From Flavihumibacter fluvii (GTDB lineage Bacteria > Bacteroidota > Bacteroidia > Chitinophagales > Chitinophagaceae), in contig NZ_CP092333.1 in the NCBI RefSeq assembly GCF_018595675.2, positions 4,736,001 through 4,800,000 on the forward strand: a DNA stretch of 64,000 nt, written 5' to 3'. Shown one piece after another: positions 1-64,000 of the stretch. The notes below the pieces were generated by a model. It did no database searches and was not told where the DNA came from. It was given only the letters and a program-made list of their open reading frames with translations. Numbering within the stretch: the stretch's first letter is position 1; the number at the start of each line of letters is the position of its first letter. The position numbers and the translations under genes were made by a program.

Positions 1-1914
1 CGCTTCAATGTCTTCTTTATAAATGACTTCTTTTGTAAGTAATAAATCAGCTAATTTTTGCAACGAAACCTTGTTTTGAGTAAGTATTTCTTTTGTGCGG
101 TTATAGGCATCAGTCACTAATTTCCTGACCTCTTCATCGATCAGGCTTCCTGTTTCTTCACTATATGGTTTTTGAAGGCCGTTATCCCTTTGGCCGGTTG
201 AATCATAAAAACTTACATTCCCAATCTTTTTATTGAAGCCAAAATAAACCACCATCATATAGGCTTCGCGGGTAACTTTTTCCAGGTCGTCCAGCGCGCC
301 CGATGATACTTCGCCAAAAATAATTTCTTCTGCAGCGCGCCCACCCAGAGTAGCGCATATATGTTCAGTAAATGCAGTTTCACTGCGTAATTGTTTTTCT
401 TCGGGCAGGTACCATGCTGCACCCAATGATTTGCCGCGTGGAATGATGGAGACTTTTACAAGGGGGTCTACCCTTTTAAGTAACCAGCTCACCAGTGCAT
501 GACCGGCTTCATGGTAGGCGATAATCTTTTTCTCTTCAGGAGAGATAATCTTGCTTTTCTTTTCCAAACCGGCAACCACGCGGTCTATAGCATCCAGGAA
601 ATCCTCCCTGGTGATTTTGCTCTTTTTCTTTCTTGCCGCTATTAAGGCCGATTCATTGCATATATTGGCGATATCGGCCCCTGAGAAACCCGGTGTCTGT
701 GAAGCTAAAAAATGGATGTCGATGGAATCATCCATCACCAGGCTACGCATATGGACCTTGAAAATCGCTTCCCTTTCATTCATGTTGGGCAGCTCAAGGT
801 AGATATGGCGGTCAAACCTGCCTGGCCGTAGTAAGGCTGGATCCAGCATGTCGGCGCGGTTAGTAGCAGCCAGCACAATCACCCCGCTGTTTGTTCCGAA
901 GCCATCCATTTCAGTTAGTAACTGGTTCAGGGTGCTTTCCCTTTCGTCATTGGCCCCGCTAAGAAATGCCCCCTTTCCCCTGGACCTGCCGATGGCATCT
1001 ATCTCATCAATAAAAATGATGCAGGGGGCTTTTTCTTTGGCCTGTTTGAACAAATCGCGAACCCTTGATGCCCCAACACCCACAAACATTTCCACAAACT
1101 CAGATCCTGAAATCGAAAAGAATGGTACCTGGGCTTCACCGGCAACTGCTTTCGCCAATAAGGTTTTTCCTGTTCCTGGTGGACCTACCAGCATTACACC
1201 CCTGGGTATTTTTGCACCTAGTTTGGTAAATGTCTCCGGACTTTTTAAAAAGTCCACAATCTCCCGGACTTCCATTTCTGCCTCTTCCAGTCCGGCTACA
1301 TCATCAAAAGTGATATTGCTTTGTTGCTTTTCAATTAGTGTGGCTGTTGATTTGCCAAAGTTGAAAATGGAGCTGCCACCCATTCCGCCCATCCCGCCTG
1401 ATCTGCGAAGTAAATAGTTCCATAAAGCGAAAATCAGGAAGAAAGGGATTATCCACCCCAGGATGCCCCAGAACCAGTCAGTCTTTTTTTCATAGAACAC
1501 ATTGATTTTTTCGTTGGCCGGAAAAGCCTTTTCTGCTTCATCCAGCTTGCGTTCAAATGACTCAATGGAACCAATTGTAATACTATACTGCGGACCCGGA
1601 TTTACACCTTTTCCAACAACCGGCTTTAACACTTCCCTAAATGCTGAATCATTACTAAAGGATGCTTTTATATATATGTTTGCTTTTTCATTGTTGACAA
1701 CAACAATTTTTTCCACTGCATTTCGTGAAAGGATATTTTTTTCGAATTCTTGCCAGGTTATTTCTTTTACCGTTGAAAGGAGGCTTGATAAATAGGGAAA
1801 GAGAAGGAGCGCTACAATAAAAACATACATCCATCGCCAATTGAAGCCCGACCCCACCGGTGCTGGTTTTTGTGGAGTACCCGGAGTCGTATTGCTTTTC
1901 TGAACGGCATTCAT
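1..1914 (-). CDS. ftsH: ATP-dependent zinc metalloprotease FtsH (3' end cut off by window)
   Basis: Membrane-bound AAA+ protease that degrades misfolded membrane proteins and selected regulators. About 638 codons are visible; the C-terminus lies beyond base 1. In order: a Pro/Gly-rich cytoplasmic N-terminus, TM1 near residues 27-45, a periplasmic domain, TM2 near 141-162, then the AAA module with Walker A GPPGTGKT (about 245), Walker [14 protein letters not shown] (about 301) and pore motif [11 protein letters not shown]. The zinc site HEAGH is near 468, and the downstream [18 protein letters not shown] holds the region of the third ligand. The start is the ATG at 1914, which is in frame with the whole reading frame; the overlapping ATG at 1910 is out of frame. 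It lies 31 bases after the baeRF gene on the same strand, so the two are probably co-transcribed. Confidence 0.97.
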
Positions 1915-1945
1915 CTTTTACTGGTTAGTTGCTTTTGGGGTAGTT

Positions 1946-3076
1946 TTAATACCTGGTGATAAGAGCAATCCGTTGGTAATCTCCCAAACTTCCATTCTCT
2001 GTAAAATAAACTTCGCCATTTTTACTAAGTATAGTTTCAATCAGGTCATCAACTGCATCCGGTAGAATTTTATGGGTATGATCCGGCGGATGGAGAAGCA
2101 AATGATATTCGTTATTATCCAGGAAACCCGGACAGCGATAATCTTTTTCCACCAATAATTTATAGCCCTTACCTTCCTTGGCCGCCTTCCAGACATCCTG
2201 GATACCACTAATTCCAAGGTGTGCGCCAATTTTTTCTGAGAACTCCCGTATCAGGTCCTGGTTTTTTCTTTTCAGGTATGATTCCATAACCGGCCATGTA
2301 AGGTCCGAATATTGTTTTTCAGATGAGTGACCATGATTACCTTTTATTTTTCCGATAATATGCCGCCCGTGTTTAGTGATGTCCTCAAACCAGGCCAGTT
2401 CTTTTTCAACTCCAATCACTATCAGCGGCGTGTTGTTGACCAGGTAATTTTTTAATGCCTCATCACCTTCCCGGAAGAATTCCCTGAACCGAATTTCTTC
2501 CAGTTCGGATTTATCTTTTTCAAATCCTTTTTCATGGGCATAGCCAGCAAGCGAACTGCTGTTGGTTGGATGCGCATATACATATTCTTCAGAATATTCT
2601 TTAGGGAAATTGATATCCTTTATTTCGATAACCTGATTTCCGGCACCTTCGAACAGCCGAATTGATTTTTGGGATAATTGAATGGCAAAAAAGGCTGTTG
2701 ACTGGCTAAGGTTATACAATAACTCACGGTATTCAAAATTGTCGCCAATGATTACTTTTTCCTTCACTTCAAATGGAAAGTGCACTTTAAGTTTAATGCT
2801 TTCAGAAACAAATAAACCAATGCCGTTTGAATTCCGGGTAAAGTCTATTGCCTGGAAGAGGTCATTTAGTTTTTGTAGTAATGATTTTGCTTTTTCTGTC
2901 CCATACTTAAATTCCAGGTATTCACGGGCAGATTCAATTGCCCGTTCAATTGCCAGTTTATCCACCCTGCGGTCTGGCGATAGCTTGTGGGTTGGTATAA
3001 TAATAGATATGCAGGGCTTATTTGTTTCTTTTTGCATAGCCAGCAAATCTTCGCCGGGTAATTTATCGTTCAGCAT
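1946..3076 (-). CDS. baeRF-family protein (eRF1-like, ribosome hibernation/rescue type)
   Basis: 376 aa from the ATG at 3076. The frame stays open to about 3364, but the upstream part (residues such as DGGRIVYFEEHG) looks non-coding and overlaps the divergent promoter. The core starts with CISIIIPTHK, followed by a long amphipathic helical section (AIERAIESAREYLEFKYG), a central VGVEKELAWFEDITKHGRHIIGKIKGNHGHS stretch described here only in outline, and a C-terminus ending RIALITRY. That end is typical of domain 3 of archaeo-eukaryotic release factor 1 homologues in bacteria. Family knowledge: relatives include Balon, a hibernation factor that binds the ribosomal A site. No GGQ hydrolysis motif is visible, which fits hibernation or rescue better than termination. 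Subfamily (baeRF3-like) and function are inferred. Confidence 0.75.
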   Translation of the reverse strand: MLNDKLPGEDLLAMQKETNKPCISIIIPTHKLSPDRRVDKLAIERAIESAREYLEFKYGTEKAKSLLQKLNDLFQAIDFTRNSNGIGLFVSESIKLKVHFPFEVKEKVIIGDNFEYRELLYNLSQSTAFFAIQLSQKSIRLFEGAGNQVIEIKDINFPKEYSEEYVYAHPTNSSSLAGYAHEKGFEKDKSELEEIRFREFFREGDEALKNYLVNNTPLIVIGVEKELAWFEDITKHGRHIIGKIKGNHGHSSEKQYSDLTWPVMESYLKRKNQDLIREFSEKIGAHLGISGIQDVWKAAKEGKGYKLLVEKDYRCPGFLDNNEYHLLLHPPDHTHKILPDAVDDLIETILSKNGEVYFTENGSLGDYQRIALITRY

Positions 3077-3272
3077 AATATCATTTTTTAATGAAGTGGC
3101 TTTTAAAGTTAGGGTTACTGCTGGCTTTAGCGAATGATGGTCCTCAAGTGAATGGCTGATTACGGTCACCCATTTGTAACGGGTGAATGGCAGAAGGTGA
3201 CGAGGCGGAGGTACTTGATCACCATCACATCCAGGGGTAATGAGTATCATTAACCCTGTACGGGTTTCTCGG

Positions 3273-3280
3273 TAACTTTG
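3273..3280 (+). promoter_or_regulatory. -7 box TAACTTTG
   Basis: Matches the Bacteroidota TAnnTTTG element 37 bases before the ATG at 3317. No convincing -33 TTG is seen at the usual distance. Confidence 0.5.
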
Positions 3281-3316
3281 CAAACATGTAAACATTCCTG
3301 AAATAAAGCCAGCACC

Positions 3317-3721
3317 ATGTTCCTCGAAATAAACGATTCGACCACCATCAAAGAGATACAGCAAACATTTTCAGATTTTTACCCATACCTGAGGATATGC
3401 TTTTTTAAAAAATCACATGGGAAATATGAGGCCTCCGACGAAAAGAAAATGTTGTCGCCCGACCAACTATTGGGCGAGGTACGCAAAACCCATGTATCAG
3501 CTTTACTTGAGATTCAGCCTGGGTATAAAGTTGCGAATGTTGAAGAAGAATTCCAGAGAAGATTTGGTTTGTCAGTACAGGTCCTGAAGATGGAAAAAGG
3601 AGAGTGGGTCCAGACTACCGGTATGGATGATTTTACACTTAAGGAACTGAATGAATTCAGCCGTAGTGCCGATGATGGGTATATCATCTCAGATATCAAT
3701 GAAGATGAATCCGGGGAATGA
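3317..3721 (+). CDS. conserved small protein of unknown function
   Basis: 134 aa, soluble, with no signal peptide or TM segment. It starts MFLEINDSTTIKEIQQTF and is acidic at the end (DINEDESGE). Its pattern of alternating beta and helix, with a first half resembling a small alpha/beta unit and a second half holding a hydrophobic YKVANVEEEFQRRFGL segment, gives no family I can name with certainty. It is divergent from the baeRF gene and convergent with icd. A TAnnTTTG box at 3273-3280 supports independent transcription. Start chosen as the only ATG giving the full frame downstream of that box. Confidence 0.75.
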   Translation: MFLEINDSTTIKEIQQTFSDFYPYLRICFFKKSHGKYEASDEKKMLSPDQLLGEVRKTHVSALLEIQPGYKVANVEEEFQRRFGLSVQVLKMEKGEWVQTTGMDDFTLKELNEFSRSADDGYIISDINEDESGE

Positions 3722-3749
3722 TATACCCATCTGGTAATATAGGATGCTG

Positions 3750-5201
3750 TTATTGTCCCTGGGCCTGGCTGTACCCTTTCTTTTCACCCCACTGGTGTAA
3801 TAATTCGAGGGAACAGACCTTGAAATTTCCGGTCATACTTACATACAATCCAATTATATCTTGCTGGTTCAATGGAAGGTCATCAATGGTTTCAAAACGA
3901 ACGTTATACTGGTTTACCAGGTTGGTAAATTTGGAACCGGTTGGCCATACCTGGGTACCCCGGTTGCTGATATTTACCAGTTTGAATTTAACTCCGCCAT
4001 GACGCAGGCTGTTCTTGGCGATCTCTTCGGGTTGCAGGTTGCTTTCCAGGAAAAAATCCACCCCTACGATTCGTTCCTGAACACCTTCCACGCTTTCGAG
4101 CATTGGGTTTTTGTCGAGGCGAAGTACGGTACAACTTGCCGGTAAGTCCACCAGTGAAGGTTTGGGGTTATTGGCTGGCTTTTTTCCGAAATTGGCAATG
4201 ATGGTTTCAGCGAAGGCCGTGGTATTGAGCGAAGGCGTGTTACGGTCACCGAAATCTCCCGTGTGTACCCCACTTTCAAGGGTATACAAAAGTGCGTTCT
4301 CAATCATGGAAGCGGTATCCAGCAGGCCTACATGCGTAAGGAGGGCAAATCCACTTAACAGCAGGGCAGTTGGGTTAGCGATATTTTTTCCGGCAATATC
4401 CGGGGCAGTTCCATGCACTGCCTCAAAAATGCAAATATGGTCACCAATATTGGCGGAAGGCGCGAATCCTAGACCGCCAACCAGTCCGGCGCATAAATCG
4501 CTCACAATATCTCCCTGCAGGTTGGTCAGCACGACGACGTCAAAATTGTCAGGACGGGTAACCAGTTTCATACAAAGGTCATCCACAATTACATCATCAG
4601 CGATTAGTTCGGGATATTCTTTGGCGACTTCATAGAAACATTCCAGGAAAAGGCCATCGGTCAGTTTCATGATATTGGCCTTATGCCCACAGGTTATGCG
4701 CCTTGCCTTTTTAAGTTTGGCCATTTCAAAAGCATAACGAACCAGCTGGAGGGAACCGGGGCGGGTGATGAACCTGCGGCTGAGTGCTACATCATGGGTA
4801 AGCATGTGTTCAACTCCACCATAGGTATCTTCAATATTTTCACGAACCACTGTAATGTCAATGGGGATTCCGGCTTTACTGAAAACAGTATCAACCCCGT
4901 GAAGGGTCTGGAAAGTTCGTTTATTGGCGTAGGTATTCCAGGTTTTACGGGCAGTTACATTGATGCTTTTTACCCCTTTACCTTTAGGGGTTTCCATGGG
5001 TCCTTTGAAAAGGATACCCAGTTTTTCGATGGTCTCCTTTGCTTCTGGAGTCATTCCGTTGTTAAATCCCTTGTCAAATACCCATTTACCCATATCAACG
5101 AACTCATATTCAAGTGGAACTTTCGCCGCTTGAAAAATCGAGAGTACGGCGTCCATGATTTCCGGTCCGATTCCATCCCCTTTTGCTACTGCTATTTTCA
5201 T
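3750..5201 (-). CDS. icd: NADP-dependent isocitrate dehydrogenase, long Thermus-like form
   Basis: 483 aa from the ATG at 5201 (MKIAVAKGDGIG); the frame is open further upstream but that part precedes the promoter. It oxidatively decarboxylates isocitrate to 2-oxoglutarate in the TCA cycle. Visible motifs are GDGIGPEI at the N-terminus, the substrate-binding region GVKSINVTARKTWN, TVVRENIEDTYGG, the metal-binding DNFDVVVLTNLQGDIVSD, and the dinucleotide motif VHGTAPDIAGK-NIANPTALL near 270. After about residue 335 there is an extra C-terminal domain of roughly 140 residues. This is known from Thermus thermophilus and rickettsial IDH and absent from the E. coli enzyme. Coenzyme preference is inferred from the family. 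Transcribed alone, divergent from apaG. Confidence 0.92.
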   Translation of the reverse strand: MKIAVAKGDGIGPEIMDAVLSIFQAAKVPLEYEFVDMGKWVFDKGFNNGMTPEAKETIEKLGILFKGPMETPKGKGVKSINVTARKTWNTYANKRTFQTLHGVDTVFSKAGIPIDITVVRENIEDTYGGVEHMLTHDVALSRRFITRPGSLQLVRYAFEMAKLKKARRITCGHKANIMKLTDGLFLECFYEVAKEYPELIADDVIVDDLCMKLVTRPDNFDVVVLTNLQGDIVSDLCAGLVGGLGFAPSANIGDHICIFEAVHGTAPDIAGKNIANPTALLLSGFALLTHVGLLDTASMIENALLYTLESGVHTGDFGDRNTPSLNTTAFAETIIANFGKKPANNPKPSLVDLPASCTVLRLDKNPMLESVEGVQERIVGVDFFLESNLQPEEIAKNSLRHGGVKFKLVNISNRGTQVWPTGSKFTNLVNQYNVRFETIDDLPLNQQDIIGLYVSMTGNFKVCSLELLHQWGEKKGYSQAQGQ

Positions 5202-5254
5202 ATTTGTGTGTTTGTAGTGGTTCTTTTGGCCAAATTTACCGACTGTAGGCGGAG

Positions 5255-5262
5255 CAAAGGTA
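5255..5262 (-). promoter_or_regulatory. -7 box TACCTTTG for icd
   Basis: Perfect TAnnTTTG on the minus strand, followed by GC. It lies 54 bases before the icd ATG at 5201 and supports the short start. Confidence 0.7.
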
Positions 5263-5348
5263 AGTCCGGGCGAATATTCAATGGCCAATTATTGAACAAA
5301 AACTGGCCCCAAGAGTTGATATTATATAACTTTATTGAAATTTCAGGA

Positions 5349-5735
5349 ATGAGCAGTACTACCACACAGGGCGTTGAAGTGAGTGTGGAAACTTATTTTC
5401 AGCCCGATTATTCCAATCCGATGTCGGGGGAATTTATGTTTGCGTACAGGATCACCATCGACAACCACAATAGTTTTTCTGTTAAACTGCATCGCAGGCA
5501 CTGGCATATTTTCGATTCCAACGGAGAATTCCGCGAAGTGGAAGGCGAAGGTGTTGTAGGCGTTCAACCTATTCTTTTGTCTGGTGAAAGATACCAATAT
5601 GTGAGTGGTTGCAATCTTCGTTCTGAAATGGGCCGTATGTCGGGTACTTATCAAATGGAAAATGTCGACACCAAACAATTTTTCGATGTCGACATTCCCG
5701 CTTTTGAGATGATCGTTCCATTTAAGAACAATTAA
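5349..5735 (+). CDS. apaG: ApaG (DUF525) protein
   Basis: 128 aa, starting MSSTTTQGVEVSV. The beta-sandwich ApaG fold is recognisable from FMFAYRITIDNHNS, VKLHRRHWHIFDSNG, the GEGVVGVQPIL-SGERYQYVSGC region and the final GTYQMEN...FDVDIPAFEMIVP. The E. coli homologue is linked to Co/Mg efflux phenotypes and diadenosine tetraphosphate metabolism, and the fold also occurs in F-box proteins. Its molecular role is unsettled. The reading frame is open for a further 220 codons upstream, but that section lies antisense to icd and has no family signal, so the ATG at 5349 is used. The stop abuts the stop of the convergent peptide transporter. Confidence 0.93.
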   Translation: MSSTTTQGVEVSVETYFQPDYSNPMSGEFMFAYRITIDNHNSFSVKLHRRHWHIFDSNGEFREVEGEGVVGVQPILLSGERYQYVSGCNLRSEMGRMSGTYQMENVDTKQFFDVDIPAFEMIVPFKNN

Positions 5736-7214
5736 TTATTTAATTCCACCCATCCATTTTTGTGTTGGTTTTTGAAGGAGTAGGATCACTGTGCCTACAA
5801 TCAGACAGAACCATACGATGTTCATAAACATGGCAGGCATTTGCTGTACATTTTCAGCATTAAAACCACCTGCAAACAATCCGGCAAAGAGGTTGCCTAA
5901 TGCTGTTGCCACAAACCAGATGCCCATCAGTTGGCTCAGGTATTTTGGCGGTGCCAGTTTGGTGAAGGAACTTAATCCAACCGGACTCAGGCATACCTCT
6001 CCCAGTGTATGGAACAAATATGTTAAGGTCAATACCCAGAAAGACGCTTTTACCCCGGTTACTGCAACTTTGGAACCCAAAACCATGATATAATATCCGA
6101 GGGCCAGCAGAAAAAGTGCTGCTGCGAATTTTGTCAATGCCGGCGGGTTGATTTTTCTTTTTTCAAGGTATACCCAGAATGCGGCGAGTAAGGGTGCAAA
6201 TACCAAAATATAAAACGGGTTGAAATTCTGGAACCAGCTCGAAGGCATACCAAAGGGCAATACAGAATGCCTGTCTGCGAAGATCTGGAGGGAAGAACCT
6301 TGTTGTTCAAATCCTGCCCAGAACAATACCGCTCCCCAGAAAAGGATAAATAATATGCCAACGCGTTTTTTTTCAACCAGGCTGAGGTTTGAAGCGAATA
6401 ATAAGTTGGCGAAGTAAGTGATCACAACAGCTACTGCAATGATACCCATTGATGTTGCCGTTCCTTGTTTATTACTCCAAGAAAAGGTTCCGTTGAATTG
6501 CAGCAGAAGGATAAATGCAGCAAGTACAGCAAACAGGATATAGGTAAGTGGATGGGTTTTGTCACTGGTGGAACTGGATTGAACTGCCTTGGGCTTCATT
6601 CCTTTGTCTTCCAGGTATTTTTGTGCAAACAGCCGGTAAACAATCAATCCCAGGAACATGGCAACAGCCGCTGCTCCGAATCCGTAATGCCAGCCAACTT
6701 TTTGTCCGAGGTAACCAACGATGGTTATTCCGAAAAATGAACCCAGGTTAATGCCGAGGTAGAAAATGGAAAACCCGGCGTCCCGCCGGGCACCGCCTTC
6801 AGGATACAACTCACTCACCACGGAACTGATGTTGGGTTTTAAAAGACCGGTTCCAATAGCCACGACACCGAGTCCAGCGAAAAACAAAAACTGGCTGCCG
6901 GGAATGGCCAGGATAATATGACCTGTCATAATCGCAATACCCCCATACCATATAGCTTTTCTTTGTCCGAGGATATTATCAGCGACCCATCCTCCCGGCA
7001 AGGCAAGCAGGTAGGCAGAAAATGTATACATGCCATAAATGGCCCCGGCTTCACCTTCATTAAAGCCCATGCCCCCTTTAATATTATCAATCAGGAACAC
7101 GAAGAGGATAGCCCGCATACCATAATAACTGAAACGCTCCCACATTTCTGTCAGGAATAAAACATAGAGTCCTTTTGGATGTCCTTTAGGGATACCTGCC
7201 TGGGTTTCAATCAT
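5736..7214 (-). CDS. POT-family proton-coupled oligopeptide transporter
   Basis: 492 aa inner-membrane MFS/POT (PTR2) protein taking up di- and tripeptides with protons. The diagnostic N-terminal motif ExxERFxYY is present as EMWERFSYYGMRA (about residues 23-35). The second signature FYxxINxG is IFYLGINLGSFFG near 155. Between them lies GGWVADNILGQRKA, the MFS loop 2-3 motif. Hydrophobic segments predict 12-14 helices. The start at 7214 (MIETQAGIPKGHPKG) is preferred because longer readings run into the purD start on the other strand. Transcribed alone, convergent with apaG and divergent from purD. Confidence 0.93.
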   Translation of the reverse strand: MIETQAGIPKGHPKGLYVLFLTEMWERFSYYGMRAILFVFLIDNIKGGMGFNEGEAGAIYGMYTFSAYLLALPGGWVADNILGQRKAIWYGGIAIMTGHIILAIPGSQFLFFAGLGVVAIGTGLLKPNISSVVSELYPEGGARRDAGFSIFYLGINLGSFFGITIVGYLGQKVGWHYGFGAAAVAMFLGLIVYRLFAQKYLEDKGMKPKAVQSSSTSDKTHPLTYILFAVLAAFILLLQFNGTFSWSNKQGTATSMGIIAVAVVITYFANLLFASNLSLVEKKRVGILFILFWGAVLFWAGFEQQGSSLQIFADRHSVLPFGMPSSWFQNFNPFYILVFAPLLAAFWVYLEKRKINPPALTKFAAALFLLALGYYIMVLGSKVAVTGVKASFWVLTLTYLFHTLGEVCLSPVGLSSFTKLAPPKYLSQLMGIWFVATALGNLFAGLFAGGFNAENVQQMPAMFMNIVWFCLIVGTVILLLQKPTQKWMGGIK

Positions 7215-7372
7215 ACCGTTCTTTTTTAGGTAATTAAGGGTGCAATTAATTCGAAAGGGCCAAAATAAGGATATTATTGATATAGTAGCAGCCAGAACGC
7301 CCTTTGCAAGCATTTCTCTATTTTCGCGCCGGAAGATTTTGATTCCTGTCAAACATATCAGAAACAAATACC

Positions 7373-8650
7373 ATGAATATTTTGCTTTTGGGCTCAGGTG
7401 GCCGTGAACATGCATTCGCCTGGAAAATGGCGCAAAGTGTGCATTGTGATCAGTTATTTATTGCGCCAGGAAATGCCGGGACCAGTGCTTTTGGTACCAA
7501 TGTGGATATGTCGGTCACAGATTTTCCGGCGATCAGGCAGTTTTGTGTGGAACAGCAGATCGGTTTGCTGGTGGTGGGTCCGGAAGAACCGCTGGTAAAA
7601 GGGATCGTTGACTATTTTAATGCAAATCCTGTGGGGGACATGCCGGTTATTGGTCCGGCCCGGTATGGTGCCCAGCTCGAAGGGTCTAAAGCCTTTGCCA
7701 AGGCTTTTATGGAGCGCCATGGCATACCTACTGCAGCCTACCGTGAATTTGATGGGAATAATTTTGAAGAAGGAATAGCGTATATCCGGCAGCATGCATT
7801 ACCGATTGTGCTGAAGGCAGATGGATTGGCAGCAGGAAAAGGCGTGTTAATCCTGAATAATCGTGAAGAGGCATTGCTGGAATTTGAACAAATGATCATG
7901 CAGGGCAAGTTTGGTGACGCCAGTAAAAAAGTAGTGATCGAAGAGTTTTTGGATGGCATAGAAATGAGCGTTTTTGTATTGACGGATGGAAAGAACTATG
8001 TGTTATTGCCTTCGGCCAAGGATTACAAAAGGATAGGCGAAGGTGATACCGGGCTGAATACAGGCGGAATGGGTGCTGTAAGTCCTGTTCCGTTTGCTGA
8101 TACTTTATTTATGGATAAAGTGATTGACCGGATTGTTCGTCCGACTGTTGCCGGATTGCAGCAGGAGCAGATCGATTATAAAGGATTTGTATTTGTCGGT
8201 TTGATCAAAGTGAATGGAGAGCCCATGGTAATTGAATACAACTGCCGCATGGGTGACCCTGAAACTGAAGTAGTCTTTCCTCGTTTAAAAAATGACCTGG
8301 TGGAGTTACTGCTTGCCGCCGGCAGGCAAAGACTGGATGCGGTTACTGTTGTATTTGACGAGCGCGTAGCATGCACTGTAATGGCTGTGAGTGGTGGTTA
8401 TCCTGGCGATTATCAGAAAGGTAAACCAATCTATGGACTGGACCTGCCTGTACCTGCTGAATCCCTGGTGTTTCATGCCGGAACCATTTATCGTAATGGG
8501 ATGACGGTTACCAATGGCGGGCGGGTACTATGCGTAACTTCCTATGCTGATACCATCAGAGATGCAGTGCTTAAATCAACGGCAGTACTCGAAAAAATAC
8601 AATTCGAAGGAAAGTATTTCAGAAAGGATATTGGCTATGAATTTAAATAA
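7373..8650 (+). CDS. purD: phosphoribosylamine-glycine ligase
   Basis: 425 aa, the usual PurD length. Ligates glycine to phosphoribosylamine with ATP, the second step of de novo purine synthesis. Visible: N-terminal MNILLLGSGGREHAFAWK, the VVGPEEPLVKGIVD segment, the ATP-grasp lid with LKADGLAAGKGVLIL (about 140-155), DYKRIGEGDTGLNTGGMGAVSP, and the metal/ATP site EYNCRMGDPETEVVFPRL near 285. Ten bases separate it from kynA, so the two may be co-transcribed. No other pur gene is nearby. Confidence 0.97.
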   Translation: MNILLLGSGGREHAFAWKMAQSVHCDQLFIAPGNAGTSAFGTNVDMSVTDFPAIRQFCVEQQIGLLVVGPEEPLVKGIVDYFNANPVGDMPVIGPARYGAQLEGSKAFAKAFMERHGIPTAAYREFDGNNFEEGIAYIRQHALPIVLKADGLAAGKGVLILNNREEALLEFEQMIMQGKFGDASKKVVIEEFLDGIEMSVFVLTDGKNYVLLPSAKDYKRIGEGDTGLNTGGMGAVSPVPFADTLFMDKVIDRIVRPTVAGLQQEQIDYKGFVFVGLIKVNGEPMVIEYNCRMGDPETEVVFPRLKNDLVELLLAAGRQRLDAVTVVFDERVACTVMAVSGGYPGDYQKGKPIYGLDLPVPAESLVFHAGTIYRNGMTVTNGGRVLCVTSYADTIRDAVLKSTAVLEKIQFEGKYFRKDIGYEFK

Positions 8651-8660
8651 ATGATTCGCG

Positions 8661-9656
8661 ATGAAACCAGTCCATTACGCTGATTACCTGCAGCTCGATA
8701 AGATACTTGGTGCACAGCAGACTGAAAGTGAGCAGCACCTGCAGCCGGCACATGATGAAATGTTGTTCATCATTATACACCAGGCCTATGAACTGTGGTT
8801 CAAGCAGATCTTGTATGAAGTGGAATCGGTGAATGCGATTTTCCAGCAACCTTCTCTGCAGGATAACTCCCCGGAATTACAAACGATCGTTCACCGGCTG
8901 CAGCGCACCGTGACGATTTTAAAGGTGTTGGTACAGCAGATCGATATCATGGAAACCATGACACCAATGGATTTTCTTGATTTCAGGGATATGCTGCGTC
9001 CGGCCTCCGGGTTCCAAAGCTGGCAGTTTAAGGCACTGGAAGCCAGGCTGGGACTGCAGTTTCTACAAAGGCACGGACAGGAATATTACATTTCCCAATT
9101 GCGGCCCGAGCAGGTTACTCTAATAAAAAAAATTGAATCGGAACAGCCCCTGATCAGCTTATTAAATGGTTGGCTCGAAAGAATGCCATTCCTTGATGAG
9201 CAGGGAGAGTGGTGGGCAAGGTATACAGCAGTCTACCGGGAAAGCCTGACCGATAATGAAAAAAATAACCTGTCTGCATTTGATATGGTCTTTGGCAGTG
9301 AAAGTATGGATGGCCGGCAATTATCTGCCAAAGCCAGTCGTGCCGCCCTGTTTATAATGTTGTACCGAGGATATCCCATTCTTCAATTGCCTTTTCAGTT
9401 ATTGAATGTATTACTGGAAATTGATGAACAACTCAGTACCTGGCGATATCGTCACATGAATATGGTGCATCGGATGATTGGCAGCCGTGTAGGAACCGGT
9501 GGTAGTACTGGTAAGGAGTACCTGAAAGGAGCAGTGGATAAACATTATATTTTTAAAGAGATTGCGCAATTAACCAGTTTTCTGGTGGAGCGCCGCAAGT
9601 TGCCGGTCCTTGACCGCCAAACCGAGCAGCGGCTTGGCTTTACCGCTTCTTCCTGA
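8661..9656 (+). CDS. kynA: tryptophan 2,3-dioxygenase
   Basis: 331 aa. A haem enzyme that opens the indole ring of L-tryptophan to N-formylkynurenine, the first step of the kynurenine pathway. Family motifs: HDEMLFIIIHQAYELWFKQILYE in the N-terminal third (quoted in outline; the His and Tyr-Glu-Leu-Trp-Phe core is intact), DFLDFRDMLRPASGFQS, and the haem-ligand region HRMIGSRVGTGGSTG near 272-286. Length is somewhat shorter than the human enzyme and normal for bacterial TDO. No kynB, kynU or other pathway gene lies in the window, so the rest of the pathway must be elsewhere. Confidence 0.95.
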   Translation: MKPVHYADYLQLDKILGAQQTESEQHLQPAHDEMLFIIIHQAYELWFKQILYEVESVNAIFQQPSLQDNSPELQTIVHRLQRTVTILKVLVQQIDIMETMTPMDFLDFRDMLRPASGFQSWQFKALEARLGLQFLQRHGQEYYISQLRPEQVTLIKKIESEQPLISLLNGWLERMPFLDEQGEWWARYTAVYRESLTDNEKNNLSAFDMVFGSESMDGRQLSAKASRAALFIMLYRGYPILQLPFQLLNVLLEIDEQLSTWRYRHMNMVHRMIGSRVGTGGSTGKEYLKGAVDKHYIFKEIAQLTSFLVERRKLPVLDRQTEQRLGFTASS

Positions 9657-9717
9657 AATGATTATTATTATTTCGATCGCACCTGCTCATTAAATACAGG
9701 ATGCACGTACGGCACAA

Positions 9718-9749
9718 AAAACCATACTATTGAAATCAAGAATGGTTTT
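9718..9749. terminator. bidirectional terminator kynA / hydrolase
   Basis: Inverted repeat AAAACCAT / ATGGTTTT around a 16-base loop, lying between the convergent ends of kynA and the minus-strand hydrolase. The U-tract is better on the minus strand. Confidence 0.55.
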
Positions 9750-9761
9750 ATCCGAAGCCAA

Positions 9762-10610
9762 TTAATTAAACCGATTTTGTTTGTCGATCACCCTGTAATC
9801 GGCTTTGAGGAAATCGGCCACAGTGGCATTAAACTGGTCCTTGTATATGACAGGAGTGCTGTGGCCGGAATTGGGTAAAATCCACAAATAAGCCTTAGGA
9901 ATATTTTTGTAGATCAGCATTGTGTGTTCTTCCCTGATCACGTCATGATCGCCGCCTATCACCAGCGTTGGACATTTGATCGTATGCAACTGGCTGGCGG
10001 TGATATGTGGTTGTTCAACGAGCAGGCGCATCAGTTTTTTTGATGTCCTTTCCTGGGGATTCAGGCTGTTTTTGGACATTAAGGAATCGTAATAAGGTTT
10101 TATAAGGTCAATAACGTCATTGTACACAGCTGTGGAATCGGGCCAGAGGTTGGCACCGGTTACGGCCAGTTTCTTCACTTTTTCAGGGTGGCGAATGGCG
10201 AGTAATAATCCGTTGATACCACCATCACTCCAGCCAATTACATAAGCAGAATCAATTTTCATGGCCTTGAGTAATTCAGCATAGTCATCGGCCATTTGCT
10301 CATATGACAAAGAATCAGATGGATCCTCAGAGCGGCCTTGTGCGCGATTATCTGCCAGAATCACCTTGTAGCTGTTCATAAAATACGGCACCTGGTTAAT
10401 GAAATCTTTCATTGAACCGCCATTACCATGGATGATCAGAAGTGGCTGGCCTTTGCCATAAGTTTCCGTATACATATTAAAGCCACGAATAGGATACATT
10501 TTTCCTGCTGGATTTGTTCCCAATGGAATAGTTTTTTGCGCCGGGCCTTGTGCTGTTGACAACTTGCTTAGGGCAAACAGGCAGAACAAAACCCGAAATA
10601 ATCTTTGCAT
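9762..10610 (-). CDS. secreted alpha/beta hydrolase
   Basis: 282 aa with a cleavable signal peptide (MQRLFRVLFCLFALSKLSTAQ). The alpha/beta-hydrolase fold is seen in LLIIHGNGGSMKDF (oxyanion-hole HGNGG), the nucleophile elbow GWSDGG (Ser near residue 122), the acid region VIGGDHDVIREEH and the catalytic His in PNSGHSTPV near 255. Substrate is unknown; it resembles periplasmic esterase/peptidase-like members. It lies 10 bases downstream of the MFS gene on the same strand, which suggests an operon. Confidence 0.85.
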   Translation of the reverse strand: MQRLFRVLFCLFALSKLSTAQGPAQKTIPLGTNPAGKMYPIRGFNMYTETYGKGQPLLIIHGNGGSMKDFINQVPYFMNSYKVILADNRAQGRSEDPSDSLSYEQMADDYAELLKAMKIDSAYVIGWSDGGINGLLLAIRHPEKVKKLAVTGANLWPDSTAVYNDVIDLIKPYYDSLMSKNSLNPQERTSKKLMRLLVEQPHITASQLHTIKCPTLVIGGDHDVIREEHTMLIYKNIPKAYLWILPNSGHSTPVIYKDQFNATVADFLKADYRVIDKQNRFN

Positions 10611-10620
10611 TTGTAGAAAT

Positions 10621-11835
10621 TTATTGACTTAAAGCTAGTGGATTATCCCCTCCTTTCTTACCGGATTTAAACGGAGTAAAGAAAAGGCGCAAAATTGCAA
10701 CCGCAGCAAGCGCAGCAGCTATTCCAAACGTATAGGTTGCGCCACTTGATGCCCAGATCAAACCGGCTACTGTACTGGATAATAAGGCGCAGATGCTTTG
10801 GCAGGAGGTATACAATCCGATGGCGGTGCCGGTTTGGTTCAGGGGAACAAGGTTACTGATCCATGCTTTGGAAACCCCTTCTGTTGCTGCTGCATAAATG
10901 CCATAAAGACCAAAAAGTAAGTACAGTCCCAATGTACTATGGTTAAAAGTGAAGCCCGCATACACCCCCACAAATACCAAAAGACCTGTAATCAGGACTT
11001 TTTTAAATCCCCAATGATCGGCCAGGATACCCATTGGATATGCACTGACAGCATATATCAAATTGTAGCATATGTAGGCCAGGATAGTCGTCGTATCACT
11101 CCCGGTGATGGCTTTTGCCTGTAACAGTAAAAATGCATCTGAACTATTGGCCAGCGAAAAAATCAGTAAACCACTAATCAGCCTGCGATATTCGCCACTA
11201 CCTTCTTTCCAATAATGGAAATACCTAAAGAAACCGGACTTTCCCGGTGGGCCCGGATCCGACTTTTCTTCTTTTAGCCCGTAAATCAGGGCGACGGAAA
11301 TGAGTCCGGGAACCAGTGCCCAGACAAATAAAACCCTGTAATTCCCAGGAAACCAATGCAGAAATGCCAAAGCGGCAACAGGACCTAATACGGCACCAAC
11401 GGTATCCCAGCCGCGATGAAAATTGAAAATCCGGCCCCTGTTCCAGGGTGTGGAGGCCGCAGAAAGCAGCGCATCCCTGGCAGCCGAGCGAATTCCTTTG
11501 CCCAGTCGATCCACCGAACGCACTCCGAAAATCCAGGCAGGAAAAATAAATGCCGCCATCAGGGGCTTGGAAACAGCGCTTAAGAAGTAGCCCAATTTTA
11601 CGAAAGGAAGGCGCAAACCTATGCTGTCAGAGCGTTTGCCAAAGTATCCCTTGCTTAATCCTACCACAAACTCAGCAAGACCTTCTAATATTCCGATCAA
11701 TGCAACGGAGAAACCAATATCTTTCAGGTATACAGGAACGACAGGGTATAACATCTCACTGGCGAAATCTGCAAACAGACTCACTAAAGACAAAATCCAT
11801 ACTGTTTTTGGAATGCGTATCTTGTTCAGGGGCAT
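10621..11835 (-). CDS. MFS transporter
   Basis: 404 aa with about 12 hydrophobic helices. The N-terminal half has SLFADFASEMLYPVVPVYLKD and GKGIRSAARDALLSA, typical of a bacterial MFS group related to quinolone/multidrug and sugar efflux proteins. Substrate cannot be read from the sequence. Probably the first gene of a two-gene unit with the alpha/beta hydrolase; divergent from mreB. Confidence 0.88.
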   Translation of the reverse strand: MPLNKIRIPKTVWILSLVSLFADFASEMLYPVVPVYLKDIGFSVALIGILEGLAEFVVGLSKGYFGKRSDSIGLRLPFVKLGYFLSAVSKPLMAAFIFPAWIFGVRSVDRLGKGIRSAARDALLSAASTPWNRGRIFNFHRGWDTVGAVLGPVAALAFLHWFPGNYRVLFVWALVPGLISVALIYGLKEEKSDPGPPGKSGFFRYFHYWKEGSGEYRRLISGLLIFSLANSSDAFLLLQAKAITGSDTTTILAYICYNLIYAVSAYPMGILADHWGFKKVLITGLLVFVGVYAGFTFNHSTLGLYLLFGLYGIYAAATEGVSKAWISNLVPLNQTGTAIGLYTSCQSICALLSSTVAGLIWASSGATYTFGIAAALAAVAILRLFFTPFKSGKKGGDNPLALSQ

Positions 11836-12022
11836 TGCTCCAATTTAGTATTTTAAAAAAAATAATGGGTATTTGCACTAAACGCGGGGAACACCCGTTT
11901 TGCAAAGGTTGGCGAATTGTGGAAAAATTAGTGGTAATCAATGCATACTACTTTGATAAATCGAATTATTTGCATCAATTTTGCTGACATTATATCCTGA
12001 TTAAAAATCTGACCTCAACAAA

Positions 12023-13048
12023 ATGGGATTATTCAATTTTCTGACCCAGGAAATCGCGATGGATCTGGGTACTGCCAATACCCTAATCATACATAACGAT
12101 GAAATTGTGGTGAATGAGCCTTCTATAGTCGCACTGGATCGTAATAATCCAAAAAACGTGCTGGCTGTTGGAAAGCGTGCGTTGATGATGCATGAAAAGA
12201 CACATGAAAGCATCCGTACGGTGCGTCCACTGAAAGACGGTGTAATTGCCGACTTTAACGCCGCCGAACTCATGATACGGGAAATGATCAAAATGATCTA
12301 TCCCAAAAAGCCCTTATTTCCCCCCAGCTGGCGAATGATGATCTGCATCCCATCTTCCATTACCGAGGTGGAAAAGCGGGCCGTTCGCGACAGTGCTGAA
12401 CAGGCCGGGGCCAAGGAAGTATACCTGATCCACGAGCCTATGGCAGCTGCCCTGGGTATTGGAATTGATGTGGAAGAGCCTGTAGGAAATATGATCATCG
12501 ATATAGGTGGTGGAACAACTGGTATCACCGTTATTGCCCTTGCGGGTATTGTTTGTGACCAGAGTATCCGGATCGCAGGGGATGAATTTACTGCCGATAT
12601 TATGGAAGCCCTGCGTCGTTACCATAGCCTGCTGATTGGCGAAAGGACTGCCGAGCAAATCAAAATCCAGATTGGCGCTGCCATGAAAGACCTTGAAAAT
12701 CCACCGGATGACATTCCTGTTAACGGCCGTGACCTGGTTACGGGAATCCCTAAACAGATTATGGTGAGCTTCCAGGAAATCGCTGAAGCCCTCGATAAAA
12801 GTATTTTTAAGATTGAAGAAGCCATCCTGAAAGCCCTGGAAACAACTCCTCCTGAACTTGCGGCAGATATTTATCGCCGTGGATTATACATTACTGGCGG
12901 TGGTGCCCTGCTTCGCGGCCTCGATAAGCGCCTTAGCCAGAAAATAAAACTGCCAGTGCATGTGGCCGATGATCCGCTGAAAAGCGTCGTTCGCGGTACA
13001 GGCATCGCCCTAAAAAACTACGACCGCTATCCTTTTGTAATGCGCTGA
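12023..13048 (+). CDS. mreB: rod shape-determining actin homologue MreB
   Basis: 341 aa bacterial actin that organises the elongation machinery under the inner membrane. Motifs: phosphate-1 loop MDLGTANTLI (about 13-22), the IHEPMAAALGIGI connector, phosphate-2 IDIGGGTTGITVIAL near 160, and adenosine motif TGGGALLRGLD near 292. The amphipathic N-terminus MGLFNFLTQEIAM probably contacts the membrane. First gene of the mreBCD-mrdA-rodA operon. Confidence 0.97.
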   Translation: MGLFNFLTQEIAMDLGTANTLIIHNDEIVVNEPSIVALDRNNPKNVLAVGKRALMMHEKTHESIRTVRPLKDGVIADFNAAELMIREMIKMIYPKKPLFPPSWRMMICIPSSITEVEKRAVRDSAEQAGAKEVYLIHEPMAAALGIGIDVEEPVGNMIIDIGGGTTGITVIALAGIVCDQSIRIAGDEFTADIMEALRRYHSLLIGERTAEQIKIQIGAAMKDLENPPDDIPVNGRDLVTGIPKQIMVSFQEIAEALDKSIFKIEEAILKALETTPPELAADIYRRGLYITGGGALLRGLDKRLSQKIKLPVHVADDPLKSVVRGTGIALKNYDRYPFVMR

Positions 13049-13119
13049 TAAGATGACGATGATGATGAATAGCAGTAAAGTTTATAGCGCTCTCTTCCTG
13101 AGAGAAGAGGAGGGACACT

Positions 13120-13974
13120 ATGCGTAATATCTTTCTATTCATCCGGCGATACGCTAATTTTTTATTTTTTCTGACATTGCAGGCGTTTGCCCTGTATTTT
13201 CTTTTTCGCTATAATAAATTTCATGAAGCTGCCTTTATGGGTGTAGCCAGTGAATTGACCGGCAGGGTGAACACCCGCTACAATAAGATTGAGTATTATT
13301 TCAAACTCAAAAAGACCAATGAGGCCCTGGTGCAGGAGAACCTTGCCCTGCGATCTTTACTCCGCAGTAATTACCTGGCAGCAGATACCAATCACCTGGT
13401 AGTAGTTGATTCCATCCGGGTTGATTCCATCATGAAATTCCAGAAGTTCCGTTATATGGAAGCGAAAGTGGTGGGTAGTTTCATAACCACCCAAACTAAT
13501 TTCTTTTCCCTTCACCGTGGATCGGACCAGGGGGTTCGGGTAGATATGGCCGTAATAGGCCCTGAAGGCGTTGTAGGCAGGGTTGTAAATGTGAGTAGTA
13601 ATTTCTCCACTGTGATGACCATGCTGAGCCGCCAGTTTAAAGTAGATGCCAAATTGAAAACATCCGGTGAAAGGGGTATCATCAGTTGGGATGGTGTTAA
13701 TCCGCAATTCATTCAAATGCGGAATATTCCCAAAAATGTGAAAGTGGCTAAGGGTGATACTGTGCTCACCAGTGAGTTGTCTTCAATTTTCCCGGCGAAT
13801 ATCATGGTGGGCACTGTTGATACCATCCTGAATGACCCCAGCACTAATTTTTATACTTTACGCCTGCGATCAGGTACCAATTTTTCTACAGTACAATATG
13901 TTTATGTTGTGCAGAACAAACAACTGGATGAACAAAAAGATTTAGAATCAGCCACACAGAAGACCAATGAGTGA
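13120..13974 (+). CDS. mreC: rod shape-determining protein MreC
   Basis: 284 aa, one N-terminal TM (FLFFLTLQAFALYFLF), then a coiled-coil (EYYFKLKKTNEALVQENLALRS region) and the periplasmic beta domain with GSDQGVRVDMAVIGPEGVVGRV and SGERGIISWDG. It links MreB to PBP2 and activates it. Preceded by GAGGAGGG 7 bases before the ATG, a clear Shine-Dalgarno sequence, unusual in a phylum where these are weak. A short CTCTTC/GAAGAG stem lies just upstream. Overlaps mreD by 8 bases. Confidence 0.95.
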   Translation: MRNIFLFIRRYANFLFFLTLQAFALYFLFRYNKFHEAAFMGVASELTGRVNTRYNKIEYYFKLKKTNEALVQENLALRSLLRSNYLAADTNHLVVVDSIRVDSIMKFQKFRYMEAKVVGSFITTQTNFFSLHRGSDQGVRVDMAVIGPEGVVGRVVNVSSNFSTVMTMLSRQFKVDAKLKTSGERGIISWDGVNPQFIQMRNIPKNVKVAKGDTVLTSELSSIFPANIMVGTVDTILNDPSTNFYTLRLRSGTNFSTVQYVYVVQNKQLDEQKDLESATQKTNE

Positions 13975-14500
13975 TTTCTTAAAGAATATTATCCGTTTTG
14001 TTGTGTTCATCCTTGTGCAGGTGTATATCCTGCATAAAGTGCCACCATTACATCGCTTTATCGTTCCATACCTTTATTTCCTGTTTATTATCTGGTTGCC
14101 ATTTAATACCGGCAGGTCCTGGCTGATGCTGATTGCATTCTTTTTTGGACTAACCCTGGACTATTTCCTTGTTACACCAGGACTTCATGCTGCTGCCTGC
14201 GTATTAATCGCATATATCAGGCCTTTTATGGTAAACCTGCTCATCAGGCAGGAAGGAGCAGAACAGAGTTATGGCGCACCTTCCATTCAGAGTATGGGGC
14301 TGGCACCATATACGATATTTGTTTTGGTACTTACTTTCCTGCACAACGGTTACCTGGTATTCCTGGAGTGGATGCAGTTTGGCAATTTCTGGTATTTCAT
14401 GGGAAAGGTTGGTGCAACAACTGCCGTAAGTCTTTTATTAATATTGATCACTGAATTGATGTTTTACCGGAAGGGCCGCTACCGTACGAATGCCGTATAA
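13967..14500 (+). CDS. mreD: rod shape-determining protein MreD
   Basis: 177 aa, hydrophobic, five or so membrane segments (for example FVVFILVQVYILHK, LMLIAFFFGLTLDYFL). MreD is poorly conserved, and the call rests on position between mreC and mrdA, size and topology, with the FFGLTLDYF motif as family support. Overlap with mreC suggests coupled translation. Confidence 0.9.
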   Translation: MSDFLKNIIRFVVFILVQVYILHKVPPLHRFIVPYLYFLFIIWLPFNTGRSWLMLIAFFFGLTLDYFLVTPGLHAAACVLIAYIRPFMVNLLIRQEGAEQSYGAPSIQSMGLAPYTIFVLVLTFLHNGYLVFLEWMQFGNFWYFMGKVGATTAVSLLLILITELMFYRKGRYRTNAV

Positions 14501-14541
14501 GGAGCAAAAAGGAATCTGTACTTTAGCAGAGTAAACCAACT

Positions 14542-16650
14542 ATGTCTGTTTTTAATCAATCTAGGTCCACCGTTATCCGCCTGATCATTGCAGGAATTTT
14601 CCTGGTGATCATGGCCCAGCTGATCAACCTCCAACTAATTTCGGGGAAGTACAAAGCCCTGGCATTTAATAATGCCGTTTACCCTAAAGTGAAGTATCCC
14701 GACCGCGGAATCATTTACGACAGGAATGGGAAGGCCATACTCAACAATACCATTATGTATGACCTTGAAGTAACGCCTTCACAGATCAAAGGTGTGGATA
14801 CAAATTACCTCTGCCAGTTACTTGACATTGATACGGCAGAATTCAAGAAAAGGGTCATCACAGCGATCATTAAGAATGGCCGCTACCGTCCAAGTATATT
14901 TGAAGATTTGTTGCCGCCACTTGTACATGCCAGGCTCGAAGAAAATATTTATAAATTTCCTGGCTTCAGCCTGGTGGAAAGACCCGTAAGGACATATCCC
15001 TTCCAGGCTGCAGCACATATCATGGGATATATTGGTGAGGCAGATTCCAATATCATTAAACGATCGGATAATTTTTACCGGCTTGGTGATTTTGTAGGGA
15101 GGAGCGGATTAGAACAATATTATGAACGAGTATTGATGGGAAAGCGCGGTGTGGAATATATGATCAAGGATAATAAAAACCGCTTGGTTGGCAAATTTGA
15201 GAATGGTCAATATGATACTTCGGCAGTCGCGGGGCGAAACCTGCGCACATATATTGATATTGAAGTACAGCAACTAGCAGAAAAACTTATGCGTGGAAAA
15301 GTAGGTGCAGTTGTGGCGATTGAACCAAAAACAGGTGGTATCATTGCGATGACCTCCGGACCAAATTTCGACCCGAACCTGTTAACCGGTCCCGAGAAAC
15401 AAAAGAATTTTAATAGACTTTTTTTGGATGTCAGCTCGCCATTATTGAACAGGGCCATCAAAGGCCAGTACCCCCCGGGTTCCACCTATAAGCCCCTGGG
15501 CGCATTAGTAGGCCTGGATGAAGGTGTAATTACTTCAGCAAGTGGTATCGGTTGCAGTGGCGCTTACTATGGTTGCAGAAGGCCTGTGAAATGCACGGAA
15601 AAATGGGGCGGACATGCGGCCAACCTGCGCCTGGCTATTGCCTGGAGCTGCAATTCATTTTTCAGTAACGCTTTTCGCCTGGCAATTGATAACCCAAAAT
15701 ACAAAAACAGCCGCGAAGGGTTGACCAAATGGCACGATTACCTTTCCCGGTTTGACCTTGGCCATAAAACCGGCATCGACCTGCCCAGCGAAGATGGTGG
15801 AAACGTTCCCGATACGGCAGATTATGACAAGGAGTACCGGGGATCATGGAATTCCTGCACGATGGTCACGATTGGTATTGGACAGGATAAACTATTAGTT
15901 ACTCCATTACAGATGGCCAATGCAATATGTATCGTAGCAAATAAAGGCTATTTCTATACCCCACACTTTGTAGACAAGATAGATGGTGAAACAAAGAGCG
16001 ATACTTTACTTAACAAGTACCGCCGTAAGAATGAAGTTCTTACCCATATTTCTGATGAAGATTATGAAACAGTAATCAGTGGTATGCAGGATGTAGTGGA
16101 TGCTGGTACGGCTCGTGTGGCGAGGATTCCCGGTATCAATGTTTGTGCAAAAACGGGAACTGCGGAGAATTATCGTATGATCGACGGTGTAAGGACCAAA
16201 CTGAAAGACAATTCCATGTTTGTTTGTTTCGCCCCCCGGGAAAACCCCAGGATTGCTATAGCCGTGGTAGTAGAGAACGCCGGATTTGGCGCAACATGGG
16301 CCGGACCAATCGCCGCTTTGATGATGGAGAAATACCTCAATGATACCTTGCGAACTGAACGGTTAAAGGAAGTGGAAAGGATTTCTCAGGCCGACCTCCT
16401 GCCCGGTTACCTGGTACGGGAACAATACAAGCAGGATTCTATAAGGGCATACAATTGGTTCAAGATGACTAAGGATACCAGTGTGATTAAACGCTTCCTG
16501 CAAAGGAGCATACCGAAGCCCGAACCAGCAAAACCAGCTGGTGCCGCTCCAGTGAAAGCGCCAGTTGGCAGAATCACCAGGCTTAATACGGAAGGTATTT
16601 TACCTGTGCGGCAAAGAATTACCCCAACCTCCAATATCTATTGGGCATGA
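14542..16650 (+). CDS. mrdA: penicillin-binding protein 2 (elongasome transpeptidase)
   Basis: 702 aa, somewhat longer than E. coli PBP2 because of a C-terminal tail rich in Pro and Ala (PAKPAGAAPVKAP). One N-terminal TM (IRLIIAGIFLVIMAQLINLQ), a dimerisation domain with DRGIIYDRNG, then the transpeptidase: SxxK as STYK (about residue 314), SxN as SCN and KTG as AKTGTAENY near 537. It cross-links peptidoglycan during side-wall growth. A TACTTTAG sequence at 14519-14526 could be an internal -7 box. The stop overlaps the rodA start as ATGA. Confidence 0.95.
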   Translation: MSVFNQSRSTVIRLIIAGIFLVIMAQLINLQLISGKYKALAFNNAVYPKVKYPDRGIIYDRNGKAILNNTIMYDLEVTPSQIKGVDTNYLCQLLDIDTAEFKKRVITAIIKNGRYRPSIFEDLLPPLVHARLEENIYKFPGFSLVERPVRTYPFQAAAHIMGYIGEADSNIIKRSDNFYRLGDFVGRSGLEQYYERVLMGKRGVEYMIKDNKNRLVGKFENGQYDTSAVAGRNLRTYIDIEVQQLAEKLMRGKVGAVVAIEPKTGGIIAMTSGPNFDPNLLTGPEKQKNFNRLFLDVSSPLLNRAIKGQYPPGSTYKPLGALVGLDEGVITSASGIGCSGAYYGCRRPVKCTEKWGGHAANLRLAIAWSCNSFFSNAFRLAIDNPKYKNSREGLTKWHDYLSRFDLGHKTGIDLPSEDGGNVPDTADYDKEYRGSWNSCTMVTIGIGQDKLLVTPLQMANAICIVANKGYFYTPHFVDKIDGETKSDTLLNKYRRKNEVLTHISDEDYETVISGMQDVVDAGTARVARIPGINVCAKTGTAENYRMIDGVRTKLKDNSMFVCFAPRENPRIAIAVVVENAGFGATWAGPIAALMMEKYLNDTLRTERLKEVERISQADLLPGYLVREQYKQDSIRAYNWFKMTKDTSVIKRFLQRSIPKPEPAKPAGAAPVKAPVGRITRLNTEGILPVRQRITPTSNIYWA

Positions 16651-17990
16651 ACCAACGAAAACCTGAAATATCAAAAGGTATCGACTGGCTGGTGGTCTGG
16701 TTGTATATCATACTGGTACTGATTGGCATCATGAGTATTTTCGCTGCCACTTACCGGGAAGGAGATTCTGTTATCCAGTCATTTTTATCCCTGAAAACTG
16801 ATTACAGCCGCCAGTCGCTATATTTTGGCATTGGGGGTATCATAGCCATATTTATTTTGTTGACCGATAGTAAATTCTTTACGGCAACGGCCAACCTATG
16901 GTATGCATTTGGTATCTTATTATTATTATTAGTATTTCCTTTCCATACAGACGTAAAAGGGACGCAGTCAATTATAAGATTTGGTGCATTTCAATTGCAG
17001 CCCGCAGAACTTTGTAAAGTGTTTGTGAACCTTGCATTGGCAAAATATCTATCACGTGTAGAAACAGATTTCTCCAATACCAGGGCACAATTAATAGCCG
17101 CGGCTATTGCACTGCTTCCGGCTGTTATGTCCATTTTGCAGCACGAAACCGGGTTGGCACTTGTATACTTTTCCTTTTTCCTGGTTATGTTCAGGGAGGG
17201 ATTGCCTGCTGCTGTATTAATCATTGGATTTTCACTGGCAGTTTTAGTTGTGGCCACTTTGCTGGTTGACCCAAATACCCTGGCCATCGTATTAACCCTT
17301 ATAGCTGGTATTGCCATTTATATCCTTCGCCGACAGATCAAAAGAAAGCGGAGATTGCTGTTTATGATCATGGGTATATGGTTTGTTTGCGTTAGTATAC
17401 AAAGATTTGCCGTACCCTTTGTATTTGATCATGTATTACAGCCCTACCAGGTAAAAAGGATTTACGATACGATCGGTAAAGACTATGTGCCGAAAGATGC
17501 CAATATTGCCCTTGAGATCGAACAAAAAGCCGGAGCAAAGAATAAAGATGATGGTGATTATAATGTTAAGCAAAGCAAGATAGCTATTGGAAGCGGCGGA
17601 TTAGTGGGTAAGGGGCTATTGAAAGGAACTCAAACACGGTATGATTTTGTACCTGAGCAACGCACGGATTTTATATTTTGCACTATTGGCGAAGGGTTTG
17701 GTTTCCTGGGAAGTGTGGCTTTACTGGGCATTTATTTTTTATTACTGATGCGGATCATCACCATTGCAGAACGGCAACGCAGTGTGTTCAGCAGATGTTA
17801 TGCATATGGTGTTGCTTCTGTGTTTTTTTTCCATATTACCATAAACCTCTGCATGACAATAGGTTTGGCACCGGTTATCGGGATTCCATTACCTTTTATC
17901 AGTTACGGCGGCACAGCATTGTTGACATTTACAATTTTGTTGTTCATTATGATCAGGCTGGATGCGGACAGGCAGATGGTATTGAGATAG
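16647..17990 (+). CDS. rodA: SEDS peptidoglycan glycosyltransferase RodA
   Basis: 447 aa from the ATG at 16647, whose ATGA overlaps the mrdA stop; a TTG two codons earlier is the only longer option. It polymerises lipid II with PBP2. Visible: GIDWLVVWLYIILVLIGIMS helix, the Asp/Lys-rich periplasmic loop 4 and the C-terminal SEDS signature near PLPFISYGGTALLTF. The cytoplasmic/loop insertion around residues 225-320 (LRRQIKRKRRLL ... GAKNKDDGDYNVKQSKIAIGSGG) is longer than in E. coli RodA, as usual in this phylum. The WxLR-like and EQRTDFIF segments are present. Confidence 0.95.
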   Translation: MNQRKPEISKGIDWLVVWLYIILVLIGIMSIFAATYREGDSVIQSFLSLKTDYSRQSLYFGIGGIIAIFILLTDSKFFTATANLWYAFGILLLLLVFPFHTDVKGTQSIIRFGAFQLQPAELCKVFVNLALAKYLSRVETDFSNTRAQLIAAAIALLPAVMSILQHETGLALVYFSFFLVMFREGLPAAVLIIGFSLAVLVVATLLVDPNTLAIVLTLIAGIAIYILRRQIKRKRRLLFMIMGIWFVCVSIQRFAVPFVFDHVLQPYQVKRIYDTIGKDYVPKDANIALEIEQKAGAKNKDDGDYNVKQSKIAIGSGGLVGKGLLKGTQTRYDFVPEQRTDFIFCTIGEGFGFLGSVALLGIYFLLLMRIITIAERQRSVFSRCYAYGVASVFFFHITINLCMTIGLAPVIGIPLPFISYGGTALLTFTILLFIMIRLDADRQMVLR

Positions 17991-17995
17991 ATGCG

Positions 17996-18076
17996 GTGAG
18001 CAGTTAGCTGTAAGCAGAAGGAAGGCGAAAATATATTGCCTGTTCATTCTTCTTCCTGGTACCTACGCACTGCTAA
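17996..18076. repeat. heptamer-built imperfect foldback after rodA
   Basis: Degenerate 7-bp units GTGAGCA, GTTAGCT, GTAAGCA run forward. About 50 bases later they run in inverse orientation (CGCACTGCTAAC). Together they make an imperfect inverted repeat filling the rodA-MBL gap. Related heptamers occur at 24842, 38048 and 42365. Confidence 0.45.
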
Positions 18077-18086
18077 CATTATAAGT

Positions 18087-18824
18087 ATGAAAATTATTCC
18101 ACTTTCAGAAGGGTCATTTACAATTGATAAATCGAAACTTTTTGTTCCTTTTGATAACACTATCCATGACTTGCAGGAGCGTTCCACAGGTAGTTTGTTG
18201 GTAGAGGTCCAGCCATTTGTGGTCGTTACATCTGAAGATATTTTGTTGCTCGATACCGGCCTGGGGTTTGAACATAAAGGTGTACCTCAATTGCACAGCA
18301 ACCTGATGGATGCTGGCATTAATCCAGGCGAAGTAACAAAAGTGCTGATGAGTCATTTGCATAAAGACCATGCCGGTGGTGTAAGTCACCTGAATCAACT
18401 TACCGGGGAATTTGAATTGTCTTTTCCCAACGCAACATATTATATACAGCGCAAAGAGATGGCGTTTGCGCTTGAGAAAGGTTTCCCATCATATATGCCC
18501 AATGAACTAGATTGCCTTGTAAATGCGCCAAATGTAGTTTGGCTGGATGGTGATGGGGTAATTGCCGGTTATATTCAATATCAGTTGGTGGGAGGCCATT
18601 GCCCGTACCACCAGGTATTCAGAATTGTTGATGGAGGCGAAACGGCTTTTTTTGGTGGTGACAATGCGCCTCAGTTACAACAGATGAAGAGCCGGTTTGT
18701 AGCGAAATACGATGCTGATGGGAAAAAAGCCATGGAGTTACGGCAGGAATGGTGGCGACAGGGACAATCGGCCAATTGGCAATTCCTGTTTTATCATGAT
18801 ATCAAAACGCCTGTATTTCCCTGA
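18087..18824 (+). CDS. MBL-fold metallo-hydrolase
   Basis: 245 aa from the ATG at 18087. The metal-binding motif HxHxDH is HLHKDHAGG (about residues 93-101). Further ligands are the Asp in LLLDTGLG and the His in VGGHCPYH near 173, and FFGGDNAPQ follows. The substrate is unknown; candidates are lactonases or other esters. The frame can be extended to a TTG at 18036, but that runs into the foldback repeat. Convergent with the ECF sensor gene. Confidence 0.85.
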   Translation: MKIIPLSEGSFTIDKSKLFVPFDNTIHDLQERSTGSLLVEVQPFVVVTSEDILLLDTGLGFEHKGVPQLHSNLMDAGINPGEVTKVLMSHLHKDHAGGVSHLNQLTGEFELSFPNATYYIQRKEMAFALEKGFPSYMPNELDCLVNAPNVVWLDGDGVIAGYIQYQLVGGHCPYHQVFRIVDGGETAFFGGDNAPQLQQMKSRFVAKYDADGKKAMELRQEWWRQGQSANWQFLFYHDIKTPVFP

Positions 18825-18836
18825 TATAAAGAGGCA

Positions 18837-19253
18837 CTATCGACGAAAATCCCTGGTCTTTGGTTTTGCTTCCTGGCGCAGCTGCCTTCTTTGTTGTAAT
18901 TCCTTGGCGACAAATCCATAGAATTCTTTTTCTGCCCGGAAGAAATCATTGGCACGTTCAGGAGAAAGGGCCTTACTGAAATCGGCCTGGTATTTTTTTC
19001 TGACCGCCAGGATTTTTTCATCCTTTTCAATTTCATTGCCATTGCGTTCATCAGCCCGCACTTTTTTCAAATCAGCCATGTATTGGTTGTACACTGGCCA
19101 GAATCTTTGGGCTTCCTCTGTAGTGAGGTTGAGTTTTTTAGTGAGGTAAGCAATCTTGAGGGCTTCCAGTCTTTCCCCATCCCTGGGCTGTTGCGCCTGA
19201 AGGCCAGCAGTAAAAACCCAGATCATGCCAAGTATTGTAAAAATCAGTTTCAT
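18837..19253 (-). CDS. periplasmic Spy/CpxP-like sensor protein of the ECF operon
   Basis: 138 aa with a signal peptide ending LQAQ. The rest is helical and charged: LTTEEAQRFWPVYNQYMADLKKVRAD, then a Lys/Arg-rich end. The pattern resembles small periplasmic helical proteins (Spy/CpxP type) that Bacteroidota annotations call sensor of ECF-type sigma factor. It is third in an operon after the sigma and anti-sigma genes, 8 bases after the latter. A role in sensing envelope stress for the anti-sigma factor is inferred. Confidence 0.7.
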   Translation of the reverse strand: MKLIFTILGMIWVFTAGLQAQQPRDGERLEALKIAYLTKKLNLTTEEAQRFWPVYNQYMADLKKVRADERNGNEIEKDEKILAVRKKYQADFSKALSPERANDFFRAEKEFYGFVAKELQQRRQLRQEAKPKTRDFRR

Positions 19254-19261
19254 TGTGGTCC

Positions 19262-20014
19262 TTAGTTGTTGATAAAATTAGCTTTACCGGGCTGGTCAGA
19301 CAGGTATTGTTGTAATGCGCCATCACTCACTTCTTCAAGGAGGATATGCATATCTATGGTATTCAGGTCATCATCATTATTGGCTGTGCTGCCATTGAAT
19401 AATTGTTGGGTAGAATCAGCATATTCAAAAATGGCCTCATCACTTAATTGGTTAATCTCCTGTTCAAGTTGTATTACCAGCCCGCTATTGTTATCTGATT
19501 CAACAGGCTGAGGTTGGTACAACCAACCTGCGATGGCTACTAAACCGATGACTGCTGCGGCAGCAGCATAGTTAAACCAGCTTTTTCCAAATCCGAGTAT
19601 TTTCGCCTGCTGTGGTCTTTTCTCTAATAGCAAGGCGGGCAGTTCTTCAAAATAATTTTCCGGAGCGCTGTATGGATTGACATACCTGACGGATTCAAGC
19701 AAGGGATGCAGGCTTTCCAAAACCTCCTTGGTTTGTTCAATGGCTGAAATGCCAGCGTTTACTTCTTCAGGAACCTGTTCAAAATATCCTGCAGGGGCAC
19801 TGAATGGTGATTTTTTGGAAAGGCTGGCCAAAATGAGTGATATGCCCAATAGCTCCTGTTTTGGGTCATCGGATAATTTCACCCGCTGCAATAACAAATC
19901 CGGCAATTCTGCAAAGTAGCCAACGGGTGCTGCATAGGGTGCCAGTCTGGGAACTCCGGCCAGATAGGGACTAATGCCCTGCAGTTCTGCTAATATGGTA
20001 TTGTCGGGAGTCAT
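19262..20014 (-). CDS. putative anti-sigma factor with three 44-residue repeats
   Basis: 250 aa from the ATG at 20014 (a TTG two codons earlier also fits). Residues 14-138 hold three tandem repeats of exactly 44 residues. Their cores are PYAAPVGYFAELP (26), PFSAPAGYFEQVP (70) and PYSAPENYFEELP (114). One TM follows at about 148-166, and then a mostly acidic extracytoplasmic tail (DNNSG ... NNDDDLNTID). Position directly after an ECF sigma gene and the single TM make an anti-sigma role likely. No zinc-binding ZAS motif (HxxxCxxC) is present, so it would bind sigma by another means. Confidence 0.7.
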   Translation of the reverse strand: MTPDNTILAELQGISPYLAGVPRLAPYAAPVGYFAELPDLLLQRVKLSDDPKQELLGISLILASLSKKSPFSAPAGYFEQVPEEVNAGISAIEQTKEVLESLHPLLESVRYVNPYSAPENYFEELPALLLEKRPQQAKILGFGKSWFNYAAAAAVIGLVAIAGWLYQPQPVESDNNSGLVIQLEQEINQLSDEAIFEYADSTQQLFNGSTANNDDDLNTIDMHILLEEVSDGALQQYLSDQPGKANFINN

Positions 20015-20045
20015 CGGCAATTAGACTATAAATTTGTTAAAAAGT

Positions 20046-20597
20046 TTAATGGTTCAGGACAAAATCTTCTATTTTTTTAACAGCATGGTGATAGGATGCT
20101 TTAAGGGCACCTTCTGATGTTTCCAGAACCCGGCTCATTTCTTCATAAGGCATTTCATCATAATACCGAAGGTTAAACACAACCCTTTGTTTTTCAGGCA
20201 GTTTCTGGATCGCCAACTGGAGCTTCCATTCAATTTTATTAGCATCGAAGTCCTTATCGGCCTTCACCTGATTGCTAAGACCTTCCTCAATATCACCAAG
20301 AGGTACAGCAGCTCTTTTTTTCTTCTGTTCCAGGAAACTGAGGCATTCATTAGTGGCGATCCGGTACAACCAGGTATACAATCGGGCGTCTTCCCTGAAA
20401 TTATCTAGGCCATTCCAAACCCGTATGAATACATTTTGTAATACATCATTACTGTCATCATGGTCTACCAGCATTCTACGTACATGCCAGTACAGTCGTT
20501 CCTGGTACTTCCTGATGATGGCGGTATAGGCTTTTTCCCTGGAAACCGGGTCCCGGAACATGTTCAGCAGTTCACTGTCTTCGATGGCCATCGACAT
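20046..20597 (-). CDS. ECF-type RNA polymerase sigma factor
   Basis: 183 aa. Region 2 spans about 25-95, with ERLYWHVRRMLVDHDDSNDVLQ-NVFIRVW and the -10-recognition stretch FREDARLYTWLYRIATNE. Region 4 spans 125-180, with QLAIQKLPEKQRVVFNLRYYDEMPYEEM (outline) and the helix-turn-helix VLETSEGALKASYHHAVKKI. No extra domain. First gene of a sigma/anti-sigma/sensor operon on the minus strand; the start could also be the ATG two codons in (20591). Confidence 0.93.
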   Translation of the reverse strand: MSMAIEDSELLNMFRDPVSREKAYTAIIRKYQERLYWHVRRMLVDHDDSNDVLQNVFIRVWNGLDNFREDARLYTWLYRIATNECLSFLEQKKKRAAVPLGDIEEGLSNQVKADKDFDANKIEWKLQLAIQKLPEKQRVVFNLRYYDEMPYEEMSRVLETSEGALKASYHHAVKKIEDFVLNH

Positions 20598-20676
20598 GCA
20601 CGTGTTTTATTGGTTAAAGGTAAGACTCCACAGTGAGAGGAAGGTTTAATCCATAAGCCTCCAATCGTTAGTCAGG

Positions 20677-20704
20677 AAAGGCTGCCTTATAGGGGGCAGC
20701 CTTT
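20677..20704. terminator. intrinsic terminator hairpin
   Basis: Perfect 10-bp stem AAAGGCTGCC / GGCAGCCTTT with a short loop. It lies downstream of the minus-strand transketolase gene; the better T-run is on the plus strand, so its direction is uncertain. Confidence 0.6.
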
Positions 20705-20752
20705 TATTTTAACAAATTTGGTAGTAAATATCGGGATGGTACTACTTGCGAC

Positions 20753-21709
20753 TCAGGATTTTCTCCCCATCACCTTCTCCGCAGCTTCTACGATCTTTCC
20801 GGTGCTAAGGCCATATTTCTCGAGCAATTGCATAGGGGTACCACTTTCACCGAAAGTATCATTCGTGCCAATATATTCAATGGGGGTTGGCAGATGGCGC
20901 GCGGCAACCTGGGCAACACTATCACCCAATCCACCCAACACATTGTGTTCTTCAACAGTTACAGCACAACGGGTTTTGGTAATGGATTTCAGGATAGCAG
21001 CTTCATCCAGCGGTTTAATGGTATGTATATTGATTACTTCAACGCTGAAGCCTTTTTCTTCCAGGATGCGGCCGGCTTCAATAGCGTTCCATACCATATG
21101 GCCGCAGGCGATAAGGCTGACATCAGTTCCTTCGCTGAAAACCTGCGCCTTTCCCAGTTCGAAAGGCATGCCTTCGGTGAAGATCGGCCAAACCGGTCGG
21201 CCGAAACGTAGATAAACAGGTCCCTCATAATCTGCAATGGCCAGAGTGGCAGCCTTGGTTTGCGCATAATCGCAGGGGACCACTACCATCATGCCCGGCA
21301 GCATTTTCATCATGCCGATATCTTCCAGGATCTGGTGGGTTGCACCATCTTCGCCAAGAGTCAATCCGGCATGAGATGCACAGATTTTTACATTTTTCCC
21401 CGAATATGCAACGGATTGGCGGATCTGGTCGTAGACCCTGCCTGTTGAGAAATTCGCGAATGTGGTTGTAAATGGAATTTTACCGCCAATGGTCAGTCCG
21501 GCAGCGATGCCGATCATATTAGCTTCTGCGATTCCACATTGTACAAAACGTTCCGGGAATTCCTTGATAAACTGGTTCAGTTTTAATGAACCGGCAAGGT
21601 CAGCGGTAAGTGCAACAACGTTTGGATTGGAACGGCCCAATTCTGTGATGCCATCTCCAAATCCACTACGGGTATCTTTTTTGCCGGTAACCTGAATATC
21701 TTTTAACAT
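20753..21709 (-). CDS. transketolase, C-terminal subunit (split enzyme)
   Basis: 318 aa, only the pyrimidine-binding and C-terminal domains of transketolase. Seen: GFGDGITELG, TADLAGSLKLN, the catalytic Glu in QCGIAEANMIGIAAGL (about 58-73), TFANFSTGRVYDQIRQS, and the C-terminal EEHNVLGGLGDSVAQ. It transfers two-carbon units in the pentose phosphate pathway together with an N-terminal TPP/metal-binding subunit. That partner is normally adjacent. Here the neighbours are galE and the sigma operon, so it must be encoded elsewhere. Confidence 0.9.
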   Translation of the reverse strand: MLKDIQVTGKKDTRSGFGDGITELGRSNPNVVALTADLAGSLKLNQFIKEFPERFVQCGIAEANMIGIAAGLTIGGKIPFTTTFANFSTGRVYDQIRQSVAYSGKNVKICASHAGLTLGEDGATHQILEDIGMMKMLPGMMVVVPCDYAQTKAATLAIADYEGPVYLRFGRPVWPIFTEGMPFELGKAQVFSEGTDVSLIACGHMVWNAIEAGRILEEKGFSVEVINIHTIKPLDEAAILKSITKTRCAVTVEEHNVLGGLGDSVAQVAARHLPTPIEYIGTNDTFGESGTPMQLLEKYGLSTGKIVEAAEKVMGRKS

Positions 21710-21751
21710 GTTAGAGCTGGTTTTACTTTTTTAAGCGGCACAAAGGTAAGG

Positions 21752-22807
21752 TTAATTCAGTTTTGCATCCTGAATATGGAACAACGCTTCATCTTCATGG
21801 ATACGGATTTCCCATTTCCAGGCTGTTTCCATCATATCGTCCAGTGAATAACGTATTTCCCAGCCCAGTTCCTGCACGGCATGTTTATTATCGGCGTAAA
21901 TGGCAATAACATCACCCGGGCGTCGGGGCCCGATACAATAGTTCAAAGCCATTTTACTCACTTTCTCAAAGGCCCTGATGGCTTCGAGCACAGTTACACC
22001 ATTTCCGCTTCCCAGGTTAAAGACCTCGCAGAATTTCAGGGTTTTCCCGTTAAGCAGGTATTGTAATGAAAGCGTATGCGCATGGGCGATATCAGATACA
22101 TGGATGAAGTCGCGCAGGCAGGAACCATCACGGGTATCATAATCATTTCCATATACTGTCATTTGCGGCAATTTGCCAATGGCCGTCTGGGTGATGGCAG
22201 GTACAAGGTTGGCGGGCCTTCCAATAGGCAATTCACCTATTTGAATGCTTGGATGCGCGCCTACAGGGTTAAAATATCGTAACAAAATGCATTGGGTAGG
22301 GTGCACTTTTGCAAACTCACTAATAATCTGTTCACCCATTTGCTTGGTATAGCCATAAGGCGATTCAGCCGGTTTTGGGGGAGTGCTTTCAGTAACGGGA
22401 ATAACATCGGGATTACCATAAACAGTACAGGATGAAGAGAAAACAAAATAAGGTATTTTGAATTCCTGCACGCACTTCAACAGGTTGAGCAGGCTGACCA
22501 GGTTATTTTCAAAGTACATGATAGGCTGCGCGACTGATTCACTCACCGATTTGTATGCAGCGAAATGAATAATACCGGTGATATCATCATTTTCCTGAAA
22601 AATCGCAAAAGTGTCATCGAAATTGCAAAGGTCAACTTTGTAATTTTTAATTTTCTGGCCAGTGATCTTTTCAACACCTTCCAGTATGCGGGCGGAAGAC
22701 CTTGAGTTGTTATCAACGGAGATTACTTCAAATCCGTTTTCCACCAGGTCTACCAAGGTGTGTGAACCGATATATCCACATCCGCCGGTAACAAGAATTT
22801 TACTCAT
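21752..22807 (-). CDS. galE: UDP-glucose 4-epimerase
   Basis: 351 aa from the ATG at 22807 (MSKILVTGGCGYIGSH). Interconverts UDP-glucose and UDP-galactose for surface polysaccharide. It is an extended SDR with Rossmann motif GGCGYIGS (about 8-15), catalytic Ser region FSSSCTVYG (about 126), YGYTK active-site Tyr/Lys near 152, and RYFNPVGAHPS. It follows rfbA by 19 bases on the same strand, so the two nucleotide-sugar genes form an operon. Confidence 0.95.
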   Translation of the reverse strand: MSKILVTGGCGYIGSHTLVDLVENGFEVISVDNNSRSSARILEGVEKITGQKIKNYKVDLCNFDDTFAIFQENDDITGIIHFAAYKSVSESVAQPIMYFENNLVSLLNLLKCVQEFKIPYFVFSSSCTVYGNPDVIPVTESTPPKPAESPYGYTKQMGEQIISEFAKVHPTQCILLRYFNPVGAHPSIQIGELPIGRPANLVPAITQTAIGKLPQMTVYGNDYDTRDGSCLRDFIHVSDIAHAHTLSLQYLLNGKTLKFCEVFNLGSGNGVTVLEAIRAFEKVSKMALNYCIGPRRPGDVIAIYADNKHAVQELGWEIRYSLDDMMETAWKWEIRIHEDEALFHIQDAKLN

Positions 22808-22826
22808 TTCTTTCTGCTTATTTCGG

Positions 22827-23702
22827 TTAAATATTTCTGTTTTCAGCAATCAGTCCGGTCAGGTATTGTCCATAGCCACTTTTCAACAGGGGTTGGGCAA
22901 TTTTTTCCAGTTGCTCGTTCGAGATGAAGCCTTTTCTCCAGGCAATTTCCTCAATACAGGCAATTTTAATGCCTTGTCTTTGTTCAATGACCTGAACAAA
23001 TAGGGAAGCCTGCATCAGCGAATCAAAAGTGCCTGTATCAAGCCAGGCGGTACCTCGGTCCATTATAGACACTTTTAGCTTACCACGCCGAAGATATTCC
23101 TTATTTATATCTGTAATTTCATATTCTCCACGTGGACTGGGTTTCAGGTCCTTTGCGATAGTAATCACATCGTTATCATAAAAATATAGTCCCGGCACGG
23201 CATAATTACTTTTCGGGTGTAATGGTTTTTCTTCAATTGACAAGGCTTTATTGTTTTTATCAAATTCAACGACGCCATAACGTTCCGGGTCACTCACGTG
23301 GTAAGCATAAACTATACCGCCATCGGGTCTGGTATTATTAGAGAGTTGTTCTCCAAGCCCCGATCCGTAAAAAATATTATCGCCCAAAACCAGTGCAACA
23401 GAATCTTTTCCAATAAATTCAGCCCCAATAACAAAAGCCTGAGCCAGCCCGTTTGGTACGGGTTGTTCCGCATAAGCAATGGATATACCCAACTGAGACC
23501 CGTCGCCAAATAGTTTTTTGAATAGTGGCAGGTCATGCGGGGTGGAAATAATTAGGATTTCCCGGATTCCGGCAAGCATCAGTGTGGATAATGGATAATA
23601 GATCATCGGTTTGTCATAGACCGGCATGATCTGTTTACTGATGGAGAACGTTATAGGATGCAGTCGGGTCCCTGACCCACCGGCTAAGATGATTCCTTTC
23701 AT
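22827..23702 (-). CDS. rfbA: glucose-1-phosphate thymidylyltransferase
   Basis: 291 aa, standard RmlA length. Makes dTDP-glucose from dTTP and glucose-1-phosphate, the first step to dTDP-L-rhamnose. Motifs: [20 protein letters not shown] (outline of the nucleotide-binding loop), [12 protein letters not shown] near 108, GVVEFD, and [10 protein letters not shown]. rfbB, C and D are not in the window. Upstream partner of galE. Confidence 0.95.
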
Positions 23703-23730
23703 AGTCGATCAAAATGAAGGCCCAAGATAA

Positions 23731-23764
23731 TTAAAAACCCCGTCAGGTCAGGCGGGGTTTTTAA
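23731..23764 (-). terminator. terminator of pit
   Basis: Perfect 12-bp stem TTAAAAACCCCG / CGGGGTTTTTAA with a 10-base loop. It begins at the base after the pit stop codon. Confidence 0.85.
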
Positions 23765-24826
23765 TTAGATAAATAGTTTAAGCAGATAATAGGTAAGTGC
23801 TGCCAGTGCCGCGCTGACCGGAATGGTCAATATCCAGGCCCACAGGAGGTTAATTGTCACTCCCCATCTTACAGCTGATAGTCTTTTTGTAGCGCCAACG
23901 CCTATGATTGCACCGGTAATGGTGTGCGTAGTACTCACGGGTATACCCGCTGCTTCTGCAAGGTATAAGGTTGCCGCTCCGGCAGTTTCAGCAGCCACAC
24001 CTTCAAGCGGGGTTACTTTTGTAATTCGCGTACCCATGGTCTTCACGATTTTCCAACCACCACTTAAGGTACCGAGGGCAATAGCAGAGAAACTTGCCAC
24101 AGGGACCCACCAATAATCGTTAACAAAATGGGAAAACCGGTGACTTGCGTCCAATGAAGTATATGTAGTATTGCCGCTTTGCATTTCAACATAAATTACG
24201 GCAGCGCCTATAATTCCCATTACTTTTTGGGCATCATTACCGCCATGTCCGAGACTGAACATTGCCGACGAAACCAGTTGAAGCCTCCGGAACCATTTCT
24301 CAGCTTTATACGGCAAAACCTTCCTGCAAACATTTAATATAATTACCGTAATGATGTAAGCGATGATCATTCCAATAAATGGCGCCAGGAAAATAAAAAG
24401 GAAAGTGGGTATTACTTTTGCATAATTGATCACAGAATGACCATTTGCTTCCAACCCGCCTGCATGAGCAAGCGCTGCCCCAAGGAAACCACCCATTAAG
24501 GTATGGGAGGAGCTGGATGGAATCCCAAACCACCAGGTGAGGAGATTCCAGGCAATTGCTGCGATAAGTCCGGCAAAGACAACTTCAAGGTTGATAAAAT
24601 CTTCGTTCACCCATTTGGCGACAGTATTTCCTATCTTAAATTCACCGATCCAGTATTTGGAAATAAAAAAAGCAGCAAAATTAAATAATGCTGCCCATAA
24701 AACTGCCTGGAACGGGGTCAATACCTTTGTGGAAACTATTGTAGCGATTGAATTGGCAGCATCATGAAATCCGTTGATAAAATCGAAAACAAGTGCCAGA
24801 ATAATGATGATGACGAGAAAGGTCAT
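23765..24826 (-). CDS. pit: PiT-family inorganic phosphate transporter
   Basis: 353 aa low-affinity, metal-phosphate/proton symporter of the inner membrane. The two PiT signatures are seen as FDFINGFHDAANSIATIVST (residues about 14-33) and the later SLGHGGNDAQKVMGIIGAAV near 195. Helices elsewhere match the family, including GIPSSSSHTLMGG and the mirror copy GIPVSTTHTITGA, an internal inverted duplication typical of PiT. Lies 77 bases downstream of its DUF47 partner. A heptamer foldback occupies the space between them. Confidence 0.96.
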   Translation of the reverse strand: MTFLVIIIILALVFDFINGFHDAANSIATIVSTKVLTPFQAVLWAALFNFAAFFISKYWIGEFKIGNTVAKWVNEDFINLEVVFAGLIAAIAWNLLTWWFGIPSSSSHTLMGGFLGAALAHAGGLEANGHSVINYAKVIPTFLFIFLAPFIGMIIAYIITVIILNVCRKVLPYKAEKWFRRLQLVSSAMFSLGHGGNDAQKVMGIIGAAVIYVEMQSGNTTYTSLDASHRFSHFVNDYWWVPVASFSAIALGTLSGGWKIVKTMGTRITKVTPLEGVAAETAGAATLYLAEAAGIPVSTTHTITGAIIGVGATKRLSAVRWGVTINLLWAWILTIPVSAALAALTYYLLKLFI

Positions 24827-24841
24827 GGGAGGAATGTTTTA

Positions 24842-24898
24842 TGAGTGAACGGCGAAGGGGGGGGAAGTGTACGGACCTTACTGTTTACCGTTCGCTGT
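24842..24898. repeat. heptamer foldback between DUF47 gene and pit
   Basis: GTGAACGGCGAAGG on one side and GTTCGCTGTTACC (inverse) on the other, separated by a G8 run and about 20 bases. Same heptamer style as the elements at 17996, 38048 and 42365. It also holds a run of eight G. Confidence 0.45.
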
Positions 24899-24903
24899 TA
24901 CCA

Positions 24904-25551
24904 TTATGCGTATTTAATAATTATACTCTCGATTACATTCGCGGCATCCTCACATTTATCCGTCACGATTTCCATCACCTGGTAAATCTCCCTTTTCTTA
25001 ATCACTTCTTTTGCATCGGGTTCGGTTTCAAACAAGCGGTCGATACTGAGGTCGAAGATATCATCCGCCTGGTTTTCAATACTGTTCACCTTTACCAGTG
25101 CATCAGTAATCTTGCGCATATTCTTCATGTTACGCAATTCCTTAACAGCGTTACTGATTTGTTCAGAACCCTGTTCAATCAGGTCTGCCATTTTCTGGAT
25201 ACCCGGGTCATTCGGGTTGACCTTATAAAAATTGATCTTTTTGGCCGAAGCGAAAATATAATCACAGATATCATCCAATGAGCTGGCGAGGTAATGAATG
25301 TCTTCCCTGTCGAAGGGGGTAATGAAGTTTCTGCCCAATTCAGTAAATATTTTGTGGGTCAGTTCATCGTTAACATGTTCAAGGTCTTCCATTTTTGCAA
25401 TCAGTGCAGCCCTTTTATCATAATCGAACTCACTTACTACATCCTTCATAAGTCTGCCCATTTTTGCTACTGTATTGGCGACTTCCTCAAACAGGGAATA
25501 AAACACTTTATCCTTTGGGGTGAAAATTTTCAAAATGGAAGAAAGCGACAT
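24904..25551 (-). CDS. DUF47 (PhoU-like) partner of the Pit transporter
   Basis: 215 aa all-helical protein starting MSLSSILKIFTPKDKVFYSLFE at 25551. The frame is open to 25584, but a -7 box at 25573-25566 makes that start untranscribed. Visible features are the two PhoU-like three-helix bundles with conserved ExxxD metal-binding helices: MEDLEHVNDELTHKI near 55-70, SSLDDICDYIF near 90, and NSIENQADDIFD near 155. Known DUF47 proteins are encoded next to pit and probably gate it. Here pit follows directly, which supports that role. Confidence 0.92.
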   Translation of the reverse strand: MSLSSILKIFTPKDKVFYSLFEEVANTVAKMGRLMKDVVSEFDYDKRAALIAKMEDLEHVNDELTHKIFTELGRNFITPFDREDIHYLASSLDDICDYIFASAKKINFYKVNPNDPGIQKMADLIEQGSEQISNAVKELRNMKNMRKITDALVKVNSIENQADDIFDLSIDRLFETEPDAKEVIKKREIYQVMEIVTDKCEDAANVIESIIIKYA

Positions 25552-25565
25552 AAGTACATTTTGCG

Positions 25566-25573
25566 CAAAAATA
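25566..25573 (-). promoter_or_regulatory. -7 box TATTTTTG(CGC) for the DUF47-pit operon
   Basis: Perfect TAnnTTTG followed by CGC, 15 bases before the ATG at 25551. It implies a very short leader. Confidence 0.7.
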
Positions 25574-25608
25574 GCCTCTTTCAAGCCGGTAAACGGTCCC
25601 CTGGTTTT

Positions 25609-25630
25609 GATAATAATTTCTTAACACTGA
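25609..25630 (+). promoter_or_regulatory. Pho-box-like repeat pair between DUF47 gene and porin
   Basis: Two contiguous 11-mers, GATAATAATTT and CTTAACACTGA. They closely resemble the pair at 25693 (GGTAATAATTA, CTTAACAATCG). No phased -7 box is seen nearby on either strand, so it may act at a distance or on the divergent DUF47-pit promoter. Confidence 0.45.
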
Positions 25631-25692
25631 TGCTGAATAATGTCTTTTCATGGCCTGGATTGGCTATTTTGATGGCTGCCGGCTGTAGATTT

Positions 25693-25748
25693 GGTAATAA
25701 TTACTTAACAATCGCAAACTTACCAAGCAGCTATGCCTATTACCTTTG
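25693..25748 (+). promoter_or_regulatory. Pho-box pair and -7 box of the porin gene
   Basis: 11-mers GGTAATAATTA (25693) and CTTAACAATCG (25704) precede the -7 box TACCTTTG at 25741-25748, which is followed by CGC. The units start 48 and 37 bases before the -7 box, one base off the phase seen at the other Pho-box promoters. Confidence 0.6.
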
Positions 25749-25771
25749 CGCCCGGTTAACAATTAATTCAT

Positions 25772-27088
25772 ATGAAATTAATATTGGGAAAAAATAAGGT
25801 CCCACGGCTGATTTTTATCACCAGCTTTTTCCTGTTGTTTTCCCAGCATATCCGGGCCCAGTTCCTGATGGATATGATGGATACCTCAAAGGCTATGGGT
25901 AAGAATATGTTAGGCATCTACCAGAAATTCAACTTTATAAATATATCCGGGTACATACAACCCCAATTCCAGGTTATATCCGAAAAGGGCGCACATACCT
26001 ATGCTGGTCCCGACTTCCCGCCAGATGTGAACAACCGATTTACCATCAGGCGTGGACGGATAAAGTTTGACTACGCACATTTTAATAAAGATGAAATAGT
26101 GTCTTTCCAGTTTGCATTTCAATTTGATGGATCAGAAAGAGGTGTATTTGTCAGGGATATGTGGGGAAGGGTTTTTGAAAATAAATGGGAGGTCTTAGCC
26201 CTGGCTGCAGGTGTATTTGCCCGGCCTTTCGGCTATGAGGTAAACCTGAGTTCCGGAGACCGGGAATCACCGGAGCGAGGTAGGATGTCGCAAATCCTGA
26301 TGAAAACGGAAAGGGATATCGGCGCAATGGTGAGTTTTGAACCACGAATGCAAACAAACAAATATAATTGGTTGAAAGTAGATGCCGGATTTTTTAATGG
26401 CCAGGGGCTGACGGGGCCTGGTGAATATGATTCTTATAAGGATTTTATTACTCGGGCTGCAGTAAAACCGCTATCAATTATGCCTGGTGTTAAAATATCA
26501 GGTGGTCTTTCTTTACTGGCAGGCGGTTTCATGCAGGGGGGGCAATATATCTATACAATGGAGGGCAAGGGTAGCGGGTCAGGTTTTGTTGTTGATTCCA
26601 GTACAACCAATATTGGCGGTAAAGTACCAAGGAAGTATGCCGGTGCCGATATCCAATGGGAATTCAGACACCCCAAAAGTAAAACAGTGTTAAGAGCTGA
26701 ATACTGGCAGGGCATCCAGACTGCTTTGGCCAATTCCAGTGAAACTCCGGCTACATTAGTGACGGTTCCATTATTTACCAGGAATTTTAATGGCGCTTTC
26801 TTTTACTTATTACATCAGATGGGTATACACCAGCTGGGCTTGAAATTTGATTGGTATGATCCTAATACCAAAGTGAAGGGAAATGAAATTTCAAGCGTTA
26901 GCGGCAATTTCCATAGTGCAGATATCAAATACAGCACACTGGGTTTTGGGTACCTTAATTATTTAAATGATAACCTCAAACTGGTCCTCTGGTATGACCT
27001 GGTGAAAAATGAATCCACCCAACTTGATGGCTATACTCAGGACCTGCCGGATAATGTCCTTACCATCCGCCTTCAATTCAAATTTTAA
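25772..27088 (+). CDS. OprO/OprP-like outer-membrane porin, probably phosphate-linked
   Basis: 438 aa with an N-terminal signal peptide ending in IRAQ, then a beta-barrel of alternating hydrophobic strands. The N-terminal signature of the phosphate-selective porin family is recognisable: ISGYIQPQFQ, FTIRRGRIKFDYA, and SFQFAFQFDGSERGVFVRDMWG (in outline). The C-terminus ends LTIRLQFKF, a typical final strand with terminal Phe. Location beside DUF47/pit and a Pho-box promoter fits phosphate or pyrophosphate entry. Substrate is inferred. Its stop lies 2 bases before the Pho-box array of the next gene. Confidence 0.82.
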   Translation: MKLILGKNKVPRLIFITSFFLLFSQHIRAQFLMDMMDTSKAMGKNMLGIYQKFNFINISGYIQPQFQVISEKGAHTYAGPDFPPDVNNRFTIRRGRIKFDYAHFNKDEIVSFQFAFQFDGSERGVFVRDMWGRVFENKWEVLALAAGVFARPFGYEVNLSSGDRESPERGRMSQILMKTERDIGAMVSFEPRMQTNKYNWLKVDAGFFNGQGLTGPGEYDSYKDFITRAAVKPLSIMPGVKISGGLSLLAGGFMQGGQYIYTMEGKGSGSGFVVDSSTTNIGGKVPRKYAGADIQWEFRHPKSKTVLRAEYWQGIQTALANSSETPATLVTVPLFTRNFNGAFFYLLHQMGIHQLGLKFDWYDPNTKVKGNEISSVSGNFHSADIKYSTLGFGYLNYLNDNLKLVLWYDLVKNESTQLDGYTQDLPDNVLTIRLQFKF

Positions 27089-27090
27089 TT

Positions 27091-27169
27091 GGTAACATTC
27101 CGGCAACATGCCGGTTACAATTCGGTAACATCTCAATAACAGGGTCTTAACATTGGAAATTTACTTTTG
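27091..27169 (+). promoter_or_regulatory. six-unit Pho-box array and -7 box of the TonB receptor
   Basis: Six contiguous 11-mers: GGTAACATTCC, GGCAACATGCC, GGTTACAATTC, GGTAACATCTC, AATAACAGGGT, CTTAACATTGG (27091-27156). Five bases later comes the -7 box TACTTTTG (27162-27169). The unit core is the same as the TT(A/C/T)ACA core bound by PhoP of Bacillus subtilis, with the same 11-bp period. Confidence 0.75.
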
Positions 27170-27191
27170 CGGCAAATAAACGCTGTTAGTT

Positions 27192-29984
27192 GTGCCTAAA
27201 AAGAATTTTGTCATTTTGATGATTTTATTGGTAGCTGGTTTCCAATCTTTCTCACAAGCTACCGCTACAATGAATGGAAAGGTAATCAACAGCCGGAATG
27301 AACCTGTTCCCGGCGCCACCATAATTATTGAAGGAACAACAAGAAAGGTGGCCGCAAACGTTGAAGGCAGGTTTTCATTTACCCTTGAAGCAGGAAGGAA
27401 ATATACACTGATCGTGAGTAGTGCCGGGTATAATACAAAGTCGCTGGAAGATGTTGAGGTTAAGGCAGGTGATGACAATAATGTAACTGTAGTACTTGAA
27501 ACAAAATCAGAATTAGGTGAGGTGGTGGTGCGTTCATCCGTAAGGAAAGAAACCACCAGTGCAATGATTAACCTGCAAAGAAACAATACAGCCGTTTCCA
27601 GTGGTATAGCCGCAGACCTTATCAGGAGAACACCAGACCGAACAACTGGTGAAGTACTGAAGCGTGTAAGTGGTGCCAGTATCCAGGATAATAAATTCGT
27701 GGTTGTAAGGGGACTTAGTGACCGTTACAATGCGGCATTCATCAATAATGCCCAATTGCCCTCTTCAGAACCCGACAGGAAAGCCTTCTCTTTTGATGTG
27801 ATCCCGGCAGATATGATTGATAATATCATTATCAATAAAACAGCCACACCTGAATTAACCGGAGAATTTGCCGGAGGTTTAATACAGGTACAAACAAAAG
27901 ATATTCCTACAAAAAACTTCATGTCCATTGGTTTCCAACTGGGTTATAATTCCAATTCAACATTTAAGAATTTCACCAGCAATGAAAGGACCAGTACGGA
28001 TTGGTTAGGTTTTGATGACGGCACCCGGAAATTTCCCGCTGGATTTCCAGCAACACCGCAGGAATACCGCTCCTTATCAACTAATCAGCAAATTGAAAAG
28101 TCACAGTTATTCCGGGATGATGTATACGCACAACAGTCGAAAAGTGCTTTACCGATAATGACCTATAACTTTTCGTATGGCTCAGCCCGGACATTAAAGA
28201 ACGATGCAAAACTGGGATTTATAGCATCAGTTGTATACAGGAACGCCATGATGAAATATTCTGTTGACCGCAAGTTCAGCCAATCAGATGGACTGCCGAT
28301 ATTCAGCCTCACAGATGAGCAGAATAAATACCAGACAAATATCGGAGCTCTGATCAATATCACTTATTCGCAGAAAAAGAATAAAATCTCCTTCAAGAGC
28401 ATCTATAACAGGTTTTACGAGGACAATTATTTTGTGCGTAATGGATTTAATACCAGCCGCAACCAGGATATCAATTTCCTGTCGTCCGTCCTGAACCAAC
28501 GTAACTTCTTTAGCAGTCAGTTGGAGGGCGATCATCAATTGGGCCTTGCAAATATGAAATTCCGGTGGAATACAGGTTATTCTCTGGTCACAAGAGATCA
28601 GCCCGACCTAAGAACACAACAATACACCAGGTCCGAAGGCAGTAATATTTCCATTATCGATCTTGATGACTCCAGGCGATTCTGGTCAGACCTTCAGGAT
28701 CATACGATGACTGCTGCCGGCGCTTTCACACTGCCATTCGAGCTATTCAGCCAGAAACAGAATTTTAAGTTTGGCGGCTCAACCATAGTCAGGTTCCGCG
28801 ATTTCCAATCACGCATCTTCCGATATAAAGAGGCATCTCAGGCTAACTTTGATGAAAATCTCAGTACGTTACCATATGACCAGGTATTTAATCGCAATAA
28901 TTTTAGCACCAACGGATTTGTTGCTGATGATTTTACCAGTAATTCCGATGAATATTTCGGGATATCTGCGATTAATTCCGGATTTGCCATGTTTGATAAT
29001 AAGCTCAATGAAAAAGTTCGCCTGGTTTGGGGTGTAAGGGTGGAGTTTTTTGAACAATACCTCACTTCAAAAGACGCAACGGCAAAGCGTTTAAATATCA
29101 ATACAGAAACCTGGGATGTATTACCTTCTGTAAACCTGACCTATTCAATAAATACAAAGAATAACCTGCGTTTTGCAGCATTTCAAACTGTCGCCAGGCC
29201 TGAGTTCAGGGAGATTGCACCTTTCCAGTTCTTTGATTACGAATCTAACTATGGTGTTTCAGGGAATCCAGACCTGAAGCGTACTAAAATACTAAATCTC
29301 GACCTGCGTTATGAGATTTATCCGGCCGCAGGTGAAGTATTTACAGTTGGTGCGTTTTATAAAAACTTTAAGGATCCTATTGAGTTTAGGCTTGATCCGG
29401 GGTCAAATGCAGATCGTCGCCTCTATTTTTATCAGAATGCATCTAATGCAAATACGTATGGAGCAGAAGTAGAAATCAGAAAAAACCTTGATTTCCTGAG
29501 CAAAGGGAATAAGTTGTTGAGCAATATGACAGCATTTGGAAACTTCACTTACTTATTTTCAGATGTTAGTTTTCCGGATGCATCCTCCTCTGGCCAATCT
29601 ATAAGTTCCAACCGACCAATTCAGGGTCAATCACCTTACCTGATCAATGCGGGCATTCAATATTCCTCTGACAAATTATTTAACATGACGTTGTTGTATA
29701 ATAAGATCGGCCCACGCCTGGCCCTTGTAGGTAATAGTGAATTCCCTGATATATATGAAAGGCCACGTAACCTGCTTGATTTCCAGGTGTCAAAACGCAT
29801 CTTAAAGAAACAAGGCCAGTTAAAACTTACATTCTCTGACATCCTCAATAACCCAATTTACCTGTATGAAGATGTAGGTGGCAGTAAAGAATTTACCAAT
29901 GGAGATCGTTTATTCAGTTCCTACCAGCCAGGTACCACAATTTCCATAGGATTTACCTATGATTTCAAGTTAAAAAATAATTAA
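27192..29984 (+). CDS. TonB-dependent receptor with CarboxypepD-reg-like N-domain
   Basis: 930 aa outer-membrane active transporter. It has a signal peptide (VILMILLVAGFQSFSQ), then a carboxypeptidase-regulatory-like beta-sandwich (GKVINSRNEPVPGATIIIEG), a plug domain (RRTPDRTTGEVLKRVSGASIQ; VVRGLSDRYNAAFINNAQLP) and a long beta-barrel ending SIGFTYDFKLKNN. The start is the GTG at 27192; an ATG at 27219 would lose the positive charges of the signal peptide. A Pho-box array drives it and a lipoprotein gene follows 42 bases later, so it probably imports a phosphorus compound. The pair is not a SusCD pair: the lipoprotein is a beta-helix, not SusD-like. Confidence 0.88.
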   Translation: MPKKNFVILMILLVAGFQSFSQATATMNGKVINSRNEPVPGATIIIEGTTRKVAANVEGRFSFTLEAGRKYTLIVSSAGYNTKSLEDVEVKAGDDNNVTVVLETKSELGEVVVRSSVRKETTSAMINLQRNNTAVSSGIAADLIRRTPDRTTGEVLKRVSGASIQDNKFVVVRGLSDRYNAAFINNAQLPSSEPDRKAFSFDVIPADMIDNIIINKTATPELTGEFAGGLIQVQTKDIPTKNFMSIGFQLGYNSNSTFKNFTSNERTSTDWLGFDDGTRKFPAGFPATPQEYRSLSTNQQIEKSQLFRDDVYAQQSKSALPIMTYNFSYGSARTLKNDAKLGFIASVVYRNAMMKYSVDRKFSQSDGLPIFSLTDEQNKYQTNIGALINITYSQKKNKISFKSIYNRFYEDNYFVRNGFNTSRNQDINFLSSVLNQRNFFSSQLEGDHQLGLANMKFRWNTGYSLVTRDQPDLRTQQYTRSEGSNISIIDLDDSRRFWSDLQDHTMTAAGAFTLPFELFSQKQNFKFGGSTIVRFRDFQSRIFRYKEASQANFDENLSTLPYDQVFNRNNFSTNGFVADDFTSNSDEYFGISAINSGFAMFDNKLNEKVRLVWGVRVEFFEQYLTSKDATAKRLNINTETWDVLPSVNLTYSINTKNNLRFAAFQTVARPEFREIAPFQFFDYESNYGVSGNPDLKRTKILNLDLRYEIYPAAGEVFTVGAFYKNFKDPIEFRLDPGSNADRRLYFYQNASNANTYGAEVEIRKNLDFLSKGNKLLSNMTAFGNFTYLFSDVSFPDASSSGQSISSNRPIQGQSPYLINAGIQYSSDKLFNMTLLYNKIGPRLALVGNSEFPDIYERPRNLLDFQVSKRILKKQGQLKLTFSDILNNPIYLYEDVGGSKEFTNGDRLFSSYQPGTTISIGFTYDFKLKNN

Positions 29985-30026
29985 CCCTATCCCAAACAAA
30001 TACACTAAATATTTAAACATAATAAG

Positions 30027-31379
30027 ATGAAGTTGGTAAAACAAATCGCAGTAGTGGTTATCAGTGCATTCGCCATCACTTCCTGCATAAAAGTTGAAGT
30101 GGGTGATGAGATCATTAATAATGGCGGCACAACAGATTCAACCTCTAAAGTGTTGAACGGTACAATTGATCAAAGCAGAACACTCACGAAAGGCACCTGG
30201 ATATTAAAAGGCTATGTTTATGTGAATAATGGTGCTGTGCTGACAATTGAACCCGGGACAATTATAAAAAGTGATGTGGCTGAAAAGGGGGCATTAATCA
30301 TAGAAAGAGGGTCTAAACTTATTGCAGATGGTCGTTCAAGCGAACCAATTGTGTTTACATCCGGAAAACCTTCAGGCGAACGCGCTCCTGGTGATTGGGG
30401 TGGTATTATATTGTTAGGAAATGCTCCTACAAACCGGCCAACATCACCGGCGCCAATTATTGAAGGCGGAATAAACCGGCCGTATGGCGGGAAAACGGCT
30501 AATGATAACAGTGGCATCCTTCGCTATGTCAGAATCGAGTTTTCAGGAATTGCAGCTGAACCAGGATCTGAAATTAACGGACTAACACTTGGCGGAGTTG
30601 GCTCAGGAACAATTATTGAAAATGTGCAGGTATCATTTGGCGGTGATGATGCCTACGAATTTTTTGGTGGAACAGTAAATTGTAAAAACCTGATTGCTTT
30701 GGGAACAATGGACGATGATTTTGATTTTGACTTTGGATATACCGGAAAAATCCAATATGCAGTATCACTGCGTGATAAACCTGCTGACACCGATCAGGCT
30801 AATGGTATTGAATGTGATAATGATGGTACAGCCAGCCTTACAGAACCTTTTACACGTCCGGAATTATCAAACTTTACACTTATAGGACCCTACGATACAA
30901 CGGGTTCAAGTTCCAACCATGGATTTAGTAACCGTTGGAGAAGGGCTACCCGCTTTTCTTTGGTGAATTCATTGTTGATGGGCCACAGAAAAGCCGGATT
31001 TTCCATGGAAAGTGCTGCAACTGCCCAGGCATATAAGGATGGCTTGTCGATATTCAAGAATAATATTGTAGCAGTGTATGCAAAACCTTACAATGTAGCT
31101 GCTGAGGCTGAAACGATTTTTACAGCAGCCCAGGTGCAGGCAAAAGCAGAATCAGAAGGCAACCGCACATTAGCTGCCCGTGAAGATGTTCAGCTGACAG
31201 ATCCGTTTAATTTCACGTCACCAAATTTCCTTCCTTTACCGGGTTCCCCGGCTTTAACCGGCGCAAGCTTTACGGGTCTTGATCCTTTCTTTACGCCAAC
31301 CACCTTTATTGGAGCATTTGGTACCAGCAACTGGGCGCAGGGTTGGGCCAGCTTTAATCCAAAAACAAATGCCTACTAG
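30027..31379 (+). CDS. surface lipoprotein with right-handed beta-helix
   Basis: 450 aa. A lipobox FAITSC puts the lipidated Cys at residue 20. After a Thr/Ser linker, repeated short strands suggest a pectate-lyase-like beta-helix: GAVLTIEPGTIIKSDVA, GALIIERGSKLIADG, GDWGGIILLGNAP, SGILRYVRIEFSG, GTIIENVQVSFGG. The phrase DDFDFDFGYTG is acidic and may bind metal. Bacteroidota genomes often carry this family next to a TonB receptor. Being co-transcribed with a Pho-box-driven receptor suggests it captures or processes a phosphorus-containing substrate; this is inference. Confidence 0.75.
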   Translation: MKLVKQIAVVVISAFAITSCIKVEVGDEIINNGGTTDSTSKVLNGTIDQSRTLTKGTWILKGYVYVNNGAVLTIEPGTIIKSDVAEKGALIIERGSKLIADGRSSEPIVFTSGKPSGERAPGDWGGIILLGNAPTNRPTSPAPIIEGGINRPYGGKTANDNSGILRYVRIEFSGIAAEPGSEINGLTLGGVGSGTIIENVQVSFGGDDAYEFFGGTVNCKNLIALGTMDDDFDFDFGYTGKIQYAVSLRDKPADTDQANGIECDNDGTASLTEPFTRPELSNFTLIGPYDTTGSSSNHGFSNRWRRATRFSLVNSLLMGHRKAGFSMESAATAQAYKDGLSIFKNNIVAVYAKPYNVAAEAETIFTAAQVQAKAESEGNRTLAAREDVQLTDPFNFTSPNFLPLPGSPALTGASFTGLDPFFTPTTFIGAFGTSNWAQGWASFNPKTNAY

Positions 31380-31399
31380 GCGTATTAAGAATATATTTC

Positions 31400-31433
31400 A
31401 AATCCGTTTCCTTAAATGAAACGGATTTTTTTT
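31400..31433 (+). terminator. terminator of the receptor/lipoprotein operon
   Basis: Perfect 11-bp stem AAATCCGTTTC / GAAACGGATTT with a 7-base loop and a run of T, 20 bases after the lipoprotein stop. Confidence 0.9.
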
Positions 31434-31441
31434 CACATTTC

Positions 31442-31487
31442 GGTAATCAATCCGAAACAACTACTTAACATGCCACATAGATCTTTG
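31442..31487 (+). promoter_or_regulatory. Pho-box array and -7-like box of a short transcript
   Basis: 11-mers GGTAATCAATC, CGAAACAACTA and CTTAACATGCC (31442-31474). Five bases later comes GATCTTTG (31480-31487), one mismatch from TAnnTTTG. The spacing is identical to that at 27091 and 55218. Confidence 0.6.
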
Positions 31488-31492
31488 TAAAA

Positions 31493-31575
31493 GTTTACGT
31501 CAGTTGTTTGTGTAATTAACGTAGTATTTTCTCATGCAGTACAAGCCAGTGTATCTCTATACATTGGCTTTTTTT
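31493..31575 (+). ncRNA. candidate Pho-controlled small RNA (about 80 nt)
   Basis: The predicted start lies 5-7 bases after the -7-like box. The predicted end is a strong intrinsic terminator at 31543-31575. No annotated gene sits between promoter and terminator. The start of a small reading frame (31534) overlaps the terminator stem, so a coding alternative exists. Both ends are predicted from sequence alone. Confidence 0.4.
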
Positions 31576-31662
31576 GTCTTTATATCGGGATTAATTATAC
31601 GCCTGGTAATCTTCAGGCAACTCGGAACAACGCAGTGGTCAGTTGCCTTGTATATGGCTTAG
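31534..31662 (+). CDS. possible 42-aa membrane peptide (alternative to the sRNA)
   Basis: ATG at 31534 opens 42 codons beginning MQYKPVYLYTLAFFVFISG, a good single TM helix followed by Arg-rich IIRLVIFRQ. Stop TAG at 31660. A one-base shift near 31647 would continue in another hydrophobic frame to 31757, so this could also be a frameshifted remnant of a two-TM protein. The terminator hairpin at 31543 lies inside codons 4-13, which argues against full-length transcription. Low confidence. Confidence 0.25.
   Translation: MQYKPVYLYTLAFFVFISGLIIRLVIFRQLGTTQWSVALYMA
31543..31575 (+). terminator. strong terminator within the 31.5 kb leader
   Basis: 12-bp stem AAGCCAGTGTAT / ATACATTGGCTT (one G-U pair), 4-base loop CTCT, then seven T. 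It is not directly downstream of any annotated gene. Confidence 0.85.
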
Positions 31663-32067
31663 TTGCTTTCAGTTTGTATGCCTTTCTGTTTTTATTCCGG
31701 AAACCCTTCAGTGCTTGCTTTTTTTTAAGAGTTTGCCATAGTCGGGCTTCACTATAGAACCATACCTGGCAGCTTATAAGTGCTGAATAAATAGCGAATA
31801 AATTCTGAAGTATTAAATTCATTGCTGAAATGAAAAGGATAAGCCATGGAAGGCCGTCGAATGACCGGCCAGATCAGCGTAGCACCCGAAGTTTTATTAA
31901 TGGTTCCAGGGTGACAAAGTCTTTCGAGGCATTTGTTATAGGTTACTGGTTGAGACCGCAATACTGGATGTCTTTCATAAAAAGTGCTTTATGGCTCAGC
32001 AAGAATGTTCTCCAGATAAACATTTCCAGGTTGAACATTAAACTTCTCCTGTCAATACTGGTGGTAT
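31663..32067. other. about 400 bases with no recognisable gene
   Basis: Short frames exist on both strands, for example 31830-32069 on the plus strand and 31752-31961 on the minus strand, but they lack family signal, ribosome-binding context or coherent composition. Probably decayed coding sequence or leader/trailer space between the lipoprotein operon and phoR. Confidence 0.5.
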
Positions 32068-32103
32068 AAAAAGCCAGCCATACAAAGTTGTATCCCTCTG
32101 GGC
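32068..32103 (-). terminator. probable terminator of phoB-phoR
   Basis: On the minus strand a two-part stem: CCAG/CTGG outside, ATACAA/TTGTAT inside with a 2-base loop. It is followed by CTTTTTA, 18 bases after the phoR stop. Confidence 0.55.
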
Positions 32104-32121
32104 ATTTAGCAGGAAATAATT

Positions 32122-33171
32122 TTACTCCTTACTAGACGCCAGGGTAAAACCAATAGTGGTACCTACATCTGGCTTACTTCGAACGTGCATGGATTCACCA
32201 TGTGCTTCGATGATATGTTTGCAGATGGCGAGTCCGAGTCCGGTACCGCCCTTATCGCGGCTTCTTGCTTTATCAGTACGGTAAAACCTTTCAAAAATCC
32301 TGGGCAGGTGTTCTTCATCAATACCAATTCCATCGTCACTGATTTCAATCAATACTTTAAATTCATCTGTATTATAGATACTAGCTACAATAGTGCCACC
32401 AGGTTTCCCATATTTTGACCCATTTTCAATGATGTTGATCAATACCTGGCGGATCTTTTCCTTGTCAGCAAAAACATAAACGGGCGATTCACAACCCTTT
32501 TTTATGGAAGCCACAATCTGTTTCTGGTTCAGCTTCAATGAAAGCGATTCAATCACTTCCCTGACCAGGTCCTGGATCACAAAATACTGCCGGTAGAGGA
32601 CCTGCTCGCCGGTTTCAAGCCGCGATATTTCATCAAGGTCATTCATCAGGTTTACGAGCCGGTCTATATTACGGCTGGTATTTTCCAGGAATTTTTTACG
32701 GACATCCGGATTGTCCATGGCACCGCTTAATAAAGTATCCACATAACCCTGAATAGCGAAAATAGGGGTCTTGAATTCATGGGCCAGGTTTTGCAAGAAT
32801 TCCTTCCGGTATTCTTCGTTTTTGCGCAATACTTCAATTTCACCCTGACGCTGCTCGGCCCATTTTTCTACATCTTCCTTGACCTCGTCGATACTTTTTT
32901 GCGGAATAATGTATTTATTATAAAATTCCTCCCTTTTTGATGCTTTGGTCTGGTAAATAAATTTATAAATGAGTTTGATCCTTCTGTAAATAAATTGCTG
33001 CAAAAAATAAAAGATCAGCAAATAGGCTACCAGCAATAAAACAAGGAAGGAAGAAATTGCAATGACCCATGACTTTACCAGGATCAGGTTAGCTAACCCA
33101 ACCAGCGATGATATGGCGATTGCGAGTACTAAAGATACCTGGCTAGGTGAAAGGTTTTTAAAGTTAAACAT
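32122..33171 (-). CDS. phoR: PhoR-like sensor histidine kinase
   Basis: 349 aa from the ATG at 33171 (MFNFKNLSPSQ). A GTG at 33231 would overlap the regulator gene and is less likely. Two adjacent TM helices (about 10-28 and 33-55) leave almost no periplasmic domain, as in PhoR. Then comes a cytoplasmic linker, HisKA with the H-box NLAHEFKTPIFAIQGYVD (about 150), and HATPase with N-box IIENGSKYGKPGG, G1 DDGIGIDEEHLPRIFERFYR and G2 GGTGLGLAICKHIIEAHG. Partner of the upstream response regulator, 34 bases away. Confidence 0.88.
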   Translation of the reverse strand: MFNFKNLSPSQVSLVLAIAISSLVGLANLILVKSWVIAISSFLVLLLVAYLLIFYFLQQFIYRRIKLIYKFIYQTKASKREEFYNKYIIPQKSIDEVKEDVEKWAEQRQGEIEVLRKNEEYRKEFLQNLAHEFKTPIFAIQGYVDTLLSGAMDNPDVRKKFLENTSRNIDRLVNLMNDLDEISRLETGEQVLYRQYFVIQDLVREVIESLSLKLNQKQIVASIKKGCESPVYVFADKEKIRQVLINIIENGSKYGKPGGTIVASIYNTDEFKVLIEISDDGIGIDEEHLPRIFERFYRTDKARSRDKGGTGLGLAICKHIIEAHGESMHVRSKPDVGTTIGFTLASSKE

Positions 33172-33205
33172 GGTTATGCTAATATAACCGAAACGGGTCA
33201 ATCGG

Positions 33206-33892
33206 TCAGAGGTCGAATTTATAGCCGACACCTTTTACTGTAGTAATACAATCCAGGCCGAGTTTCTGCCTGATTTTCCGGATATGCACATCAATTGTCC
33301 GGTCACCAACTATAACATCATTTCCCCATACCTGGTTCAGAATTTCATTCCGAAGGAAAACTCGTCCTGGCCTTGAAGCCAGCAGGTATAATAATTCAAA
33401 TTCCTTTTTAGCCAAAATTCGTTCTTCGTCATCAATGGTAACAATAAATTTCACGGGGTCGATCACCATATTGTCTATTAGTAAAATGCCGTCAGAAGCG
33501 TTTTCCTTTTTCTTGATACGGCGAAACAGGGCATTTACCCGGCTTAGTAATAATTTTGGACTAATTGGCTTGTTGACATAATCATCAGCGCCTGTATCTA
33601 ATCCTTTCAACTGGGAAGATTCATCACTAAGTGCTGTCAGGAATATGATCAGTGTATCTTTAAATTGTGGTTGGGTGCGTAAAATCTCGCAAACTTCCAC
33701 TCCGGTCTTTTTCGGCATCATGATGTCGAGAATGATCAGGTCGGGTTTCACCTGTTTGGCCCGCATAAGGGCTTCATCACCATCCCGGGCTGTATAGACC
33801 TCGTAGCCTTCCCCTTGAAGATTGTATTGGATAATCTCCAGTATATCTGGCTCATCGTCTGCAATTAGGATCTTTTTGCCTTTTGTATCCAT
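33206..33892 (-). CDS. phoB: PhoB-like winged-helix response regulator
   Basis: 228 aa from the ATG at 33892. Receiver domain residues 1-120: acidic pocket ADDEPDI, phospho-acceptor Asp in LIILDIMMPKKTG (about 55), Thr in FLTALSD and Lys in DDYVNKPIS. The C-terminal OmpR/PhoB winged helix has LAKKEFELLYLLASRPGRVF, the recognition helix VGDRTIDVHIRKIRQKLG and the wing KGVGYKF. Its own promoter carries Pho-box units on the minus strand, so autoregulation is likely. Naming as phoB rests on the domain set plus the phosphate-gene context. Confidence 0.88.
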   Translation of the reverse strand: MDTKGKKILIADDEPDILEIIQYNLQGEGYEVYTARDGDEALMRAKQVKPDLIILDIMMPKKTGVEVCEILRTQPQFKDTLIIFLTALSDESSQLKGLDTGADDYVNKPISPKLLLSRVNALFRRIKKKENASDGILLIDNMVIDPVKFIVTIDDEERILAKKEFELLYLLASRPGRVFLRNEILNQVWGNDVIVGDRTIDVHIRKIRQKLGLDCITTVKGVGYKFDL

Positions 33893-33908
33893 TAACAATT
33901 TCTTTATA

Positions 33909-33993
33909 CAAAGTTAACCACCCGATCTAACCCATCAATTTTCAACCGATTATGAAATTGTTAAGGGTCTACATACGTTATCACAATGTTATG
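33909..33993 (-). promoter_or_regulatory. Pho-box units and -7 box of phoB
   Basis: Minus strand: CATAACATTGT, GATAACGTATG (33993-33972), then after 6 bases CTTAACAATTT, CATAATCGGTT (33965-33944). The -7 box is TAACTTTG at 33916-33909. The inner pair starts 49 and 38 bases upstream of the -7 box, the same phase as in the 27091 and 55218 arrays. Confidence 0.65.
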
Positions 33994-34037
33994 ACGTTCT
34001 TTCTATTCTGTGTACTTTTATTGTAAGGCGCATATCT

Positions 34038-36239
34038 ATGAATAAACTATTTCCTTTTGTCGTTTTGGTGCTTTTAGCCCAATTCCTGAATGCACAAACT
34101 GCTGCCCCGATGTATTCCATTGACCGCGGCAGGTTGATTTTCCACGAAAATATTGACAAGGAACAGAAAAAACTCTATACCCAGCCTGGTTCCTATATCA
34201 AGGGTTACATTCCCATTACCAAGGACGAAGCTTTTAACGGACAGGTGAAATATGCTGTCCTGGAACAGGTAGATGAACTACAGCAAAACATTGAACTGGA
34301 CAGCGCCCTGAAGGATAATGAAAAAAAGAAGTACCTGAAAGGTTTGGAGATCATGGTGCGTCAAATTGGCCAGGGCACCAGGTCCCGTACTTTTTCCGCA
34401 GGATTGGCACCGGAAATGGTGAAAAGTTTTGAGAAATCGGTTGAGCTCGATCGCCAGAATAAAGGGATTGATGTGGTTGTTGCTGCCCAGCACTATTGGG
34501 TGGGCAAGACCCTGGTTGACTGTTTCACTTATCCTGAAAATATAGGGGTTCCAGCCAGTAAGGAGATATTGACACTTAAATACCTGAAACTCTATCCGGA
34601 AAAGACCATGCCTTTCCTGAAGACAAATATTTCTTATCCGAAGCGGGATAGCCTGATTGCTGCCGAAGCGCGCAGGGAACCCAGGAAAGTGTATGATTAT
34701 GCGGCGGCCAATGATGCCCTCGCCCGCTATATTCGCAACCACCCCGATTCAGTGGTGAAAGTTATTGCTGAAATGGCATCCAGCCGGAGCGGACAATTAT
34801 ATTTCCCTTTTATTGACGATATATACAGGGGTAAAATGACTTTTGAATCGATTGATAAGGTTAAGGATAATAACCTTGAATATTACCGCCTGATGGTGAA
34901 AACAAGAATGCAACATACGTCAAGGATGTTGCAGAAAGATACCCCCATGGAGCGTAAAGCACTGGTAGAGCGCATGGAAAACAAAGCCCGCCAGTTTTAT
35001 ATCAGCCAGATCAACGGATTGCATAATTCCCCCGATCCGGTAAGGTTTAAAGTGCTGGACCCTTTGGCACCGCATGAACTGTACTATCTCTGTGTCCTGG
35101 GCGAAGATGAAATTTATACATCTAGTTACCGTGGTGTATTCAAGCGGATCATACAGAAACTAAAGGGAACCCCTACAGATAGTTTATTCATGACCATGAA
35201 CTTCGACTATTTCCGGAAGTTTATCAAGATGGCGGCTGCCTATAATGAATTGGATACTTTGCTGAAGCTGATGCCCGATTCAAATGCCACAGTGCTGATG
35301 AAATCATTCATGTTTGGCCTTGAAAAAACCACCACTTTAAACACCGTGGAAGATGCTGTTGACGTAGCGGATGCCTATAGCAGTATTTTTGAAAAGAATA
35401 AAGCATTGGCCGGAAGGATGATGGAAGAAGCCCGCTGGAACTATGAACGTTGCCAGAAGAATGGCGATCCAAATGGCCAGAAAGTATATTTTATCGAAAA
35501 ATCACTGTTTGAATCTGCTGATTCCACCAATAAAACGGATATCTCCAGGTTACTGGGTATCCCGCCTGTGTACCAGGTTCCTTATGATCGCCTGATTGAC
35601 TCTGCCGGAAGAATTATCCAGCAGGTGTTATTCTATGGTGATGAAGACAAAGACGGCCAGAATTCCTACAGTAATTTCATGACCCTTTTCAAGAGCAAGG
35701 CAGACTGGGCGATCACCGATAATCCCGATTTTGTAACGATCAAGTCTACTAAAGGCAAGCCGGTGTGGATATTCGCGAACAAACCCTTGTATGGTGAGGA
35801 TGATCCCGATACAAAAGCCCAGGCCAAACTGAAAGAGTATTTGGATAAAAACGGCCTGGAGCCAACGATCTATATCCACCGCGGGCACAGTTATCATGTG
35901 AAGTCTTCGCTCGAGCAAATCACACCTTCCGCAAGAATCGTGATCCTGGGTTCCTGTGGCGGCTATAATAACCTCAATGAAGTACTAAGTATAAGTGCAG
36001 ATGCCCATATCATTTCATCCAAACAAATTGGTACACGTACGGTCAATGAGCCTATCTTAAATTCCATCAATACCAGTTTGCGGAGCGGCAAGGACATTGA
36101 TTGGATCCCCATGTGGGGAGAATTGAGCAAACAATTTACCGGGGAAAGCAAGGAACGTTTCGATGATTATATACCACCGTACAAGAATTTGGGGGCAATT
36201 TTCATCAAGGCTTATCGGGGAGTAGAGCAAGAACAATAA
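34038..36239 (+). CDS. large secreted protein with caspase-like C-terminal motifs
   Basis: 733 aa with a signal peptide ending FLNAQ. Residues about 25-560 are mostly helical and not assigned to a family. The last 170 residues contain hydrophobic strand then His-Gly (PTIYIHRGHSYH, about 615) and, some 25 residues on, hydrophobic strand then Cys (ARIVILGSCGGYNN, about 640). This order and spacing resemble the His/Cys dyad of clan CD peptidases (caspase, gingipain, CHAT). Catalytic activity is inferred, not shown. Divergent from phoB, with TACTTTTA at 34013-34020 as a possible -7 box. The ABC exporter follows 18 bases later. Confidence 0.6.
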   Translation: MNKLFPFVVLVLLAQFLNAQTAAPMYSIDRGRLIFHENIDKEQKKLYTQPGSYIKGYIPITKDEAFNGQVKYAVLEQVDELQQNIELDSALKDNEKKKYLKGLEIMVRQIGQGTRSRTFSAGLAPEMVKSFEKSVELDRQNKGIDVVVAAQHYWVGKTLVDCFTYPENIGVPASKEILTLKYLKLYPEKTMPFLKTNISYPKRDSLIAAEARREPRKVYDYAAANDALARYIRNHPDSVVKVIAEMASSRSGQLYFPFIDDIYRGKMTFESIDKVKDNNLEYYRLMVKTRMQHTSRMLQKDTPMERKALVERMENKARQFYISQINGLHNSPDPVRFKVLDPLAPHELYYLCVLGEDEIYTSSYRGVFKRIIQKLKGTPTDSLFMTMNFDYFRKFIKMAAAYNELDTLLKLMPDSNATVLMKSFMFGLEKTTTLNTVEDAVDVADAYSSIFEKNKALAGRMMEEARWNYERCQKNGDPNGQKVYFIEKSLFESADSTNKTDISRLLGIPPVYQVPYDRLIDSAGRIIQQVLFYGDEDKDGQNSYSNFMTLFKSKADWAITDNPDFVTIKSTKGKPVWIFANKPLYGEDDPDTKAQAKLKEYLDKNGLEPTIYIHRGHSYHVKSSLEQITPSARIVILGSCGGYNNLNEVLSISADAHIISSKQIGTRTVNEPILNSINTSLRSGKDIDWIPMWGELSKQFTGESKERFDDYIPPYKNLGAIFIKAYRGVEQEQ

Positions 36240-36245
36240 GGCCCC

Positions 36246-36253
36246 TATCTTTG
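36246..36253 (+). promoter_or_regulatory. -7 box TATCTTTG directly before the ABC exporter ATG
   Basis: Perfect TAnnTTTG ending 4 bases before the ATG at 36258. If used, the transcript would be leaderless or nearly so. Confidence 0.5.
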
Positions 36254-36257
36254 TGGG

Positions 36258-38045
36258 ATGTCCTCTTCCACTGCGCCTAAAAAAATTTTTGATTTCAGTC
36301 TGCTTAACCGGGTTTTTTCCTTAGCCAAACCATACAGGAAAAAAGTAATCGGTTCTCTGGTGCTGGCAATACTATTAGCTGTGTTGTCCCCGGTGAGACC
36401 CTACCTTATCCAGATCACGGTGAACGAGTATATCCGTAACGGGCTCCTGGACTGGGTTGTGAGGATTACCCTGATACAGGTGGTTTTCCTGGTAATAGAA
36501 ACTATTTTCCGCTTCCTTTTTACGTTTATTACATCCTGGATTGGTCAAACCGTGGTGAAAGACCTTCGGGTATCGGTATTTAATAAGGTGATCCACCTGA
36601 ACCTTTCCCAATTTGATAAAACCCCCATTGGCACCCTTACCACCCGCACTATTAATGACATTGAATCGATCAATGATATTTTTTCAGATGGATTGATTCC
36701 CATCATTGCCGACCTTTTATCTATAGTCTCCATTTTATTCGTAATGTTCTGGGTAGATTGGAAGTTGGCCCTGATCAGCCTTGCCCCATTTCCAATCCTG
36801 ATTATAGCGACTTATCTTTTTAAGGAAAGTGTTAACAGGTCTTTTATCAAGGTAAGGAATGCTGTGGCTGCATTGAATGCATTTGTTCAGGAGCATCTCA
36901 CAGGCATGCAGGTGGTGCAGGCATTTGCGGCTGAGGGTAGGGAACACCGAAAGTTCAGGGCCATCAATAAGGATCACCGAAATGCAAATATCAAGGCTAT
37001 TTTTGCGTATTCTGTCTTTTTTCCAGTTGTTGAGATTGTATTGGCGGTATCTACCGGTTTGCTGGTTTGGTGGGGAGCCACCCGTGCCATGCTCCTGCCC
37101 GAAGCCGAAGCAGCAGCCATGGCCGGCAAGATGATCGCTTTCATACTATACCTCAACTTACTTTTTCGGCCGCTCCGGTTCATCGCTGATAAATTTAATG
37201 TGTTACAGATGGGGATGGTAGCCAGTGAGCGGGTATTCAAGTTGATGGATAATGCTGATTTCATCCAGCTTGAGGGTAGCTTTAGTCCAGCAAAAGTAAA
37301 AGGCCGGATTGAATTTGACCATGTCTGGTTTGGGTATAATGACCACCAGTATGTACTAAAAGACCTGAATTTTGTAGTTGAACCGGGCGAAACCATTGCT
37401 CTGGTGGGACATACCGGCAGTGGCAAAACATCAATTATCAGTCTCCTGAACAGGTTATACCATATTAATAAGGGACAGATCAGGATCGACGGCGTATCCC
37501 TTGAGGAATTTAAGTTGGATGCGTTGAGGAGGCAAACCGGTGTTGTATTACAGGATGTCTTTTTATTTTCAGGGTCTGTACTGGATAACATTACCCTGCG
37601 AAACCCGGAAATCAGCCGTAAACAAGTAGAACGGGCTGCGCAACTTATTGGAATGCATCAATTTATAGAGCAACTACCCGGAGGGTACGACTATAATGTG
37701 ATGGAAAGGGGCAGTACACTTTCACTGGGACAAAGGCAGTTGTTGTCTTTTATAAGGGCGCTCCTGTATGATCCTTCTATTTTAATCCTGGATGAAGCAA
37801 CTTCGAGTGTAGATACTGAAAGTGAACAACTTATACAACATGCCATTGAGGCACTGATCTCAGGAAGAACTGCCATTGTGATTGCCCACCGGCTCAGTAC
37901 GATCCGGCGGGCCGACAAAATCATTGTACTTGAAAAGGGAGAGATCCGTGAAATCGGCAATCATGAAGACCTGATGGAAAGAGAGGGGTATTATTATTCC
38001 CTTTACCAAAGTCAGTTTGAAGAAGCCGGTAAGGGAGAGCGGTAG
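36258..38045 (+). CDS. ABC exporter, MsbA/multidrug type (TM and ATPase fused)
   Basis: 595 aa. Six TM helices in residues 20-320, then the nucleotide-binding domain with Walker A GHTGSGKTS (about 385), Q-loop VLQDVFLF, signature LSLGQRQL, Walker B ILILDEATSS and H-loop AHRLS. A homodimeric exporter of lipids or drugs; the substrate is not readable. It follows the caspase-like gene closely but has its own -7 box. A foldback terminator comes after the stop. Confidence 0.93.
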   Translation: MSSSTAPKKIFDFSLLNRVFSLAKPYRKKVIGSLVLAILLAVLSPVRPYLIQITVNEYIRNGLLDWVVRITLIQVVFLVIETIFRFLFTFITSWIGQTVVKDLRVSVFNKVIHLNLSQFDKTPIGTLTTRTINDIESINDIFSDGLIPIIADLLSIVSILFVMFWVDWKLALISLAPFPILIIATYLFKESVNRSFIKVRNAVAALNAFVQEHLTGMQVVQAFAAEGREHRKFRAINKDHRNANIKAIFAYSVFFPVVEIVLAVSTGLLVWWGATRAMLLPEAEAAAMAGKMIAFILYLNLLFRPLRFIADKFNVLQMGMVASERVFKLMDNADFIQLEGSFSPAKVKGRIEFDHVWFGYNDHQYVLKDLNFVVEPGETIALVGHTGSGKTSIISLLNRLYHINKGQIRIDGVSLEEFKLDALRRQTGVVLQDVFLFSGSVLDNITLRNPEISRKQVERAAQLIGMHQFIEQLPGGYDYNVMERGSTLSLGQRQLLSFIRALLYDPSILILDEATSSVDTESEQLIQHAIEALISGRTAIVIAHRLSTIRRADKIIVLEKGEIREIGNHEDLMEREGYYYSLYQSQFEEAGKGER

Positions 38046-38053
38046 GGGTTAAC

Positions 38054-38079
38054 GGCGAACTGTTCGCCTTTCCTTTTTT
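38054..38079 (+). terminator. foldback terminator of the ABC exporter gene
   Basis: GGCGAA / TTCGCC stem with a 3-base loop, followed by TTTCCTTTTTT. It is built from heptamer-like units related to those at 24842. Confidence 0.65.
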
Positions 38080-38115
38080 GCTTTCCGAATTTTTATTATT
38101 TCCCTGATTCCTTCC

Positions 38116-38123
38116 TATCTTTG
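38116..38123 (+). promoter_or_regulatory. -7 box TATCTTTG(CGC) of the atp operon
   Basis: Perfect TAnnTTTG followed by CGC, 27 bases before the atpB ATG. Confidence 0.75.
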
Positions 38124-38142
38124 CGCAAAATTTACAACCAGC

Positions 38143-39255
38143 ATGGCAAGAATTTCCTTCAAATCTACACTAGTAGCGGTTTTCAGCTTGGTTTTAATAG
38201 TATCTGGTGGTGCTGCATTCGCTAATGATGGTGGTGATGGTGGCCATGGGGAAGCCCCAAAGGAAGAATTCAATGCCGGCGAGTCCATTTTGCACCATAT
38301 TGCTGACTCCCATGAGTGGCATTTTTTCAGTGTAGGTGAAAAACATATCAGTATTCCTCTGCCTGTTATTGTATATTCTCCGCAGCGAGGTTTAAGTATA
38401 TTCTCTTCGTCAAAATTCCACCATGGAGAAGAAATTCATGAAGGATATAAGCTGGAGCATGACCATGTAATTGCTGTAAATGAAGATGGAGCAGCCGATG
38501 AATCGGTAAAAGTGTATGATTTTTCCATGACCAAGAATGTGGTTCAGATGCTTTTGGCGGTAATCACGCTGATCTGGATCATGACGGCTATCGGGAAAAA
38601 ATACAGTAAAGAAGGTGCCGGAAAAGCCCCAAGTGGTTTGCAAAATGCAATTGAACCTGTGATCACATTTGTAAGGGATGATGTTGCAAGACCAAACCTG
38701 GGACATAAGTATAAGAAATACCTGCCATACCTATTGACTGTATTCTTCTTTATCTTGATTAACAATATCTTCGGGCTCTTGCCGGGTGCTGCGAATGTAA
38801 CTGGCAATATTGCCTTTACGGCCCTGCTGGCACTGATCTCCTGGATTGTGATCATGTTCAGCACCAATGGTCATTTCTGGGGCCACATTTTCTGGCCTCC
38901 CAACGTGCCCCTTCCTGTTAAGATCATCCTCATCCCTGTTGAACTGATGGGTGTGTTCATTAAACCAGTAGCGCTTATGATTCGTCTTTTCGCGAATATG
39001 ACCGCAGGTCACATTGTAATATTGAGCTTCGTATCGCTGATCTTCATATTTGGCCAAATGAGTACTGCTGTAGGATGGGCTTTTTCACCTGTTTCCATTG
39101 CCTTCTCTGTATTTATTTACCTGATTGAAATCCTGGTTGCATTTATTCAGGCTTTCATTTTCACTACATTGACAGCTGTTTTTATAGGCCAGGCATTTGA
39201 AGGCGAGCATCATCATGAAGAAGGCGCTGCACATGGTGAAGCTGCAGCCCATTAA
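38143..39255 (+). CDS. atpB: ATP synthase F0 subunit a
   Basis: 370 aa, longer than the E. coli subunit because of an N-terminal signal-like helix and a His/Asp-rich periplasmic section (residues 1-120), as usual in Bacteroidota. The proton-channel helix has the essential Arg in ALMIRLFANMTAGH (about 285). The C-terminus is His/Glu rich (HHHEEGAAHGEAAAH). First gene of the atp operon. Confidence 0.95.
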   Translation: MARISFKSTLVAVFSLVLIVSGGAAFANDGGDGGHGEAPKEEFNAGESILHHIADSHEWHFFSVGEKHISIPLPVIVYSPQRGLSIFSSSKFHHGEEIHEGYKLEHDHVIAVNEDGAADESVKVYDFSMTKNVVQMLLAVITLIWIMTAIGKKYSKEGAGKAPSGLQNAIEPVITFVRDDVARPNLGHKYKKYLPYLLTVFFFILINNIFGLLPGAANVTGNIAFTALLALISWIVIMFSTNGHFWGHIFWPPNVPLPVKIILIPVELMGVFIKPVALMIRLFANMTAGHIVILSFVSLIFIFGQMSTAVGWAFSPVSIAFSVFIYLIEILVAFIQAFIFTTLTAVFIGQAFEGEHHHEEGAAHGEAAAH

Positions 39256-39262
39256 ATAGTAA

Positions 39263-39547
<285 letters not shown>

Positions 39548-39560
39548 GCCTGAATGAAGT

Positions 39561-39593
39561 GCTGCATCCGGAGCAAAGGGCCGAGGGTGCAGC
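39561..39593 (+). promoter_or_regulatory. intercistronic hairpin after atpE
   Basis: 9-bp stem GCTGCATCC / GGGTGCAGC (one G-U pair) with a 15-base loop and no T-run, in the 105-base gap between atpE and atpF. It may stabilise or process the atpE part of the mRNA. Confidence 0.5.
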
Positions 39594-39652
39594 ATCTTAA
39601 TGACCTGTATGATGGTGTATTGAATAGACTATTCACTTAATAAGAGATAATT

Positions 39653-40156
39653 ATGGAATTATTACTGCCTGCCTTAGGGTATTTTGTCTGGACTTTAGTT
39701 GCTTTCCTGATCGTGTTTTTTATCCTTAAAAAATTTGCCTGGAAGCCCATCCTGTCCACACTGAACGAGCGCGAGAAAAATATTGCTGATTCTATTGCTA
39801 CTGCCGATCGCGTAAAAGTTGAAATGGCGCAGATGAAAAATGAGAACGAAGCCATGATGCAGAAAGCCCGTGAAGAACGTGCTGTGATGCTGAAAGAGGC
39901 GAAGGAAATTAAGGACAAAATTGTAAGTGAAGCTAAGGAGCAGGCTAAACTGGAAGCCAATAAAATCCTGGTTGACGCCCAGGCCTCAATTGAGCAGCAA
40001 AAAAATGCCGCCCTCACAGATGTTAAGAACAGTATCGGTAATATGGTCATCGAGGTAACTGAAAAAGTGATCCGTCGCGAACTGGCCGGTAAATCAGAGC
40101 AGGAGGCCTATATCAGGAACCTGGCAGATGAACTGACCAATGGCAGAAAGAATTAA
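39653..40156 (+). CDS. atpF: ATP synthase F0 subunit b
   Basis: 167 aa. One N-terminal TM (ALGYFVWTLVAFLIVFFILKKF), then a long charged helix (residues 30-150, for example RVKVEMAQMKNENEAMMQKA) forming the peripheral stalk. Length and composition are standard. Third in the operon; 25 bases to atpH. Confidence 0.95.
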   Translation: MELLLPALGYFVWTLVAFLIVFFILKKFAWKPILSTLNEREKNIADSIATADRVKVEMAQMKNENEAMMQKAREERAVMLKEAKEIKDKIVSEAKEQAKLEANKILVDAQASIEQQKNAALTDVKNSIGNMVIEVTEKVIRRELAGKSEQEAYIRNLADELTNGRKN

Positions 40157-40181
40157 TTGAATCAACCAGAACCCCAAACAG

Positions 40182-40745
40182 ATGCGCAATTCACGTGTTG
40201 CAAACCGATACTCGAAAGCCCTCATGGATCTTGCTGTAGAAACCAAACAGGTTGAGGCAGTAAAGAAAGACATTGAGAATATCAGGCTGGCCACCACGGG
40301 TGAACTAAACCAGGTATTATTGTCGCCCATAATCCGTCACGAAAAAAAGGTGCAAATATTTTCTGCCATATTCAGCGGGAAGATCACCCGGTTGACCGAA
40401 TCATTTTTCAACCTGGTCTTTGCCAAGGGCAGGGAGGTTGTTTTACGGGAAATCCTGGTAGAATTCGATAATGAATACCGTCGGATGAAAGGGATTAAGG
40501 TACTGGAGTTGACCACTGCCATACCTGTTTCTGAATCTTTAAAAGCTGACCTCAAGCAAAAATTTGAGGCTTTGCCACGTTACAAGGGTATTCAAATGGA
40601 AATAGAAGAAACTGTGGATGAAAAAATTCTGGGGGGCTTCCTGGCCCAGATCGATGACCAGTTATTCGATGCCAGTATAAGGCATGACCTGGCCGTAATC
40701 AAAAAACAATTTGTAGAGAACATGTATGTTCAGAAAATCAGATAA
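40182..40745 (+). CDS. atpH: ATP synthase F1 subunit delta
   Basis: 187 aa helical N-domain (NSRVANRYSKALMDLAVET) and C-terminal mixed domain ending VDEKILGGFLAQIDDQLFDASIRHDLAVIKKQ (outline; typical of delta/OSCP). Links the peripheral stalk to F1. 31 bases before atpA. Confidence 0.94.
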   Translation: MRNSRVANRYSKALMDLAVETKQVEAVKKDIENIRLATTGELNQVLLSPIIRHEKKVQIFSAIFSGKITRLTESFFNLVFAKGREVVLREILVEFDNEYRRMKGIKVLELTTAIPVSESLKADLKQKFEALPRYKGIQMEIEETVDEKILGGFLAQIDDQLFDASIRHDLAVIKKQFVENMYVQKIR

Positions 40746-40776
40746 GTTAACATTGAAAACGTATAAATAATCAATC

Positions 40777-42357
40777 ATGGTAAGTATTAAACCAGATGAA
40801 ATATCAGCGATTTTGCGCCAACAGCTGAGCAACTTCGATAATTCAGTTGAACTGGAAGAAGTAGGCACGGTATTGCAGGTGGGGGATGGTATTGCCCGTG
40901 TTTACGGACTGAACAATGTTCGTGCGGGTGAACTGGTGGAATTTGCCAATGGCGTTAAGGCCATTGCATTGAACCTTGAAGAAGACAATGTGGGTGTGGT
41001 ATTGATGGGTGAGTCTTCTGAGATTAAAGAAGGAGATAAAGTACGCCGTACGGGTAATATCGCCTCTATTAAAGTGGGAGAGGGACTCGTTGGCCGTGTG
41101 ATCAATATGCTGGGTGATCCGATCGATGGTAAAGGACCGATCACGGGTGAACTGTATGAAATGCCGCTTGAGCGTAAAGCGCCTGGGGTTATCTTCCGTG
41201 AGCCGGTAAAAGAGCCATTGCAAACGGGTATTAAATCTATAGATGCCATGATTCCTGTTGGTCGTGGGCAGCGTGAGTTGATCATCGGTGACCGCCAGAC
41301 TGGTAAGACTGCGATCGCGATTGATACCATCATTAACCAAAAAGAATTTTACAAAGCCGGAAAGCCGGTGTATTGCATTTATGTGGCAATTGGTCAGAAA
41401 GCCTCCACCATTGCCGGCGTTATGAAGACTCTGGAAGAAAATGGTGCAATGGAGTTTACCACTATCGTTGCAGCATCTGCGTCAGATCCTGCCCCACAGC
41501 AATTCTACGCACCATTTGCCGGAGCTGCAATTGGTGAATTCTTCCGTGATACCGGACGTCCGGCCCTAATCATTTATGATGACCTAAGTAAACAAGCAGT
41601 TGCTTATCGTGAGGTCTCCTTGTTGTTGCGTCGTCCACCAGGCCGTGAAGCTTATCCTGGCGATGTATTCTACCTGCATAGCCGTTTGTTGGAGCGTGCT
41701 GCGAAAGTGATCAGTAAAGATGAGGTAGCGCGTAACATGAATGACTTACCTGCCAGTATCAAACACCTTGTAAAAGGTGGTGGTTCCTTAACGGCGTTAC
41801 CAATTATCGAAACTCAGGCTGGTGACGTATCGGCGTATATCCCAACTAACGTAATCTCCATTACCGATGGCCAGATCTTCCTGGAAGGCAACCTTTTTAA
41901 CGCAGGTATTCGTCCGGCGATCAACGTTGGAATTTCTGTTAGCCGTGTGGGGGGTAATGCTCAGATCAAATCGATGAAAAAGGTTGCTGGAACCCTTAAA
42001 CTGGACCAGGCCCTGTACCGTGAGATGGAAGCATTCTCCAAATTTGGTGGCGACCTTGATGCGGCTACTAAAATGGTATTGGATAAGGGCGCCCGTAACG
42101 TAGAAATCCTGAAACAACCACAATATTCTCCTTTTTCTGTAGAAAAGCAGGTTGCGATCATTTACCTGGGAACACAGGGTTTGCTTCGTGATGTTCCTGT
42201 AAATAAGGTGAAGGAATTCGAAGAACTGTTTTTGCTTGATATGGAAAACAAACTCCCTAACGTACTTGCAGAATTCAAGAAAGGGAACCTTCCAGAAGAT
42301 GGCATCCAGAAAATGGTCGAACTGGCAAAAGTTCTGATGGCACAGTATAAAAAGTAA
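40777..42357 (+). CDS. atpA: ATP synthase F1 subunit alpha
   Basis: 526 aa, full length. P-loop GDRQTGKT (about 170), [11 protein letters not shown]-like section, the alpha-signature [14 protein letters not shown] near 373, and the conserved Arg finger in that section. The operon ends here: a strong terminator starts 49 bases after the stop and atpG is not next. beta and epsilon (atpDC) are separate in this phylum. Confidence 0.97.
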
Positions 42358-42364
42358 GCTGGAA

Positions 42365-42391
42365 GCAGTGAGCAGTTGATTGCTCGTTGAA
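42365..42391. repeat. heptamer foldback after atpA
   Basis: AGCAGTGAGCAGTT followed by TGCTC; GAGCA and TGCTC pair around a 6-base loop. Shares GTGAGCAGTT with the element after rodA (17996). Confidence 0.4.
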
Positions 42392-42405
42392 TAAAATATC
42401 AACAG

Positions 42406-42435
42406 GCGCCGGGTTATTTGCCCGGCGCTTTTTTT
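42406..42435 (+). terminator. terminator of the atp operon
   Basis: Perfect 8-bp GC stem GCGCCGGG / CCCGGCGC, 7-base loop, seven T. Confidence 0.92.
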
Positions 42436-42647
42436 GGGTTATTGCTCTGTTTCCTTCTTCCTGCTCATGGCTTTCTCTTTCAACCATTCGTCGAAAAAAG
42501 TGAATGGCCTCTTGCAAGTACCAGAAAAGCGTGTAATCTTTGTTCTGCTACTGAAAACAATCCACATCTCCTCCTGATTACCGTCTTGCAATCCTCAGTT
42601 CTATTTGTTCCTAATTCCTTTGAATGACATACTGATCGTATTCCAAT
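42436..42647. other. gene-free stretch between atp terminator and secreted protein
   Basis: Together with the preceding elements this makes a 332-base space. Short frames (42418-42627 plus, 42275-42517 minus) show no family signal. TTCCTTTG at 42615-42622 is a weak -7 candidate for the next gene. Confidence 0.4.
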
Positions 42648-42688
42648 ATCTATAGTTACCCTTAGAGTTCGTTACCCAAACTATAGAT
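42648..42688 (+). promoter_or_regulatory. leader inverted repeat abutting the ATG of the secreted protein
   Basis: Perfect 10-bp inverted repeat ATCTATAGTT (42648-42657) / AACTATAGAT (42679-42688), ending one base before the ATG. GTTACCC is also directly repeated at 42655 and 42671. In RNA it would hide the initiation region; as DNA it could be an operator. Confidence 0.5.
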
Positions 42689-42689
42689 C

Positions 42690-43817
42690 ATGAAACAATT
42701 GTACCCACAATCAATTACTAAAGTATTGCCTAAACTAATCAAGGCAATCTGTTTATCTGCTACTACTTTTATTGCCCTGAGCGCTTCAGCTCAATCCTTG
42801 AATTTCAGTACATACAAGTTAATCAATGGTGGAGAAGGCCAGAAAGGTGCTGAATATCGTTTTGACAACGTGTTAAGCGATGCAAATGGCAACTCAATTG
42901 CTGATTGCATCGTGCGGATTGATGAGATTTCTGCCGGTGTGCAGCTGAAAAGCATTGATAATGATAAGAATAATGACGTCGCATTTCAACCCGTGATCGA
43001 GCACATGAATACTATCGGGCCATCATGGATTCAATTTAATTTCTCATTTGTTCCTCATTCCGGTAATAGGAATGCAGATGGAATGTTTGAATTGCCTTTG
43101 CTGGCTGCTTCTATATATGGATTGAATGGATTTGATAAAGCACAGGAATTTGCTGAATGTGACCTGGGAATAAATAGCCAGATTATTTATGAAACTGAAA
43201 TCAATAACCTGATGGTTACCCGCAATGGTAACTCATTCAGAGCCGAAAATAAATGGGGATTTCAAACCAATAAAATCACTTCCGGTATTTTCAATGAGAA
43301 ATTTTCGTTGTTAAACCAGCAAGTGACCGGATTGAAAGTGAAATTTGGTGTGAACCGCAAAGCCCAAACCTGGTCTGGTGTAAGTACTTACAACCTGGCA
43401 TTGAGTAAATCTGCACCAGATCTTACTGCTTCCCATCCGGCACCAGATCTTACAGCTGATGCTGATCACCAGAATAACTTTATATCTGTTGATAAGAATA
43501 ACGTAAAAGTTTCTGGCAACTCAAATAATCGTACAACAGTGCCATCTGAACAACGTAGGCAAATTGAAATGCAAATATCTTCTAAAATTGTTATTGAGAA
43601 GTTGAGTATTCACCTGCCACAGGACTGGACTGGTAAGGAGGTTGTTTTTGAACTGTATAATGATAATGGTGAAATCATCCAAAAAGTAATTGAACATAAA
43701 AGTTCAATAATTGAAATACTCGATATGAAGCCTTTAGCTGCCGGTAGTTATGTGATCATGGCGAGTTGTGGAAAAGAATTTGCTATGCAATATGTTATCC
43801 ATACGGAACAATTGTAA
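42690..43817 (+). CDS. secreted protein with T9SS-like C-terminal domain
   Basis: 375 aa with a signal peptide ending in SASA-Q (residues 1-35). The middle is beta-rich (LNFSTYKLINGGEGQKGAEYRF ... WIQFNFSFVPHSG) with no family I can name. A recent 27-base tandem duplication gives the doubled APDLTA phrase near 243-255. The end (IEILDMKPLAAGSYVIMASCGKEFAMQYV) has the L-x-x-G-x-Y pattern of type IX secretion C-terminal domains, so it is probably exported to or anchored on the surface. Single gene; a terminator follows at 44032. Confidence 0.7.
   Translation: MKQLYPQSITKVLPKLIKAICLSATTFIALSASAQSLNFSTYKLINGGEGQKGAEYRFDNVLSDANGNSIADCIVRIDEISAGVQLKSIDNDKNNDVAFQPVIEHMNTIGPSWIQFNFSFVPHSGNRNADGMFELPLLAASIYGLNGFDKAQEFAECDLGINSQIIYETEINNLMVTRNGNSFRAENKWGFQTNKITSGIFNEKFSLLNQQVTGLKVKFGVNRKAQTWSGVSTYNLALSKSAPDLTASHPAPDLTADADHQNNFISVDKNNVKVSGNSNNRTTVPSEQRRQIEMQISSKIVIEKLSIHLPQDWTGKEVVFELYNDNGEIIQKVIEHKSSIIEILDMKPLAAGSYVIMASCGKEFAMQYVIHTEQL
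43413..43466 (+). repeat. 27-bp tandem duplication inside the secreted-protein gene
   Basis: GCACCAGATCTTAC occurs at 43413 and again at 43440, exactly 27 bases apart, in frame. It duplicates nine residues. Confidence 0.75.
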
Positions 43818-43826
43818 GAGCGCATT

Positions 43827-43958
43827 ATGGCACTGATTTTTAAAAAATTAAGGAGACAGGCCAAACGAAACACTCCGCACATTCCAATCCATAATTATGA
43901 AAATCGGTGCTATGATGTTCAAACCATAAACTTCACAAGTCACAGATCATCGATTTAA
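43827..43958 (+). CDS. possible 43-aa small protein
   Basis: ATG at 43827, 43 codons, basic N-terminus (MALIFKKLRRQAKRNT), stop TAA at 43956. Ten bases after the previous stop. No family recognised; the high Arg/Lys content fits a real small protein or chance. Very low confidence. Confidence 0.2.
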   Translation: MALIFKKLRRQAKRNTPHIPIHNYENRCYDVQTINFTSHRSSI

Positions 43959-44031
43959 TCCGGAGACGAATTATTCAGAAATGAATTTAATAAGATATTA
44001 ATTTTTTAGTTTAAAGGGTACGATCAACAAG

Positions 44032-44061
44032 GCCTGGCTATTCTTAGCCGGGCATTTTTTT
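44032..44061 (+). terminator. terminator before the second TonB receptor
   Basis: 9-bp stem GCCTGGCTA / TAGCCGGGC (one G-U pair), 4-base loop, seven T. It ends the 42690 transcript. Confidence 0.85.
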
Positions 44062-44071
44062 GCACAAAATA

Positions 44072-44103
44072 TTTGGTTTATGTAATAAACAAGTTTACAT
44101 TTG
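44072..44103 (+). promoter_or_regulatory. complete promoter TTTG-N20-TACATTTG
   Basis: TTTG at 44072-44075, 20-base spacer, TACATTTG at 44096-44103, GTG start at 44118. The best full match to the Bacteroidota consensus in the window. The spacer holds TTTATGTAATAAA, a small palindrome. Confidence 0.75.
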
Positions 44104-44117
44104 ATTAAAATGGTGTT

Positions 44118-46349
44118 GTGAGAGGCCTTATCCTTTTAATATATATACTGTTTGGGACGGATCAAATGTTTGCGCAGTCCATCGTTTCTGGCAAGATCAG
44201 AGATAACCGTGGGAAATCTGTGCCAGGTGCCAGTATATCCATAAGGGATAGTTATGACGGTGCCACCTCTGATTCTTCTGGTAAGTTCAGGTTTAGTACT
44301 GGAGAAAAGGGAGAAAAAATGCTGGTGATCACCTCAATCGGGTATAATCCGCTGGAAAAATCCATAACCCTTTCGGACAATCAGATTGACCTTGACCTGC
44401 AACTCAGGGAGTCGCCAAATGAGTTAAAAGCCGTGGTGGTAACTGCCGGAAGTTTTGAAGCCAGTGATTCTAAAAGGACCACAGTGTTGAATTCCATTGA
44501 CATTGTTACAACGGCTTCAGCAAATGCGGATGTGACCGGCGCGATCCGTACTTTACCAGGAACCCAGCAGGTTGGCGAAAAGGAAGGCCTTTTTATCAGA
44601 GGTGGTAGTGGCGAGGAAGCGCGTGTTTTCATAGATGGTACCCTGGTCAATAATTTCTTTTATTCTTCTGTTCCGGATATCGCCCAGAGAGGGCGGTTTT
44701 CACCCTTCCTGTTTAAAGGCACTATTTTCAGTTCGGGTGGTTACTCCGCCTTATATGGCCAGGCATTATCCGGTGCTTTGATACTGGAGACCATTGATTT
44801 ACCTGAAAGAAGTTCTGCAAACCTGGGACTTAGTACAGTTGGCCTCAGTGCGGGGTACCAGGAACTCAATAAAAAGAAATCATCCAGTTGGGGCGTAAAC
44901 TATTCCTATAATAATCTGCTACCTTATTTTGCACTTGTAAAGCAGCGGGTAGATTATTTTAAGGTGCCGGTTTACCACTATGCTGATGCAAATTTCAGGG
45001 TCAAAACATCCAAGACTGGAATGCTGAAATTCTATGCCACATTCCAGGCAAACCAATTGGGTTTGCGCAGTGCCGATATAGATTCTGCTTTATTGAAGAA
45101 TGCGTTTTCGTTGAGGAACCATAACATATATGGTAATCTTTCCTGGAAAGAAAGGCTGGGCAAACATTGGAAATTATATGCAGGCGGTTCATACAGTAAT
45201 AACCATGACCAGCTGGGCAACGAACTGCAGAACCAGGAAGACCAGGCAGTGGTGATTAATTACCTGCCCTATTCAGCAAAAAACTACAAAGGTGATATTT
45301 CGGCTAGCCTTGCACAGGTTAAAACAGTAATGGAAAGGAACTTAGGTGGGATCAGCGCCATACGTTTTGGCGGGGAATACCTTTATTTCCAAGATGATAT
45401 AAAATTTGATGACACTACCAGCAAGCATGTAATTCTGAATGACCATTTCAAAGCCGCATTTGCTGAAGCGGATATTTACATCACCAACAATATTGCCGCA
45501 AAATTTGGAACAAGGCTCGAGCATTCTTCCCTGATCAATAAAACCAACATCGTTCCACGCATATCGCTTGCTTATAAGCTGGGCGAAAAAGGCCAGGTAT
45601 CAATGGCCTATGGTATCTTTTACCAGAAGCCAGAACGCAATCAGCTGGCCATTACCCGGCAATTAAACTATACTAAAGCCACCCATTTTATTGCCAATTA
45701 CCAGAAATTAAGTGCAACAAAGACTTTCAGGCTTGAAGCCTTTTACAAAAAATATGAAGACCTGGTCAAAGTATCACCTACCCTTAATAATAGCGGATAT
45801 GGATATGCGAAGGGAATCGAATTGTTCTGGCGCGATAAGAAGACTTTTAAAGGTGTAGACTATTGGATATCCTATTCTTTCCTGGACACAAAGCGGGATT
45901 ACCTCAACTACCCTTATTCCCTGCAGCCGAATTTTGCAGCTAACCATACCGCCTCATTGGTATTGAAGAAGTTTGTCACCAAATGGAAAACGCAGTTCAA
46001 TGGATCTTATTCTTTCGCAACCGGCCGGCCTTATTATGACTTTCGGTATAACAATTCAGAGAATAAGTTTGACATAACCGATCAGGGAAAAACCATTTCA
46101 TATAATAACCTGAGCCTAAGCGTGAATTATTTACCATCTGTTGGAAAAATCAATCCCAAAAGATTTACGGTTTGGGTGTTTTCGGTAACCAATGTACTCA
46201 ACCAGAAACAGATCTTCAGTTATAATTATTCTTATAACGGTGCATATAAAAAAGCAGTAGTGCCACCCGCTAACCAGTTCTTTTTTATAGGCTGTTTCAT
46301 CAGCTTTGGAGTTGATCGTTCTGATGATATCATTAATAACAACCTGTAA
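44118..46349 (+). CDS. TonB-dependent receptor (CarboxypepD-reg-like)
   Basis: 743 aa. GTG start (the upstream ATG at 44110 is quickly stopped). Signal peptide to FAQ, then the regulatory-like domain (VSGKIRDNRGKSVPGASISIRD), a plug with IRTLPGTQQVGEKEGLFIRGGSGEEARVFIDGT (outline), and a beta-barrel ending in an aromatic-rich strand (NQFFFIGCFISFGVDR). Ligand unknown. The TPR-like gene follows 21 bases later and is likely a partner. Confidence 0.88.
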   Translation: MRGLILLIYILFGTDQMFAQSIVSGKIRDNRGKSVPGASISIRDSYDGATSDSSGKFRFSTGEKGEKMLVITSIGYNPLEKSITLSDNQIDLDLQLRESPNELKAVVVTAGSFEASDSKRTTVLNSIDIVTTASANADVTGAIRTLPGTQQVGEKEGLFIRGGSGEEARVFIDGTLVNNFFYSSVPDIAQRGRFSPFLFKGTIFSSGGYSALYGQALSGALILETIDLPERSSANLGLSTVGLSAGYQELNKKKSSSWGVNYSYNNLLPYFALVKQRVDYFKVPVYHYADANFRVKTSKTGMLKFYATFQANQLGLRSADIDSALLKNAFSLRNHNIYGNLSWKERLGKHWKLYAGGSYSNNHDQLGNELQNQEDQAVVINYLPYSAKNYKGDISASLAQVKTVMERNLGGISAIRFGGEYLYFQDDIKFDDTTSKHVILNDHFKAAFAEADIYITNNIAAKFGTRLEHSSLINKTNIVPRISLAYKLGEKGQVSMAYGIFYQKPERNQLAITRQLNYTKATHFIANYQKLSATKTFRLEAFYKKYEDLVKVSPTLNNSGYGYAKGIELFWRDKKTFKGVDYWISYSFLDTKRDYLNYPYSLQPNFAANHTASLVLKKFVTKWKTQFNGSYSFATGRPYYDFRYNNSENKFDITDQGKTISYNNLSLSVNYLPSVGKINPKRFTVWVFSVTNVLNQKQIFSYNYSYNGAYKKAVVPPANQFFFIGCFISFGVDRSDDIINNNL

Positions 46350-46370
46350 TCAAAATTAAATAAAACAACA

Positions 46371-47012
46371 ATGAAAAAGTTCATTTTGACCATCTCGTTA
46401 ATTCTACCGGCTATCTTGTTGCTTGCACAATCTGATAAATATAAGCAAGCCATGGTGCAGCACATTGGCAAGATTGAAAGTGCCTTCCAGAGCGGAAATT
46501 TCCTTGAAATCGCCAATAGTTTCGAAAGAATTGGAGATGCAGAGAAAACCCAGTGGCTGCCTTATTATTATGCATCTTATTGCCAGGTAATTTCGGCGCT
46601 GGTGGGAACTGATAAAAGCAAATCTGATGTATTGGCTGATAAAGCAGATGCACTGATTACCAAGGCCGAAACAATTGCCGGTGGTTCAAACAGTGAAACC
46701 AATGTGATCCGCAGTATGATTGCTTCAGCCCATATGATGGTTGATCCCCAGTCCCGGTGGCAGCAATACGGCCAGGTCTCCGCCGGACATATTGAAAAAG
46801 CAAAAGAACAGGATCCCACAAATCCTAGGCCGGTTTACCTTGAAGGTCAATCGAAATTTTATACGCCAGAGGCATTTGGTGGCGGGAAAGCCATTGCTGC
46901 CCCATTGTTTGAAAAAGCACTGTCAATGTTTGATACATTCAAACCTGCTACAGAAATTGCGCCCAGTTGGGGTAAAGCATCCACCCAATACTTTTTGTCG
47001 CAGTGTAAATAA
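46371..47012 (+). CDS. secreted TPR-like helical protein
   Basis: 213 aa with a signal peptide (MKKFILTISLILPAILLLAQ). The mature part is helical: YKQAMVQHIGKIESAFQSG, WLPYYYASYCQVISALV, KADALITKAETIAGG, and HIEKAKEQDPTNPRPVYLEGQ, which resembles a TPR repeat. Probably periplasmic. Second gene of the receptor operon; role unknown. Confidence 0.75.
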   Translation: MKKFILTISLILPAILLLAQSDKYKQAMVQHIGKIESAFQSGNFLEIANSFERIGDAEKTQWLPYYYASYCQVISALVGTDKSKSDVLADKADALITKAETIAGGSNSETNVIRSMIASAHMMVDPQSRWQQYGQVSAGHIEKAKEQDPTNPRPVYLEGQSKFYTPEAFGGGKAIAAPLFEKALSMFDTFKPATEIAPSWGKASTQYFLSQCK

Positions 47013-47032
47013 GAAGTAATATTATTGAAAAT

Positions 47033-47330
47033 ATGAAGGAGGAAACAATAAGCTGGCGAGAAAGCTTTATTTTGATTGAATCCATGATCAACAGCACAAA
47101 GAACCAGTTCAGTGAAAATGGCCGCCTTTACTTCGTATTGAAACGGATGGTATTATTTTTTAGCCTGTTGTAATATATTTTTGCCTTCAGTATGGGGCTT
47201 GAAAAGTCAGTCTGGTCTGGATTTTTTCGCAGTTGCCATGTTTGTGCTAGGGGTGGTCATTGGCGATCGCAGGAACTTATTTTGATCAATATCAACACTT
47301 GCTTTTTATTTCAATAACGATGGTGGTTGC
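47033..47330 (+). pseudogene. decayed paralogue of the following membrane protein
   Basis: An ATG at 47033 opens 46 codons whose LIESMINSTKNQFSENG matches LIHQMINSARDEHSENG of the intact gene at 47381. It then stops at 47171. A second, shifted frame further on (about 47177-47284) encodes a hydrophobic stretch FFAVAMFVLGVVIGDRRN, again like a membrane segment. The two pieces cannot be read together. AGGAGGAAAC lies just after the ATG. This fills the 368-base space before 47381. Confidence 0.6.
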
Positions 47331-47380
47331 ATGAATCATTCCTCGTTATTTATTAAGAAGCAGGATTAAAAGAATAAATA

Positions 47381-48010
47381 ATGCATGAAAATTTAACACC
47401 CGAAGAAAATATTTCTGAGGCGGAAAAACTGGAGTTGATTCACCAAATGATCAATTCAGCCCGCGATGAGCACAGCGAAAACGGATTGGGTTGGATCGTT
47501 TGGGGCATCATTTTGTTCGTAGCATCGCTGGGGACCTACTTTATGCTGGAGTACCAGTTGAAGGGCAGTTTCTGGTTATGGAATATTGTGTTTCCTATCG
47601 GCCTTGTTTTGATATTCATTTCTGTCATAAGGCGGAAAAAAAGACAACATAAGCGAAGCCTTACCTACGCACAGGAGTTATTGGAGCGAATGGGTATTGG
47701 TTTTTTCGCCAGCCTTCTGGCCATGATCGCAGGTATCAACCTGTATTTCATGACAAGTAATGGAACATCTGATATTGAATTCTGGGGTTTCTTTTATATT
47801 ATTTATGCTTTCTGGATGTATATCCATGGCAGCGCATTAAAATTCAGGCCTTTGATTATTGGCGCTGTGTTGAACTGGATTGCAGGGGTCGCAATGTTTG
47901 TAATAGCAGAAATGAAATACGAAATGCTCACCGGAGCTATTGCCATTTTGCTAGGCTACCTGGTACCCGGCTACTTATTATTTGTCCAATCAAAAAAGTT
48001 GAAATCCTGA
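47381..48010 (+). CDS. integral membrane protein of unknown function
   Basis: 209 aa. A soluble acidic N-terminus (residues 1-35), then about six TM helices (for example WIVWGIILFVASLGTYFM, FFASLLAMIAGINLYFM, AGVAMFVIAEMKY). It is followed 3 bases later by a small winged-helix gene. That pairing is common in Bacteroidota and suggests the regulator controls this operon. Paralogous remnant upstream. Confidence 0.8.
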   Translation: MHENLTPEENISEAEKLELIHQMINSARDEHSENGLGWIVWGIILFVASLGTYFMLEYQLKGSFWLWNIVFPIGLVLIFISVIRRKKRQHKRSLTYAQELLERMGIGFFASLLAMIAGINLYFMTSNGTSDIEFWGFFYIIYAFWMYIHGSALKFRPLIIGAVLNWIAGVAMFVIAEMKYEMLTGAIAILLGYLVPGYLLFVQSKKLKS

Positions 48011-48013
48011 GGT

Positions 48014-48304
48014 ATGTTTAAAGACCTCGACCCCATATTACATACGCCATTAAGATTGGCCATTGTTTCTTTACTGATCAGTGTTAAAGAAGCTGAGTTT
48101 ACCTATATCCGTGATAAAACCAAATCAACAGCAGGTAACCTTAGCGTTCAAATGAACAAACTGAAAGACGCCGGGTATATTGAAATCAGAAAACAATTTA
48201 AAGACAACTATCCACAGACAGTCTGCATGATCACTCCGGAGGGAATAAAGGCATTTGAGCAATATGTAACTAACCTTCAGTCTTACCTGAATACAAAGCC
48301 CTGA
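48014..48304 (+). CDS. winged-helix transcriptional regulator
   Basis: 96 aa, single winged-HTH domain: HTPLRLAIVSLLISVKEAEF, recognition helix TKSTAGNLSVQMNKLKDAGYI, and wing IEIRKQFKDNYPQTVCMITPEG. Resembles the MarR/ArsR-like HTH_34 group. Probably autoregulates the pair with the preceding membrane gene; target not known. Confidence 0.85.
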   Translation: MFKDLDPILHTPLRLAIVSLLISVKEAEFTYIRDKTKSTAGNLSVQMNKLKDAGYIEIRKQFKDNYPQTVCMITPEGIKAFEQYVTNLQSYLNTKP

Positions 48305-49018
48305 TTAGTCTTTGATAAGTTTCATTTTAAGGGCTGGTTTACTGTCTACAATTACTTCTAGCCAATAATTGCCCTGTTTCAGCTGGTTTGTACCGGTCAA
48401 TGCCATTTGTTGTTGCCCACTGTTGACTTTTCCTTTCCGGGTTAACACTTCCTGACCCTTGTCATTTGTTAACCGTGTAACCATATATCCATTTTCCTTA
48501 AGGCCAACAATCATATGAATATCGTTCTCCGTGGGATGCGGATAAACAGTAATATAGTCTACAATTCCCTTTTTATTCACGCGAACCATAATTGGTTTCG
48601 TGTAATGGTACACGTTATTGCCATCCATGCTGCCCAGCCGATAAAAAATATCACGCTGGCGTATCGCCTTTTCTCCCGGCTTATCAGTAAATGAAAAGCT
48701 TTTTTTGGTAGTATTTTTAATGGCACTCGCATCTGATCCGATCAATTCAAATGTTTCTCCGTCAAGGCTTCTTTCTATAATGAAGGATGCGGCTTGTCCA
48801 TATGCCGGAATCGTCCATTCGAGGTGGATTTTTTTATCGGCAAGTGAAGCGGAAATTTCATTGATTCCAGCTGAGGCTGAATATTCACTGAGCGATGCAT
48901 TGCCCAGCGGGGCATTAGAAACTGGAGTGTATTTTACTGCTGTGTATTGTGCCTGTCCGGCGATAGATAAAGCCATTGAGCATAAAAGAAATGACATTAC
49001 ATTCTGCAACTGTTTCAT
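48305..49018 (-). CDS. secreted protein with T9SS C-terminal sorting domain
   Basis: 237 aa from the ATG at 49018 (MKQLQNVMSFLLCSMALSIAGQAQ, a signal peptide, quoted here to show the start). The middle is a fibronectin-like fold (IHLEWTIPA, FIIERSLDGETFELIG, FYRLGSMDGN), common in T9SS substrates. The end (VYPHPTENDIHMIVG ... LKQGNYWLEVIVDS) is a type A T9SS sorting domain. The frame is open upstream to 49444, but that part overlaps the ABC gene on the other strand. Convergent with the winged-helix gene: the stops abut. Confidence 0.82.
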   Translation of the reverse strand: MKQLQNVMSFLLCSMALSIAGQAQYTAVKYTPVSNAPLGNASLSEYSASAGINEISASLADKKIHLEWTIPAYGQAASFIIERSLDGETFELIGSDASAIKNTTKKSFSFTDKPGEKAIRQRDIFYRLGSMDGNNVYHYTKPIMVRVNKKGIVDYITVYPHPTENDIHMIVGLKENGYMVTRLTNDKGQEVLTRKGKVNSGQQQMALTGTNQLKQGNYWLEVIVDSKPALKMKLIKD

Positions 49019-49244
49019 AGTTGTACATTTTTGGGTGATGGAAACGGCCTGGGAAAAGGCGAGGCGGTTCAAAGGATTTGAAACAGTTAAAAGCCGAAAA
49101 TTAGGATGGATTTCCTGGAATCGTAGGAATTGAGTCAGAAAGATACTTCGTTTTAATGAATTATGCAAGGCTGCCAAAAAAATGAAAAATTTCCAACAAT
49201 ACAGCTTCACGCCTGTTATGGCATTAGTATAAATGCACCATTTT

Positions 49245-50180
49245 ATGGAGCCAGTTATTTCGGTAAAGCACCTGGTTAAAAATTTTAATGGACTGGTTGC
49301 GGTAAATGACCTGTCCTTCAAGGTATTTCCCGCCGATGTGTATGGTTTCCTTGGCCAGAATGGTGCCGGGAAATCTACCTCTATCCGGATGTTGCTTACC
49401 CTGATCACCCCAAGTTCGGGTGAAATAGAACTTTTTGGCCACAACCTGAAGACCCACAGAAAAGAGATTTTGCAACAGGTAGGTGCTGTTATAGAAAGGC
49501 CCGATCTCTATAAATACCTTACTGCATATGAGAATCTCTCCTTATTTGCAAGAATGAGCGGCGTAAAACCAGATAGAAAAGCTTTGATGAACCAGCTTGA
49601 AATGGTAGGATTGGCTGAACGGGCCGACAGTAAAGTGAAAACCTATTCACAAGGAATGAAACAGCGCCTGGGTATTGCTGTTGCATTAGTGCATAATCCC
49701 CGGCTGGTTATACTGGATGAGCCTACAAACGGACTCGACCCCCAAGGTATCGCAGATATGCGCAACCTGATTTTACGGCTTAGCCGTGAAATGGGTAAAA
49801 CCGTGCTGGTTTCTTCCCACTTGCTCAATGAAATTGAACAGGTAGCTACCCGGATGATCATCATCGATAAGGGTAAAAAAATGGTGGAAGGTCCGGTGGC
49901 TGAATTATTTGATCCTGGAAACAGTCGCGTACACCTCACCGTTGTTCAGCACCAAAAGGCCATGCATGTTATACAGGCTTCCAGGTGGGCCGGTTCACTG
50001 GAAACGGATATTGACAATACAATCGTAATCAGAACACCGGCAGCTGAAGTACCAGGTCTTGCCCGTTTAATGGTGGAAGCTGGTATTGACCTTTTATCAG
50101 TTCGTCCGGCTAACACCCTCGAGGATTATTTTTTATCTCTAACAGCAGGAAAACAACATGTGGCCAATTTTAAGAATTGA
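49245..50180 (+). CDS. ABC transporter ATPase (CcmA/NatA type)
   Basis: 311 aa from ATG 49245 (49233 is also possible). Walker A GQNGAGKST (about 39), Q-loop AVIERPDLY, signature YSQGMKQRL, Walker B LVILDEPTNGLDP, H-loop SSHLL. The C-terminal extension is typical of single-domain exporter ATPases with DUF4162-like tails. Overlaps the permease by 23 bases. Confidence 0.93.
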   Translation: MEPVISVKHLVKNFNGLVAVNDLSFKVFPADVYGFLGQNGAGKSTSIRMLLTLITPSSGEIELFGHNLKTHRKEILQQVGAVIERPDLYKYLTAYENLSLFARMSGVKPDRKALMNQLEMVGLAERADSKVKTYSQGMKQRLGIAVALVHNPRLVILDEPTNGLDPQGIADMRNLILRLSREMGKTVLVSSHLLNEIEQVATRMIIIDKGKKMVEGPVAELFDPGNSRVHLTVVQHQKAMHVIQASRWAGSLETDIDNTIVIRTPAAEVPGLARLMVEAGIDLLSVRPANTLEDYFLSLTAGKQHVANFKN

Positions 50181-50997
50181 ATTGTATAAGGTTTTTAAAC
50201 GACCCCGCACCTATATCAGTTTTGTTGCTATCGGGGCAATTGTTGTATTGATCCAACTGGCGTTTTATGCGGAGGGCAATAACTATATGGCATTTGGGAT
50301 GCAATCGCTTACCCAGACATTCGATATACAGGGGAAGGTGTTGAATGGTTACCTGATTTGTTTTATTATCCTGCAAACCCTGCTTATTCATGTCCCGCTG
50401 CTGATCGCTCTTGTTGCGGGTGACCAGATTGCCGGTGAAGCCAATATGGGCACGCTTCGGCTACTCATTTCCAAGCCTGTAAGCAGAACAAAGTTATTGC
50501 TGGCCAAGTTTTCCGCTTCAGCGTTCTATACCATACTTCTGTTAGTATGGATGGCCTTTCTGGCTTTGCTGGTTTCCATACTGATATTTGGTACGGGTGA
50601 CCTCATGATCCTGAAGAGTGAGGAAGTGGTTGTACTCAATAAAGCGGATGTATTATGGCGGTATTTTGCTGCTTTCGGATTTGCTGCGATTGCCATGACC
50701 ACAGTTGCAGCCTTATCATTCCTGTTATCCATTTTCGCTGAAAACTCTATTGGGCCTATTGTTTCTACCATGAGTGTCATCATTTTATTCACTATCCTGA
50801 CAACCATGGATATTCCTATTTTTAATGCTATCAAACCTTACCTGTTCACTACCCACATGATTGGCTGGAAAGGATTTTTTGATGCACCTGTTTCATGGGC
50901 TGCCGTGCTGCAGTCCGCCGGTGTGCTTGTTTTTCATATATTCCTTTTCCTGGGTACTTCCATTCTTGTCTTTAATAAAAAAGATATTTTATCCTGA
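50158..50997 (+). CDS. ABC transporter permease
   Basis: 279 aa, six TM helices. N-terminus MWPILRIELYKVFKRPRTYISF is the ABC-2 type amphipathic start; the AGEANMGTLRLLISKPVSRTKLL cytoplasmic loop is the ABC-2 signature. Partner of the preceding ATPase. Substrate unknown. Confidence 0.9.
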   Translation: MWPILRIELYKVFKRPRTYISFVAIGAIVVLIQLAFYAEGNNYMAFGMQSLTQTFDIQGKVLNGYLICFIILQTLLIHVPLLIALVAGDQIAGEANMGTLRLLISKPVSRTKLLLAKFSASAFYTILLLVWMAFLALLVSILIFGTGDLMILKSEEVVVLNKADVLWRYFAAFGFAAIAMTTVAALSFLLSIFAENSIGPIVSTMSVIILFTILTTMDIPIFNAIKPYLFTTHMIGWKGFFDAPVSWAAVLQSAGVLVFHIFLFLGTSILVFNKKDILS

Positions 50998-50998
50998 T

Positions 50999-51703
50999 AT
51001 GAAAGCTATTTGTATTTACATGGTCGCTTTTTGCGGTGTTTTTTTCGGGGTTATTCCGTCCGGAAGAGGCCAGGATGCCAATGCACTCTTGACCAGTATC
51101 AAAATAAAACTGCAGCAGGTCAATAATTATTATGCGGAAGGCAATATGGTTACTGATGTCAAATTCATCAATATTGCTGCAGCAAAAGTAAAGGTGTATT
51201 TCAGGCAGCCCGATCAGTTCCGGATTGTAAAGGAAGACGGTATATCCATCCTGCCCAAAGGAGGAATGAGTATTGGTTTGAATGTGCTGCTTTCCGGGAA
51301 GGACTTTATTGCAGTTCCAGGCGGTTATACTAATGTTGGTAACCGGAAACTGGCTATTCTGAAACTTTTACCGGTTGTGGAAAACAGTGATGTTGTGCTG
51401 ACTACCTTATTGGTGGATGAAAAAACTGCACTGGTGTATAAAAGCACCACTACCACCAAAGATAACGGCACTTATGAAACTAATCTTATTTATGGCAAGT
51501 ATGCCAGTTGGGGTTTGCCAGACCAGGTGTTGTTTGTTTTCAATATCGCAGCTTATAAATTACCAAAGGGGGTCACTATGGAGTATGAAGGCAGTAAAAA
51601 GGCTAACGCGGCCAAACCGGCTGGTGATGGAAAAGGCAGGGTTTCCATCACCTATTCCAGTTATAGTATCAATAAAGGCGTTCCTGCCAATATGTTTAAA
51701 TAA
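50999..51703 (+). CDS. secreted LolA-like protein
   Basis: 234 aa from the ATG at 50999, one base after the permease stop. Signal peptide to about residue 25 (PSGRGQ). The mature part is beta-rich: KVKVYFRQPDQFRIVKEDG, SILPKGGMSI, GKDFIAVPGGY, LVDEKTALVYKSTTTTKDNG. This strand order resembles the LolA/LolB half-barrel that carries lipids or lipoproteins. Third gene of the ABC operon, so it may receive or deliver the transported molecule. Fold assignment is tentative. Confidence 0.65.
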   Translation: MKAICIYMVAFCGVFFGVIPSGRGQDANALLTSIKIKLQQVNNYYAEGNMVTDVKFINIAAAKVKVYFRQPDQFRIVKEDGISILPKGGMSIGLNVLLSGKDFIAVPGGYTNVGNRKLAILKLLPVVENSDVVLTTLLVDEKTALVYKSTTTTKDNGTYETNLIYGKYASWGLPDQVLFVFNIAAYKLPKGVTMEYEGSKKANAAKPAGDGKGRVSITYSSYSINKGVPANMFK

Positions 51704-51711
51704 GTTGTTTT

Positions 51712-52812
51712 TTATTCCAGGTCAATCCTTTCATCAACCACATTCGCCAGTAATCGGTTGGTGACCTTTTTTAAGGGATTTTTCCGGTTTTCCCTGAATT
51801 CAGCCCGCTGCCTGATTATATCCACACAGGTGAAAATAGCTGCATACATTGAACTCTCATCTGCTTTATTTTTACCCGCAATATCGAAGGCCGTTCCATG
51901 GTCGGGTGATGTCCTTACTACTGGCAATCCACCGGTAAAATTCACACCTTCTCCATGGGCCAGGGATTTGAAAGGGATGAGGCCCTGGTCGTGATACATG
52001 GCCAGTACAGCATCAAACCGTTCGTGATAGCCCCTTGCAAAAAAAGCATCTGCAGAGAAAGGGCCTTGTACAATACTGTTGCCCTGATGTTTAAATTCCT
52101 TGATAGCAGGTTTAATAGCGGTCTCTTCCTCGGTGCCAATCAGGCCTTCGTCACCCGCATGCGGGTTAAGGCCAAGTACAGCGATTTTCGGTTTTTCAAT
52201 TCCGAAGTCCTTAACCAGGCTCTCTTCCACAAGCTTTAATTTGGAAAGGATATTGGCCTTGGTGATGAACGGTCCTACACCGGTTACCGGGACATGTTCG
52301 GTTAGGAGAGCCACACGCATATTGCTGGCAACCATCATCATGACCACTTCTCTGGCTTCAAATGCAGCCTTCAGGTAAGGTGTATGTCCAGTATAGGGAA
52401 ATGATTCGCTTTGGGTATTTTTTTTATTGATCGGTGCAGTAACCAGACCCTTTATGTGGCCATCTTTCAAGGCCTGGACAGCAGTAGTAAGGGATATAAC
52501 GGCATATTTCCCACTTTCTTCGGTGAGTTGCCCGGGCGTAATGGCTACATCTTCTTCCCAGCAACTGTAAATATTAACCTGTTTGGGATTGATACGGCTG
52601 AAATCCTTGATGCTTTGAACGTTAAAATTGCTTTCCGGTAACAATTTCCGGTAAAAATTAATGGCTTTACCAGAAGTAAATATAACTGGGGTGCAGAGGT
52701 CAAGTATTTTATTGTTGGAAACGGTCTTAATGATTAGCTCGAGGCCGATCCCATTCAGGTCGCCGCAACTGATACCTATAACCGGTCGAATATATTCTGG
52801 GGTAGTATACAT
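51712..52812 (-). CDS. pdxA: 4-hydroxythreonine-4-phosphate dehydrogenase
   Basis: 366 aa from ATG 52812 (MYTTPEYIRPVIGISCGDLNG in outline). Acts in the DXP-dependent pyridoxal phosphate pathway. Motifs: GDLNGIGLELI, TAPINKK, PYTGHTPYL (metal His), NPHAGDEGLIG, and MYHDQGLIPFKSL with further metal ligands. Length is slightly above the E. coli enzyme. Divergent from rsmA through a symmetrical promoter. Confidence 0.95.
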   Translation of the reverse strand: MYTTPEYIRPVIGISCGDLNGIGLELIIKTVSNNKILDLCTPVIFTSGKAINFYRKLLPESNFNVQSIKDFSRINPKQVNIYSCWEEDVAITPGQLTEESGKYAVISLTTAVQALKDGHIKGLVTAPINKKNTQSESFPYTGHTPYLKAAFEAREVVMMMVASNMRVALLTEHVPVTGVGPFITKANILSKLKLVEESLVKDFGIEKPKIAVLGLNPHAGDEGLIGTEEETAIKPAIKEFKHQGNSIVQGPFSADAFFARGYHERFDAVLAMYHDQGLIPFKSLAHGEGVNFTGGLPVVRTSPDHGTAFDIAGKNKADESSMYAAIFTCVDIIRQRAEFRENRKNPLKKVTNRLLANVVDERIDLE

Positions 52813-52832
52813 GCTTTCTATCGTTGAGACCC

Positions 52833-52876
52833 CAAAAATACAATATTCGGAGGGCGCCGGCAATACTGTATTTTTG
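52833..52876. promoter_or_regulatory. divergent pdxA/rsmA promoter with mirrored -7 boxes
   Basis: CAAAAATACA (52833-52842) and TGTATTTTTG (52867-52876) form a perfect 10-bp inverted repeat. Each arm contains TATTTTTG for one gene. TTG sits 20 bases upstream of the pdxA box; TTC sits 20 bases upstream of the rsmA box. Confidence 0.7.
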
Positions 52877-52885
52877 CCGCCGGCT

Positions 52886-53641
52886 ATGTATAGACTCAAA
52901 AAATCATTAGGACAGCATTTTTTGCGCGATGAAAATATCTGCCGTAAGATTGTTGATGCCCTTCAGGAAAAATCGTTCAGCAACCTGCTGGAGGTTGGTC
53001 CTGGTGGCGGTGCATTAACCAAATACTTATTGGAGATCAAAGGCATTTCTTTCCTTGCAGTGGAGCTGGATCAGGAAAAAGTGGCTTACCTTGAAAACAC
53101 TTATCCGTCTATTAAGGGAAAACTTATCCACCAGAGCTTCCTGGATATTGAGCCTCCTTTTATAACCTGCTTCACTGTAGTAGGAAATTTCCCCTATAAT
53201 ATTTCGACCCAGATCCTGTTCAAAATATTAGATTGGGGCAACCAGGTGGAATGTGTAATTGGCATGTTCCAGAAAGAAGTGGCACAAAGGATTGCTGCAA
53301 GTGCAGGCAGCAAGGTTTATGGCGTAATCAGCGTTTTACTTCAGGCATTCTACCGGGTGGAGTATCTTTTTGATGTTACTCCTGAGAGTTTTAACCCGCC
53401 ACCCAAAGTGATGAGCGGGGTTATTCGCCTTGTTCCCCGGGAGGATATTCCGGAGATGCGCAGTAAAAAAGCCTTTTTTCTGCTGGTCAAAACGGCGTTT
53501 AATCAACGGCGTAAGACACTACGGAATGCTGTTCGGGGTTTATTTGCCCCAGAGATTCTGGCTGACCCATTTTTTAACCAACGTGCCGAACAATTGACTG
53601 TGGCCGATTTTGCCGCCTTAACTTTCAAAATGAATGGATGA
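52886..53641 (+). CDS. rsmA: 16S rRNA (adenine 1518/1519-N6)-dimethyltransferase
   Basis: 251 aa from the ATG at 52886 ([16 protein letters not shown]). The frame is open 225 bases further, but that is antisense to pdxA and upstream of the -7 box. Motifs: [14 protein letters not shown] loop [11 protein letters not shown] (about 30), catalytic NFPYNIST (about 100, an NxPY variant), and [14 protein letters not shown]. Overlaps or abuts the next gene through ATGATG. Confidence 0.95.
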
Positions 53642-54564
53642 TGTCAAAAGTGCTGATCACCGCCAGGGTTCACCCCTGGATGATAGAACGGTTAGAGCAA
53701 CAAGGCTTCCAGGTAGCCTACCTCCCGGCGATCACCTATGAGGAATTATTGCTGGAATTGCCAGATACCCATGGACTGGTGGTCACAACCCGGCTTTCCA
53801 TTGATAAGGCGGCGATTGATGCAGCCCCCCAATTAAAATGGATCGGGCGCCTTGGGAGTGGGATGGAACTGATAGATGTGCCTTATGCAACAACAAAGGG
53901 CATCAACTGCGTAAGTAGTCCGGAAGGAAACCGGAACGCAGTTGCCGAACATGAATTAGGCATGCTGCTGGCACTATTGAACAGACTGGTGGTCAGTAAT
54001 GAAGAAGTAAGGTCAGGGAAATGGATCCGGGAAGCCAATCGCGGTACCGAATTAAGTGGGAAAACGGTGGGCATAATCGGATATGGGAATACGGGTGAGG
54101 CCTTCGGCCGTTTATTACAATCATTTGGCGTAACTATATTAGCGTATGATAAATACCGTTTTGGATTCGGAGGCGCCCTCGTAAAAGAGGCAAATCCTGA
54201 ACAAATTGCCCGGTATGCCGATGTGGTGAGTCTGCACCTGCCTTTAACACCCGAAACCCGTCATCTGGCCAATGACAATTTCTTTCACCAACTAGAGAAG
54301 CAACCTGTTTTCCTGAATACCAGCAGGGGAAAAGTGCATGATACAGCTGCAGTAATAAGGGCTCTCGGTAGTGGAAAAATTTCTGCCGCAGGCCTCGATG
54401 TGCTGGAAAATGAGAAACTGGAGACCTATACGGGTGAAGAAAAAGTGCAGCTGGATTGGCTTTGCGGGCAGTCAAATGTGTTAGTTACCCCCCATATTGC
54501 AGGGTATAGCCATGAAGCCTTCCTGAAAATGGCCCAGGTTGTGCTGGAAAAGCTGGGTCTGTAG
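53638..54564 (+). CDS. D-isomer 2-hydroxyacid dehydrogenase
   Basis: 308 aa. Rossmann motif [13 protein letters not shown] (about 143-155). The catalytic set is visible as the Arg in [11 protein letters not shown] and NTSRGKVHD, the Glu in [10 protein letters not shown], and the His in [11 protein letters not shown]. Could be a phosphoglycerate or related 2-hydroxyacid dehydrogenase; no ACT domain is present. Start ATG 53638 overlaps the rsmA stop (53641 also possible). Confidence 0.9.
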
Positions 54565-54580
54565 AAATTCCAATCAGATT

Positions 54581-54609
54581 TTTGGTTAGCAATAGATTTA
54601 CTATCTTTG
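54581..54609 (+). promoter_or_regulatory. greA promoter TTTG-N17-TATCTTTG
   Basis: TTTG 54581-54584, 17-base spacer, TATCTTTG 54602-54609. Predicted start about 54615. Confidence 0.7.
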
Positions 54610-54618
54610 AAACATAAG

Positions 54619-54661
54619 TGCAACGCTTTCGCATCTGCTGAAGGCGTTGTTCTTTTTTTTT
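54619..54661 (+). terminator. intrinsic terminator inside the greA leader
   Basis: Stem CAACGCTTTCG / TGAAGGCGTTG with a 7-base loop, then TTC and a run of nine T. It lies between promoter and start codon, so it would end most transcripts after about 45 nt unless bypassed. Confidence 0.75.
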
Positions 54662-54672
54662 ACTTTTTAACC

Positions 54673-54680
54673 AAAGGAGG
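54673..54680 (+). promoter_or_regulatory. strong Shine-Dalgarno AAAGGAGG of greA
   Basis: Near-perfect anti-SD match 6 bases before the ATG at 54687, in a phylum where such sites are uncommon. Confidence 0.7.
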
Positions 54681-54686
54681 TTAAGC

Positions 54687-55160
54687 ATGTCAGACACTAT
54701 TTATGTATCAAAAGAGACCCTGGAATTGATGAAGGCTGAGCTTCACCATTTGAAGTCAGTGGAGCGTCCAGCAGCATCCAGGGCAATAGCCGAAGCCCGG
54801 GAGAAAGGCGATTTGAAGGAAAACGCAGAATATGACGCGGCTAAGGAGGCCCAGGGAATGCTGGAAGCCAAAATCAAGAAAATGGAAAGTGATATGGCTA
54901 ATGCCCGCATTCTGGAAGCGGATTCGATTGATACCAGTAAGGTTTCAATCCTTACCAAAGTAACTGTGACTAACCTGAATAATCAGAAAGTGGTGACTTA
55001 CCAGATCGTTTCAGAAAAGGAAGCCGACCTGAAGTCCGGTAAAATTTCAGTTACCTCGCCTATTGGCCAGGGATTATTGGGAAAGGTTGTAGGTGAAGTT
55101 GCAGAAGTTAAAGCACCGGCTGGTGTTTTGAAATTCAAAGTTGAACAGATCACTGCCTGA
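54687..55160 (+). CDS. greA: transcription elongation factor GreA
   Basis: 157 aa, normal length. The N-terminal coiled coil carries the tip acidic residues in GDLKENAEYDAAKE (about 40-53), which enter the RNA polymerase secondary channel and rescue backtracked complexes. The C-terminal FKBP-like domain ends PAGVLKFKVEQITA. Own promoter with terminator in the leader; its own terminator at 55187. Confidence 0.96.
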   Translation: MSDTIYVSKETLELMKAELHHLKSVERPAASRAIAEAREKGDLKENAEYDAAKEAQGMLEAKIKKMESDMANARILEADSIDTSKVSILTKVTVTNLNNQKVVTYQIVSEKEADLKSGKISVTSPIGQGLLGKVVGEVAEVKAPAGVLKFKVEQITA

Positions 55161-55186
55161 TCTTTCTATTGAATACGTATTGTGAG

Positions 55187-55213
55187 GTCCGGTACTTTTA
55201 CCGGACTTTTTTT
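55187..55213 (+). terminator. terminator of greA
   Basis: Perfect 8-bp stem GTCCGGTA / TACCGGAC, 4-base loop, seven T. Confidence 0.92.
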
Positions 55214-55217
55214 ATCT

Positions 55218-55285
55218 CGTAACAATTTGGTAATACTGGGGTAATATAGCGGTAATCTTTCGATAACATAGGGTAGATAGTTTTG
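55218..55285 (+). promoter_or_regulatory. five-unit Pho-box array and -7 box TAGTTTTG(CGC)
   Basis: Five contiguous 11-mers: CGTAACAATTT, GGTAATACTGG, GGTAATATAGC, GGTAATCTTTC, GATAACATAGG (55218-55272). Five bases later comes TAGTTTTG (55278-55285), and the ATG is at 55290. Geometry is the same as at 27091, about 28 kb away. Confidence 0.7.
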
Positions 55286-55289
55286 CGCT

Positions 55290-55997
55290 ATGTTGAAAAA
55301 TCTCCTGTTTATGCTGCTCCTTATGCCAATGAGTTTGGTTGCGCAGCGATCTATTAAATGGAAGGGATTGCATTTGAATAACCTTGATAAGCAAGGAAGA
55401 AAGCAAGGCGAATGGCTGTTCTTTGATAAGCAAGGCAATGTTTTGATGGAGTGTAGCTTTCAAAATGATGAAGTTTCAGGTCCAAGGGTATTTTTCAACA
55501 AGGGCGATACCAGCCTGATCAGGTTTCAGCCAAAAGACAGTCTTGAACATTTCATCTATTATTATAAAGGTCAGCCATTAAACGGTGTTTTTGTATCCAG
55601 CACCAATAAGTTTCGCATCGAGCTGGAAAAAATCCCGGAAGGATTTAATAATGCAGATATCGCAGAGCTTAAAAGGCAATACGCCATTAAAATAGAACCG
55701 GTGTATATGTTTGCCACCCAGGCGCTGGTAGAATATTTTAGTGCGGCTTATTATAAATCCAATACCATTCCCAATTGGAACCATAACTTTGTCATTACCA
55801 TCAATGCATCGGGAAAGGTGACCAACGTAGAATGGGAGAAGAAAGATGAGCTGTGGTCAGCAAATATAGAACATGAAGTGTTTGAGATGTTCTATGGTAT
55901 GGGCCGCTGGCAACCATTCTTCGATACCTGGCAAACCAAAGAAATTAAGATCACGATGTCATTAGGTGCAGATTTAGAAGCAATCACAGCACGATGA
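55290..55997 (+). CDS. secreted MORN/TonB-C-like protein under a Pho-box promoter
   Basis: 235 aa. Signal peptide (MLKNLLFMLLLMPMSLVAQ). Residues 20-75 look like MORN-2 repeats (NLDKQGRKQGEWLFFDKQG, DEVSGPRVFFNKG). The C-terminal part (FVITINASGKVTNVEW ... MGRWQPFFDTW) resembles the C-terminal domain of TonB-like proteins. No family assignment is certain. The start lies 4 bases after the -7 box, implying an almost leaderless mRNA. Overlaps the HIT gene by 4 bases, so that gene would share its control. Confidence 0.72.
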   Translation: MLKNLLFMLLLMPMSLVAQRSIKWKGLHLNNLDKQGRKQGEWLFFDKQGNVLMECSFQNDEVSGPRVFFNKGDTSLIRFQPKDSLEHFIYYYKGQPLNGVFVSSTNKFRIELEKIPEGFNNADIAELKRQYAIKIEPVYMFATQALVEYFSAAYYKSNTIPNWNHNFVITINASGKVTNVEWEKKDELWSANIEHEVFEMFYGMGRWQPFFDTWQTKEIKITMSLGADLEAITAR

Positions 55998-56383
55998 CCA
56001 TATTTACAAAAATTATCAACGGCGAAATCCCTTCTTACAGGATCGCCGAAAACGACAAGTTTTACGCATTCCTGGATGTTTTCCCCATGGTGCCGGGGCA
56101 TGTTCTTGTTGTGCCGAAAATAGAAGTAGATAAATTCTACGAAGTACCAGATGCCTACCTGGCTGAAATTCTTGTTTTCGCCAAGCCTATTGCCCTGGCT
56201 ATTGAAAAGGCCTTTCCTTGCAGGCGGGTAGGTTCAGCTGTAATAGGCCTTGAAGTACCGCATGCCCATTTGCACCTGGTGCCTTTACAGGAAACCGACG
56301 ACCTTAATTTTACAAGGGGGAAAATGACCCAGAGTGCGGAAGAGTTGAAAAGTTCCCAGGAAAAGATCCTTTATTACCTATAA
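55994..56383 (+). CDS. HIT-family nucleotide hydrolase
   Basis: 129 aa. The HIT motif HxHxHxx is HAHLHLVPL (about 95). N-terminus TIFTKIINGEIPSYRI is typical of the HinT group. Likely splits AMP-linked or other nucleoside phosphoramidates. ATGA overlap with the preceding gene; convergent with ruvC, stops overlap by 6 bases. Confidence 0.93.
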   Translation: MTIFTKIINGEIPSYRIAENDKFYAFLDVFPMVPGHVLVVPKIEVDKFYEVPDAYLAEILVFAKPIALAIEKAFPCRRVGSAVIGLEVPHAHLHLVPLQETDDLNFTRGKMTQSAEELKSSQEKILYYL

Positions 56384-56950
56384 TCCCTTTACCCGGGCTG
56401 CATTTTTTTTAATAAAATCTTCCCAGCCTTTTCCCGTCGTCTTTCCGCCGGCAGGAACTAATGCATTGCTTTGGTAATGGTGGCAGATAGCTACGGCTAA
56501 TGCATCAGAAGCATCCAGGTAATCGGGCACTTCCCGAATTGTAACAATCCTTTGCAGCATTTGCCACACCTGTTCCTTATCGGCGTTTCCATTGCCTGTA
56601 ATGGATTGTTTTACTTTTTTGGGGGAGTATTCACAGACCTCTAATCCGGCCTGTATAGCAGCCGCTATGGCCACCCCTTGTGCCCTTCCCAGTTTTAGCA
56701 TACTTTGTACATTCTTTCCAAAAAAAGGTGCTTCAATGGCAAAAGTAGTTGGTTTGAACTCGATGATCAGCTCACATACTTTACGGTGAATCTGTTCGAG
56801 CCTTATGTGCTGGTCCTTTTTGGCATTCATTTTAAGTACATTCATATGCAGCAATTCTAATTGCTGGCCATGAACTGAAATGATACCATACCCCATTACA
56901 ATGGTACCCGGATCAATACCAAGAATTATTTTAGAAACTTTTTGCGACAA
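56378..56950 (-). CDS. ruvC: Holliday junction resolvase RuvC
   Basis: 190 aa from a TTG at 56950 (SQKVSKIILGIDPGT). No in-frame ATG exists before the catalytic core and the longer TTG at 57004 lies upstream of the -7 box, so the TTG at 56950 is the best start. Active-site residues: Asp in GIDPGT, Glu in FAIEAPF, and Asp pair in DYLDASDALAVAICHH. Cuts four-way junctions with RuvAB. Divergent from the flippase-like gene with only 19 bases between starts. Confidence 0.93.
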   Translation of the reverse strand: MSQKVSKIILGIDPGTIVMGYGIISVHGQQLELLHMNVLKMNAKKDQHIRLEQIHRKVCELIIEFKPTTFAIEAPFFGKNVQSMLKLGRAQGVAIAAAIQAGLEVCEYSPKKVKQSITGNGNADKEQVWQMLQRIVTIREVPDYLDASDALAVAICHHYQSNALVPAGGKTTGKGWEDFIKKNAARVKGL

Positions 56951-56969
56951 GAGGTTATTTTTAACAGGG

Positions 56970-57983
56970 ATGTTCAGGAACAAAAATATCAAAATCTTTA
57001 CCAATTACTGGCTTGGTCCGGTTTTATTCGTGTGGTTAAGCTGGTCAATCTATCAACAGGTGCTTCTTCAACAAGATTTGCATGATTCCTGGAAAAAGAC
57101 CATTGCTATATTCAATAGTGACCAGGCCTGGAAAGCCTGGCTGGCAGTATTGCTGATGGCCGTAAACTGGGGTATTGAGGCCAGGAAATGGTCCGAATTA
57201 TTACTGCCATTGCAACAATTAACATTTTCAAGGGCAACGAAGGCAATCCTGGCCGGGATAGCATTTGCAGTGAATACCCCTAACAGGATTGGTGAGTATG
57301 GCGGCAGAATTCTTTATTTACCGGAAGGTAAGCGAATCCAAGCCGTATCGCTTACCTTAATTGGAAGTTACAGTCAATTGCTGGCTACCCTTCTTATGGG
57401 ATCAGCAGGTTTATGGTTATTTTATTTCGGATTGCCTGGTATAAACCCCGATGCGAATATTTCGTCTTATGGTATATGGATAAGATTATTGTGCCTGGTG
57501 ATTTCAACTATTACTGTATTACTATTGTTCATATACCTTCGTATAAGCTGGTTGGTAAGGTGGGTTGAAAAAATACCCCGTATCGAAAAATGGGTTAAAG
57601 CTTTATTGGTAATTGATCATTTGCCGGTTAGAATTTTGTTAAGAGTACTAGGTTGGTCATTGCTACGTTATGTAGTATTTGTGATTCAGTATATCTTACT
57701 GTTGCAAATATTTAATGTGACTAATGATTCATGGACAGCCTGGTGGTTGATTAGTATTTTATTCCTGGCGCTTGCTATTATTCCTACTATTGCCATGGCA
57801 GAATTAGGTATTAGAGGTAAACTGGCAATAGAGTTGTTTGGTTGGGTAAGTACTAATCAACTCGGTATTATTTCTGCAACTCTTTCAATTTGGATGGTAA
57901 ACCTTGTGATACCGGCTATTTTGGGAAGTCTGTTGATTTTTAGGATAAAAATTTTTTCGACCCGCTTGCCACAAGAAAATTGA
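56970..57983 (+). CDS. lysylphosphatidylglycerol-synthase-TM-like membrane protein
   Basis: 337 aa from ATG 56970 (MFRNKNIKIFTNYWLG). About eight TM helices; FAVNTPNRIGEYGGRILYLP is the family signature, and LALAIIPTIAMAELGIRGKLAIEL is the second. UPF0104 / LPG synthase TM domain proteins are proposed lipid flippases or scaffolds; role here unknown. TATTTTTA at 56956-56963 may be its -7 box. Followed 4 bases later by the DUF3108 gene. Confidence 0.85.
   Translation: MFRNKNIKIFTNYWLGPVLFVWLSWSIYQQVLLQQDLHDSWKKTIAIFNSDQAWKAWLAVLLMAVNWGIEARKWSELLLPLQQLTFSRATKAILAGIAFAVNTPNRIGEYGGRILYLPEGKRIQAVSLTLIGSYSQLLATLLMGSAGLWLFYFGLPGINPDANISSYGIWIRLLCLVISTITVLLLFIYLRISWLVRWVEKIPRIEKWVKALLVIDHLPVRILLRVLGWSLLRYVVFVIQYILLLQIFNVTNDSWTAWWLISILFLALAIIPTIAMAELGIRGKLAIELFGWVSTNQLGIISATLSIWMVNLVIPAILGSLLIFRIKIFSTRLPQEN
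56981..56988 (-). promoter_or_regulatory. -7 box TATTTTTG of ruvC inside the divergent gene
   Basis: Perfect TAnnTTTG on the minus strand, within codons 4-7 of the flippase-like gene. Predicted start about 56974. Confidence 0.6.
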
Positions 57984-57987
57984 CCAA

Positions 57988-58782
57988 ATGAGAAGTTATT
58001 TATTGATCATCATATTTTCTCTGTTTTTTTCAGTCAGGCTCGATGCCGGAGATGAATTCTGTGGAATAAGGAATGTCGCCTTCCAAAATGGCGAAACCAC
58101 CACCTTCAAGGTCTTCTATACGCTTGCCGGCATGTTTATAGGTGCCGGTGAAGCAAGTTTTGTAGTAGATCTTCAAAAATTGAACAACCAGACTGTTTAT
58201 CATGTGGTAGGTGATGGCAAAACATACAGTTTTTATGACAGTTTTTTTAAAGTTCGCGACAGGTATGAATCATACATTGACACCGGTTCATTACAGCCTT
58301 ACAGGTTTATCCGAAATGTGTATGAAGGCGGTTATAAAAAATATCAAACGGTGAATTTTGACCATGCTGCCAATAAAGCGATCACAAATGAGGGCACATT
58401 TAATGTACCGAACTGTGTACAGGATGTGGTAAGTTCGATCTATTATGCCCGTAATATTGATTTTAATAGGTACAAGGCCGGAGATAAAATCCCCTTTACC
58501 ATGTTTCTGGATAATGAAACTTATAACCTGTACATACGATATATGGGTAAGGAGGTGATTAAAACAAAATACGGAAAATTCAGGGCTATCCGGTTTAAAC
58601 CCTTACTGGTAAAAGGCACCATATTTGAAGGCGGTGAAAAAATGGAGGTCTGGATAAGTGACGATGGTAATAAAATTCCACTCCGCGTTGAAAGCCCCAT
58701 TAGTGTAGGTAGCGTTAAGGTAGATATGATGAGTTACAGGAATCTGCGTTATCCGCTAAGTTCAATGATGAATATGCGGTAA
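57988..58782 (+). CDS. DUF3108 periplasmic protein
   Basis: 264 aa with a signal peptide (LLIIIFSLFFSVRLDAG). DUF3108 beta-rich core: TTFKVFYTLAGMFIGAGEASF, TYSFYDSFFKVRDRYESYID, and KYGKFRAIRFKPLLVKG ... MEVWISDDGNKIPLRVE. Function unknown in the family; probably envelope-related. Ends 3 bases before the convergent MBL stop. Confidence 0.85.
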   Translation: MRSYLLIIIFSLFFSVRLDAGDEFCGIRNVAFQNGETTTFKVFYTLAGMFIGAGEASFVVDLQKLNNQTVYHVVGDGKTYSFYDSFFKVRDRYESYIDTGSLQPYRFIRNVYEGGYKKYQTVNFDHAANKAITNEGTFNVPNCVQDVVSSIYYARNIDFNRYKAGDKIPFTMFLDNETYNLYIRYMGKEVIKTKYGKFRAIRFKPLLVKGTIFEGGEKMEVWISDDGNKIPLRVESPISVGSVKVDMMSYRNLRYPLSSMMNMR

Positions 58783-58785
58783 TGG

Positions 58786-59676
58786 TCAGAGGTCCTGAAG
58801 TCTGAAACTATTGCCATTGCGGATACCTTTCTCTGTAATTATCAGGTCACAGCATTCATATACTGGGTCGTGCTCAAAATACAGGATATAATTTTTTTCC
58901 ACTGCCTCACCAAGAAAAGATTTCTTTTCACTTAAAGTAGCTAACGGAAACATATCATAAGCCATGATAAATGGCAGTGGAATATGTGAAATTGAGGGTA
59001 GAAGGTCTGCCATAAATACAATTGTACGGTCTTTATACTGTATTTGAGGTAGCATCATAGCATGCGTATGGCCATTTACAAAGCGGAGGCTGACATTCTC
59101 ATCAAAGGGCATGGTTAATAATTCGGGAACTGTAGCGTGGAAGTCGGCCGAATCTGCTTTTTTAACAGTGGGTGATCCGATGAATTGCAATTGCCCGCTT
59201 TCTTTAATTGGAAGTATGTTTTCTTTCAGGAAGGATGCTTTTTCCCGGTCATTGGGATGCGTGGCCCAGTTCCAGTGGCCTTCATTACTCCAGTAAACAG
59301 CATTTTTAAATGCAGGAACCAGTAGTTCGCCCTGCCGGATGATGCTTCCGCCACAGTGGTCAAAATGAAGGTGGGTGAGAATGACATCAGTAATATCATC
59401 CCTTGTAAAGCCTTTTTCCCGTAGGGATTTATCCAGGGTATCATCTCCATGTAGGTAATAATGCCCCATGAATTTTGCATCCTGCTTATCGCCAATCCCA
59501 TTGTCTACCAGGATAAGCCTTTTGCCTTCTTCTATTAAAAGGCAACGCATGGCCCATGAGCAGAGGTTTTTTTCGTCGGCCGGTTGAAGTTTATTCCATA
59601 TCGATTTTGGCACCACACCAAACATGGCCCCGCCATCGAGTTTGAAATTTCCGGTGTTAATTGTGTGTAGTTGCAT
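58786..59676 (-). CDS. MBL-fold metallo-hydrolase
   Basis: 296 aa. Motif THLHFDHCGG (about 106), Asp in LVDNGIG, His in FVNGHTHAMM, and late FEHDP. The WSNEGHWNWATHPNDREKAS insertion is typical of lactonase/quorum-quenching-like and methyl-parathion hydrolase-like members. Substrate unknown. Its start overlaps the MFS gene by 20 bases, so the two are co-transcribed. Confidence 0.88.
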   Translation of the reverse strand: MQLHTINTGNFKLDGGAMFGVVPKSIWNKLQPADEKNLCSWAMRCLLIEEGKRLILVDNGIGDKQDAKFMGHYYLHGDDTLDKSLREKGFTRDDITDVILTHLHFDHCGGSIIRQGELLVPAFKNAVYWSNEGHWNWATHPNDREKASFLKENILPIKESGQLQFIGSPTVKKADSADFHATVPELLTMPFDENVSLRFVNGHTHAMMLPQIQYKDRTIVFMADLLPSISHIPLPFIMAYDMFPLATLSEKKSFLGEAVEKNYILYFEHDPVYECCDLIITEKGIRNGNSFRLQDL

Positions 59677-60994
59677 AGTGGTGATCGTAGACTTTTTTGG
59701 TATAAATCAAAGCCAGCAAACCCATCAGGAAAAAACCGCCCAAAGCTATAATGGAATTGCGCATACTGCCGGTCAGTTCCTCCATAAACCCAAAAGTAAA
59801 GATGCCGATAACAATCGCAATTTTTTCGGTAACGTCGTAGAAGCTGAAAAATGAAGTAGTATCTTTTGTGGGTGGGATCAGTTTGGAATAAGTGCTTCGG
59901 CTCATACTCTGAATGCCGCCCATCACCAGGCCGACAAAACCTGCCAGGATATAAAACTGCGTTTGGTTCTGTACAAAATAAGCAGCAACACAAATAAATA
60001 GCCAGAAGATCACGGATAAAATCAGGACCCACATATTTCCGATTTTTTTTGACAACCGGCTCATGCCAATTGCCCCAAAAATGGCCACTAACTGTATAAG
60101 GATAATAGTAATAAGAAGTTTTGGTTCATCTTCGGGATTGGGGAATATCTCTTTTTTACCAAATCCGGCAGCGACCAGCATTACAGTTTGAACACCCATG
60201 CTGTACAAGAAGAATGATAACAGGAACCTTCTTAATACCGGCATCTCTTTTAGCTGGTTCCAAACCAATTGCAATTCGTGAAAACCGTTGACCAAGACAT
60301 TTTTCTTCGACTTTCTTTCCTGTTTGCTGGTAAGTGGTAAAACCCGAAGCGTAAGTTGGGCAAACCCAAACCACCAAAGGCCTACTAACAGAAAAGAGAG
60401 CCTGGCACCAGCTGTTCCATCTTTCGGATCCATGCCTACTAATGCAAGGATCGTCGGATTGAGAATAATGAGGAAACAAATTACTTGTAAAAGTACACTT
60501 CCAATATAACCAAGGGCAAAACCCTTGGCACTAACCCGGTCCTGGTCTTCGGGGGCAGCAATTTCGGGCAGGTAGGAGTTATAAAAAACCAAACTTGACC
60601 AAAAGCCAAGGGCCGCAATTGCAAATAAGATGATGCCAAATTCTATATCTCCGGGGTAAAAGAAGAATAGGCCAACACATGCAGCTGATCCCATAAAGCA
60701 GAACCATCGCAGGTAGACTTTTTTATTACGCCGGTAATCGGCTATGGAAGAAAGTATGGGTGAAGTAAATGCAACCAACAGGAATACCACCGACAGGGCG
60801 TAATCTATCAATGCAGTGTTAACGAATTTCCGGCCAAAGAATTCTGCATAATGTTTCCCTGCCGAATTTCCATTACTTGTGATGCCAACAAAATATGCCG
60901 GAAAGATTGTTGAAGTGATCACCAGGTTGTAAGCACTGTTTGCCCAGTCGTACATAGCCCAGCCGTTGATAACTTTTTTGGAGGCAGTTTGCAT
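59657..60994 (-). CDS. Atg22/UMF1-like MFS permease
   Basis: 445 aa, about 12 TM helices. N-terminal signature GWAMYDWANSAYNLVI is diagnostic of the UMF1/Atg22 group, related to vacuolar amino-acid effluxers. SRSTYSKLIPPTKDTTSFFSFYD near 360 is the second family motif. Substrate not known. Upstream partner of the MBL gene; follows uppP at a 20-base distance on the same strand. Confidence 0.9.
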   Translation of the reverse strand: MQTASKKVINGWAMYDWANSAYNLVITSTIFPAYFVGITSNGNSAGKHYAEFFGRKFVNTALIDYALSVVFLLVAFTSPILSSIADYRRNKKVYLRWFCFMGSAACVGLFFFYPGDIEFGIILFAIAALGFWSSLVFYNSYLPEIAAPEDQDRVSAKGFALGYIGSVLLQVICFLIILNPTILALVGMDPKDGTAGARLSFLLVGLWWFGFAQLTLRVLPLTSKQERKSKKNVLVNGFHELQLVWNQLKEMPVLRRFLLSFFLYSMGVQTVMLVAAGFGKKEIFPNPEDEPKLLITIILIQLVAIFGAIGMSRLSKKIGNMWVLILSVIFWLFICVAAYFVQNQTQFYILAGFVGLVMGGIQSMSRSTYSKLIPPTKDTTSFFSFYDVTEKIAIVIGIFTFGFMEELTGSMRNSIIALGGFFLMGLLALIYTKKVYDHHYATTHN

Positions 60995-61014
60995 GAAATG
61001 ATATGGTTTGAAAC

Positions 61015-61842
61015 CTAATTATGGATCACTTTCGTGTACAGCAATATAAGAAGAATTAGGCCTGCAGCAATTCTATAATAACCAAACCATTTAAAACCAT
61101 GTTTTTGAAGGAATCCGATAAAAAATTTAATGGCCAGCAAGGCAACAACAAAAGCAACAATATTCCCGATGATAAAGGCGGTTAGGTTAGCTGATGAATT
61201 CAACAGCATTTCATACCCTTTTTGGACTCCCCCAGCTGGATTAGCCCATTTTTTCAGAACCAGTGAATAACCTGTAGCTGCTGCCATGGTAGGTACTGCC
61301 AGGAAAAATGAAAACTCAGCTGCAAGCGAACGGGAGAGTTTTTGCTGCATGCCGCCAATAATCGAAGCCGCACTTCTGCTTACACCTGGAATCATTGCCA
61401 GGCATTGCCATAACCCAATCATTAAAGCTTTAGGATGGCTGATCTCTTTTTCTTCGGTTATTGTTGGATGTTGGAAAGCCCGATCAATGAAAATAAGTAT
61501 AATCCCACCCAGTAAAAGCGTGATGGCAACGGTAAGCGGGCTTTCCAACAATGCATCGATCTGGTCGGAAAACAGAAATCCCAATAACAAAGCCGGGATT
61601 ACCGCTACAGCCAGTTTGATGTAAAAGTTGAAGCTTTTAAAATCGATGAATTTCTTCCAGTATAGGACTACTACTGCAAGGATTGCACCTAATTGAATGG
61701 CCACTTCAAAAAGCTTGGTAAATTCTTCTTTATGTATGCCGAGCAGAGAACTGGCAATAATCATATGCCCGGTAGATGAAACGGGCAGGAATTCAGTAAG
61801 CCCTTCAACAACGGCCACCACAATAGCTTCAAAAATATTCAT
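61015..61842 (-). CDS. uppP: undecaprenyl-diphosphatase
   Basis: 275 aa from ATG 61842. Integral membrane phosphatase that recycles the undecaprenyl carrier of cell-wall synthesis. Signatures: [17 protein letters not shown] (about 13-29, with the catalytic Glu pair) and [10 protein letters not shown] (about 160). Length normal. Operon ftsX-DUF3098-uppP, a conserved Bacteroidota arrangement. Confidence 0.95.
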
Positions 61843-61852
61843 GGTCTGTAGG

Positions 61853-62116
61853 TCAGGCTTTCGGCTTCTTGAAAATAGCGAATACTTCAATGGCAAGTCC
61901 GGCCAGAATCAACAGGGGAGCAATGGTAATGCGGGAAGTACTGTAAACTTCTTTCTGGTCGAAGACTGTTGGATCGCTGCTTTTCCCTCCAGACATCACC
62001 AACATGCCTAAGGCAATCACGGCAATTCCGGCGATCATCCAGATGTAATTCTCTTTACCAAACAGGCTTTCAGAAGTGTGTGCAATAGTTTGGTGGCGTG
62101 TTTCTTTTTTTGACAT
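61853..62116 (-). CDS. DUF3098 small membrane protein
   Basis: 87 aa from ATG 62116 ([13 protein letters not shown]). Two TM helices: [21 protein letters not shown] and [19 protein letters not shown]. The spacer [15 protein letters not shown] is the DUF3098 signature. Always seen near ftsX/uppP in this phylum; function unknown. Confidence 0.88.
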
Positions 62117-62181
62117 TGTATAAAAGTGAATCGTGAATTGTGAGACATCGATAAATGCTTTCTTTTTCGCCTGCCGTCCGC

Positions 62182-62232
62182 GTGAGCAAAAGCTATAGCG
62201 GAGGTGCAAGCTTTAACGAAGGCAAGGCTCAC
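62182..62232. repeat. 51-bp foldback between ftsX and the DUF3098 gene
   Basis: Nested inverted repeats GTGAGC / GCTCAC outside and AAAGCT / AGCTTT inside. It touches the ftsX stop codon and looks like a short interspersed palindromic element. Confidence 0.45.
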
Positions 62233-63104
62233 TAATAAAGTTCATCCAGTTTCATTTTAAGGTATTTGATCACACTGCGGTGTGTGCTGAGCAAAGATAT
62301 CAGGATGCCTAAAACAATAATTCCGGCCCCTAACATTAATAGCCAGCTTGTATCTCGCATAGCCTTCAGTTCCGGCAGTTGTCTTTCAGCAAAAAATACC
62401 AGGGCAACGATCCCTGCAAGGGCAATCAATCCGGCTATTGCACCATTGATCACAGCACGTAAATCCATAGGTTTGGCAATAAATCCACGTGTTGCCCCCA
62501 CCATTTGCATGGTCTTGATAAGGAATCGGTTACTGAACATTGCCAGCTTTATCGTATTATCTATTAAAACGATCACTACAATACATAGTGTTATGGCAAT
62601 GATCAGGAGAATCAGGCTGATCTTCCTGACGTTTTCGTTCAGGTTATCAACCAGTGATCGCGGATACTGAACATCGTTGACTCCTATATTTTGTTCCAGG
62701 TCGGCCTTAATGGCCAGGAGTGAATCACTTTGGACGTACTGGTTCCTCAATTTAAATTCAATACTGGCTGGAAGTGGGTTGGCATCGAGAATGTTTTTCC
62801 AGTCATCATTGCCATCGGCAACGAATTTCTGTTTGGCTAATTCCTTGGTCACATATTCATATTCCTTAACATATGGCTTGTTGGCAATATATTGCACAAG
62901 GGTAACACTATCCTTTGGGGTAATGTTTTCCCTGAGATAGACCCGTACTTCCACGTTTTCTTTAAAGTATTGCCCCAGTTTATTGGCATTGATAACAATC
63001 CATCCAAGCAATCCTAAAATGAAGAGCACCAGCGAAACGCCCAGTATCGACATGAAATAGGAGGGTTGAGAACGTTTTGCGGATGATTTTCCGATTTGCG
63101 TCAT
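62232..63104 (-). CDS. ftsX: cell-division protein FtsX
   Basis: 290 aa. One N-terminal TM, a periplasmic domain (residues 45-165, VEVRVYLRENITPKDS ...), then three TM helices with the MQMVGATRGFIAKP motif near 195. It works with FtsE (not in the window) to activate peptidoglycan hydrolases. Followed by a foldback and the DUF3098 and uppP genes. Confidence 0.93.
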   Translation of the reverse strand: MTQIGKSSAKRSQPSYFMSILGVSLVLFILGLLGWIVINANKLGQYFKENVEVRVYLRENITPKDSVTLVQYIANKPYVKEYEYVTKELAKQKFVADGNDDWKNILDANPLPASIEFKLRNQYVQSDSLLAIKADLEQNIGVNDVQYPRSLVDNLNENVRKISLILLIIAITLCIVVIVLIDNTIKLAMFSNRFLIKTMQMVGATRGFIAKPMDLRAVINGAIAGLIALAGIVALVFFAERQLPELKAMRDTSWLLMLGAGIIVLGILISLLSTHRSVIKYLKMKLDELY

Positions 63105-63174
63105 GATTACGATTTTCAGTGGGTTAGTACTGTAACGATACGGACAAAAATAGCGGTTTTAGCGGTTCAGTTTG

Positions 63175-63182
63175 TATTTTTG
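63175..63182 (+). promoter_or_regulatory. -7 box TATTTTTG of leuS
   Basis: Perfect TAnnTTTG 118 bases before the leuS ATG, giving a leader of about 113 nt. Confidence 0.55.
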
Positions 63183-63196
63183 TCGCCCACTAAACG

Positions 63197-63259
63197 AAGG
63201 TTACCCTTAGTATTATTGCGGGTTTGCTTGAAAGTGGCCTTTTTTTAAGTCTACTTTCA
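63197..63259 (+). promoter_or_regulatory. possible attenuator in the leuS leader
   Basis: AAGGTTAC (63197) pairs with GTGGCCTT (63234), followed by T7, a terminator-like stem. TGAAAGT (63229) and ACTTTCA (63253) form a competing perfect 7-bp stem that overlaps the first. Confidence 0.4.
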
Positions 63260-63300
63260 CATTATCCTACATATTTGGCAGCACTTTAATATATTAATGA

Positions 63301-64000
63301 ATGGAGTATAGTTTCCGGCAGATCGAACAGAAATGGCAGGCGCACTGGAAGGCATCGAATGCCTATAAAGTATCTAATGAATCAGTGAAACCGAAGTGTT
63401 ATGTACTGGATATGTTTCCTTATCCCAGTGGGGCTGGATTACATGTGGGCCATCCACTGGGTTATATTGCAAGTGACATTTATAGCCGGTTTAAAAGGCT
63501 GAAGGGCTTTAATGTATTGCACCCAATGGGTTATGATGCATTTGGTCTTCCTGCAGAACAGTATGCTATTGAACATGGCGTGCACCCAGCAGTAAGCACT
63601 GAGCAAAATATTGCCAATTTCAGGAAGCAGCTTGATAATATTGGATTTTGCTTTGACTGGGACCGTGAAGTTCGCACATCAGATCCAGGCTATTATAAAT
63701 GGACCCAATGGATCTTCCTTCAATTGTTTAATTCCTTTTTTAACAGGCAAACTTCCAAAGCCACGCCGATTACAGAATTGATAACCAGCTTTGAAACAGA
63801 AGGCAATGCAAGGCATGATTGTCCGGCTGATGCCAGTCTTTCTTTTTCTGCTGACGATTGGAAAGCTTTTTCTTTTAAACGCCAACAGGAGATATTGATG
63901 GATTATCGTCTCGCCTTTTGCGGTATCGGTGAAGTAAACTGGTGTGAAGCACTTGGTACCGTGCTGGCAAATGATGAAGTGGTGAATGGCGTAAGTGAAC
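63301..64000 (+). CDS. leuS: leucyl-tRNA synthetase (5' part; cut by window end)
   Basis: 233 codons visible from ATG 63301 ([16 protein letters not shown]). Class I signature [16 protein letters not shown] contains the HIGH-like [22 protein letters not shown] and [27 protein letters not shown] (outline) are typical LeuRS. The KMSKS motif and editing domain lie beyond 64000. Between the Rossmann half and [23 protein letters not shown] there is a lineage-typical Ser/Thr-rich insertion. Confidence 0.97.

Follow-up and report, generated by a model that had tools for sequence, protein, structure and literature searches.

The window analysed here, a stretch of 64,000 nucleotides taken at its full length, carries six adjoining 11-bp direct repeats immediately upstream of a TonB-dependent receptor gene, and this array is very probably a Pho box: a promoter-activating series of tandem, head-to-tail half-sites for phosphorylated PhoB. 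The units (27091–27156, plus strand: GGTAACATTCC, GGCAACATGCC, GGTTACAATTC, GGTAACATCTC, AATAACAGGGT and CTTAACATTGG) keep the core TAACA exactly in four of six cases and with one change in the other two. The last of them starts 16 bp before the −7 box of a housekeeping promoter (TACTTTTG, 27162–27169, plus strand), which itself begins 71 bp downstream of the first unit's start and has the form TAnnTTTG given for the flavobacterial sigma-A box at −12 to −5 (PMC9723704, in excerpt). A sequence-only reading of this DNA had described six contiguous 11-mers with a TAACA core upstream of a TAnnTTTG box, and that description holds.

On the minus strand, ahead of the array, stand a PHO4-family phosphate transporter of the Pit type (23765–24826) and a PhoU_div (DUF47) protein (24904–25584), both assigned by Pfam/NCBIfam models; on the plus strand follow an outer-membrane porin-like protein in the position of OprP (25772–27088; no Pfam match at E ≤ 0.001), the TonB-dependent receptor (CarboxypepD_reg and Plug domains, 27192–29984) and a predicted secreted lipoprotein, FII (30027–31379; no Pfam or NCBIfam match at E ≤ 0.001), the last two being counterparts, by locus content, of Fjoh_0545 and Fjoh_0546. 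A search of viral contigs with the FII protein returned two loci. Back on the minus strand, the window encodes both members of the cognate pair for a Pho box: a PhoR-type sensor kinase (32122–33231), for which the PnpS, WalK and PhoR models score best, all below their cut-offs, and a PhoB response regulator (33206–33898), for which TIGR02154 and NF053854 are the best models, both under their curated cut-offs (TIGR02154, the best NCBIfam model, reaches 227.8 bits against 296.2). The order GalE, PiT, PhoU_div, porin, array, receptor, FII, PhoR, PhoB, peptidase recurs, whole or in part, in relatives of the same family.

Companion arrays claimed at 55218, 31442, 25693 and, on the minus strand, 33944 are all present, and the unit-to-box distances agree with those first given: 71 bp at 27091, 60 at 55218, 38 at 31442, 48 at 25693, and 38 and 49 in the minus-strand set. 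Two units precede the porin gene (25693–25714, plus strand; −7 box TACCTTTG at 25741–25748), 1 bp off the usual phase that is shared by the first-unit offsets of 71, 60 and 38 bp in three promoters of the window; arrays directly after PhoU_div occur in three further loci (L245, L254 and L286). Two pairs of units precede phoB (33944–33993, minus strand). The near pair stands 38 and 49 bp before the box TAACTTTG (33916–33909, minus strand), while the far pair (33993–33972), absent from the earlier reading and read directly off the sequence, lies 66 and 77 bp from that box, half a turn out of phase. Five units at 55218–55272 (plus strand; box TAGTTTTG at 55278–55285) stand before a predicted secreted protein (55290–55997), and three more, at 31442, lead into a predicted short transcript discussed below.

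We measured these repeats against shuffled sequence and against spacings other than 11 bp. The top six-unit score in the window, 56.1 bits, belongs to the 27091 array, which is itself among the 18 source promoters of the unit matrix; 60 first-order Markov shuffles gave at most 1.4 bits. Three-unit scores reached 31.8 bits, as against no more than 23.3 in the shuffles, and two-unit scores were nearly equal (21.7 and 21.3). With the 27091 promoter masked, the window still holds six unit pairs at spacing 11 and four at spacing 22; between 5 and 30, no other spacing has more than one, and reversing the matrix leaves three at spacing 11 in the same masked sequence. Across the organism's own genome, a three-unit pattern allowing up to three mismatches occurs in eight places, five of them within the 27091 and 55218 arrays, as compared with two for the reversed pattern. 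A strict pattern of two units plus box occurs once in that genome, at the window array, and in 149 genomes of the class it is found at 13 places in 11 genomes, with one place for its reverse.

Arrays of this kind are conserved at the same gene in relatives. The receptor was matched in 56 of 79 family genomes, and among the 30 receptor loci returned and read, the window's own included, an 11-bp array lies upstream in 18 (17 of 29 when the window's own is set aside), an array being called where its score was reached by at most 1 of 100 shuffles. The simple scan saw no clear array at the other 12 of these 30 genes; a wider matrix scan placed arrays before the receptor, or in the gap between receptor and FII, in L251, L252, L291, L292, L294 and L295. 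The array promoters hold three to eight units each, and their 88 units give the matrix [GC][GT]TAA[CT]A[TA]T[GT][CG]. A downstream TTTGC is present in 17 of the 18, and in 16 of those 17 the phase is 8 mod 11, a fixed position relative to the downstream box in which the units take the place of a −35/−33 element, as a Pho box does. Once the source promoters are masked, 365 kb of sequence from 25 family loci contain 27 unit pairs at spacing 11 and 22 at spacing 22, with 0–6 at any other spacing between 5 and 30, and the reversed matrix finds six and two; this masked test supersedes an unmasked one that included the source promoters (62 and 44; reversed, 13 and 5). By these masked counts the elements are tandem direct repeats of 11-bp period, the arrangement expected of a Pho box.

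Contiguous units whose number varies between relatives by whole units could in principle be plain tandem duplications, a minisatellite of no regulatory use, and one class match (L098) does sit within a long run of 11-mers. Yet the units differ in their spacers, across genera both TAACA and the phase relative to the −7 box are kept, and the class-wide enrichment at phosphate genes described next speaks against a minisatellite as well, so we consider this explanation scarcely credible.

Enrichment near phosphate genes had been put forward as a test of the Pho-box reading, and it was run with a model (R1) of three units, spacer and box, built from the receptor promoters of 15 relatives with the window excluded. 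In the organism's own 5-Mb genome, R1 finds six places at E ≤ 10: the 55218 array ranks first (E 2.9e-5), the 27091 array second (E 0.0015) and a promoter directly before pstS-pstC third (E 0.28, not significant alone). The genes behind this third promoter are a PstS-family gene, pstC and, at a distance of 2.6 kb, pstB, the last two scoring above their family cut-offs. Of the remaining places, one falls in the 55218 array again, in another stretch of it, and two have no obvious phosphate genes beside them, one of these lying about 220 bp before a SusC-type receptor. The first-ranked array of the genome thus precedes the predicted secreted protein at 55290–55997, which has no known family (no Pfam or NCBIfam match at E ≤ 0.001) and is present in only 3 of 98 family genomes; of its same-genus orthologues, that in L336 keeps the upstream array, and none was seen upstream in L337.

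Among 149 genomes of the class, R1 gives 86 matches at E ≤ 0.05 in 57 genomes where about 7 would be expected, the E-values being rough by a factor of about 5; the other 92 genomes hold no match at that threshold. Outside the window's genome lie 84 matches, all of which we read; one of them, L051, is a promoter used in training. An open reading frame begins within 300 bp at 76 of them, making 75 distinct frames, and 25 of the 75 belong to five phosphate families: eight PhoU_div, seven PstS (TIGR00975/TIGR02136), five Porin_O_P, three PhoB and two Na_Pi_cotrans. At a few such genes per genome of about 3,500, well under one would be expected in 75. The arrays accordingly lie upstream of phosphate-acquisition genes, as befits a Pho box; the controls were the reversed patterns and these downstream gene counts, which stood in for a reversed model. 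The other 50 frames fall outside the five families, 13 of the 75 carry a TonB plug, and AA_kinase, RimK and NamZ genes are also on the class list.

Several class matches drew attention for other reasons. In L054, L064, L069, L092 and L114, arrays precede small secreted proteins of 96–115 aa that resemble single carboxypeptidase-regulatory-like domains and may form a new member of the Pho regulon; two of the five were checked, and matched, weakly, nothing beyond the first part of the SusC model. DUF5690-like membrane proteins follow arrays in L089 and L245 (from about 10860) and might, at a guess from sequence resemblance, be phosphate-ester transporters. In L098 the Pho-like array runs on into its long series of 11-bp units (ATTACAATCGT-like), either an expanded array or a minisatellite.

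A published locus to set beside the window is that of Flavobacterium johnsoniae, whose phoBR region (Fjoh_0541–0549) shares with it OprP, PhoR, PhoB, the TonB receptor and the FII lipoprotein (PMC8115612). Upon phosphate depletion, the fold-change column of Table 1 in that paper (log2FC according to its text) gives 8.02 for Fjoh_0545, 9.91 for Fjoh_0546, 3.06 for PhoB, 0.76 for PhoR and −1.3 for OprP, so that the OprP homologue Fjoh_0542 was not induced (PMC8115612, in excerpt). The paper has 95 transcripts induced by low phosphate at log2FC > 4, and it gives no binding site, the words 'motif', 'promoter' and 'Pho box' being used not once in the main text (PMC8115612). F. johnsoniae itself is absent from the 80 loci listed by our genome scan, and F. 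anhuiense, F. tyrosinilyticum, F. defluvii and F. saccharophilum served as stand-ins. In these four, R1 gives 40 matches at E ≤ 3, of which 30 were read; they include PhoU_div (two genomes), Porin_O_P (three) and the receptor (two), and PhoR adjoins the porin and PhoB the receptor, as in the published locus. The promoter of the Fjoh_0542 relatives scores with R1 despite the non-induction of Fjoh_0542. Four further matches lie in an apparent terminator hairpin before a rimK/Zn-protease gene and three lie before dapF, and are therefore taken as false positives at this threshold.

Taken together, these patterns point to a mechanism in which the arrays would be operators of the PhoB encoded at 33206. 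With a half-site of about [GC][GT]TAA[CT]A[TA]T[GT][CG] and an 11-bp period, the six units at 27091 would seat three PhoB dimers. The gene-proximal unit, starting 16 bp before TAnnTTTG, would cover about −28 to −18 and the next one the −33 region; from these positions, PhoB~P would replace the −33 contact and recruit RNA polymerase at low phosphate, switching on an outer-membrane pair for phosphorus scavenging, the TonB receptor and the FII lipoprotein. Related arrays would give the same control to the porin gene, to phoBR itself, to the 55290 gene and the small RNA, and, outside the window, to pstS. E. coli PhoB takes over the −35 contact, and the layout here is likewise that of an activator doing so. 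For that protein, 11-nt units and contact with the sigma subunit have been described (PMC4415409, in excerpt).

OmpR-family regulators commonly bind tandem half-sites, which leaves room for a different member of the OmpR/PhoB family, an ArcA- or MtrA-like paralogue, to bind the repeats, the link to PhoB being one of co-regulation or neighbourhood only. The closest solved relative of the window's regulator, by sequence, is indeed MtrA, and the motif of Riemerella PhoP resembles that of E. coli ArcA (PMC9603813, in excerpt). Against such a paralogue, the matches cluster before genes for PstS, PhoU_div and phosphate porins and before phoB itself, they adjoin phoBR in Flavobacterium, and an array precedes phoB in the window; we therefore hold the paralogue to be improbable and PhoB very probably to be the regulator that would act at these sites.

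The window's units can be compared with known Pho boxes. The E. coli box has the core CTGTCAT in two or more 11-nt direct repeats, whereas the arrays here have three to eight units, a TAnnTTTG partner box and a core of TAA[CT]A rather than TGTCA, so that the 88-unit matrix does not contain the E. coli-type core. The PhoP box of B. subtilis is TT(A/C/T)ACA with a spacer of about 5 bp, and its core (TTAACA) and period are very similar to those of the window; it differs in phylum and promoter type, and the units here have G for the core's first T in half of cases and T in place of the core C in 30%. The sequence-only reading knew of no described Bacteroidota consensus of this form, a statement that needs correcting on account of Riemerella anatipestifer, a Bacteroidota species. 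Its PhoP, a pho-type regulator, has a DAP-seq motif whose most conserved part, TTTAACA, shares the core of the window's units; an EMSA was made on a 35-nt stretch before phoPR, and the excerpted account, which compares the motif to that of ArcA, gives no 11-bp arrays, no phase with a −7 box and no phosphate regulon (PMC9603813). The pstC promoter is a target of PhoB in Bacteroides fragilis, the excerpted text naming no site (PMC3547664). A word search of the open-access literature listed no Bacteroidota Pho box of this form except the Riemerella motif. New, then, are the unit matrix, the geometry in which the last unit starts 16 bp before TAnnTTTG, the reach across families and a conserved, predicted small-RNA gene driven by a Pho array, and this small RNA is a more novel part than the array.

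Bacteroidota play a major part in the turnover of organic phosphorus in soil, sea and gut, yet the papers seen take their phosphate regulon from expression lists and define no operator array for it. With a unit matrix of fixed promoter geometry, the regulon becomes readable from sequence in many families and direct targets in published data can more easily be told from indirect ones; the geometry also shows how an activator may work with a TAnnTTTG promoter.

The array at 31442–31474 (plus strand), three units of which the middle one at 31453 (CGAAACAACTA) is poor at 0.3 bits, is followed by a −7 box (GATCTTTG, 31480–31487, plus strand) but by no long open reading frame. Instead, the segment TTTTCTCATGCAG lies about 40 nt past the box (31527–31539) and is succeeded by a terminator hairpin (31545–31568) and seven Ts, which together outline a predicted small RNA gene at 31492–31575 (plus strand), its start placed from the −7 box. 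The stretch folds with z = −4.6, largely owing to the terminator, and no Rfam family reached its gathering score in the window from 25000 to 36000 or in nine related loci. We suggest, and think it on balance somewhat the better supposition, that the Pho regulon of Bacteroidota has among its members a conserved small RNA of about 80–110 nt, activated by PhoB from a Pho-array promoter of its own, which could repress translation of mRNAs.

The same elements lie downstream of FII in 10 relatives, two of which (L286 and L288) were fetched because an exact search found the segment there, making 11 of 25 FII-bearing loci (24 loci plus the window); in many relatives the predicted small RNA stands beside the receptor–FII–phoBR locus. 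TTTCTCATG is exact in nine of these eleven small-RNA loci and has altered letters in L292 and L302, and in all eleven a Pho-like unit can be seen by eye whose end lies 5 bp upstream of a TAnnTTTG-like box, most poorly in L249 and L301. In the terminator hairpin, seven of eight pairs show changes on both sides and 97.6% of cells are paired, in an alignment (A8) that was fitted to the structure and whose counts lean towards it.

Wider searches used covariance models. Early MAFFT alignments (A3, A4 and A5) misregistered the hairpins, and model R2 was made from four loci that align unshifted; R3, built from R2's alignment, holds the segment and terminator and no promoter. Over 147 family genomes, R3 matched 123 at E ≤ 0.05, many of the weaker matches being other elements. 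We read 30 R3 loci, eight of them training loci, of which seven reach an in-phase array-and-box score of 16. The same score is reached by an in-phase Pho array at 11 of the 22 non-training loci (eight genera, some closely alike) and by 0.8% of 2,000 random positions in family loci, the cut of 16 having been chosen after the scores were seen. The 11 loci without an array have the segment or a relative of it together with a terminator; in several of them these come immediately behind the stop codon of an apparent outer-membrane protein gene. At E ≤ 5e-4 in the 149 class genomes, R3 gave 12 matches in seven genomes, the window's own and 11 others; ten of these 11 were inspected (all except L348) and have no in-phase Pho array, and as five of those ten are outside the window's family, a small RNA with the segment was not found there.

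Some candidates were set aside along the way. An exact-pattern search for TTTTCTCATGCA matched 135 of 195 family genomes and was commoner than its reversed control; these matches lend no support to the small RNA, for among 30 loci read most look coding (FSHA-type peptides, for example), and the covariance-model route was used in its stead. R2 matches were dropped in L246, L248 and L299, where a terminator comes close after the FII stop; in L254 and L298 (4884), which hold another element with no in-phase array seen; and, as weaker, in L249 (424), L251, L253, L294, L298 (4465) and L301 (4342).

What such an RNA might do is suggested by its conserved segment, UUUCUCAUG, whose reverse complement, CAUGAGAAA, is a start-codon context. 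The small RNA could therefore repress translation of a set of mRNAs at low phosphate; if the segment is a seed, the proteins of genes beginning CATGAGAAA would be affected. A duplex-energy search for targets in the window gave no convincing one, and the sole CATGAGAA there is the small RNA's own antisense. That the segment recurs before terminators in other transcripts of the family, at the 3′ ends of apparent outer-membrane protein genes, suggests a shared seed class. If borne out, this would be a phosphate-controlled small RNA in Bacteroidota, of which the open-access word search listed none.

Rather than acting in trans, the 31442 transcript might be a leader subject to attenuation, or what is left of a gene leader. 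Two observations favour this: beyond the terminator in L245 lies a frame resembling a DUF5690 protein, and in the window a 42-codon frame starts at the ATG within TTTTCTCATGCAG. Against a leader, the downstream sequence is not the same from one relative to the next: L249 and L250 have a frame on the opposite strand there, and the window has nothing clear. In the loci compared, the peptides that would start at the ATG are unlike one another, and the terminator is kept with covariation; a leader is to our mind rather unlikely. With array, box-like sequence and terminator present in the window and ten relatives, the predicted transcript has the promoter of its own, the intrinsic terminator and the want of a conserved coding frame that characterize a small RNA, and it is as a small RNA that we prefer to read it.

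Related elements were seen apart from this locus. TTTCTCATG with a terminator and no Pho units occurs at G000:C1:3277183-3277246 (L347) and in L312, L316, L326, L327 and L333; several of these loci come directly after the stop of an apparent outer-membrane protein gene, in the manner of a 3′-end element, perhaps with one shared seed. A further element, TTTTCTCATA(A)GCAGTT(A/G)GTTTTGGTT or close to it, followed by a terminator, lies at G000:C1:3214928-3214978 (L345) and in L344, L346, L330 and L334, and had no Rfam match in the three loci tested (L345, L344 and L334). Finally, in L073, from another family, an in-phase array and box (site 1501–1542, with some 90 nt beyond it) lead into a short stretch and a strong terminator, and a frame as long as 60 codons is absent within 300 bp. 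A second Pho-driven small RNA, unlike the first in sequence, may be encoded here.
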